DNA of 38,510 nucleotides from assembly GCA_025454475.1 (NCBI GenBank), contig JALOOJ010000012.1:1-38510 (forward strand), given 5' to 3'. Positions 1-38,510 of the stretch are shown piece by piece. Each line of letters starts with the position of its first letter. Position 1 is the first letter of the stretch. A program made the translations under genes and the position numbers. The stretch is from Anaerolineae bacterium (GTDB taxonomy: Bacteria > Chloroflexota > Anaerolineae > B4-G1 > SLSP01). Below the pieces are notes generated by a model, which did not search any database, was not told the DNA's origin, and worked only from the letters and a program-made list of their open reading frames with translations.

Positions 1-2
1 CC

Positions 3-302
3 CAGCACGCGCTGTGGCTGCAGCTTCAGGCCGACGTCTATGGCCGTCCGGTCAGGAGGACGCGGACTCGCGAAGCTGCAGCGACGGGTGCCGCGATGCT
101 GGCCGGCGTCGGCGTGGGGATCTACCCGTCGGTCGAAGCCGCTGTCGCCAAGGTGGTGCGCTGGCACGACGAGACGGTCATGCCGGAGCCAGCGCGCGTG
201 GCAGTCTACAACGATGTCTACAGCCTGTACAAAGAGCTCTACCCAACCTTGTGCCAGACCTTCCGTGCGCTGAGCGATGCCGTGACGCGAGGAAGCCTGT
301 GA
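3..302 (+). CDS. FGGY-family carbohydrate kinase (xylulokinase-like), C-terminal fragment, 5' truncated by window edge
   Basis: Frame 3 reads QHALWLQLQADVYGRPVRRTRTREAAATGAAMLAGVGVGIYPSVEAAVAKVVRW..., typical of the FGGY kinase C-terminus (ADVxGRPV, ATGAAxLAGVGxGxY). Stops at 302. Confidence 0.85.
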   Translation, partial: QHALWLQLQADVYGRPVRRTRTREAAATGAAMLAGVGVGIYPSVEAAVAKVVRWHDETVMPEPARVAVYNDVYSLYKELYPTLCQTFRALSDAVTRGSL

Positions 303-322
303 GCACCGGAGAGGATGGACCC

Positions 323-1828
323 ATGGACCGATCGGCGAGCGCAGGAGCCCCCAGCGTTGTGGATATGACGATTGAGGGGCCGGAGGGTGGAGGCGCACGG
401 CGCAAGCGCGCGGTGCCGGCATTCAGGCCGCCACGGTTCTGGCGCCCGGAGCCCGTGGTCTTCGTCTCCAGCGCCTGCATCATGGTCCTTGAACTCGTCG
501 CAGGTCGGATCATCGCTCCGCAGGTGGGCGTGTCGCTATACACGTGGACCAGTGTCATCGGCGTCGTTTTGGCGGGTATGAGCCTGGGCAACTACATTGG
601 GGGAAAGCTGGCTGACCGGTATGCCTCGCTTCGCCTGCTTGGGGTGGCATTCCTGCTGGGAGGCATCACATCGCTTGGCATCCTGGCGGTTGACAGCCTG
701 GCAATTGCCTCGCAAGTCGAGTGGTCCATCATCGCCGAGATCCTGATCCTGATCGCGGCACTCTTCCTGCCACCCGCGTTGGTGCTGGGCACGATCTCGC
801 CTATCGTGATGAAGCTCGCTGTGGAGGACCTGGCGCGCGCCGGAAGCACCCTTGGGCGCATCTCCGCGGCCGGGACGGCCGGAAGTATCGTGGGCACTTT
901 TGTGACTGGCTTCTGGCTGATCGCCTGGTTTGGCACACATACGGTCGTCCTGGGTGTGGCTGTGGTCCTGCTCGCGATCGGGCTGCTGTTCCTGGCCTCG
1001 GGGCGCATCGTGCGCGATATGGCGCTGACGGCACTTGTGGTTCTGGCGCCGGTAGGGATCGTGAGGGCCGGGTGGACGCGCAGCGCCTGCCTGCGAGAGA
1101 CGAACTACTTCTGCATCAATGTGCGCGACGACGAACGTAACGGTAAGCCGGTGCGTGTCCTTGTCCTGGACCGCCTGGTGCACAGTTACAGCTCGCTGGA
1201 TGACCCAACCAACCTGGTCTACTACTATGAGCAGACCTATGCTGAGCTGACGGCCTACCAGGCAGAGCGGCATGAGCCGCTGCGGGTGTTCTTCATTGGC
1301 GCGTATAGCCATCTCGGCCTGACGCGTGACACGCGAATCGCGAGCTATAACGAGGATGCGCGTACCTTTCTTACACGCGCGCCTGACAGGCGTTACGACG
1401 TGATCTACGGTGACGCTTTTAACGACTTCTCGGTACCCTACCACTTGACGACGAAGGAGTTCAACGACCGGGTGAAAGCCTGGTTGACGGACGATGGTCT
1501 ATATGTCGTCAATATCATCGATGGTGCAGTGGGTAGGTTCCTGCGCGCCTATGTCCGCACCTTGGGCCGAACCTTTGAGCATGTCTACGTCATCCCGCGG
1601 CTCGCGGATTGGCGCGGTGTTTCCAGGGATACCTTCGTCATCGTTGCGAGTCGCGTGCCGCTCAACGAGGACGCGTTCGCTCCCGATTCGCGGTTCGTCG
1701 AGGGCGTCCTGAGCGCTGCGGCGCTCGAGGCGCTGCTGGATGAGGGCGAGCCGGCTGTGCTCACGGACCGACATGCACCTGTCGAACAGATGCTGGCACC
1801 GGTGTTTCTTGGGAGGACGACTCAGTAG
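323..1828 (+). CDS. Fused MFS/spermidine synthase-like membrane protein (SAM-binding segment apparently missing)
   Basis: ORF 14-1828 with likely start MDRSASAG at 323. Has a TM-rich N-terminal part (VFVSSACIMVLELVAGRIIAPQVGVSLYTWTSVIGVVLAGMSLGNYIGGKLADRY) and a C-terminal YDVIYGDAFNDFSVPYHLTTKEFN motif. Confidence 0.85.
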   Translation: MDRSASAGAPSVVDMTIEGPEGGGARRKRAVPAFRPPRFWRPEPVVFVSSACIMVLELVAGRIIAPQVGVSLYTWTSVIGVVLAGMSLGNYIGGKLADRYASLRLLGVAFLLGGITSLGILAVDSLAIASQVEWSIIAEILILIAALFLPPALVLGTISPIVMKLAVEDLARAGSTLGRISAAGTAGSIVGTFVTGFWLIAWFGTHTVVLGVAVVLLAIGLLFLASGRIVRDMALTALVVLAPVGIVRAGWTRSACLRETNYFCINVRDDERNGKPVRVLVLDRLVHSYSSLDDPTNLVYYYEQTYAELTAYQAERHEPLRVFFIGAYSHLGLTRDTRIASYNEDARTFLTRAPDRRYDVIYGDAFNDFSVPYHLTTKEFNDRVKAWLTDDGLYVVNIIDGAVGRFLRAYVRTLGRTFEHVYVIPRLADWRGVSRDTFVIVASRVPLNEDAFAPDSRFVEGVLSAAALEALLDEGEPAVLTDRHAPVEQMLAPVFLGRTTQ

Positions 1829-1840
1829 ACGGAGGCACAC

Positions 1841-1871
1841 AAGCCCCGCAGCGATTCGGGCTGCGGGGCTT
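1841..1871. terminator. Intrinsic terminator-like hairpin between convergent genes
   Basis: AAGCCCCGCAG-CGATTCGGG-CTGCGGGGCTT, perfect 11-bp arms, between convergent CDS ends at 1828 and 1903. Confidence 0.75.
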
Positions 1872-1902
1872 GTAGCTGAGACCGTTGGTGGCGCCTGGGT
1901 GC

Positions 1903-3192
1903 CTAGAAGGGTCGCTCGGCTGCTCCCATCAGGTAGCCATAGCGAGCCATAATCTGTTCCGGCGTCATGGTAGTCTGCGCTGCCATCCGTGAGATCAGGA
2001 GGTCATCGTCGGCGTTCTCCTGCTTGAGCCGCACCATCAGCTTGTACGCCGAATGGTACTGAGCGGAGTCAACATCAACGATGCGCACCTCGGTCCGGCC
2101 CGTGCTGGGATCCATGGAGTCCTCGAAGGGGATCGGGATCACGCGACCGTTCTGGATTGTGATGGTCGCGTGGCTGCCGCCGCCGATCAGGAACTCCGCC
2201 GCTGCCTGCCCGATGCTGCGGGTATAGTCGATGTCGTAAGGGCTGGGATCGCAACTCCGTAGTTCGTAGCCGATGTCCTTGCTCACGAGCGTGGTCTCGA
2301 TGCCCATCTTCTTCAGATCGGCCCGGACCAGTTTGCGCAGCGTGTCGCCTATGTTGATCTCCGCGAGTCGGACGTGCCCGTGCTCGTCGCGCTCAGCGTT
2401 CTTGAGCACGTCGAAGTCCTCAGGATCCATAAGCTCGACGAGGCCTTCCGCTACGACGGCGACGCCGTGGCGGCGTCCCTCGGCCATACGGCGCAGGATC
2501 GAGGTGGCCAGGACGTCGACCACCTCCTGCATACGAACCTTGCGTCCGCGCCACTCCTCAGGGATCAGCGTCAGTGTGGCGCCGGAGCTACGACCAATGG
2601 CCAGCGCCAGGTGGCCCGCCTTGCGGCCCATCGCGACGACGATGTACCAGCGCTGCGTCGTCAACGCATCCTCCATCAGGTTCAGCACAAGCCGTGCGCC
2701 AACATCGCGGGCCGTTTCGAAGCCGAACGTCGGGATCTCGTAGGGCAGGGGAAGGTCGTTGTCGATCGTCTTGGGCGCATGGGCCGTGCGGATATGCACG
2801 CCCAGGTTCTCATCGGCATAGCGCGCCACGCGATAGGCTGAGTAGGCGGTATCGTCGCCGCCAATGGCCAGGAGGCAGCTTATCCCGTTGTCGATCAGGG
2901 CTTGGCCGCATTTCCGCAGCAACGCCTCGTCCTTGGTCGGGTTGGCGCGCGAGGTGTACAGGATCGATCCGCCGCGGCTGAAGATCCGCGTGACGTCGTC
3001 GAAGGATAGGCTGTCGCCCACAACCTTGCCCTGCATCAGGTGTTTGAAACCCTCGCGGATCCCGATGACCTCCATACCGTTGTTGAGCGCCTCGATGGTA
3101 GCAGCATGGATGACGCCATTGATACCCGGTGCCGGTCCTCCGCCCACCAGAATGCCAAGCTTCCCTTTTCTGGATTCGTAGATGATGCTCAT
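1903..3192 (-). CDS. 6-phosphofructokinase, pyrophosphate-dependent type
   Basis: MSIIYESRKGKLGILVGGGPAPGINGVIHAATIEA...; GGDDT and PKTIDND motifs are typical of PPi-type PFKs. Start set at 3192, downstream of a minus-strand promoter. Confidence 0.88.
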   Translation of the reverse strand: MSIIYESRKGKLGILVGGGPAPGINGVIHAATIEALNNGMEVIGIREGFKHLMQGKVVGDSLSFDDVTRIFSRGGSILYTSRANPTKDEALLRKCGQALIDNGISCLLAIGGDDTAYSAYRVARYADENLGVHIRTAHAPKTIDNDLPLPYEIPTFGFETARDVGARLVLNLMEDALTTQRWYIVVAMGRKAGHLALAIGRSSGATLTLIPEEWRGRKVRMQEVVDVLATSILRRMAEGRRHGVAVVAEGLVELMDPEDFDVLKNAERDEHGHVRLAEINIGDTLRKLVRADLKKMGIETTLVSKDIGYELRSCDPSPYDIDYTRSIGQAAAEFLIGGGSHATITIQNGRVIPIPFEDSMDPSTGRTEVRIVDVDSAQYHSAYKLMVRLKQENADDDLLISRMAAQTTMTPEQIMARYGYLMGAAERPF

Positions 3193-3318
3193 TGTGCCTT
3201 TCTCCGCTGATGATCTGATGGTGTTCACCGGACTGCGCGCACGCTGACGGCGGACGCACCAGGTCCGAGTGACCCGTTTGAGTGTGCGCCAACAGCAGCG
3301 GTGCCCAAGCCAGCGCGC

Positions 3319-3346
3319 AGTATAGCGCATCTGGCGGCTGGGGCAA
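3319..3346 (-). promoter_or_regulatory. sigma70-type promoter for the phosphofructokinase gene
   Basis: Minus strand TTGCCC-N16-TATACT. Confidence 0.55.
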
Positions 3347-3435
3347 TCCAGGTCCGCGAGCGCCACGTCGCAAGGGATATCGGTCATTGGTCAGCGGCCG
3401 ACGACGTAGTAGCCTGGCCAAGCTGATGTCTGCGT

Positions 3436-3524
3436 TCGTAGTAACGACTTCAGTCGTTCTGGCGCCTGGGCAGGCGCGCCCAGCAGACTGGGCGGCGGCA
3501 GAACCGCTGAAGCGGTTACTACGA
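3436..3524. repeat. REP-like inverted repeat pair
   Basis: TCGTAGTAACGACTTCAGTCGTTCTG ... CAGAACCGCTGAAGCGGTTACTACGA. Outer arms are inverted; each half contains its own short palindrome (AACGACTTCAGTCGTT, AACCGCTGAAGCGGTT). Confidence 0.7.
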
Positions 3525-3573
3525 GCCAACCTACCTTAGGCCTAGGAGGGAGTACCGCGGTCGCTGCCAGGCA

Positions 3574-4344
3574 CTAGCGGGCGAGCCAGCCTCCGTCCAC
3601 GACGAGGATCGTCCCGTTCACATAGCTCGCGGCATCGGAAGCAAGGAAGACGACCGCGCCCTTGAGGTCGTCGGGCGTGCCCCAACGACCAGCCGGAATA
3701 CGGCCTTCGATCGCCGGATTGCGTTCAGGATCATCCCTGAGAGGCCGCGTCAGGTCGGTTGCGATGTAGCCGGGCGTGATCGCGTTCACGTTCACGCCAC
3801 GAGAGGCCCACTCGTTCGCCAAGGCCTTTGTCAACTGGGCGATACCGCCCTTACTGGCGGCGTAGGCTGGGATGAGGATACCGCCCTGGAACGACATGAG
3901 CGAGGCGGTGAAGATGATCTTACCATAGCCTCGCGCCAGCATATCATTCCCAAACTCGCGGGCCAAGATGAACTGAGCGTTGAGGTCGACCTCAACCACC
4001 TCGTCCCAGGCCTCATCGGGGAACTGCTCTGCAGGGAACCGCCGGTTCGTGCCAGCGTTGTTGACCAGGATGTCGATGGGCGATGACTCCTGTTTGATGC
4101 TGGCGATCACGTCATAGAGCCTCTGCCTATCGCCAAGATCACAGGAGTAGGCCCGGAAACGCCGCCCGGCTGCGAGAACGTCGTTCTCGACATCACTGCC
4201 GGTGGCTTCCAGGTGAGTACTGACGCCGACGATGTCCGCACCCGCCTCGGCCAGGGCCTGGGCAAATGCACGCCCGATGCCGCGACGACACCCGGTCACC
4301 AATGCTGTCCTGCCGTCGAGAATGAAGCGATCCAGTATGGTCAT
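3574..4344 (-). CDS. SDR-family oxidoreductase (2-deoxy-D-gluconate 3-dehydrogenase-like)
   Basis: MTILDRFILDGRTALVTGCRRGIGRAFAQALAEAGADIVGVS..., NNAG, YAASKGG, and C-terminal DAASYVNGTILVVDGGWLAR. Confidence 0.88.
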   Translation of the reverse strand: MTILDRFILDGRTALVTGCRRGIGRAFAQALAEAGADIVGVSTHLEATGSDVENDVLAAGRRFRAYSCDLGDRQRLYDVIASIKQESSPIDILVNNAGTNRRFPAEQFPDEAWDEVVEVDLNAQFILAREFGNDMLARGYGKIIFTASLMSFQGGILIPAYAASKGGIAQLTKALANEWASRGVNVNAITPGYIATDLTRPLRDDPERNPAIEGRIPAGRWGTPDDLKGAVVFLASDAASYVNGTILVVDGGWLAR

Positions 4345-4403
4345 GGGCACAGGTCCTTGGGGGCGCTTGCTGACAGCGCCACAGTTTCCTTGGGACGTGG
4401 TGG

Positions 4404-4790
4404 CTACCCGCCGAGCGGGATTCCCCGCTGCGCGAGCTGGAGTGATACTCCCCACGGGTCTCGAAGCATGACGAGACGCGTCCCGTCGCCGAGTTTCTCG
4501 TCGGAGACCTCGCTCGCGCCTGCAGCCAGCAGGCGCGCCTTGGTCGCCGTCATGTCCTCAACGGCGAAGGCGGCGTGGAGCACGAGGGGGTCCTGGGCGG
4601 CATAATCAGGTATTGGGGCCTTGGCGTTCGCGTAAAGCTCGAATATCACGCGGCCTGTCGCGTCACACAGGAAGCGCATATAGGGAGGCCCCTCCACGGA
4701 TCGGATCACGCGCATGCCGCAGTGATCGACATACCACTGCGCCATAGCCTTGGGATCGGGGACGTTCAGAGCGACGTGTTCAAAGTGCAT
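4404..4790 (-). CDS. VOC (glyoxalase/bleomycin resistance) family protein
   Basis: MHFEHVALNVPDPKAMAQWYVDHCGMRVIRS... DPWGVSLQLAQR; purine-rich RBS GAGGAGG upstream. Confidence 0.85.
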   Translation of the reverse strand: MHFEHVALNVPDPKAMAQWYVDHCGMRVIRSVEGPPYMRFLCDATGRVIFELYANAKAPIPDYAAQDPLVLHAAFAVEDMTATKARLLAAGASEVSDEKLGDGTRLVMLRDPWGVSLQLAQRGIPLGG

Positions 4791-4845
4791 GGGAATACCT
4801 CCTCAGTTCACCATAGGCGTCATGGGCTTACGTGAGCCCACGGGG

Positions 4846-4874
4846 ATTGTACAGGCGGCTGGGCGCTTGGGCAA
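4846..4874 (-). promoter_or_regulatory. sigma70-type promoter for the VOC gene
   Basis: Minus strand TTGCCC-N17-TACAAT, followed by hairpin GGGCTCACGTAAGCCC and a GAGGAGG RBS. Confidence 0.5.
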
Positions 4875-5008
4875 TGCAGGCATGCTCGTTCAGGCGACGT
4901 GGGTCAACCTGAGTGGGTGTCATACACCATGCGTCAGGTTGCCGTCAAGCGAGGGGCACGGGAGGTGGTACTCTAGGGGTAGCTGCGCAGGTATTCGTGA
5001 TGACGGAT

Positions 5009-5055
5009 TCTCCTCCTCCTGGGAAGCCGGGGGCCACTCCAAGCCTCCGGCTTTC
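5009..5055 (+). repeat. Copy A of a duplicated hairpin element
   Basis: TTCTCCTCCTCCTGGGAAGCCGGGGGC-N8-GCCTCCGGCTT; stem 5024-5034 / 5043-5053. Confidence 0.5.
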
Positions 5056-5221
5056 CGATGGCGCCAAGCTCGATCTGGCGCGCCCATCCCGCGTGTGCGC
5101 GGCGTGCCCACGCGCTGCGAAACCAGACCGCTGTAAGCCACACGTGAGAAAATCGTCAGGTCTACGTCAGGCTTGACCATCTTGATTGTGCTATGATGAT
5201 CATACATACAGGGACGCAGTA

Positions 5222-5283
5222 GACGTGAGTTTTCCTCCTTAGGAGAGCCGGGGGCGATGGGGCAGCCTCCGGCTCTTCACGTC
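5222..5283 (+). repeat. Copy B of the duplicated hairpin element, with an extra outer stem; could also act as 3' end structure of the U32 gene
   Basis: GACGTGA-...-AGAGCCGGGGGC-N9-GCCTCCGGCTCT-TCACGTC; inner stem 5244-5255/5265-5276, outer stem 5222-5228/5277-5283. Confidence 0.5.
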
Positions 5284-5284
5284 C

Positions 5285-7177
5285 TCAGTAGTCGATGTCC
5301 ATACCGCATTGGTCTGGGTAGTCCGAGCAGCGGAACCGCAGCCTGTAGCGGTGCCCCGTGTCGTCCACGAGAAAGAGCGGTTCCGCAAACCGGGGCTGCG
5401 AGCCTTGATGTGGACACCATCCCAACTCATCCTTGATGCAGTACCGAGTCGACATCACCTGGCGGCCCGTGAGGTCGATGCCGCTTTCTGCGGCAGGCTC
5501 GATGGTCGCCACGCCATGGCGACGGTAGAAGGCAGCCGCCTTCGCGTTGAGCACGTTGCCTCGGTAACTCAGCGATGCCTCGGGGTAGGGGACGTCGTTG
5601 CGCGCAGTGGCGCTGCGTCGGATCGGGCGGTTCTGGGCGCGTGCGGCGGTTAGCCTGTCCAGTGTCTGACGCCTGAGCTCATTGAGCTGGGAGACCGGCA
5701 CAAAGTATGGCCGCGACCAGTCCAGGGTCACAAGCTCGCAGCGGAACGGGGTGCCACCGGTCTTCGCCAGTTGTCGGCGCGCCGTCTCTTCAGCCTGCGC
5801 CGCCTTCTGCGCAGGGCTCTTCCCTTGCTCCAAGTCGGCTGCCGCGCTGATGCCGTCTTCGTCTTGTGCCTGAAGCCTGAGTCCGGTCTCCGTTTCCGAC
5901 AGAGTCAACGTGATGCCTACCGTGCGCTCGGGCGGATGCGCCTCCACCTCGGCCTGGAAGGCGTGGTCGTGGTTGCGGAAACACTCCGTGCCGATGCGAA
6001 TGCCATCCATCGAGTTGGGTGTGATCTCCAGCCCCCGCGCCGTGGGCCGAACGCCGTTGATGACCGTGCCGGATAGCTCCCGAGCAGAGTCAAAAAACGA
6101 CAGCCCGTCGCCACTGTGGAGCTCAACGTCGGTCCTCAGAATGAAGGTCCGATCGGTGACAGCGACGACGGCGCCGATGGCCTCACCGATCATCTTCGGA
6201 GTGTTGATGGCGCCTGGGGACAACGCGCGGCCATGCAGAAAGTAGGGCGTAAAGCCACGGTTGAACACCTTCTGCAGGCTGGGCGTGAAGGCCGACTCGC
6301 TCCTGCCCGATGAGCTGCCGCGAAGGTGCCTCGGTACCAGCGCATCGTCAAGCGCCTGGCGGTAGGCGCTGACCACCGTCGTCACATACGCCGCATCCTT
6401 GAGCCGGCCCTCAATCTTGAACGAGGTCACACCCGCGTCGAGCAGCGCACCCAGGTCCGCGATGCGGTTCATATCGCGTAGTGATAGAAGATAGCGCCCC
6501 TTGAGATGGGTCACGCCACGGCTATCCATCAGGCTATACCGGCGACGGCATGGCTGCGCGCATTCGCCACGATTTCCGCTGCGCCCTCCCACCGCATAGC
6601 TCATCGTGCACTGTCCGCTGTAGCTGACACACAGCGCTCCGTGAACGAACGACTCGAGTTCTATGGCGGTGGTCGCATCGCGAATGCTGCGGATCTCATC
6701 GAGATTGAGCTCGCGTGCCAGGATCACGCGATGAAACCCAATGTCCTCAAGGAACTTCACTCGCTCCGGTGTGAAGTTGTGCATCTGGGTACTAGCAATC
6801 AGAGGGATCGAGGGCAGGTCGCATTCGAGCAGGCCCACGTCCTGGATGATCACGCCGTCGGCGCCCATCGCATCGAGCTCCGCGATCAGGTCGACTGCAT
6901 GCGGCAGCTCATGGTCGTGGAGCAGGGTGTTGACCGTCACATACACACGCGCCCAGTAGGTATGGGCGTGGTGCAGCAGCGCCGCGATATCCTCGAGGGT
7001 GTTCCCTGCCTTTGAGCGGGCGCCGAAGCGCGGCGCGCCGATGTAGATCGCGTCAGCTCCGGCGTTGATAGCGGCGATTCCGCATGCAAGGTCACGGGCC
7101 GGAGCCAGGAGTTCGGTGGTGCGATCCCCCGCTCGATGAGCCGCCGCAGCCGGAGAAGTCGGTGCGTGCATCGTCAT
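5285..7177 (-). CDS. Peptidase U32 family protein with C-terminal DUF3656-like region
   Basis: ELLAPARDLACGIAAINAGADAIYIGAPRFGARSKAGN..., ESFVHGALCVSYSGQCTMSYAVGGRSGNRGECAQPCRRRY, typical U32 signature. Confidence 0.93.
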   Translation of the reverse strand: MTMHAPTSPAAAAHRAGDRTTELLAPARDLACGIAAINAGADAIYIGAPRFGARSKAGNTLEDIAALLHHAHTYWARVYVTVNTLLHDHELPHAVDLIAELDAMGADGVIIQDVGLLECDLPSIPLIASTQMHNFTPERVKFLEDIGFHRVILARELNLDEIRSIRDATTAIELESFVHGALCVSYSGQCTMSYAVGGRSGNRGECAQPCRRRYSLMDSRGVTHLKGRYLLSLRDMNRIADLGALLDAGVTSFKIEGRLKDAAYVTTVVSAYRQALDDALVPRHLRGSSSGRSESAFTPSLQKVFNRGFTPYFLHGRALSPGAINTPKMIGEAIGAVVAVTDRTFILRTDVELHSGDGLSFFDSARELSGTVINGVRPTARGLEITPNSMDGIRIGTECFRNHDHAFQAEVEAHPPERTVGITLTLSETETGLRLQAQDEDGISAAADLEQGKSPAQKAAQAEETARRQLAKTGGTPFRCELVTLDWSRPYFVPVSQLNELRRQTLDRLTAARAQNRPIRRSATARNDVPYPEASLSYRGNVLNAKAAAFYRRHGVATIEPAAESGIDLTGRQVMSTRYCIKDELGWCPHQGSQPRFAEPLFLVDDTGHRYRLRFRCSDYPDQCGMDIDY

Positions 7178-7223
7178 ACCTCAGTGACCAGTCGGAGAAG
7201 CGAGCGCGCTCACGTCTGCCATA

Positions 7224-7316
7224 GGGCGAAGTTGACCTACGCCCATCCGGTAGGAGTGCCATCTGCGCAGGGCGATGGAGCTTGGCCACCGGTCGAACTC
7301 CAAGTTCGACCTACGC
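7224..7316. repeat. REP-like repeat pair in direct orientation
   Basis: Minus strand carries GCGTAGGTCGAACTTGGAGTTCGAC (hairpin GTCGAACT-TGG-AGTTCGAC) and, about 70 bp on, GGGCGTAGGTCAACTTCGCCC. The shared core is GCGTAGGTC(G)AACTT. Confidence 0.5.
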
Positions 7317-7422
7317 AGAGGGTGCCTACCGTCGCGCCACCCACGATGAGGAACCCTGACGGACACCTGTATGGGCCTCCGTGCCTCACCGTGGGACACT
7401 ACTACCGAGGAGCCGAAGTCGC

Positions 7423-9531
7423 TCAGCCGGCTGTGACTCTCTGAGCCATGCGTTCTCGGTTCGCTTCGATGATGCCCTGGGCGATTTCCTCGGGGAGCAC
7501 GTCGTAGCGCTTGAACTCCAGGCTGAAAGTACCACGGCCCTGGGTGAGACTGCGCAGGTCTGTGGCGTAGCCACGCGCTTCTGCCAACGGCACTTCGCCA
7601 TCGATCGTGCGATAGCGACCCCGAACGCGCAGGTCCTGCATCAGGCCGCGACGCCGCCCCACATCGGCGACGACTCCACCAAGGTGTTCCTCGGGTACGC
7701 TGATGTCAAGACCCATGATCGGCTCCATCAGTGCCGGCAATGCCTTGCGGATCGCCTCCTTCACGGCCATGCTGCCCGCGATCTCGAAGTCCATCGCCGA
7801 GGAGTCGACCTCGTGATAGCTACCATCCACCAGGGTCACCTTGATGTTCGTGACCGGGTACCCCGCGATGACGCCCTCTTCCAGGGTTCGCCGTATTCCC
7901 ACCTCCACGGGTCGGATGAACTCGCGCGGCAGGCTAGCTCCCGTGGTCTCGTTCTCGAAGACGACACCATTGTCGCCCTCATCGAGCGGCTCAACACGGA
8001 CCTCGACGCGGGCAAAGTGGCCGTGCCCACCGGACTGCTTGCGGTAGGTCGTCACGACCTGACTCGGGCGCTGGACGGTCTCGCGGTAGGAGACCTGAGG
8101 CAGGCTAACCTGTGGCGTGAGTGCATACTCTCGCCGGAGCCGTTCGACTGCGATCTCGAGGTGCAGCTCGCCCATGCCTGAGAGGATCAGCTCGCCCGTG
8201 TCCGACACCACTTTCCAGAGCAGCGTTGGGTCCTCGTCACACAACCGGCGCACCGCGTTGTAGAGCTTGTCTCGCTCATTGTTTGAGCCAGGGGCCAGCG
8301 CTACTGCGATGACCGGCTCGGGAAACTCGAACGAATCCAGCATGATGGGATCGGTGGGATCACACAGTGTGTCACCGGTCATTGCCGATCTCATGCCGAC
8401 AAGCGCAACGACGTCGCTCGCGGCCATCGATTCCGTCTGTTCCCGTCGATCGGCGTGCATACGGTAGATTCTGCCAACGCGTTGGAGGTCGCCAGTGCGA
8501 GGGTTCAGGACAGTCTCACCCGCACTGAGCTTGCCTGAGAAGACGCGGACCCAGGTCAGGTGGCCCACATAGGGATCGACCATTATCTTGAACGCTGAGG
8601 CGCAGAAGGGCGCTTCGAAGGTGCTGGGCCGCTCGATGATCTCGTGCTCCTCGCCAAGGCGGCTCCCCCTGGTCACCGGGACGTCCAGTGGCGATGGGAG
8701 GTAGTCCACGATGGCGTCCAGAAGCGGCTGTACGCCGATGCGGCGTTTTGAGACGCCGCACAGCACCGGGATGATGTCGCCGCTGGAGGTCGCGCTGCGC
8801 AGGCCAGCCATTAGCGCGCCAAGGTCCGGCAGCTCCCCCTCCAGACGCTGCATCAGAAGCGTTTCGTCGGTCTCGCATATGCGATCGATGAGCGCTTCCC
8901 GAGCCGCGTGCACAGCGTCCGCCATGTCAGCCGGGATCGGCTCCACGGCGTACTCGTCTTGACCGCTGCTCCAGACAAGAGCCCGTTCCGATAGCAGATC
9001 GACAACGCCCCTGAACGAGTCTTCAGTGCCAATCGGTAGCTGGATGGGGGTTGCCCGATTGGTCAGGCGCTCGCGAATCTCCTCAAGCACGCGGTCAAAG
9101 TCGGCGCCAGTCCGATCCAGTTTGTTGATATAGATCAGCCGAGCCAGTTTCTCGCGATTCGCGAGGTTCCAGACAGACTCCGTCTGGGGCTCAACGCCAC
9201 CGACACCGCACATCACCATCACTGCGCCATCGATGACCCGGATCGAGCGTACTACCTCGGCAGTGAAGTCAATGTGCCCCGGTGTATCGATCAGGTTGAT
9301 GCGATGGTCGCGCCAGTGGCAGGCCGTGGCTGCGGACATAATTGTGATGCCCCGTTCGCGCTCCTGATCCATCCAGTCGAGTTGCGTGTTCCCGTCATCG
9401 ATCTCGCCAGCACGATGGATCCGCCCGGTGTGATATAGGATAGCTTCAGACGTCGTCGTCTTGCCGGCGTCTACGTGTGCGAAGATCCCGATGATCCTCA
9501 CGTCAGATATGGGTGCTTCTTTCCTCGCCAT
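7423..9531 (-). CDS. fusA: Translation elongation factor G
   Basis: MARKEAPISDVRIIGIFAHVDAGKTTTSEAILYHTGRIHRAGEIDDGNTQLDWMDQERERGITI...; DTPGHIDF; NKLDRTGADF; full-length 702 aa. Confidence 0.93.
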   Translation of the reverse strand: MARKEAPISDVRIIGIFAHVDAGKTTTSEAILYHTGRIHRAGEIDDGNTQLDWMDQERERGITIMSAATACHWRDHRINLIDTPGHIDFTAEVVRSIRVIDGAVMVMCGVGGVEPQTESVWNLANREKLARLIYINKLDRTGADFDRVLEEIRERLTNRATPIQLPIGTEDSFRGVVDLLSERALVWSSGQDEYAVEPIPADMADAVHAAREALIDRICETDETLLMQRLEGELPDLGALMAGLRSATSSGDIIPVLCGVSKRRIGVQPLLDAIVDYLPSPLDVPVTRGSRLGEEHEIIERPSTFEAPFCASAFKIMVDPYVGHLTWVRVFSGKLSAGETVLNPRTGDLQRVGRIYRMHADRREQTESMAASDVVALVGMRSAMTGDTLCDPTDPIMLDSFEFPEPVIAVALAPGSNNERDKLYNAVRRLCDEDPTLLWKVVSDTGELILSGMGELHLEIAVERLRREYALTPQVSLPQVSYRETVQRPSQVVTTYRKQSGGHGHFARVEVRVEPLDEGDNGVVFENETTGASLPREFIRPVEVGIRRTLEEGVIAGYPVTNIKVTLVDGSYHEVDSSAMDFEIAGSMAVKEAIRKALPALMEPIMGLDISVPEEHLGGVVADVGRRRGLMQDLRVRGRYRTIDGEVPLAEARGYATDLRSLTQGRGTFSLEFKRYDVLPEEIAQGIIEANRERMAQRVTAG

Positions 9532-9607
9532 TCGGTACTCCTCAGACTGCTAACCCCAGCAACAAGTGCACCATGTGCCGTTACCTTTGTTCGGTTGCCT
9601 GGCACAG

Positions 9608-9637
9608 AAAAGGCCCCGCTCAGATACACGCGAGGCC
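9608..9637 (-). terminator. Terminator-like hairpin in the fusA 5' leader (possible attenuator)
   Basis: Minus strand GGCCTCGC-GTGTATCTGA-GCGGGGCC-TTTTCTGT, between the promoter and the fusA start. Confidence 0.45.
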
Positions 9638-9661
9638 CCACGCATAGTGATCGACCGATAA

Positions 9662-9689
9662 GTATAGCGGAGTGCCCCCGGATGTCAAG
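9662..9689 (-). promoter_or_regulatory. sigma70-type promoter for fusA
   Basis: Minus strand TTGACA-N16-TATACT. Confidence 0.7.
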
Positions 9690-9751
9690 ATCGAGCCCCC
9701 ACGCTCCCCAAGGTCCGCGACAGAGCAACTCCCTGGTGCTCGTCGAGCGGG

Positions 9752-9779
9752 TTGCCTGGACGACAGGAAGCAGTAGAAT
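9752..9779 (+). promoter_or_regulatory. sigma70-type promoter for degV-like gene
   Basis: TTGCCT-N16-TAGAAT upstream of the start at 9849. Confidence 0.5.
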
Positions 9780-9848
9780 CGCTGGCAAATGGCGCAGGTG
9801 GATGGGTAACCGTTGCACGACTGTCAGACCATCGTCAAGAAAGGACTT

Positions 9849-10727
9849 ATGATGACCAGCTTTGTTGTCGTCACTGATAGCACCTCGAATCTGTCACCTG
9901 GCCCGGCTGAGGAGCTCGGTATTCCGGTGATCCCGCTGAACGTACACTGGGGAGAGGCATCGTATCTGGATGGCGTGACGTTGGAGGCTGAGACGTTCTA
10001 CAGATGGCTACAGGAACGCCAGGATCTCCCCAAGACGTCACAGCCCTCGGCAGGCGCCTTCATCGATTTCTTCCAGCAGATCGCCGACCGTGAAAACGTG
10101 AAGGCGGTACTGGGCCTCTTCATCTCAGAGGAGCTGAGCGGCACGATGGCCTCGGCATTGCAGGCCAAGGCGCATCTGGCTGAACACAGGCCGGACCTAC
10201 GGATAGAGGTTGTGGACTCCCGTTCGGTATCCACGGGGCTCGGACTGCAGGTCCTCGTCGCGGAACGTGTAGCGCGTCAGGGCGGAACCATAGAGGCCGC
10301 GATGGACAAAGCTCGCTGGTGCTCCGAGAACACGCACGTGCTCTTTGCAGTCGACACCCTGGAGTACCTGCATCGAGGGGGCCGAATCGGTGGTGCGGCG
10401 CGGCTGCTCGGTTCAGCGCTGAACCTGAAGCCCGTGCTGACGATCGCCCACGGGCGAGTTGAGTCGCTGGAGAAGGTGCGCAGCCGAGGCAAATCGCTGC
10501 GGCGCCTCGTCGAGATCGCGCGTGAGCGCCTTGGCGACCGTCGACCGACGGAGTTGGCGATCATGCACGCCGCCGCTCCAGAGGACCTGGCGGCCTTCAC
10601 CGAGATGGTCGTTGAGGAGCTCAAGCCGGAGCGGCTGCTGACCCGTCTGTTGTCGCCGGTTGTCGGAACCCATGCCGGGCCGGGCGCCTTGGGTTTCGCG
10701 TTTTATGCGGAGGACCCGATCGGATAA
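9849..10727 (+). CDS. DegV family (fatty acid-binding) protein
   Basis: MMTSFVVVTDSTSNLSPGPAEELGIPVIPLNVHWGEASYLDGV... PKTSQPS ... LSGTMASA; HRGGRIGGAARLLGSALNLKPVL. Confidence 0.93.
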   Translation: MMTSFVVVTDSTSNLSPGPAEELGIPVIPLNVHWGEASYLDGVTLEAETFYRWLQERQDLPKTSQPSAGAFIDFFQQIADRENVKAVLGLFISEELSGTMASALQAKAHLAEHRPDLRIEVVDSRSVSTGLGLQVLVAERVARQGGTIEAAMDKARWCSENTHVLFAVDTLEYLHRGGRIGGAARLLGSALNLKPVLTIAHGRVESLEKVRSRGKSLRRLVEIARERLGDRRPTELAIMHAAAPEDLAAFTEMVVEELKPERLLTRLLSPVVGTHAGPGALGFAFYAEDPIG

Positions 10728-10756
10728 CCCCTGGTGCTGTGACCAATAGGAGGGGT

Positions 10757-12076
10757 ATGCGCATCACTGAGGTCATTGAAAAGAAGCGCGATGGCCACCG
10801 GCTGAGTTGCGACGAGATTCAGTATTTCGTCACCGGCTACACACATGGCGAGATACCGGACTACCAAGCGGCTGCCCTGCTGATGGCGATTGTGCTCCGC
10901 GGCATGGATGACGACGAGGTCCGGGACCTCACTATGGCCATGGCTCAGTCTGGGGAGGTCCTGGACTTGAGCGATGTCGCCGGCATTGTGGTTGACAAGC
11001 ACTCGACGGGAGGGATCGGCGACAAGGTCAGCCTGGTCGTAGCGCCCGTCGTAGCTGCACTGGGCCTTCCGGTGGGCAAGATGTCAGGCAGAGGGCTCGG
11101 GTTCTCGGGCGGAACGTTGGACAAATTGGAGTCTATCCCCGGCTATCGAGTGGATTTGACTGTGGCGCAGTTCAAGGATCAGCTGCGCCGGATTGGGGTG
11201 GTTCTCACCGGGCAGTCGGCGAATCTGGCCCCTGCCGATGCCAAGCTTTATGCGCTGCGGGACGTAACCGGAACGGTCCCCAGTCTGCCGTTGATCGTGA
11301 GCTCAATCATGAGCAAGAAGATCGCTTCGGGCGCTGACGCCATCGTACTCGATGTCAAGGTGGGCACCGGGGCGTTCATGCGGACGCTCGAAGAGGCACG
11401 CGCTCTGGCGGTGGACATGGTTCGCATTGGAGACGCAGTTGGTCGAAAGGTCAGCGCCTATATCTCGGATATGAACGAGCCACTTGGCGCAGCCGTTGGC
11501 AACAGCCTCGAGGTTGTCGAGGCTTTGGCGACGCTTGGAGGACATGGCCCTCAGATCCTGGCAGATCACTGCATCCAGATTGCAGGAGAGATGCTCTACT
11601 TGGGCGACAAGTGCTCCACTTTGGACGAGGGGATGCGTTGCGCATCAGGTGCGCTGACCTCTGGCGCAGGCCTCGCGAAGTTCCGCGAGTTGGTCGAGGC
11701 CCAGGGCGGTGACGTGCGTTTCGTTGACGATCCGGCTCGGTTCCGCCGCGCCCCGATCGCGTGGACTGTATCCGCCTCGAGCACGAGGTACCTGGCGACG
11801 ATGTCAGCCGATGAGATCGGGCTGGCGGTGGTAGGACTTGGCGGCGGACGCGAGAAGAAGGGACAGCAGATTGATCACGCAGTGGGCGTTGTGATGCATG
11901 CCAAGGTGGGGGATCTCGTGCACACTGGGCAGCCGTTGTTCACCGTTCATGCACGGTGTCAGGCAGACGCGGACAGTGCGGCGGCGCGGATTGGGCAGGC
12001 TCTGCGTTTCTCAGACAGCCCTGCCGAGGCGCTGCCGTCCTTCTACGCCCGCATCAGTGCTGAGGACATTCGCTGA
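10757..12076 (+). CDS. pdp: Pyrimidine-nucleoside (thymidine) phosphorylase
   Basis: MRITEVIEKKRDGHRLSCDEIQYFVTGYTHGEIPDYQAAALLMAI...; VDKHSTGGIGDKVSLVVAPVVAALG; MSGRGLGFSGGTLDKLESIPG. Confidence 0.93.
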   Translation: MRITEVIEKKRDGHRLSCDEIQYFVTGYTHGEIPDYQAAALLMAIVLRGMDDDEVRDLTMAMAQSGEVLDLSDVAGIVVDKHSTGGIGDKVSLVVAPVVAALGLPVGKMSGRGLGFSGGTLDKLESIPGYRVDLTVAQFKDQLRRIGVVLTGQSANLAPADAKLYALRDVTGTVPSLPLIVSSIMSKKIASGADAIVLDVKVGTGAFMRTLEEARALAVDMVRIGDAVGRKVSAYISDMNEPLGAAVGNSLEVVEALATLGGHGPQILADHCIQIAGEMLYLGDKCSTLDEGMRCASGALTSGAGLAKFRELVEAQGGDVRFVDDPARFRRAPIAWTVSASSTRYLATMSADEIGLAVVGLGGGREKKGQQIDHAVGVVMHAKVGDLVHTGQPLFTVHARCQADADSAAARIGQALRFSDSPAEALPSFYARISAEDIR

Positions 12077-12081
12077 GGCCG

Positions 12082-12109
12082 TTGTCATCTCTGGCTGTGG
12101 TGTTATAAT
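12082..12109 (+). promoter_or_regulatory. sigma70-type promoter for secG
   Basis: TTGTCA-N16-TATAAT, about 33 bp before the secG start. Confidence 0.7.
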
Positions 12110-12142
12110 CGGCCCAGATGTCCCTTTAGGAGAAGGTAGAGT

Positions 12143-12367
12143 ATGCAGACATATCTCAATGTTGCGCAGATTATTCTGGGCGTTGCCCTGGTTGTGCTCG
12201 TGTTGTTTGAGGTCCGTAGCAGCGGGATGGGGGGTGTGTTCGGCGGCGCTCAAACCAGCTTGATCCGAAAGCGCCGCGGGCCGGAGCTGTTGCTCTTCCG
12301 ACTCACAGTCGGGACATCAGTGGTCTTCTTCCTTGTAGCGATTGTGAACGTCCTCATCGTTGGTTAG
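12143..12367 (+). CDS. secG: Preprotein translocase subunit SecG
   Basis: MQTYLNVAQIILGVALVVLVLFEVRSSGMGGVFGGAQTSLIRKRRGPELLLFRLTVGTSVVFFLVAIVNVLIVG; size, two TMs, GGVFGG motif. Confidence 0.93.
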   Translation: MQTYLNVAQIILGVALVVLVLFEVRSSGMGGVFGGAQTSLIRKRRGPELLLFRLTVGTSVVFFLVAIVNVLIVG

Positions 12368-12393
12368 CCTGGTGACTCCGTTGAGGAGGACGA

Positions 12394-14178
12394 GTGCTGA
12401 GCGCCGGACGGCATCCGGCTTCGGCATCGTCCTCTTTCGTTTCAGCAGGCACCTTCGCACCAGCGCATCCGTCTGAATCGAGCGATTCCGCAGTGTTCCG
12501 GCGTATCGGGTGGCAGGTCGTGCTTGTCGGTATAGGTTTCCTGGTGGCTGCCTCCATCCTGATGTACATGGCAACTACCTATACGACCGAGTTCCGCCCT
12601 GCACCTGGTGGGACGTATCTTGAGAGCGTGGGTGGCTATCCCCAGTCTCTCAATCCCCTTTTGAGCTTCTACAACGATGCTGACCGTGACGTAGTGTCCC
12701 TGGTCTTCAGTGGCTTGTCGCGCCTCGCTATGAACGGGGAGATCGAACCCGACCTAGCCTCAGGTTGGGAGATCAGCTCGGACCGCATCACCTATACCTT
12801 CAGCCTTCGTAGAAACGTCGTCTGGCACGATGGTTATCCCTTCACTGCCGATGATGTGCTTTTCACGATCGGGCTGCTGCAGGACCCGGACTACCCCGGG
12901 CCGGGCGACATAGGTGATCTGTGGCGCTCTGTGGATGCTGCCAAGGTCGATGACTACACGGTCAGGTTCGTCTTGACCGAACCCTATGCGCCATTTCTCG
13001 ACTACACGACGGTTGGGATCATGCCTGAGCACCGTCTGTCGGGCGTGACGGCTGCGGACCTACCGCAGGCCGACTTCAACCGCGAGCCGGTCGGCACGGG
13101 ACCATTCCGGTTGGCCGGCGTCGAGATGGGAGAGGGGCACATCGCCGCGGTAACGCTGCGGCGCTTTACGCGCTACTACGGTCGCAGTGCCTACCTCGAG
13201 AACGTCGTGCTGCGCTTCTACGCCACTTCTCGAGCGGCCTTCGAGGCATACCAGGACGGTACAGTCGAAGGCGTATCGCGAATCCCTGTGGATCTGCTTC
13301 CAGAGGCCCTGGCTGATGGGAATCTGCGCCTGTACTCCGCTCCGACGGCCGAGATGGCTATGATCTACTTCAACCAGCTCGTAACCGATACGGTGCCCTT
13401 CGGTGACGTGCGGCTTCGCCAGGCGCTTATGCATGGCATCAACCGTCAGCAGCTCGTCGATGATGTCCTACTGGGTCAGGCGGTTCTGCCGGATACCCCG
13501 CTGATTCCGGGGACCTGGGCCTACTCGACAAGTGATGTCCCGCTCTACAGCTACGACCAGGATCGGGCACTGGCCCTGTTTGCTGAAGCAGGATGGCGTC
13601 GCAGCGGGATCACCGACACGTTACGAAATGCCGACGGGGTGGGGCTGGCCTTCAAACTCGTGGCGTCCAGCGATCCTGTCGATCGAGCCGTTGCTGAGGG
13701 CGTAGCCCTTCAGTGGCAGACGCTCGGCGTGTCTGTCACCGTGGATACGGTGCCTCCGCTGGCTCTGAGTGGCGTGCTTGACTCGCGCAGTTACCAGGCG
13801 GCTCTTGCGCGCTTGATCCTGTCGGGTGATCCCGACCCGTATCCGTTCTGGCATGAGACCCAGGCGCTGCCTGGACAGGGCCAGAACTACGCGGGGTACA
13901 CGAACCGCGAGATCAGCGAGATAATCGAGCAGGCACGCATCACCGTGGAGCGTGGCGCGCGGGCTGCCCTATATCTGCAGTACCAACAGGCGTTTATGCG
14001 TGAGGTTCCGGCTTTACCCTTGTACGTGCCCGTCTATACCTACGCAGTGGATGCAAGGGTGAACGGCGGCCAGCTGGGACCCATGATGGGGACCTCCGAC
14101 AGGTTCCTTACGTTGCCGGACTGGTATGTGCTTCAGCGCAGGGTTATCGCGAGTGAGGCTCAGGCTGCGGTACCCTAG
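12394..14178 (+). CDS. Peptide/oligopeptide ABC transporter substrate-binding protein (SBP_bac_5)
   Basis: N-terminal TM anchor, then GGYPQSLNPLLSFYNDADRDVVSLVFSGLSRL...LASGWEISSDRITYTFSLRRNVVWHDGYPFTADDVLFTI. Start codon uncertain. Confidence 0.92.
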   Translation: MLSAGRHPASASSSFVSAGTFAPAHPSESSDSAVFRRIGWQVVLVGIGFLVAASILMYMATTYTTEFRPAPGGTYLESVGGYPQSLNPLLSFYNDADRDVVSLVFSGLSRLAMNGEIEPDLASGWEISSDRITYTFSLRRNVVWHDGYPFTADDVLFTIGLLQDPDYPGPGDIGDLWRSVDAAKVDDYTVRFVLTEPYAPFLDYTTVGIMPEHRLSGVTAADLPQADFNREPVGTGPFRLAGVEMGEGHIAAVTLRRFTRYYGRSAYLENVVLRFYATSRAAFEAYQDGTVEGVSRIPVDLLPEALADGNLRLYSAPTAEMAMIYFNQLVTDTVPFGDVRLRQALMHGINRQQLVDDVLLGQAVLPDTPLIPGTWAYSTSDVPLYSYDQDRALALFAEAGWRRSGITDTLRNADGVGLAFKLVASSDPVDRAVAEGVALQWQTLGVSVTVDTVPPLALSGVLDSRSYQAALARLILSGDPDPYPFWHETQALPGQGQNYAGYTNREISEIIEQARITVERGARAALYLQYQQAFMREVPALPLYVPVYTYAVDARVNGGQLGPMMGTSDRFLTLPDWYVLQRRVIASEAQAAVP

Positions 14179-14194
14179 CGCGGCTGGCCGATCC

Positions 14195-14222
14195 TTGCGC
14201 CCTGCCCTCATTACTGTATACT
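14195..14222 (+). promoter_or_regulatory. sigma70-type promoter for ppdK
   Basis: TTGCGC-N16-TATACT upstream of 14263. Confidence 0.5.
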
Positions 14223-14262
14223 TGTGCGGACGACTCTCTAGCAAACGTTCGGAGGATAAGGT

Positions 14263-17055
14263 ATGACGAAGAAGTGGGTGTTTTTGGCGCGCAACGGCAA
14301 GCAGGCTCTGGCCGAAGTCCTTGGTCACGAGCCGGACCTGGCCGAGATGAAGGCCATTCTCGGTGGCAAGGGTGAAGGCCTGGTGGACATGACCGCGGCA
14401 GGCGCTCCGGTGCCGCCGAGTTTCACGATCACGACTGAGGCATGCGTCGCCTACATGGAGACGGGCCAGTTCGCCGAGGGTGTCTGGGATCAGACGCTCG
14501 AGGCGATGAAGGACATCGAGAGCCAGACAGGGAAGAAGTTCGGCGATCCCGTGAATCCTCTACTCGTATCGGTGCGATCCGGTGGTCGCATGTCGATGCC
14601 TGGGATGATGGATACCGTGCTCAACTTGGGCCTGAACGACGAGACGCGGGCCGCCCTGGCCAGGCTCACGGGCAACGAGTGGTTCTCCTATGACGCCTAC
14701 CGGCGCTTCATCACGATGTTCTCCGACATCGTGATGGGCTACAGCCGCCACCACTTTGAGGAGCAGCTCGATCACGTGAAGGCCAAGGAGGGGGTTGAGC
14801 TCGACACCGATGTGAGCCTGGATGGGCTGAAGAGGTTGGTCGAGGAGTACAAGGGGATGTACCTGAAGCGCTTCGGCGAGCCCTTCCCCACGGACCCATA
14901 CAAGCAGCTTGACCTTGCGATCAAGGCCGTGTTCGATTCGTGGAACGGGGCGCGAGCCATCGCCTACCGCGAGCACGAAGGGATCCCGCACCACTGGGGG
15001 ACCGCGGTCAACGTGTGTACGATGGTCTTTGGCAACATGGGGAGTGATTCCGCTACGGGCGTTGCTTTTAGCCGCAGCCCGAGTACAGGCGCCCATGATT
15101 TCCTCTACGGTGAGTTCCTGATCAACGCGCAGGGCGAGGACGTCGTTGCCGGCATCCGTACACCGCAGCAGATCAGCCTCGCCAGCTCGCGCGACTGGGC
15201 GGCTCGCCAGGGTGTTTCTGAGGAAGTCCGTGCGAAGCGGTATCCGAGCCTCGAGGAGGCGATGCCAGCAGCCTATCACGAGTTCATGGCCATCGTGCGT
15301 ATGCTGGAGCGCAGCTACCGCGATATGCAGGATATGGAGTTCACGATCGAGCGCGGGAAGCTATGGATGCTCCAGACTCGGTCTGGCAAACGCACCGCTG
15401 CGGCGCACGTGACGATCGCCGTGGACCTCGCGAAGGAGGGCATCATCACCAAGAAGGAGGCCCTCGTTCGTGTGACGCCGACCCACGTTGAGCAACTGCT
15501 TCGGCCGGCGTTTGATCCATCCGCGAAGAAGGCAGTCATTGCCCGTGGTCTCAACGCATCCCCCGGCGCTGCCGTGGGCCGCGCGATCTTTGACGCTCAC
15601 CGCGCCATCGAGGTGGCTGGCACCGGGGTCGATGTGGTCCTCGTACGCCCTGAGACTGCACCTGACGATGTGCCGGGAATGATGGTTTCGAAGGGAGTCC
15701 TTACCCAGAAGGGTGGGGCGACGTCCCATGCCGCGGTGGTCGCGCGTGGCAATAACCTGCCGTGCGTTGCGGGCTGTGGCGAGATCGACGTTGACACGAA
15801 CCGCCGCCAGTTCACAGCGCCCGACGGTAGCGTGGTGAAGGAAGGCGACATTATCTCGATTGACGGCTATACGGGCGAGGTGTTCAGAGGCGCCGTGCCG
15901 ATGGTCGCGAGCCGGTATGAGGAACAGGCGGACCTGATCACGCTTCTTGAGTGGGCAGACGAGGTTCGCACACTCGGGGTCCGGACGAATGCCGACCTAC
16001 CTGTGGATGCTCGGCGAGCAGTCGCATTTGGCGCCGAGGGCATTGGTCTTTGCCGGACAGAGCACATGTTCTTCGACCCGCGCGCTCGCGATGCGGTGGT
16101 GCGGATGATCATTGCCGAGACCGACGAGGAGCGTCAGGTCGCTCTCAACGACATGCTGCCCATTCAAGAGCAGGACTTCGAAGGTGTCTTCGAGGCCATG
16201 GACGGCAAGCCAGTGATCATGCGCTTGATCGACCCGCCCATGCATGAGTTCCTTCCGAACCGGGAGGAGCTGACTCGTGAGATGTATAACATGAAGCTCG
16301 AGGTCCTGACCACCACGAAGTCGTTCGACGAACTGGATGCTCTGCGCACCAAGTTGGACCAGACTGAGAAGATGCTGCGCATCATCGAGGCGATGTGGGA
16401 GATCAACCCTATGATGGGCCTCCGTGGCTGTCGCGCCGGCATCATGTACAAGGGCCTTACTGAGATGCAGACCCGCGCCTACTTCCAGGCTGCGTGTCGC
16501 TGCCAGAAGCGCGGCATCGATGTGCATCCCGAGGTGATGATCCCGCTCGTCGGCGTGGTCAAAGAGCTGACGCTTGAGCGCGATAAGCTTGAGGCTGTGG
16601 CCGAGGAGGTCATGCGCGAGGAGGGGGTAGAGGTGCCTGCGATGTTCGGCACCATGATCGAGGTCCCTCGTGCGGCTCTTGTCGCCGGTGAGATCGCCAA
16701 GCATGCGCAGTTCTTCTCCTTCGGGACGAATGACCTGACGCAGATGACGTACGGCTACAGTCGCGACGACGCCGAGGGCAAGTTCTTGCTGCAGTATGTC
16801 GATCGCGGCATCCTGCCTGAGAATCCCTTCCAGACGCTGGACCAGGAAGGTGTGGGCCGGCTCGTGGAGATGTGTGTCAAGGAGGGCCGTGCTGCGAACC
16901 CCGATCTCGAAATCGGTATCTGCGGTGAGCACGGTGGCGATCCGAAGTCGATTGACTTCTGCCATCGCGCTGGGCTCGACTACGTGAGCTGCTCTCCCTA
17001 CCGTGTACCCATCGCCCGGCTGGCTGCGGCGCAGGCGGCAATCCGGAACAGCTAA
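14263..17055 (+). CDS. ppdK: Pyruvate, phosphate dikinase
   Basis: VRSGGRMSMPGMMDTVLNLGLND; KGGATSHAAVVARGNNLPCVAGCGEI; GLCRTEHMFF; YGYSRDDAEGKFLLQYVDRGIL; ICGEHGGDP. Confidence 0.96.
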   Translation: MTKKWVFLARNGKQALAEVLGHEPDLAEMKAILGGKGEGLVDMTAAGAPVPPSFTITTEACVAYMETGQFAEGVWDQTLEAMKDIESQTGKKFGDPVNPLLVSVRSGGRMSMPGMMDTVLNLGLNDETRAALARLTGNEWFSYDAYRRFITMFSDIVMGYSRHHFEEQLDHVKAKEGVELDTDVSLDGLKRLVEEYKGMYLKRFGEPFPTDPYKQLDLAIKAVFDSWNGARAIAYREHEGIPHHWGTAVNVCTMVFGNMGSDSATGVAFSRSPSTGAHDFLYGEFLINAQGEDVVAGIRTPQQISLASSRDWAARQGVSEEVRAKRYPSLEEAMPAAYHEFMAIVRMLERSYRDMQDMEFTIERGKLWMLQTRSGKRTAAAHVTIAVDLAKEGIITKKEALVRVTPTHVEQLLRPAFDPSAKKAVIARGLNASPGAAVGRAIFDAHRAIEVAGTGVDVVLVRPETAPDDVPGMMVSKGVLTQKGGATSHAAVVARGNNLPCVAGCGEIDVDTNRRQFTAPDGSVVKEGDIISIDGYTGEVFRGAVPMVASRYEEQADLITLLEWADEVRTLGVRTNADLPVDARRAVAFGAEGIGLCRTEHMFFDPRARDAVVRMIIAETDEERQVALNDMLPIQEQDFEGVFEAMDGKPVIMRLIDPPMHEFLPNREELTREMYNMKLEVLTTTKSFDELDALRTKLDQTEKMLRIIEAMWEINPMMGLRGCRAGIMYKGLTEMQTRAYFQAACRCQKRGIDVHPEVMIPLVGVVKELTLERDKLEAVAEEVMREEGVEVPAMFGTMIEVPRAALVAGEIAKHAQFFSFGTNDLTQMTYGYSRDDAEGKFLLQYVDRGILPENPFQTLDQEGVGRLVEMCVKEGRAANPDLEIGICGEHGGDPKSIDFCHRAGLDYVSCSPYRVPIARLAAAQAAIRNS

Positions 17056-17083
17056 CGGCAGTTGGGTCAGTCGCTACACAACG

Positions 17084-17113
17084 CAGCGGCGCGCCGTAAC
17101 CGGCGCGCCGCTG
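17084..17113. terminator. Bidirectional terminator-like hairpin between convergent genes
   Basis: CAGCGGCGCGCCG-TAAC-CGGCGCGCCGCTG, perfect 13-bp arms. Confidence 0.75.
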
Positions 17114-17139
17114 TTCTGTGTGGGCGCCAGGTCGCCAGG

Positions 17140-20100
17140 TCAAAGGGCGGGCACGAGCTCGCTCTGTGGCCAGGACTGGCCCGAATCGGTCAGAATGGAC
17201 CCGATCCGTGAGGTATAAGCGGCGCGGATCTCCCGATGAAGGGGAATGTGCTCCAGATAGGTTCGTCGGTAGTGGCTATCGGCAGGGATCAATGCGGACT
17301 TCCGCATCATCTCGTCGTAGGCGCGCCGCAGGTAGCGTAGCGCCAGATCCTGCTGATCGTTCGCTGACAGAGCCTGGCTGTACCGTAGAAGTACCTCCTC
17401 GCTGACACACTCAACGACCTGGGCGAAACCGAAGGACTGGTAGATCGCGTAGGCCATTTCCGCAGACTCCAGAGCCAGCGCAAGTTGGGCCTCAGTTTCA
17501 TCCGGCAGAGACTGAGCCAACCCAAGGTACGCGACGGTGGCCTGACAGAGCGCAGCCATCTCGTACTGCCGAGACACCAGGGTGCTCCTGCGCGCGAGGT
17601 CGATGACCGCGGTGCACAACTGAACCGCGCGTTGCAATGCCTCGATGACGCCTGCGGAATCTGACCTCGTGGCAGAGCGGACGCCTTTTGCGTTACAGAG
17701 CATCACCTCGATAAGGGATAACGACGCCTGGCCGCGATCCTGCAACACGGCACCCGCTGATTCTATGACACGCAGCGTCTCGGTTGCGCCCTCAAGGTCA
17801 GCCTGCCAGATCTGTATCTGGGCCACATGGAACAGCGGATAGACGATGTCTGGTGATCTCGCCAACAGCTGTTGGCTGTCGCGCAGAGCGTCGAGTGCGG
17901 CAGCGTAGTCACCCAGGTAGATGCCGATGATGCGTCCGCAGGCCTGCAGCGCCTGGCTCTCCATTGGGCGGTGTCCGATCTCCCTGCTGGCGTGCAAGCG
18001 CTCCTGCTGGTATTCGGTGAGCAGACGATAGTAGTCGCCACTTCGCTCGAACTCCAGTCCGAGAAGGTTGAGCAGTGACATCTGCACGACTCGATCCTCA
18101 AGCCCCTGGCTCATCGCCAGCGCAGCTGCGGCTTCCAGGTATTCCATACCGCGTTCCGGTTGATCACTGAAGGCATAGATGCCGCCCAAGCCAACCAGAA
18201 GCCGTGCTTCGTAATAGCGCTCACCAGCCGCACGGGCCAGCTCCAGTGCCTCCTCGGCGATCGACTGCCACGACGGATCGCTAAGGGTCAGTCGCTGATT
18301 CACAATGCAGATGAGGCTCTGCAGCTCGCGCGCTCGATCCCCAATCGCCCGCGACAGGGTCAGCGCCTCCTGAGCAATCGAGATGCCTGCCTCAATCTCC
18401 GCTTGGCTCTGGTAGTCGCCCACGCCCGGCTGATGCAACAGGGCATCAATGAGCATCGCTGGCTCGTCCTCAAGCTCCCGCGCCAGTCCGATGAGCTCCT
18501 GTGCATCCTGCTGCATCTTGTCGAACTGCGCCATCAGGTAGTAAACGTTGCGCCTGCCAAGCAGGACCCGGAAGCGCTGGCGCAGCCGCTCTTTGTGCGG
18601 CATCGGTGAGCCGCGGTCGGTCGTGACGCGGTCGAGGAGGGCGAGGGCGTGGGTGTACTGCTGGCTGGCCTCAGCGTTGGCGAAGATGGCCTGTGCGTGT
18701 TCGGCGTTCTTGAGCGTATAGAGGAGTTCCTTATCAGCGCGCCTGGCCCGCTCATAGTGGTAAGCCAGTGCACCCCAGTACAGGTCCTGGTTCAGGCCCA
18801 GCACCGCCTGACCGCAGTCAGTCTCAAGGCACTCGGCGATCGCCAGATGGAGTGCTGTTCGCTGAGGGCTAAGCAGGCTGTCGTACGCGGCGTCACGGAC
18901 AAGCTTGGACTCAAACATGTACTCGACGCCCAAGTCCGGCCCGCGGCCCCGTTCGGCGATCAGCTGTGCGCGCTGCAGTGCTGTCAGATGATCTCGCAGG
19001 TCCGGAATATCCGGGCTGATTGTGGACAGGACCCGTGACCAGAACGTGGTGCCGATCACCGCCGCCCTCTGCAGCACTAGCTGTTCGTAGTGCCCCAGCC
19101 GGTCGATCCGCGCCATAAGTAGGCTCTGTAGGCTGTCGGGAAGGCTCAGGCTCGTCACGGCCTGCGTCACGCGCCAGATGCCTGCCTGTTCGCCCTTCTC
19201 GGTCGCCGTCGACTCGCGAACCAGCACGCCACTGGCCACCAGCGAGCGCACTAGCTCCTGGACGTAGAATGGATTGCCCTCTGCTTTCTGGATGATAAGC
19301 GCCTCGGTCTCTGCCGGCAAGACCTGTGGGCCGATCATCTGTTCGATGAGCGTATGACTGCTGTCGGCATCGAGTGGCTCGAGCGTCGATGTCGTAAGGC
19401 GGTGTGGATACTCCGTCTCCACGTAGTGCCAGAACTCCCAGACGGGGGCGTGACGCTCGGGGCGGAAGACGAAGAGCCAGAGTAGGTTCGCGTCCTCACA
19501 CAGGGGAAGGCAGTACCTCAGTAGATCGAGCGACGTAGCGTCGCACCAGTGCATATCGCTGAAGCTGATGATGAGCGGCCCGCGCTGCGCCAACTGCTCG
19601 ATCCATCCCCGGATGGCGACGAACAAGCGCTGGCGCAGGCCCTCGGCATCCAGATGCTTATCCTGCTCAGCGAAGGGTACCTCGAGGGGTAACCCGAGGA
19701 ATCGCGCCAGGTCTGGGTAGACGTTGGTCATTCCGCTGCCCCAGAGCGCCTCGGTGCGCTCACGGAGCCGGTCTCTTGCTGCATCGCCTGACTCCTCACC
19801 CCGGATGCCAAGCCAGTTTCGTAACAGGTCCTGCCATATCGCGTAAGGCTGCGTCTGGTCGTACGACCTGGCTCGCCCGCGTATCTCAAAGATCTGCGGG
19901 CTGAGGCGCTCTGCGGAAGGACCTAGGGCGTCACGTGCAGGGCGGGGACCCAGTGCCTCTGCCTCAGCAAGCAGAGCTTCTCTCCTGACGAAGTGGCGAC
20001 GAGCCTCCTCAACGAGGAGCGACTTGCCCATTCCATGCTCGCCAACGACGATCAGGACGCCCCCGCGACCTGTCAGTAGGTCGTCGACAGAGCCAATGAG

Positions 20101-21024
20101 CGTGCGGAGCTCTGTCTCCCGCCCAACGATCGGCACCACGAACTCGTACGTCGGTCTGCCCTCGGTCGACATCCGAGAAGCGATGGGCCGGTACACGCTT
20201 ACCGGGCGGCTGATACCTTTGACACTGATGTCACCGAGCTCGAGCCAGTCGAACTGACCTTCCACGAGACGGTATGTGTTGGCGCTGACCAGAACGGTTC
20301 CCGGCTCCGCCGACTGCTCCATCCGTGCGGCGAGCGCGATCGCGCCGCCCATCGCCGTGTCCTCGCTGTACGTGCGTTGGTCGCCAACGTTGGCCACGAT
20401 GACTTCGCCTGTGTTCACGCCGACACGGAGGGAGAGGCTGATGCCTTCCTGCTCTCTGAGTTCCTCGGCCAGCGCCTTCGCAGCGCGCTGCATCGCGATG
20501 GCTGCAAGGATGGCACGTTCGGGATCGTCCTCGTGGGCGACAACTGTCCCAAAGAAGGCCACCAGACCGTCGCCGCGGAACTGGTCGACTTTGCCCCCGT
20601 AGCGGTAGATCTCGGCTTCCAGGATCCTGAATATGCGGTTCATCAGGTTTACCCAGGCCTCGGTCCCTACCTTTTCCAGCAGGTCTGTTGAGCCCTGGAC
20701 ATCGGCGAGGATCACGGTCGCAACACGGCGCTCACCGGCAAGCAGCCCGCTGCCGGCGCCGGGTGTGCTGTCCAGAGGGGCAGGCCCGGGACTCTGAACG
20801 TCAGGACTCTCAGGTTGGCCCGCGGCGCTGTGGGTCTTGTCCTGGCCTGCTCCATCCTGGTACGGAGACAGGGGCAACTGCGCACCACAGCGATTGCAGA
20901 AGCGGTACGAGCGTGGGTTCGCAGAGGCGCAGGTGAGACACATCAGCACAAGGTGCGTCCCACACATGCCACAGTAGTGGGCATCACCTCGGTTGTCGAA
21001 GCCGCATTCGGGGCAGGTCATCAT
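17140..21024 (-). CDS. Multidomain protein: zinc ribbons + class III nucleotide cyclase homology domain + AAA ATPase + TPR region
   Basis: MMTCPECGFDNRGDAHYCGMCGTH...CNRCGAQL; ERRVATVILADVQGSTDLLEKVG...FRGDGLVAFFG; VVGEHGMGKSLLVEEARRHF (Walker A); long helical TPR-like C-terminus. Confidence 0.92.
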   Translation of the reverse strand: MMTCPECGFDNRGDAHYCGMCGTHLVLMCLTCASANPRSYRFCNRCGAQLPLSPYQDGAGQDKTHSAAGQPESPDVQSPGPAPLDSTPGAGSGLLAGERRVATVILADVQGSTDLLEKVGTEAWVNLMNRIFRILEAEIYRYGGKVDQFRGDGLVAFFGTVVAHEDDPERAILAAIAMQRAAKALAEELREQEGISLSLRVGVNTGEVIVANVGDQRTYSEDTAMGGAIALAARMEQSAEPGTVLVSANTYRLVEGQFDWLELGDISVKGISRPVSVYRPIASRMSTEGRPTYEFVVPIVGRETELRTLIGSVDDLLTGRGGVLIVVGEHGMGKSLLVEEARRHFVRREALLAEAEALGPRPARDALGPSAERLSPQIFEIRGRARSYDQTQPYAIWQDLLRNWLGIRGEESGDAARDRLRERTEALWGSGMTNVYPDLARFLGLPLEVPFAEQDKHLDAEGLRQRLFVAIRGWIEQLAQRGPLIISFSDMHWCDATSLDLLRYCLPLCEDANLLWLFVFRPERHAPVWEFWHYVETEYPHRLTTSTLEPLDADSSHTLIEQMIGPQVLPAETEALIIQKAEGNPFYVQELVRSLVASGVLVRESTATEKGEQAGIWRVTQAVTSLSLPDSLQSLLMARIDRLGHYEQLVLQRAAVIGTTFWSRVLSTISPDIPDLRDHLTALQRAQLIAERGRGPDLGVEYMFESKLVRDAAYDSLLSPQRTALHLAIAECLETDCGQAVLGLNQDLYWGALAYHYERARRADKELLYTLKNAEHAQAIFANAEASQQYTHALALLDRVTTDRGSPMPHKERLRQRFRVLLGRRNVYYLMAQFDKMQQDAQELIGLARELEDEPAMLIDALLHQPGVGDYQSQAEIEAGISIAQEALTLSRAIGDRARELQSLICIVNQRLTLSDPSWQSIAEEALELARAAGERYYEARLLVGLGGIYAFSDQPERGMEYLEAAAALAMSQGLEDRVVQMSLLNLLGLEFERSGDYYRLLTEYQQERLHASREIGHRPMESQALQACGRIIGIYLGDYAAALDALRDSQQLLARSPDIVYPLFHVAQIQIWQADLEGATETLRVIESAGAVLQDRGQASLSLIEVMLCNAKGVRSATRSDSAGVIEALQRAVQLCTAVIDLARRSTLVSRQYEMAALCQATVAYLGLAQSLPDETEAQLALALESAEMAYAIYQSFGFAQVVECVSEEVLLRYSQALSANDQQDLALRYLRRAYDEMMRKSALIPADSHYRRTYLEHIPLHREIRAAYTSRIGSILTDSGQSWPQSELVPAL

Positions 21025-21158
21025 AGCGTCAGCAGGCACTGGGCCACGCCACGCCGGTCGCTACTGCCGCCTGAGGCGTGGCCATCTGCTCGACCTCGAC
21101 CGGCGTCGCCAGGGCTGCTGTGTACCGGCGTGGCACCCAGCTCAGGTGCTTCGGGGCC

Positions 21159-21593
21159 TCAAGATGCATCAAGGGCCGTACGGAATCTCTTTGCCAGCTC
21201 AACCATGATCTGAACTGCGATATCGCCGTCACGCCGGAGAGCTCCAAGGAAGTTGACGCGCGGCAGGATGAGGCATACGGTCGGCTCGGTCGCGATGACC
21301 GTGGCAGTACGCGGGCCGTCGTCAAGCAACGCGAGCTCGCCAAAGAAGTCCGAAGGCCCGAACGTGTTGACGACCGTCTCTGAACCATCGTTGCGCAGGC
21401 GAACCGCCTTCGCCGCGCCTGAAGCGATCACAAAGAAACCATACCCATCCCGTCCCTGTGGTACGAGGACTTCACCTTCAGCGCATTGGCGCTCTACGAA
21501 GATCCGCGCCAGACTGCTGAGTTGGCGGCGTCCCAGGTTCTTGAACAGTGGGACATTGGCGAGTATCTCGACGATCCGATCATCATCAGCCAT
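21159..21593 (-). CDS. Stand-alone cyclic nucleotide-binding domain protein
   Basis: [64 protein letters not shown]...[28 protein letters not shown]; no HTH domain follows. Confidence 0.9.
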
Positions 21594-21684
21594 GTGGAAC
21601 CTCCCGTTCATGTTATCGTGCCTGCGCGAGTCGATCGTCGCTCTGGGGCGGTCCAGAAGCAGACCATCAGTCCTCAACAGAACC

Positions 21685-21713
21685 ATTATATTCGTGGCGA
21701 GCACCGTGCGCAA
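21685..21713 (-). promoter_or_regulatory. sigma70-type promoter for the cNMP-binding protein gene
   Basis: Minus strand TTGCGC-N17-TATAAT. Confidence 0.45.
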
Positions 21714-21833
21714 GTAGGTTTGGCCTGGTTCCGGGATCGTGGTACACCTAGGGCTGTCGCACCGGACGATGACAAGGTGCCCCGGCTGGGGCCGCAGTAT
21801 CGCTCTTTGTCAACTGGAATCCAAGGAGGCGCA

Positions 21834-22607
21834 ATGGAACGACACGTGTTTGCAGAGAAGCATGCGATGGCTATAGCAGCGGCGGAGAAGACAGCTGCCC
21901 TGCTAACAGCGGCGATCGACCGCAGCGGCGGGGCCAACCTGATCCTGGCCACCGGCGCCAGCCAGTTTGAGATGCTGGATCACCTTGTAGGACTGGACGT
22001 GGACTGGGCGAGCGTGACCGGGTTCCATCTCGATGAGTATCTCGGTCTGCCCGAGTCGCACCCAGCAAGCTTCCGCGGTTACCTGCGGCGCCGGTTCGTC
22101 GAGCGCGTGCCGAGCCTGCGTGCGTTTCATTATGTCAACGGCGAGAGTCTGGATCCCCGATCCGAGTGCGCGAGGTTGGGCGACCTGCTAAGAGGTCGCC
22201 CAGTCGATGTCGCGTGCATCGGCATCGGTGAGAACGGTCACCTCGCGTTCAATGACCCGCCGGCTGACTTCGATACGGACGAACCCTACATCGTCGTTGA
22301 CTTGGACGAGGCGTGCCGTCGCCAGCAGCTCGGTGAGGGTTGGTTTCCAGCGCTGAGCGATGTGCCTCTGCGTGCTATCTCTATGAGCATCCGCCAGATT
22401 ATGCGGAGTAGAGCGATTGTGTGTACGGTGCCCGATGCCCGCAAATCTGTAGCTGTTCAGAAGGCGCTTGAGGGTCCAGTGACGAATCTGGTGCCATCGT
22501 CCATACTGCAGCAGCACCCGTGTTGTGACATGTACCTGGACGCGGACAGTGCGGCGCTGCTAGAGGGGCAGACAGGGCGTGGACAGGGTCGCGATGGACG
22601 GAGTTGA
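21834..22607 (+). CDS. nagB: Glucosamine-6-phosphate deaminase
   Basis: [51 protein letters not shown]...FHLDEYLGL...[27 protein letters not shown] upstream. Confidence 0.93.
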
Positions 22608-23592
22608 GTCGGCAGTTCCCGTCCGCGTGTCAGGCTTCGTGGACCTACAGGTCAATGGCTTTGGCGGTGTCGATTTCAGCGACCCTGGGCTGACGCCTGC
22701 CGCCGCAGACGAGGCCTTCCATGCACTGCTCGGGCGCGGCACATCAGCCTTCCTGGCTACGCTCATCACGAGCCCGGTCGAGACATACAGGCGTAATATC
22801 CCGCTACTTGTCGACGTGATGAAGCGAGAGGAGTTCGAGGGACGCGTGCTGGGGCTGCACCTCGAAGGCCCTTTCATCTCGGCGCTCCCCGGAGCGGTAG
22901 GCGCCCACGATCCGGCTTTCGTGCGGGCTCCTGACCTCAGCTTTCTTCACGAGCTGTTGGACCTGGGGCAGGGGCGGATCCTGATGCTGACCGTTGCCGC
23001 CGAGATTCCCGGCATCGAGGCTTTGGTGCGGAGCGCCAGATCGCGCGGGGTCGCTATCTCCGTGGGGCACTCGCTGTATGGGTCGGACGCGCTGGACCGC
23101 TTGTACTCGGCGGGTGCCTCAGCACTCACGCACCTGGGCAACGGACTCCCCAATGTGCTCCCGCGGCACGATAACCCGATCTGGGCGGGACTCGCAGATG
23201 AGCGGTTCGCGGTGATGGCCATCGCTGATGGGCATCATCTACCAGTTCCAGTCTTGAAGGTCGTCGTGCGAGCTGCGGGCGCCGGCAGGCTTGTCGTGGT
23301 CAGCGATGCGTCTCCGGTTGCGGGGCTCCCTCCTGGCGAATATCAAGTCCTCGGCAATCGGGCGATCCTGGAACCGACGGGTCGGCTCCATAATCCAGAG
23401 AAGCAGTGCCTCGTCGGGTCAGCAGTGACGATGCTTGACTGCATGAATACGCTGGCTTCGCTGGGTCTGCTCACGGTTTCGGAGCTTCTCCAGGTTGGTG
23501 TGACCAACCCGCTGCGCGCCATCGGCGTTGATCCATCGGCTGTGCGACGTGGTAGCGGCTTGTGGTATCGCGAGGGCGCCTTCGCCCTATGA
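22594..23592 (+). CDS. nagA: N-acetylglucosamine-6-phosphate deacetylase-like protein, short form
   Basis: [60 protein letters not shown]; overlaps the 3' end of nagB. Confidence 0.88.
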
Positions 23593-23609
23593 TGAGCGGC
23601 GGCGCGAGA

Positions 23610-23652
23610 GGTCGGCCCCGTGGTTGGAAGTCGCCCAACCACGGGGCCGACC
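23610..23652. terminator. Strong bidirectional terminator-like hairpin between convergent genes
   Basis: GGTCGGCCCCGTGGTTGG-AAGTCGC-CCAACCACGGGGCCGACC, perfect 18-bp arms. Confidence 0.75.
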
Positions 23653-23660
23653 GCCTTGCA

Positions 23661-24011
23661 TCAGTCCCCTTGCACGATGTGTACGCTGATACTCACAGGA
23701 CTCTCGGCTCCATCTACGTAACTCTCAAGAACGTGACACCGGCACGTGCCCAGGAGATCGCCGCGGCCTAGCTCGTGGACCTGCATGACGGCCCAGTACC
23801 CAGGCCCCAGCAGATCCCGCGCAAGGGCAAGGAGCCTCAAGCTCAGTGCTGACAGCTCTGTTCCCGGGGCGACATAGAACCACGACAGATGGTCCTCGTC
23901 GATGGCGACATGCTCGTGCTGTCGGATGTCATCGCCAGATCCGACGCCACGTTGTACCACGTGACAGATCCGGTCAGGTCTTTCGTCTGCGTATTCCCAT
24001 TTGATGATCAT
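23661..24011 (-). CDS. Conserved-looking hypothetical protein (116 aa), translationally coupled to the GNAT gene
   Basis: MIIKWEYADERPDRICHVVQRGVGSGDDIRQHEHVAIDEDHLSWFYVAPG...; ATGA-type overlap with the upstream GNAT stop at 24008. Confidence 0.65.
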   Translation of the reverse strand: MIIKWEYADERPDRICHVVQRGVGSGDDIRQHEHVAIDEDHLSWFYVAPGTELSALSLRLLALARDLLGPGYWAVMQVHELGRGDLLGTCRCHVLESYVDGAESPVSISVHIVQGD

Positions 24012-25084
24012 GTCGATTCCGTTTCCTCGTCGGGTAGCAGAGCTTCCAGGGGTTTCCGATAGCACGCCTGGCGGTTCACTACCTCGTAGCCCATACTCTC
24101 GTAGAGCTGCAATGCGCCGTTGGGGTTGGTGGCATCCACGCCCAACGCGGTCTCCGTCATCCCTAGATCCCGGTGCAACCGAAGGCTGCGCGCGATCAGC
24201 GCTCGTGCCAGGCCGCGTCTGCGCCATGGCCGTCGAACGCAGATCGTCTCTGTGTACCCCCGTTGCCGGTGGTATTCCTCGTTCTCCGCGTGGTCGACGA
24301 AGTTCAGCACCATACCAGCGATTTCGTCGCCTTCCCATGCCACCTGCCAGTAGTCCGGCACGAAGGTGGGGCTCTCCTGCCAAGAGGCAAGATGAGTGTC
24401 TGCCCAGTCTTCCTCCGAGAATCCCCAGTGATCCCTGAACGCCTCGCGTGCAGCTGCCCAGATACGCAGGTAGTGCTCAGGCTGGACCGGCCTCACTTCC
24501 AGCGCCTCGGGCATCTGTGCCTCCGGAAGGTCACCAAGCATCGGGCGGACCATCTCAAAGCCATAGCGCGCCGGTACGTATCCTTCGCTCTCAAGCAGGC
24601 CCACCCAGTCGCTCTCGCGCTCCGAGGCCCAGCACTCGAAGGCCTTTGGGGCGTCGCCGGGATGTCCTGTCGCGATTGCCCGCAACCGTGACTCATTGTG
24701 CCGCAGCATAGCCCGTCGGATGCCAGTGCCACGCCACTCGGGCACAAGGAAGGCAAAATGGCCGTAGGCGTAGGGTCCATTGACCTCCTGTCGCCACCAG
24801 ACGCGCCCGTACCCGATGACCTTGCTGGCGACCTCGGCAAGCACTACGTCCGTGGCCGTATCTGAGTTCACCAAGTGTTGATAGTTGCGCTTGAGATCCT
24901 CCAGCGATTCGGTGTGATCGGCACCATCCGCTACTTTGCTTCTTTCGATAACCTCCAGCAACGAAGGGAAGTCACGCTCTTCGTCGAACCCGCGGAACTC
25001 CAGTCCGCGCACTCCAGGCACCGCGGCCAGAAACACGAACTCCGGCCGAACTGACGAACCTATAGACTCACCATTGCTTGCCAT
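24008..25084 (-). CDS. Tandem GNAT-family N-acetyltransferase
   Basis: Start MASNGESIGSS. First half VPEWRGTGIRRAMLRHNE, second half VRRPWRRRGLARALIARSLRLHRDLGMTETALGVDATNPNGALQLYESMGYEVV (acetyl-CoA-binding motif R-R-x-G-x-A). Confidence 0.9.
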   Translation of the reverse strand: MASNGESIGSSVRPEFVFLAAVPGVRGLEFRGFDEERDFPSLLEVIERSKVADGADHTESLEDLKRNYQHLVNSDTATDVVLAEVASKVIGYGRVWWRQEVNGPYAYGHFAFLVPEWRGTGIRRAMLRHNESRLRAIATGHPGDAPKAFECWASERESDWVGLLESEGYVPARYGFEMVRPMLGDLPEAQMPEALEVRPVQPEHYLRIWAAAREAFRDHWGFSEEDWADTHLASWQESPTFVPDYWQVAWEGDEIAGMVLNFVDHAENEEYHRQRGYTETICVRRPWRRRGLARALIARSLRLHRDLGMTETALGVDATNPNGALQLYESMGYEVVNRQACYRKPLEALLPDEETEST

Positions 25085-25132
25085 TGCCCTTACCTCCAGG
25101 TGCTCAAAGATCGGCTTATCCGGACAACACAA

Positions 25133-25157
25133 CAGGCCGTGGGTCACCCACGGCCTG
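25133..25157 (-). promoter_or_regulatory. Second leader hairpin upstream of the GNAT gene
   Basis: Inverted repeat CAGGCCGTGGGT-C-ACCCACGGCCTG (12-bp arms). Confidence 0.5.
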
Positions 25158-25177
25158 GCCAAGGACTCAGAGACACA

Positions 25178-25361
25178 AGAAAAAACGGCCGTGGGGATCT
25201 CAGTCGCCACGGCCGTTTCTGTCCTGTTAGACTATTCTAACCTTTTCCGAGGCGCACTGCGACAGGGCATCCCTGCCAGACCATCCTCTGGCATTGCCCG
25301 TAATGTGCTGTACATTGACTCCTGGACCATGTGCGCCCTGCCTCGTTCGCTTTGGAATACG
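25178..25361 (-). ncRNA. Candidate structured RNA (about 185 nt) or 5' leader with intrinsic terminator
   Basis: Minus strand: promoter 25396-25368; closing stem GGCGCAC/GTGCGCC (25337-25331/25257-25251) enclosing hairpins AATGT/ACATT and a nested GGGCA..TGCCAGA/TCTGGCA..TGCCC; hairpin GTTAGA/TCTAAC; terminator AAACGGCCGTGG/CCACGGCCGTTT with T-run. Confidence 0.5.
25183..25218 (-). terminator. Intrinsic terminator
   Basis: Minus strand AAACGGCCGTGG-N12-CCACGGCCGTTTTTTCTTGT. Confidence 0.7.
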
Positions 25362-25367
25362 TCAGAT

Positions 25368-25396
25368 ATTGTAAATGTGTTTGGCATTCTTGTCAA
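25368..25396 (-). promoter_or_regulatory. Near-consensus sigma70-type promoter, minus strand
   Basis: Minus strand TTGACA-N17-TACAAT. Confidence 0.7.
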
Positions 25397-25476
25397 CCCG
25401 CTCAGGTGACATTCGTGAGGATTCGCGTCGGTCAGCGAAGGCAGAGGTGCGGGGCACCGATCGCCGGCGCGGCTAC

Positions 25477-27114
25477 ATGATGGCGCGATGCGTTCGCGGC
25501 CGACTTGCACTATTCGGGCTCCTGTTACTGGCGGCTTGGACGCGCTTCACCGCCCCTGACTGGGACGGCGGCATCGCTGCGCATCCCGACGAGCGTTACC
25601 TTCTGGGCGTTGCCGTGGACGTCCCACTTGGCGCCAATGTCTGTCTGCGGGCGCCGGATTTCCCGTACGGGCATCTGCCCGTTCTGCTGGTTCAGTTGCT
25701 GGGTCGTTGTGCTCCGGGGCAGGATCCGCTCTATGCTGCACGGCTTGTGTCGGCGCTTGCGGGCGTTGCTGCCGTGATTGTCGCCTTCGGCCTTGGCCGG
25801 GAGTTGGCGAGCACGCGTGGGGGCATGCTGGCTGCCGCGGTTCTGGCGTTGTCTCCCTTTCTCATTCAGCAGGCTCACTACTACACCGCGGATACCTTCG
25901 GAATGGTCCTCGTCAGCGCGGCCACTCTGGCCGCGATGCGACGACGATGGCCAGTCGCGGGCGCGATGATGGGACTGGCGGTTGCGTGCAAGGTGTCGCT
26001 TGCCATCGCGGGTATCCCGATGCTGCTTACCGCTGCGCTGGCAGGACGTCGGGATCCGAGACCGGGTGAACGAATGGTTGCAAGTTTCCTCAGGGGGCAT
26101 CTGGCCCGATTGCTGCTGGGAGCTGGGGCCTCATTCCTGTTCGCTTCGCCGTGGTCACTCGTGACGCCGGTTTCATGTTGGCGGGGACCACTGATCCAGA
26201 GCCTGATGGCGAGCGGTCGATTCGAGATGCCTTACACGATGCAGTTCGTGGGCACCGTTCCGTACCTGTATCCACTTGCACAGATGGCGCTATGGGGTCT
26301 TGGCGTCCCCGCGGCCCTTCTGGGTGTCTGGGGGCTGGCGCGCTGGCTACGAGCCGGCCACGGCCTACGATGCACCACGGCCCCCGCTTGGGCCTTCACT
26401 GTGGTGTACCTGCTCACGATGGGGGGGCTCAGCGTGAAGTTTCCGCGCTACATGCTTCCCCTGTACCCGGTATGGTCGGCCTGGGCTGCCTACGGGGTCA
26501 CATCGGTACCCGTTTCGTGGCGGAGCGGTCGTACGATCCTCGGTGGGGTGATGGTCGCGTCGGTGGGTGCGATCGGACTCGCCCAAGTGGGTGTCTACGC
26601 GCGCCCCCATCCGTGGATCCTCGCCTCGGAGAGCATCTACGCTAAGGCCGAGACCGGCGCCGCAATAGTGAACGAAGCGTGGGACCATCCTCTGCCTGTC
26701 CCCCTGCCTGGCTTGTATGGCGATCGGTTTGTGCAGCTTGTGGCGCCGATCTACGACACCGAGACACCTGAGAAGAACCTGCGTCTCCGCGACTTGCAGG
26801 CGCGGGCCGGCGTACTGGTGGTGTCAAGCCGGCGTGGGTACGGTGCTCTGGCGAGGCGTGACGAGCGATTCGCACCAACCCTTCAATGGTACGCCGAGGT
26901 CCTTGCTGAGCGACGCGTGGAAGTGTTCACCCGGTGCCCGCGACTTGGTCCCGTGGCCATATCGGACGATCCCCTGAGCGACGCTCACCTGGGTATGGGG
27001 GCCACGCTGGCCGAGATCTGTGGAACACGGTGGGCCGTTCGCCTTCCGCGCCTCGACGAGAGCTTCCGTGTGTACGATGCTCCTCTGACCCTCCTTCTCT
27101 GGCCCAGACGCTAG
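25477..27114 (+). CDS. PMT/ArnT-like (GT-C fold) membrane glycosyltransferase family protein
   Basis: MMARCVRGRLALFGLLLLAAWTRFTAPDWDGGIAAHPDERYLLGVAVDVPLG... LARLVSALAG; LSPFLIQQAHYYTADTFG; KFPRYMLPLYP; many TM segments. Confidence 0.8.
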   Translation: MMARCVRGRLALFGLLLLAAWTRFTAPDWDGGIAAHPDERYLLGVAVDVPLGANVCLRAPDFPYGHLPVLLVQLLGRCAPGQDPLYAARLVSALAGVAAVIVAFGLGRELASTRGGMLAAAVLALSPFLIQQAHYYTADTFGMVLVSAATLAAMRRRWPVAGAMMGLAVACKVSLAIAGIPMLLTAALAGRRDPRPGERMVASFLRGHLARLLLGAGASFLFASPWSLVTPVSCWRGPLIQSLMASGRFEMPYTMQFVGTVPYLYPLAQMALWGLGVPAALLGVWGLARWLRAGHGLRCTTAPAWAFTVVYLLTMGGLSVKFPRYMLPLYPVWSAWAAYGVTSVPVSWRSGRTILGGVMVASVGAIGLAQVGVYARPHPWILASESIYAKAETGAAIVNEAWDHPLPVPLPGLYGDRFVQLVAPIYDTETPEKNLRLRDLQARAGVLVVSSRRGYGALARRDERFAPTLQWYAEVLAERRVEVFTRCPRLGPVAISDDPLSDAHLGMGATLAEICGTRWAVRLPRLDESFRVYDAPLTLLLWPRR

Positions 27115-27128
27115 CTAGGCCGCGATGC

Positions 27129-27156
27129 TTGTCGTGAGGACCATCCGTGCTAGAAT
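27129..27156 (+). promoter_or_regulatory. sigma70-type promoter for the complex-I-like membrane gene cluster
   Basis: TTGTCG-N16-TAGAAT with TGC extension, 17 bp before the ATG at 27174. Confidence 0.5.
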
Positions 27157-27173
27157 CAGCCCCTGGGACAGGA

Positions 27174-28727
27174 ATGAGTTACTACTACCCGCTACTTCTC
27201 TACCTAGGATCGGGGGGCGGCCTGGTGCTGATGGCCGCAGCCACACTTCCTCGACTTCGTGGGCTGCGTAAACCCCTGTCCGCCACGTGGGCTACGGCGA
27301 TGGCCCTGGTCTGGGCGCTATCTCCTACGAGTGGTCGGTGGGTGCTATCGGTGTGGAGCCCCGGTCGTGTAGCGAGCGGACTGCTGGTGCTCGATGTCGA
27401 ACCTGCCCTGTGGTGGTGCGTCCTGCTGGTTCTCGTCGCGGCGACAGGCACTCTGTGGGTGACCGTTGCACAGCGGCGAAGCGATCTACCTCTGACGGGA
27501 ATGCTCGTCGTCGCCGCAATGACCGCGATCTGGATGGCCCTCGCCTCAGGCTCCCTGCTGATGCTATTGGTCGCGTGGGGCGTCTTTGACGTTCTCTGGG
27601 CTGTGGCCCGTCTTGTTTCAGGGGCTGATGTGGAGCGCGTGATCTGGGCGTCTGCGCTGAATGGTGCGGCATCGATCACGCTATGGATCGCATCTCTCTT
27701 CCTGTTGCGCTTGGGTGACACAGGGCTGTGGTGGCTGATGCGGCCCTCAGCGCCGGTTCTTGCTCTGCTGTATGTGGCTGCCCTCATCCGCGTCGGCTTC
27801 TACCCATTCCAGGTCGGACATGCGTCAGCGCTACGCTCATCGGAGCCGCTGGCGCTGGTGAGCGCCCTGGGGCCCGCTATGGGTGTGGCGCTTCTGTACC
27901 GCCTGAGCGCGTTACCGGGCGCCGGCAGTGTGCCCGGGTGGGTCGTCGGCTGGGGCAGCGCCTCGGTGCTGTGGTCGGGGATCAAGGCGTTCGGAATGGA
28001 GGGACGGCGGTCGATCCTGCCGGCCGCCTACGGCGTATTGCTGCTGACGACCACAGGCGGATTGTCTCTGCAGCGACCTGATGCAGTGGCTCTCTCGCTG
28101 GGGGTGTGGGCAGCCGTATTCGCTTTGGTCGTGACGAACCGCCCTCGGCGTGGCGCATCCTTCGTGCTCACGCTCCCAATGCTGTTCGCGGTTGTCCTGT
28201 GGCTGGGGACGCCTCCTTCGCCGCTGCTCGTGCCTGTGCTTGGTGCCCTATCCGGGTCGGCTGGGCTTGTCGGACGCGCTTTCGTCGCGGTGGGTTTGGT
28301 TCTGATCGTGGCTTCGCTCCTGCGCGGCACACAGCCGCAGTCTTCGGGCCGCGAGGTCGTCGTCGGAACTCAGCTCTGGCCAGTTCAGGCGGGCGGGAGT
28401 CTGCTCATTGTCCTGGCGCTGGTGCTCGTGACGCTGCGCGCAGGTTCTGTAACGACGGTGACGGCGTCGCTGGCGGCCTGGTTTGGTGCAACCCTGGCGG
28501 GCGTTGTCCTTGCTCGCTGGGGCAAGCCGATCGGTCGCCGATGGGTAGAGAGCCGTCCCTGGATTGAGCTCGGTGACCTTACGTGGTTCTACCGAGCTCT
28601 TTGGCAAGGCGCTCAGAGTGTGCTCGGTGCCGTGCGCGTGTCGGCCGAAATAGTCGAGGGCAGTGGGTCTGTCCTGTGGTCCGTGCTGCTTCTGCTGCTG
28701 GCACTAATGGTGATCGGCAGTCGATGA
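27174..28727 (+). CDS. NuoL/NuoM-like (Proton_antipo_M) membrane subunit, divergent
   Basis: MSYYYPLLLYLGSGGGLVLMAAATLPRLRG...; about 14 TM segments; ALIRVGFYPFQVGHASALRSSEPLALVSALGPAMGVALLYRL resembles the TM7-TM8 region of antiporter-like subunits. Confidence 0.7.
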   Translation: MSYYYPLLLYLGSGGGLVLMAAATLPRLRGLRKPLSATWATAMALVWALSPTSGRWVLSVWSPGRVASGLLVLDVEPALWWCVLLVLVAATGTLWVTVAQRRSDLPLTGMLVVAAMTAIWMALASGSLLMLLVAWGVFDVLWAVARLVSGADVERVIWASALNGAASITLWIASLFLLRLGDTGLWWLMRPSAPVLALLYVAALIRVGFYPFQVGHASALRSSEPLALVSALGPAMGVALLYRLSALPGAGSVPGWVVGWGSASVLWSGIKAFGMEGRRSILPAAYGVLLLTTTGGLSLQRPDAVALSLGVWAAVFALVVTNRPRRGASFVLTLPMLFAVVLWLGTPPSPLLVPVLGALSGSAGLVGRAFVAVGLVLIVASLLRGTQPQSSGREVVVGTQLWPVQAGGSLLIVLALVLVTLRAGSVTTVTASLAAWFGATLAGVVLARWGKPIGRRWVESRPWIELGDLTWFYRALWQGAQSVLGAVRVSAEIVEGSGSVLWSVLLLLLALMVIGSR

Positions 28728-29350
28728 ACCCCATCGTAGGCTGGCTCGACCGTCTGTCTGATCTCATCTCGCTTCCCGCGGCCTGGGGCATTTTCGCGGC
28801 TGGCGCGGTTATCTACTTGATCGACGCGTGGCGGATACGATTTTTCGCCCTCATCGTGCAGTACATCTTCATCGGCGTCCTGTTCGCGCGCGTCTTCGAC
28901 ACGCGCCCGGAGATGGCGCTGATGAAGGTGCTCGTGGGCTGGCTGATCAGCGGTTCTCTGCTCGTGAGCGCGGGTGTCCGTCGGCGCGCATCCGCTCGCG
29001 ATTCGACCAAGCTCGTGCGCTGGGCCGCCAACTTGCCGTTTCGCATCCTGGTCCTGGTGACGGTGACGGTCGTCGCGCGGTTGGCTGCTCAGCGGTTCAC
29101 GCTCCCCTTTGTGTCAGCCGACCTGGGGCTGGCGTGCTTTCTGCTGGTTGTGCTTGCTGTGCTTTTCTTTGGTACCGAAGAGACGGATCCAGGCGTTGTG
29201 GGCGTTGGGGTGCTCAACCTTCTGGTCGCGCTTGAGATCTTCTACCTGGCCCAAGATCCGGGCCTGCTGGTGAGCGGCCTGATGGTAGTGGTCAGCTTAC
29301 TGGTTGGGCTTGTGTCCTCGTATCTGATTGTCTCAGAGGCGTCGCCGTGA
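28724..29350 (+). CDS. HyfE/NuoK-like small membrane subunit
   Basis: MNPIVGWLDRLSDLISLPAAWGIFAAGAVIYLID...VGVGVLNLLVALEIFYLAQDPGLLVSGLMVVVSLLVGLVSSYLI; ATGA overlap with the previous CDS. Confidence 0.6.
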   Translation: MNPIVGWLDRLSDLISLPAAWGIFAAGAVIYLIDAWRIRFFALIVQYIFIGVLFARVFDTRPEMALMKVLVGWLISGSLLVSAGVRRRASARDSTKLVRWAANLPFRILVLVTVTVVARLAAQRFTLPFVSADLGLACFLLVVLAVLFFGTEETDPGVVGVGVLNLLVALEIFYLAQDPGLLVSGLMVVVSLLVGLVSSYLIVSEASP

Positions 29351-30786
29351 CCGTGAGTGGCCCGCTCTTTATCATCGGCGCGCTGCTCAGCCTCGCGGCG
29401 GTACTGCAGCTGTTGCGACGTTGGACCGGCATCATGGCCTGGCTCGCGGCCGCTGCAGCCATTGGAGTAGTCGTGTTGGTCGCTGTCGTACCCCTCGATG
29501 GCACGGTCGCGTTCGGCGAGTTCCGTGTCTCCCTCGGGCAACCGCTGGTGCTGCTGGGACGCCAGTTGGTGATTCAGCAAGTCGATCGACTGCCGCTGAT
29601 GTTTATCGCTGCGACGTCTGCCTTGCTCTTCATCGTCGCGTGGCGGCTTCTGCCACACTCGAACTTCTTTCCCGCCGGCTTGGCGGTGCTAGCCATGTTA
29701 TCAGCAGCCCTGATGGTGTCCCAGGTCGTGTACGCAGCCTTGCTGATAGAGATCGCCGCGCTCCTCATGATATTCCCTCTGCATGAGCCTGTTACCACGG
29801 CTTACGGGACCACCTACGGCGGGTCGATCAAGGGCGGCTCGCAGTACATGGTGTACGCCTCGCTGGCGCTCCCTGGGCTGATGGTCACACAGCTCCTGCT
29901 TGAGCAGTTTGCGATCTTCCCGAGTGACGTTGGGCTTCTGCAGACGGCCACAGTCCTGCTGGGCCTCTCGTTGGCGATGCTGCTGGGGGCTGTGCCGTTC
30001 CAGGCTTGGCTGTCGTCGGTTGCCGAAGAGGGTGCGCCGCCCGTGGTGACCTTCATCTTCACCGTGAACCTGGGGACTGTGTGGTTCCTGTTATTGGCCT
30101 ATCTCCAGTCCTACACCTGGCTGAGCCAGCAAGCAGCTTTCGCCTCGATCTTCACGGTGGTCGGATTGGCGATGATGGTCATTGGGGGAATGCTCGCCGC
30201 ATCACAGCGTGGGCTTGGGCGAATGGTCGGCTATGCGACGCTTGTCGACAATGGCGCACTTTTCGTGGCGTTAGGGTCCCGTCAGTTTGCCGGTCTCTCT
30301 CTCTCCATCGTGATCTTGATGGCCCGGCCCGTGGCTCTCGCCCTAATGACCGTGGGGCTTGACGGGCTACGCCGGTACGGCAATGGGAGCGACGACCTGC
30401 GGAATCTGAGGGGTGCCGCCTGGGTGGCGCCGTGGAGAACCTTGGCCTTTGTCATCGGTGGCGTTGCGCTGGCCGGCTTCCCGATCTCGCTGAGCTTCTA
30501 TGCGCGTTGGGGGCTGTATCGTCTCTTGGCTCAGGTGAATCTCATCCAGGCGGTGCTTGGGTTGCTAGGGAGCGCGGGCGTGATGATGGGTGTGGTCAAT
30601 GCTGCGCGTGCGTTCACTGCGCCCCTTCCTGAGGGGGCGGCGCGTCAGGAAGGGGCGCTGGATCGTGTCGTGCTGCTCTTTGTCGTCATACTGATCGGCG
30701 CCACCCTGGGTATGGGCCTCTTTCCGCAGGTAGCCAGTCGGGTCGCACTACAGATGGTTGAAGGACTCAGGTTCTTCGCCAACTGA
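29347..30786 (+). CDS. NuoN/NuoM-like (Proton_antipo_M) membrane subunit
   Basis: ALLIEIAALLMIFPLHEP; LLGAVPFQAWLSSVAEEGAPPVVTFIFTVNLG; LGRMVGYATLVDNGALFVALG; GGVALAGFPISLSFYARWGLY; GTGA overlap with the previous CDS. Confidence 0.8.
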   Translation: MTVSGPLFIIGALLSLAAVLQLLRRWTGIMAWLAAAAAIGVVVLVAVVPLDGTVAFGEFRVSLGQPLVLLGRQLVIQQVDRLPLMFIAATSALLFIVAWRLLPHSNFFPAGLAVLAMLSAALMVSQVVYAALLIEIAALLMIFPLHEPVTTAYGTTYGGSIKGGSQYMVYASLALPGLMVTQLLLEQFAIFPSDVGLLQTATVLLGLSLAMLLGAVPFQAWLSSVAEEGAPPVVTFIFTVNLGTVWFLLLAYLQSYTWLSQQAAFASIFTVVGLAMMVIGGMLAASQRGLGRMVGYATLVDNGALFVALGSRQFAGLSLSIVILMARPVALALMTVGLDGLRRYGNGSDDLRNLRGAAWVAPWRTLAFVIGGVALAGFPISLSFYARWGLYRLLAQVNLIQAVLGLLGSAGVMMGVVNAARAFTAPLPEGAARQEGALDRVVLLFVVILIGATLGMGLFPQVASRVALQMVEGLRFFAN

Positions 30787-30882
30787 ATGGTCCTGGATGG
30801 ATCATCGTCGTGGCGCGATTGACAGGACGGGGTCGAGCCCGTCGGCTTCAGCTTGTCGACTGCGTATAGGTGGGCTGGGGGC

Positions 30883-32487
30883 ATGTCGCTAGACTTTCTA
30901 GACTTCCGGATTCGGCAGCGCGATCATCTCCTCGACATCGCCCGTGCGATGGTCTCGCGGCTCAGCGTACGCGGGGTGCTGAGGATGATCCTGCAGGCGT
31001 CGGTCGACATGCTTGCGGGTGAGTCCGGCCTCATCGCTCTTTCGGATGACGGCGGCGACTTTGGTTTCGTCGCCAGTTACGGTTTGCCCCCGGCGTTACT
31101 GGATTCGTTCCGCCCGCTTGTTGAGGACATTCCGGCGGTGCGACGACTTGAGGACTTCGTCATGCCCGACCTCGCTGAGAAGCTTGTGACCGTCGCCGAG
31201 GTTACCGGGTTACTGCTGCGCCAGGTGGTTGCGCTGCCGATGATCGCCGAAGAGCAGCTTCTGGGCATGATATTCGTCTTCAGATCCCAGAGTCTGCGTT
31301 TCTCGCCGGATGACCGGCAGATACTGGCTAGCTTCGCAGACTACGCCGCGATTGCAGTCAACAACGCCCGCCTCTACGAAGCTGCCGAGACCGAGCGTCG
31401 CCGCCTGGATGCGCTGCTGGACTCGAGTGCCGACGGCATCATGGTGTTGCGCCCGGACCTGAGGATCGAGAGGTTCAACCGCGCACTGGCGACCCTTGCG
31501 GGGTGGCCTGCCGCTGATGCGGTGGGGCGGCACCACGATGAGGTGATCCAGTGGTCTCGGCTAAGATCCCGCGTTAGCCTTGACGATGCCTTAGCTCAGG
31601 GCCTGCTTGCTGCGCAGGGCCGAACGCTGTACGTCGAGGGCGAGTTGCGGCGTCGGAATGGCAGTGTGGTGTCATTGGCCATCACCTATGCGCCACTCAT
31701 CGCACGGAGCGGCCAACTGCTCAACATCATCGGAACAGCCCGCGACATTACGCGGTTTCGTGAGGCCGATACACTCAAGGATACCTTCATCTCGGTGGTG
31801 TCGCACGAACTCAAGACGCCCGTCGCGATCATCAAGGGCTATTCTGAAACGTTGCGCAGGCCCGAGGCACGGCGCGACCCAGCGATGGTCGAGGAGATGC
31901 TTGGCGGGATCACCCAGGAAGCCGATCGTCTCGCGCACCTGGTGGATGACCTGCTCGATGCCTCTCGACTTCAGGCTGGCGGTCTGCCGTTCCGTGATGT
32001 CGACGATGTCGATCTCAGGGATCTGGCTGAGAGAGTCGCGGAACGCTACCGTCCTCGGACCAAAAAGCACTCGCTGTCGCTGGAGTTTCCCGCGGATTTC
32101 CCGTCGGTGTTGGGTGATGCACAGCGGCTCGAGCAGGTTCTCGACAATCTGGTGTCGAATGCGATCAAGTACTCGCCTCGTGGCGGACATGTGACGATTT
32201 CCGGTCGCGCTACGCCGGCCGAGATCTTGTTGTCGGTATCAGACGAAGGTGTAGGCATCCCTCTGGACGAGCAAGAGCGCATCTTTGACCGCTTCCACCG
32301 CGTCGAAGGACCCGAGACGCGCGCAGTTGCGGGCACTGGACTGGGGCTCTACCTTACGCGTGCGATCGTTGAAGCCCATGGCGGCCGTTGCTGGGTCGTC
32401 AGCACTCCAGGGCGAGGATCCACCTTCTACCTCGCGCTCCCCAGAGAGACGAGCCTGGCAATCTGGCGAGACGGGAGTCTGGTATAA
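30883..32487 (+). CDS. Soluble GAF-PAS sensor histidine kinase
   Basis: GAF region (MILQASVDMLAGESGLIAL...), PAS region (LLDSSADGIMVLRPDLRIERFNRAL), H-box FISVVSHELKTPVAIIKGYSETL, N box LDNLVSNAIKYSP, G boxes DEGVGIPLDEQERIFDRFHR, GTGLGLYLTRAIVEAHGG. Confidence 0.95.
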   Translation: MSLDFLDFRIRQRDHLLDIARAMVSRLSVRGVLRMILQASVDMLAGESGLIALSDDGGDFGFVASYGLPPALLDSFRPLVEDIPAVRRLEDFVMPDLAEKLVTVAEVTGLLLRQVVALPMIAEEQLLGMIFVFRSQSLRFSPDDRQILASFADYAAIAVNNARLYEAAETERRRLDALLDSSADGIMVLRPDLRIERFNRALATLAGWPAADAVGRHHDEVIQWSRLRSRVSLDDALAQGLLAAQGRTLYVEGELRRRNGSVVSLAITYAPLIARSGQLLNIIGTARDITRFREADTLKDTFISVVSHELKTPVAIIKGYSETLRRPEARRDPAMVEEMLGGITQEADRLAHLVDDLLDASRLQAGGLPFRDVDDVDLRDLAERVAERYRPRTKKHSLSLEFPADFPSVLGDAQRLEQVLDNLVSNAIKYSPRGGHVTISGRATPAEILLSVSDEGVGIPLDEQERIFDRFHRVEGPETRAVAGTGLGLYLTRAIVEAHGGRCWVVSTPGRGSTFYLALPRETSLAIWRDGSLV

Positions 32488-32582
32488 TGGCACCTTGCTT
32501 CAGGGTGCGTCCACGGTCATGATTGTTGGGTGTCGGGCGCGTCCGGGGAAGAGCCGTCTAGTCTCGATTGAGGAGTGAGTGA

Positions 32583-34010
32583 ATGCCGCCAAGATATGCA
32601 GCAGCTGTCAGCTGTCCCTCGTGTGGGACGAGATTCCAGGTGCCGGTCGAACAGATTCTGGATGTGCGGGTGGACCCATCTGCCAAGAGCAGGTTGCTGA
32701 GTGGAACCGTGAACTCGGCGGTGTGCCCTTCGTGCGGTACAGGCGGTGCGCTGAACTTGCCGCTCATCTATCACGATCCGGCCAACGAGGTTGCTCTGCT
32801 CTTCCTACCCATCGGCTCCGGTCCGACCGAGGTCGAGCGCCAAAGGGCGGCTGGGCGCTTGGCGCGCCAGCTGATGGATGCAATGCCGCCGGAAGAGCGC
32901 AAGGGATATCTACTGCAGCCAGAGACGTTCATCAGCATGGAGTCGATGATCAAGCGCTTGCTCGAGATTGACGGCGTAACGGAAGAGGATGTGGCAAGGA
33001 GCCAGCAACAGCACGAGTTCCTCGTGGCGCTGCTCCAGGCTTCCCCTGAGGCTTGGCCGGAGCTGGTCGCGGAGCGAACGGCGCTCGTCGATGAGCAGTT
33101 GTTCAACCTGCTGGACTATCTACATCAGATCACAACCATGGGTGGCCAGAACACAGACGCTGTTAGCCAGATGGATGCCCTGCGTGAGTACCTTAGCCAG
33201 GAGACGGATGTGGGTCGTCTGCAGGCACGTCGCATGGCGGCCATCCAGGGATTTGCCGATGATCCGTCACGCGAATCTCTGCTCGCGGCGCTGGTCGGGG
33301 CTCCTGACGCGGAGACGGTGCAGGTGCTGGTGCAGTCTGGGATGCCGCTGATGGATTACGCGTTTTTCCAGCAGCTCAACCAGCGAATCGAGCAGGCTAT
33401 CAGCCCCGAGTCGCAGCAGACTCTGCAACAGCTCCGCCGCTCGATCCTTGATCAGCGCGACGCTCTCATGCAGCGGGGGGAGGAGGCGGTTCGGGAACGG
33501 GCGGTGTTGCTCACCAAGCTTATGACGACCGAGGATCCTCGGCTGATGGCGAGCAGCCATCTCTCGGAGCTTGACGACGTGTTCTTCACCGTGATGGGCG
33601 CGCAGATCAGGGAGGCGGAGAAGTCCGGCGATGAAGACTCGTTGCAGGTTCTGAGTCGTGTTGCCGCGGCGGTGAACGAAGTGATGGAGGCGGCAATGCC
33701 ACCCGATGTCGCTCTGGCGCGACGGTTGATGGCTGCGGCGTCCGACGAGCAACTCGACAAACTACTGAGCGGCAACCGCGATCGCCTGACAGCCCCGTTC
33801 CTGCAGGTTCTGAGCACGCTGCAGGAGTCACTCGAATCGCAGGGTCAGGAAGAGGCGGCTGCGCGGATGGATAACATTCTGACCCGAGCACGCCGCATTG
33901 CGCCTGTTGGCCCCGACGCTCAGCAGCAGAGGCCGGCGGTGGCCGCTGAGGCTCCTCCAAGTGCGCGCGAGACGACGACGGCCTCAGGTCTGATCATCGC
34001 CAAGCACTAG
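32583..34010 (+). CDS. CpXC domain-containing protein
   Basis: MPPRYAAAVSCPSCGTRFQVPVEQILDVRVDPSAKSRLLSGTVNSAVCPSCGTGGALNLPLIYHDPANEVALLFLP; a TATAAT box lies at 32483-32488 upstream. Confidence 0.85.
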   Translation: MPPRYAAAVSCPSCGTRFQVPVEQILDVRVDPSAKSRLLSGTVNSAVCPSCGTGGALNLPLIYHDPANEVALLFLPIGSGPTEVERQRAAGRLARQLMDAMPPEERKGYLLQPETFISMESMIKRLLEIDGVTEEDVARSQQQHEFLVALLQASPEAWPELVAERTALVDEQLFNLLDYLHQITTMGGQNTDAVSQMDALREYLSQETDVGRLQARRMAAIQGFADDPSRESLLAALVGAPDAETVQVLVQSGMPLMDYAFFQQLNQRIEQAISPESQQTLQQLRRSILDQRDALMQRGEEAVRERAVLLTKLMTTEDPRLMASSHLSELDDVFFTVMGAQIREAEKSGDEDSLQVLSRVAAAVNEVMEAAMPPDVALARRLMAAASDEQLDKLLSGNRDRLTAPFLQVLSTLQESLESQGQEEAAARMDNILTRARRIAPVGPDAQQQRPAVAAEAPPSARETTTASGLIIAKH

Positions 34011-34040
34011 ACGCGCATCGGTCCTTGGATATCCATGCTA

Positions 34041-34074
34041 GAATGGGATGGGCGCGCCTACGCCCATCCCATTC
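34041..34074. terminator. Terminator-like hairpin between the CpXC gene and polA
   Basis: GAATGGGATGGGCG-CGCCTA-CGCCCATCCCATTC, perfect 14-bp arms followed by CTGTTT. Confidence 0.6.
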
Positions 34075-34108
34075 CTGTTTCCAGTACTAGAGTGAGGGAG
34101 CTGCAACG

Positions 34109-36874
34109 ATGCGCAGGAAACTGATGCTGGTAGATGGGCATTCGCTGGCCTATCGTGCCTTCCACGCACTGCCCCCGGAGCTCCGAGCCCCCTCGGGCGA
34201 GCTCACGAACGCCTCCTACGGCTTCACCATGATGCTGCTCACGGTGCTCGAAGACGAGAAGCCCGACTACGCGGTTGTGGCCTTCGACAAAGGGCCCTCT
34301 TTCCGGGTCGCCGAATACGGCGCCTACAAAGCACATCGTGAGAAGATGCCTGAGGAGATGCGTGGGCAGATGGCTCGCATCCGGCAGATCGTCGAGGCAT
34401 TCGGCATCCCGATCGTTGAGCTCGACGACTTTGAGGCCGATGATCTCTTGGGTACCTTGTCGCTGCAGGCCGAAGAGCAGGAGCTGAGCGTGGTGATTGT
34501 CACGGGCGATCGGGATGCGCTTCAGCTTGTGGATGAGCACGTGACGGTGCTGACGTCAGGGCGGCGCTTCTCGGACACGCTGCGCTACACGCCAGAGGCG
34601 GTGCGCGAGAAGTATGCGCTGGAGCCGCGACAGTTGATCGACCTGAAAGCGCTCATCGGCGACACCTCGGACAACATCCCTGGCGTCAAAGGGGTAGGAG
34701 AGAAGGGGGCTACGCAGATGCTTCAGGCCTACGAGAGCCTGGACGGTGTCTACGCGCACGTGGATGAGCTCCCATCGCGCTATCAGAGCGTGCTCACCAG
34801 CGGGCGCGCCGATGCGTACCTGAGCCGCAGACTAGGACTGATTGTCCGCAATGCCCCGGTCACCCTCGACCTCACAGCGGCTCGGCGGGACGAGGGCTAT
34901 GATCGTGGCGCACTTCTGGATCTGCTGCAGCAACTAGGGTTTCGCACGTTGGTCGATCGCGTACCGGCCCAAGGCCCCGGGGTCGGGCAGCGGAATGAGG
35001 GACAGCTGAGCCTGTTCGAGGAGGCGGAGTCGCCCCAGATGGCTGAAGCGAGCCTCGGCGTCTACCGGGTCGTTGCCACTGAAGGCGATCTTGCGGATCT
35101 CTCGCGACGGCTGCAGGGCAGCCGGGCCCTTGCACTGGACACTGAGACGACCGGTATTGACGCCGTGACCGCTGAGTTGGTGGGGATATCGATCACGAAT
35201 CGACCCGGTGAGGCGTGGTACATTCCAGTGCAGGCTCCGCCCGGTGAGACCACGATTGCGCCGGCGACCGCTGCGGAGCTATTGGGACCGGTTCTGGCAG
35301 ATGCCGCGATCACCAAGCGCGGACACAACCTCAAGTATGACCTCAAGGTACTGCAGCGGGCAGGTTTGGCGGTGCACGGGCCGTTCTTTGACACAATGAT
35401 TGCCGAGTGGGTGCTGAATCCTGATGCACCGCTCGGCCTCAAGGCCCAGGCCTGGGCGCGACTCGGCATCCAGATGACTGAGATCGATGAGTTGATCGGG
35501 AAAGGCAAGGACCAGCTCACGATGGACGCGGTGCCGTTGGCTAAGGTAGCGCCCTATGCGGGTGCCGATGCCGACGTGACGATGCGCCTCGCGGGGGTAC
35601 TAGAGGGTGAGCTGCACGAGCGGGAGCAACTCGAATTGTTCCACGATCTTGAGATGCCCCTGGTGCCTGTTCTCGTTGAGATGGAGCTCACCGGGATCCA
35701 GCTCGACGCTTCGTGGTTACGCCGGCTCTCGCTTGAGCTAACCGAGCGTCTTGCCGTACTGGAGGAGGGCATCTACCGGCACGCCGGAGGTGACTTCAAC
35801 ATTAACTCGACACAGCAGCTCTCGCAGATCCTGTTCGATCGATTGGGTCTGCCGACCCGTGGCATGCGCAAGACCAAGTCGGGGCACTATTCGACCCGGG
35901 CCGATATTCTCGAATCCCTCCTGGGTACGCACCCAATCGTCGATGGCCTCCTGACTTACCGCGAGCTCACAAAGCTCAAGTCGACCTATGTCGATGCGCT
36001 TCCCGATCTCGTGAACCCGGCGACCGGTCGAGTCCACACAACCTACAACGCGGCGGGCACCGTGACCGGGCGGATCTCGTCGACGAATCCGAACCTCCAG
36101 AATATCCCGATTCGCACTGATGAGGGGCGTCGGATCAGGCGAGCCTTCGTGGCTCGGGAAGGCTGTCAGCTCATGGGGGCTGACTATTCGCAAGTGGAGC
36201 TTCGGGTGATGGCGCACATGTCACAGGACCGCGGGCTCCTGGACGCCTTTGCGCGCGGGGAGGACATCCACGCCACGACGGCGGCCGCGGTGTACGGCGT
36301 GGACCTTGGTGAGGTCACGTACTCGATGCGCAGCATCGCCAAGGCCGTGAACTTTGGCCTTATCTATGGACAGGGCGCATTTGGGCTGGCGCGGCAGATC
36401 GGCGTGTCAGTAGAGGAAGCTCAGGCCTTCATCGATCGGTACTTTGAGCGATTCCCTGGTGTTAGAGCGTATATGGACCAAGTCCAGCGCGATGCGGCCG
36501 CGAAGGGTTACGTCGAGACGTTGTCGAATCGCCGCCGCTACTTCCCCGAGCTTTCTGCCGGCAGCACAGCGCAGGCGCGCGACCGCCAGGCAAGCGCGCG
36601 CATGGCGATCAACACGCCAATCCAGGGCAGTGCGGCCGACATCATCAAGCTGGCGATGATTCGAATGCACCGAATGCTGGTGGAAGAGGGGCTTGCCGCG
36701 CGTATGCTGCTTCAGGTTCACGACGAGGTCGTGTTGGAAGTGCCTGACGATGAGCTCGACGCGGCGGAGCGGGTGGTCCGGGAGGCGATGGAGCGGGCTG
36801 TCGAGCTCCGCGTGGCGCTGCGGGTGGATGTGGAGGTCGGGCCCAACTGGCTGGATATGGTGCCGCGGGACTGA
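34109..36874 (+). CDS. polA: DNA polymerase I
   Basis: MRRKLMLVDGHSLAYRAFHALPPELRAPSGELTNASYGF...; exo motifs LDTETTG, GHNLKYDLKVLQ, YAGADADVTMRL; polymerase motifs LMGADYSQVELRVMAHMS, KAVNFGLIYGQGAFGLA, LLQVHDEVVLE. Confidence 0.97.
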   Translation: MRRKLMLVDGHSLAYRAFHALPPELRAPSGELTNASYGFTMMLLTVLEDEKPDYAVVAFDKGPSFRVAEYGAYKAHREKMPEEMRGQMARIRQIVEAFGIPIVELDDFEADDLLGTLSLQAEEQELSVVIVTGDRDALQLVDEHVTVLTSGRRFSDTLRYTPEAVREKYALEPRQLIDLKALIGDTSDNIPGVKGVGEKGATQMLQAYESLDGVYAHVDELPSRYQSVLTSGRADAYLSRRLGLIVRNAPVTLDLTAARRDEGYDRGALLDLLQQLGFRTLVDRVPAQGPGVGQRNEGQLSLFEEAESPQMAEASLGVYRVVATEGDLADLSRRLQGSRALALDTETTGIDAVTAELVGISITNRPGEAWYIPVQAPPGETTIAPATAAELLGPVLADAAITKRGHNLKYDLKVLQRAGLAVHGPFFDTMIAEWVLNPDAPLGLKAQAWARLGIQMTEIDELIGKGKDQLTMDAVPLAKVAPYAGADADVTMRLAGVLEGELHEREQLELFHDLEMPLVPVLVEMELTGIQLDASWLRRLSLELTERLAVLEEGIYRHAGGDFNINSTQQLSQILFDRLGLPTRGMRKTKSGHYSTRADILESLLGTHPIVDGLLTYRELTKLKSTYVDALPDLVNPATGRVHTTYNAAGTVTGRISSTNPNLQNIPIRTDEGRRIRRAFVAREGCQLMGADYSQVELRVMAHMSQDRGLLDAFARGEDIHATTAAAVYGVDLGEVTYSMRSIAKAVNFGLIYGQGAFGLARQIGVSVEEAQAFIDRYFERFPGVRAYMDQVQRDAAAKGYVETLSNRRRYFPELSAGSTAQARDRQASARMAINTPIQGSAADIIKLAMIRMHRMLVEEGLAARMLLQVHDEVVLEVPDDELDAAERVVREAMERAVELRVALRVDVEVGPNWLDMVPRD

Positions 36875-36883
36875 GCGGCGCCG

Positions 36884-37744
36884 CTATCTGCCCTCCAGCC
36901 AGGTTTCGATCGTGCGCCCGACCGCGACAAGGCTAGTCGCCGAGACCTTGTCGGGCGTGTCCTGAGTGGTATGCCAGTAGGGGTAATCGAAGTCGATGAT
37001 ATCGACCGCCGGAATCCCCATACGCACGAACGGTATGTGGTCGTCGAGCATGCTGTGTCGGGTCTGGGGAATGAACTGACCACCGAACCCAAGCTCGTGA
37101 GCGATACCCCATATCTCACCGCTCAGAGTGGGATCGGAGTTCCTCTCGTAGAATAGCTGCAGGTCCTGGTCCCCGACCATGTCGACGAGCACCATGGCCT
37201 CGAGGGGAGGCTCGCCGGCGCTTCCCCAATGCTCCGCCATATAGCTCGATCCCACGATCCAGTCCCACCCATCCAGGTTGCCTCCATCCTCCGCGTCGAA
37301 GAAGGCGAGGTACACCTGCTTCCCCGCACCAGGAACGTCAAGCACGCGCGCCAGCTCAAGCAAGACGGCCACACCACTCGCTCCATCATTCGCGCCCATC
37401 ACGGGGACGGTGGGGTCTTCTTGGTCGGCCTGGCTCCGTGTGTCGTAGTGCGCGCCAAGGAGAACTGCCGGTCCCGAGCCCTTCTTGGCCAGAATGTTGC
37501 GGACCATGACGCCATTGGTCACGAACTCCTGTACCCCAACGTCCCATTCGAGTCCCCGCAGGTTGTCTATGATCAGGTCGGCAGTCTGCCTGTGGGCTTC
37601 TGTGCCGGGGATGCGGTATCCGAACTCGCATTGCTGGATGACCCAAGCATAGGCTTGGTCGCCGTCAAAGGTGACTGTCGACGGGTCCACTGCCTTGGGC
37701 GCACACGCGATGGCAATGTAGCCCAAGAACAGAGCAAGAGCCAC
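36884..37744 (-). CDS. M28-family peptidase / glutaminyl-peptide cyclotransferase-like, possible lipoprotein; start uncertain (GTG at 37744 or further upstream)
   Basis: VLLGAHYDTRSQADQEDPTVPVMGANDGASGVAVLLELARVLD; VYLAFFDAEDGGNLDGWDWIVGSSYMAEHW; MLDDHIPFVRMGIPAVDIIDFDYPYWHTTQDTPDKVS; hydrophobic N-terminus LVALALFLGYIAIACAPK. Confidence 0.87.
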   Translation of the reverse strand: MALALFLGYIAIACAPKAVDPSTVTFDGDQAYAWVIQQCEFGYRIPGTEAHRQTADLIIDNLRGLEWDVGVQEFVTNGVMVRNILAKKGSGPAVLLGAHYDTRSQADQEDPTVPVMGANDGASGVAVLLELARVLDVPGAGKQVYLAFFDAEDGGNLDGWDWIVGSSYMAEHWGSAGEPPLEAMVLVDMVGDQDLQLFYERNSDPTLSGEIWGIAHELGFGGQFIPQTRHSMLDDHIPFVRMGIPAVDIIDFDYPYWHTTQDTPDKVSATSLVAVGRTIETWLEGR

Positions 37745-37799
37745 GAGGGTTGCGGTGGTCCAATGGCGTCCACCATCTCGGGGTCGCCACGTACCGCGT

Positions 37800-38510
37800 C
37801 TAGCGTTCGACGGCGCGATGCGGCTGTCGCAGACCACTCGAGATGACACGCCAGTATGCGCGGATCCGCTCAGCACGGAGCTTGCGGCGGTGGTTGAGCA
37901 GCCACTTGAGACCCTCAAGAGCGCTCTGCCATACGTATTGCCCAAGAAGCCAGAATCGGAGCACCTCTGCCACGGAACGACCATGATGTTTTCTCGCATA
38001 GAGGATCTTGCTCGCCTGGAAATAGACATGGCGGGCAGCGACCACCTGGTCGCTGCTCTTGCCGCCGTGATGGATGACCTGCGCCGAAGGCACGTAGGTG
38101 ATACGCCAACCCGCTCGCCGGATGCGCCGGCACCAGTCGAGTTCCTCCGAGTACATGAAATAGCTCTCGTCAAAGGGGCCGACGTCCTGCAGAACCTCAC
38201 GGCGGATCATCATCGCAGCGCCGGTGACCCAGTCGACATCCTGCTCCTCCGTGTCCGGTCGGTCCTGGATGCAGTACCGCCTGAGTTGGCGGTCTGAGAG
38301 CAGCGGCTGCAGCCATGTGCTTTCGAGGAAGAGGATCGCCAGGTTGGGGAAACGGCGCCGAGACGACTGGGGCGTGCCGTCGGAGTTGAGCAGTCGCGGG
38401 CCGACGAGGCCGACATCGGGGTGCGCTTGAAGGTAGGCGACAAGCTCCTGAGGTGCGTTGCCGACCACCTCTGTGTCGGGGTTCAGCAACAGCACATAAT
38501 CCCCTGCAGC
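37800..38510 (-). CDS. Glycosyltransferase family 2 (rhamnosyltransferase-like), N-terminus truncated by window edge
   Basis: AAGDYVLLLNPDTEV...GLVGPRLLNSDGTPQSSRRRFPNL...DWVTGAAMMIRREVLQDVGPFDESYFMYSEELDWCRRIRRAGW; reading frame open to the window end. Confidence 0.92.
   Translation of the reverse strand, partial: AAGDYVLLLNPDTEVVGNAPQELVAYLQAHPDVGLVGPRLLNSDGTPQSSRRRFPNLAILFLESTWLQPLLSDRQLRRYCIQDRPDTEEQDVDWVTGAAMMIRREVLQDVGPFDESYFMYSEELDWCRRIRRAGWRITYVPSAQVIHHGGKSSDQVVAARHVYFQASKILYARKHHGRSVAEVLRFWLLGQYVWQSALEGLKWLLNHRRKLRAERIRAYWRVISSGLRQPHRAVER

Follow-up and report, generated by a model that had tools for sequence, protein, structure and literature searches.

A probable ribosome-controlled transcription attenuator before a tandem GNAT gene, and its relatives across the Chloroflexota

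What is the RNA that precedes a tandem GNAT acetyltransferase gene in an Anaerolineae bacterium, and what does it do? The window analysed here, a 38,510-nucleotide stretch of this genome, carries the gene on the minus strand behind a structured leader. A sequence-only reading of the DNA had left two options, a small RNA of about 185 nt or a cis-regulatory leader with premature termination. The comparisons below support a structured leader that acts in cis, and we conclude that it is probably a ribosome-controlled transcription attenuator built around a 32-codon upstream open reading frame (uORF).

The elements of the leader are collected in Table 1. The near-consensus promoter proposed earlier (25396-25368) is present and is the sole promoter match in the scanned 600-base region, where shuffles would give 0.2; promoters of like type and position precede most homologous loci. 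Folding of the leader RNA beats 200 of 200 dinucleotide shuffles (z = -4.5). The GC-rich closing stem of the sequence-only reading, GGCGCAC (inside 25338-25331) with GTGCGCC (25257-25251) on the minus strand, is real, and equals the pairing of segments 1 and 2 (1:2), yet it is just one state of a switch. Both inner hairpins were also recovered, with paired changes in relatives: TGCCAGA/TCTGGCA of the nested hairpin becomes TGTCAGA/TCTGACA in L025, and the hairpin at the stop codon becomes GTTGAC/GTCAAC in L005 and GTGAC/GTCAC in L009. Over all loci, the mid-uORF and stop-codon hairpins are barely above shuffles, and we do not regard them as general features.

The terminator with its T-run (25217-25184) was as first described, and the further hairpin before the GNAT gene is there too; overlooked was that this hairpin, too, is a terminator, its GGCCGTGG arms being shared with the first. 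The GGCCGTGG terminator pattern has a single occurrence in the 4.8-Mb genome, at this locus, ruling it out as a generic genomic terminator. Against Rfam, the window scored below the gathering threshold of every family, and relaxing the cut-off to E <= 10 added nothing beyond chance matches; the sequence-only reading had likewise been unable to match the RNA to riboswitch, T-box, SRP or tmRNA classes.

Table 1. Features of the leader and of the genes that it precedes, in window coordinates
Feature	Positions	Strand	Sequence or product	Remarks
Promoter, sigma-70-type	25368..25396	minus	TTGACA-N17-TACAAT	11/12 match
Segment 1	25331..25338	minus	GGGCGCAC	between uORF Shine-Dalgarno (SD) sequence and start codon; pairs with segment 2
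uORF (leader ORF)	25232..25330	minus	MVQESMYSTLRAMPEDGLAGMPCRSAPRKRLE, then stop; 32 codons	ATG 25330, stop 25234-25232
Nested hairpin within uORF	25265..25299	minus		apex of 1:2 structure; from fold
Segment 2	25251..25264	minus	TGTCGCAGTGCGCC	switch strand at uORF end; most conserved uORF part
Hairpin with uORF stop codon	25226..25241	minus	GTTAGA/TCTAAC	inside 2:3 antiterminator loop
Segment 3	25198..25208	minus	GGCGACTGAGA	upper 5' arm and loop of terminator 1; from covariation and nascent-RNA fold
Terminator 1 (segments 3:4)	25178..25217	minus	GGCCGTGG...CCACGGCC plus T-run	intrinsic terminator
Terminator 2	25133..25157	minus	CAGGCCGTGGG-TGA-CCCACGGCCTG	arms same as terminator 1
Tandem GNAT acetyltransferase	24008..25084	minus	358 aa	ATG 25084; Pfam Acetyltransf_1, 2.6e-18
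Small ORF	23661..24011	minus	116 aa	ATGA overlap with GNAT stop; from sequence

The nearest solved relatives of the tandem GNAT are PDB 7q3a and 3tt2. Its similarity to mycothiol synthase (MshD) is weak and far under the cut-off. The GNAT gene and the 116-aa ORF probably form one co-regulated operon, and a GC-rich terminator lies 3' of the small ORF, near 23650-23610.

Leaders of this build are widespread. A DNA search found eight homologues in close relatives. Apart from one locus that is cut by a contig end, each has the promoter, the uORF, both terminators and, slightly altered, the end motif TGTCGCAGTGCGCC. With a covariance model built from the final 143 leader positions (R1), matches at E <= 0.01 were obtained in 119 of the 396 genomes of the class; these E-values are approximate, and the lowest-scoring hits could be no more than twin terminators. 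Ninety loci were read; terminator 1 was recognised by pattern in 89, and among the 81 non-redundant loci terminator 2 was recognised in 77. The homologous loci examined have a uORF at the same leader position too; it is of comparable length and comes with an SD and a start codon. The broader model used for a phylum-wide search (R2) matched in 84 of 400 Chloroflexota genomes, including classes outside the Anaerolineae; in two genomes from other phyla the best match had only E = 0.27. A degenerate-pattern search of contigs yielded one true locus, and its hits in a cyanobacterium (L011) and in Verrucomicrobiales (L013) were discarded as chance coding matches.

Comparison of these loci supports two alternative pairings of segment 2. 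In the first, segment 2 (at the uORF end, UGUCGCAGUGCGCC) pairs with the sequence surrounding the uORF start codon. At least six Watson-Crick pairs to segment 2 near the uORF start are found in 38 of 79 loci, versus 4.8 +/- 2.4 in shuffles, and permutation favours a locus's own partner (z = -7.8); the mid-uORF and the 5' leader, taken as control regions, show no own-partner preference for segment 2. The complement itself varies, from GGGCGCAC-AUG in the window to AUG-CGCACU (L027, L036) and GCACUG-UG (L020). Universal conservation of the closing stem as a sequence is ruled out, GGCGCAC being absent from L002; it is the pairing of start region with uORF end that is kept, with other sequences, in many loci. 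Pairing statistics and fold agree on an anti-antiterminator that overlaps the uORF start.

In the second pairing (2:3), the partner of segment 2 is the loop of terminator 1 together with its 5' arm, and both sides covary. Double changes include CGTAG with CTACG (L041, L099), GGAG with CTCC (L040, L071), TCGCACTGC with GCAGTGCGA (L054) and GGAGTTTGCC with GGCAAACTCC (L073). Against shuffled partners z is -8.6, compared with 0.2 for segment 2 and the terminator 2 arm as a control. When partners were swapped between nearest relatives, the own partner was better in 26 cases and the swapped one in 8 (p = 2e-4), versus 13 and 22 in the control; this is the safer figure because permutation ignores ancestry. 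At one position whose register was fixed without using the tested letter, Watson-Crick pairs occur in 30 of 44 loci, versus 15.5 by permutation (0/20,000), with three pair types (C-G, U-A and G-C). The gene is thus preceded by an intrinsic terminator and, as a pairing, by a covariation-backed antiterminator that overlaps it; formation of 2:3 would be expected to exclude the terminator stem.

Exchange between the arms of the two terminators is possible because those of terminator 2 equal those of terminator 1. The likeness (4:5) reaches z = -10.4 by simple permutation. In the nearest-relative swap the score is 18 versus 18, and since nearest relatives favour no own partner, arm exchange remains unproven.

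The genes behind the leader point to its likely input. They fall into a tandem GNAT cluster (23 loci), a large cluster of ABC ATPases (41 loci; DrrA-like, ABC-F and exporters), HAD-like proteins (7; named from sequence, the fragments tested giving no family match), single GNATs (5) and ABC-2 permeases (3), with MFS proteins and others besides; drug-type ABC exporters, an RlmB/TsnR-like methylase and RsgA are also among them. Four further leaders lie in the window's own genome. One precedes an ABC-F gene (L107), and two are single-terminator leaders directly before an ABC exporter (L153; G000 C197, 48305-48409, minus) and an RlmB/TsnR-like 23S rRNA methylase (L154; G000 C34, 15344-15463, minus). 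The fourth (L152; G000 C331, 11268-11406, minus) has the same build, and its uORF, MSVLNLQVNNQNDNPSVRLWEGRG, is rich in Asn and Asp (NNQNDN) and lies before the aspartyl-tRNA synthetase gene aspS; it is likely to be an amino-acid attenuator, judging by these codons. In other classes, twin-terminator leaders with a uORF stand before the gene of the 30S assembly GTPase RsgA (L139, L140, L143, L149).

Leaders of the same build also precede leuA in large genomes of another class (L142, L144, L146, L156), and there the uORFs are Leu-rich. Segment 2 of these leaders is GUCGCCCA, with UGGGCGAC as partner, and double changes give GUCGCUCA/UGAGCGAC in L144 and GGUCGUCCA/UGGACGACC in L156. A codon run of the amino-acid-attenuator kind is thus present in the four leuA leaders and in L152, and absent from the window uORF. 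Regulatory codons matched to the downstream gene are the classic mark of ribosome-stall attenuation. Because Leu-rich and Asn/Asp-rich uORFs precede leuA and aspS, we take ribosome stalling to be the likely input. These product-matched codons, placed just before segment 2, provide the strongest hint that a stall upstream of segment 2 would turn the gene on.

Predicted folds of the window RNA are consistent with such a response. For nascent RNA extending up to the terminator loop, the model gives 11.1 pairs of 1:2 and 0.1 of 2:3 without a ribosome, and a predicted shift to 0 and 8.3 pairs when the uORF start is covered. With a ribosome at the stop codon, 2:3 is not blocked in the model (8.0 pairs); the fold does not support a ribosome parked there as the OFF state of the window leader. 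Averaged over 76 loci, 2:3 comprises 6.8 pairs when the ribosome is absent; covering the start raises this mean to 9.1, and covering the stop lowers it to 2.6. In the full transcript, equilibrium folding favours terminator 1 whatever the ribosome state, so the switch must be kinetic, decided as RNA polymerase passes.

The mechanism that we propose is as follows. By default, segment 1 would pair with segment 2, both terminators would form and the GNAT gene would be silent; a ribosome travelling over the uORF end would likewise mask segment 2. A ribosome held on the uORF start or early codons, as might happen with a drug against initiation or early elongation, would cover segment 1. Segment 2, now free, could capture segment 3 on its emergence from RNA polymerase, while segment 4 is still to be transcribed, and thereby prevent terminator 1. 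Early stalling would thus be the trigger that switches the gene on, and translation inhibitors may be the natural signal; we infer that there is also a way of overcoming terminator 2.

Could the uORF peptide rather than the RNA be what is selected? The C-terminal RSAP might stall the ribosome as in ErmCL or TnaC, with conservation of the RNA secondary. In most in-frame loci the uORF does read P-[CYFS]-R-S-A-P and stops a few codons further on, and changes in the Arg codon are often synonymous. However, segment 2 is in frame (RSAP or similar) in 52 of the 68 classified loci, and in the other 16 those nucleotides fall in a different frame, the uORF ending in SLS and a stop or continuing as TLSQ.AHLPV, so that no conserved peptide in one reading frame runs through the family. 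Since segment 2 is kept even there, selection acts on the RNA and not on the peptide alone; moreover, its changes are matched in the untranslated terminator loop. We therefore consider an arrest-peptide attenuator quite improbable, although the peptide possibly contributes at in-frame loci. The sequence-only reading had set conservation of the 32-aa frame against a structured RNA: the uORF does recur, but the RNA segment is kept out of frame as well, and its partners covary. Another reading accepts 2:3 and reverses its sense: a loop-strand pseudoknot would stabilise terminator 1 or set its timing, 2:3 would be the OFF state and the uORF would act only by removing segment 2. The loop of terminator 1 makes up most of segment 3, hence the stem and 2:3 could coexist, and equilibrium favours terminator 1. 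Yet 2:3 often takes in part of the terminator stem's 5' arm, and the leuA and aspS versions are sensible only if stalling upstream of segment 2 means ON, which leaves the pseudoknot unlikely.

The remaining readings do without a ribosome switch. A free small RNA that ran for about 185 nt as far as terminator 1 would fit the leader's own promoter and strong terminator, and terminated leader must in any case build up as a short RNA. Nevertheless, almost every homologous locus has a gene directly downstream of the leader in the same orientation, and the leader has a uORF and a second terminator. Because it is sense-linked to genes of several unrelated families, it does not behave as an independent gene untied to the downstream ORF, and the earlier suggestion of a free-standing small RNA was not borne out; we hold it to be very improbable. 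Least credible is a ligand-binding riboswitch. The leader is structured and has a terminator, but Rfam gives no match, there is no conserved aptamer-like core beyond the switch strands, and the unrelated downstream genes have a translation-stress theme as their sole common point.

Taking the attenuator as the preferred reading, its distribution raises the possibility, which we advance tentatively and as somewhat less than an even prospect, of a phylum-wide, protein-free translation-stress regulon, in which one RNA cassette before many unrelated Chloroflexota genes reads stalled ribosomes in place of a WhiB7-like regulator. If so, the cassette would consist of the uORF end strand and twin GGCCGTGG terminators, its targets would span ribosome protection, drug export, acetylation, rRNA methylation and RsgA, and other regulatory codons would serve before leuA and aspS. 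For the Chloroflexota, a large phylum of which most members are uncultured, it would provide a recognisable attenuator signature. Since target genes are marked by the cassette, one can predict which of the uncharacterised GNAT, HAD, MFS and ABC genes respond to translation inhibitors; such predictions can point to intrinsic resistance functions. Covariation also renders the trp-like logic testable with a simple reporter.

How does the leader compare with known systems? In the WhiB7 system of Actinomycetota, a leader uORF attenuates a single transcription factor that fans out to intrinsic resistance genes. A single translation-stress input and many intrinsic resistance genes are common to both, whereas in the Chloroflexota the attenuator itself is repeated before each gene. 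The classical trp, leu and his leader-peptide attenuators use the same 1:2, 2:3, 3:4 logic, and the Leu-rich and Asn/Asp-rich relatives fit this pattern well. The window leader differs from them in that its uORF has no regulatory codon run and segment 1 falls on the uORF start region. In open-access texts we found no description of a ribosome-sensing attenuator in Chloroflexota.

Closer parallels come from Bacillus subtilis. In the vmlR leader, anti-antiterminator, antiterminator and terminator logic has been shown by experiment (PMC9226507). There too, the uORF start lies inside the anti-antiterminator, a stall frees the antiterminator strand, an intrinsic terminator follows and the target is an ABC-F gene, a kind also found behind the Chloroflexota leader; vmlR differs in having a 3-codon uORF, one terminator and one gene in Bacilli (PMC9226507). 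In the Chloroflexota leader, in contrast, the uORF is mostly 17-40 codons long and its end serves as the switch strand; there are two similar terminators and many kinds of gene, in a different phylum. The same logic has been proposed for bmrBCD, which controls an ABC exporter and is induced by ribosome-targeting drugs; it likewise combines a leader ORF with a predicted anti-antiterminator, antiterminator and terminator, although its authors leave the role of the anti-antiterminator unclear, and its single terminator lies within the leader ORF (PMC4191407). The proposed attenuator is of a known kind, while the family, its breadth and the details of its design appear to be new.
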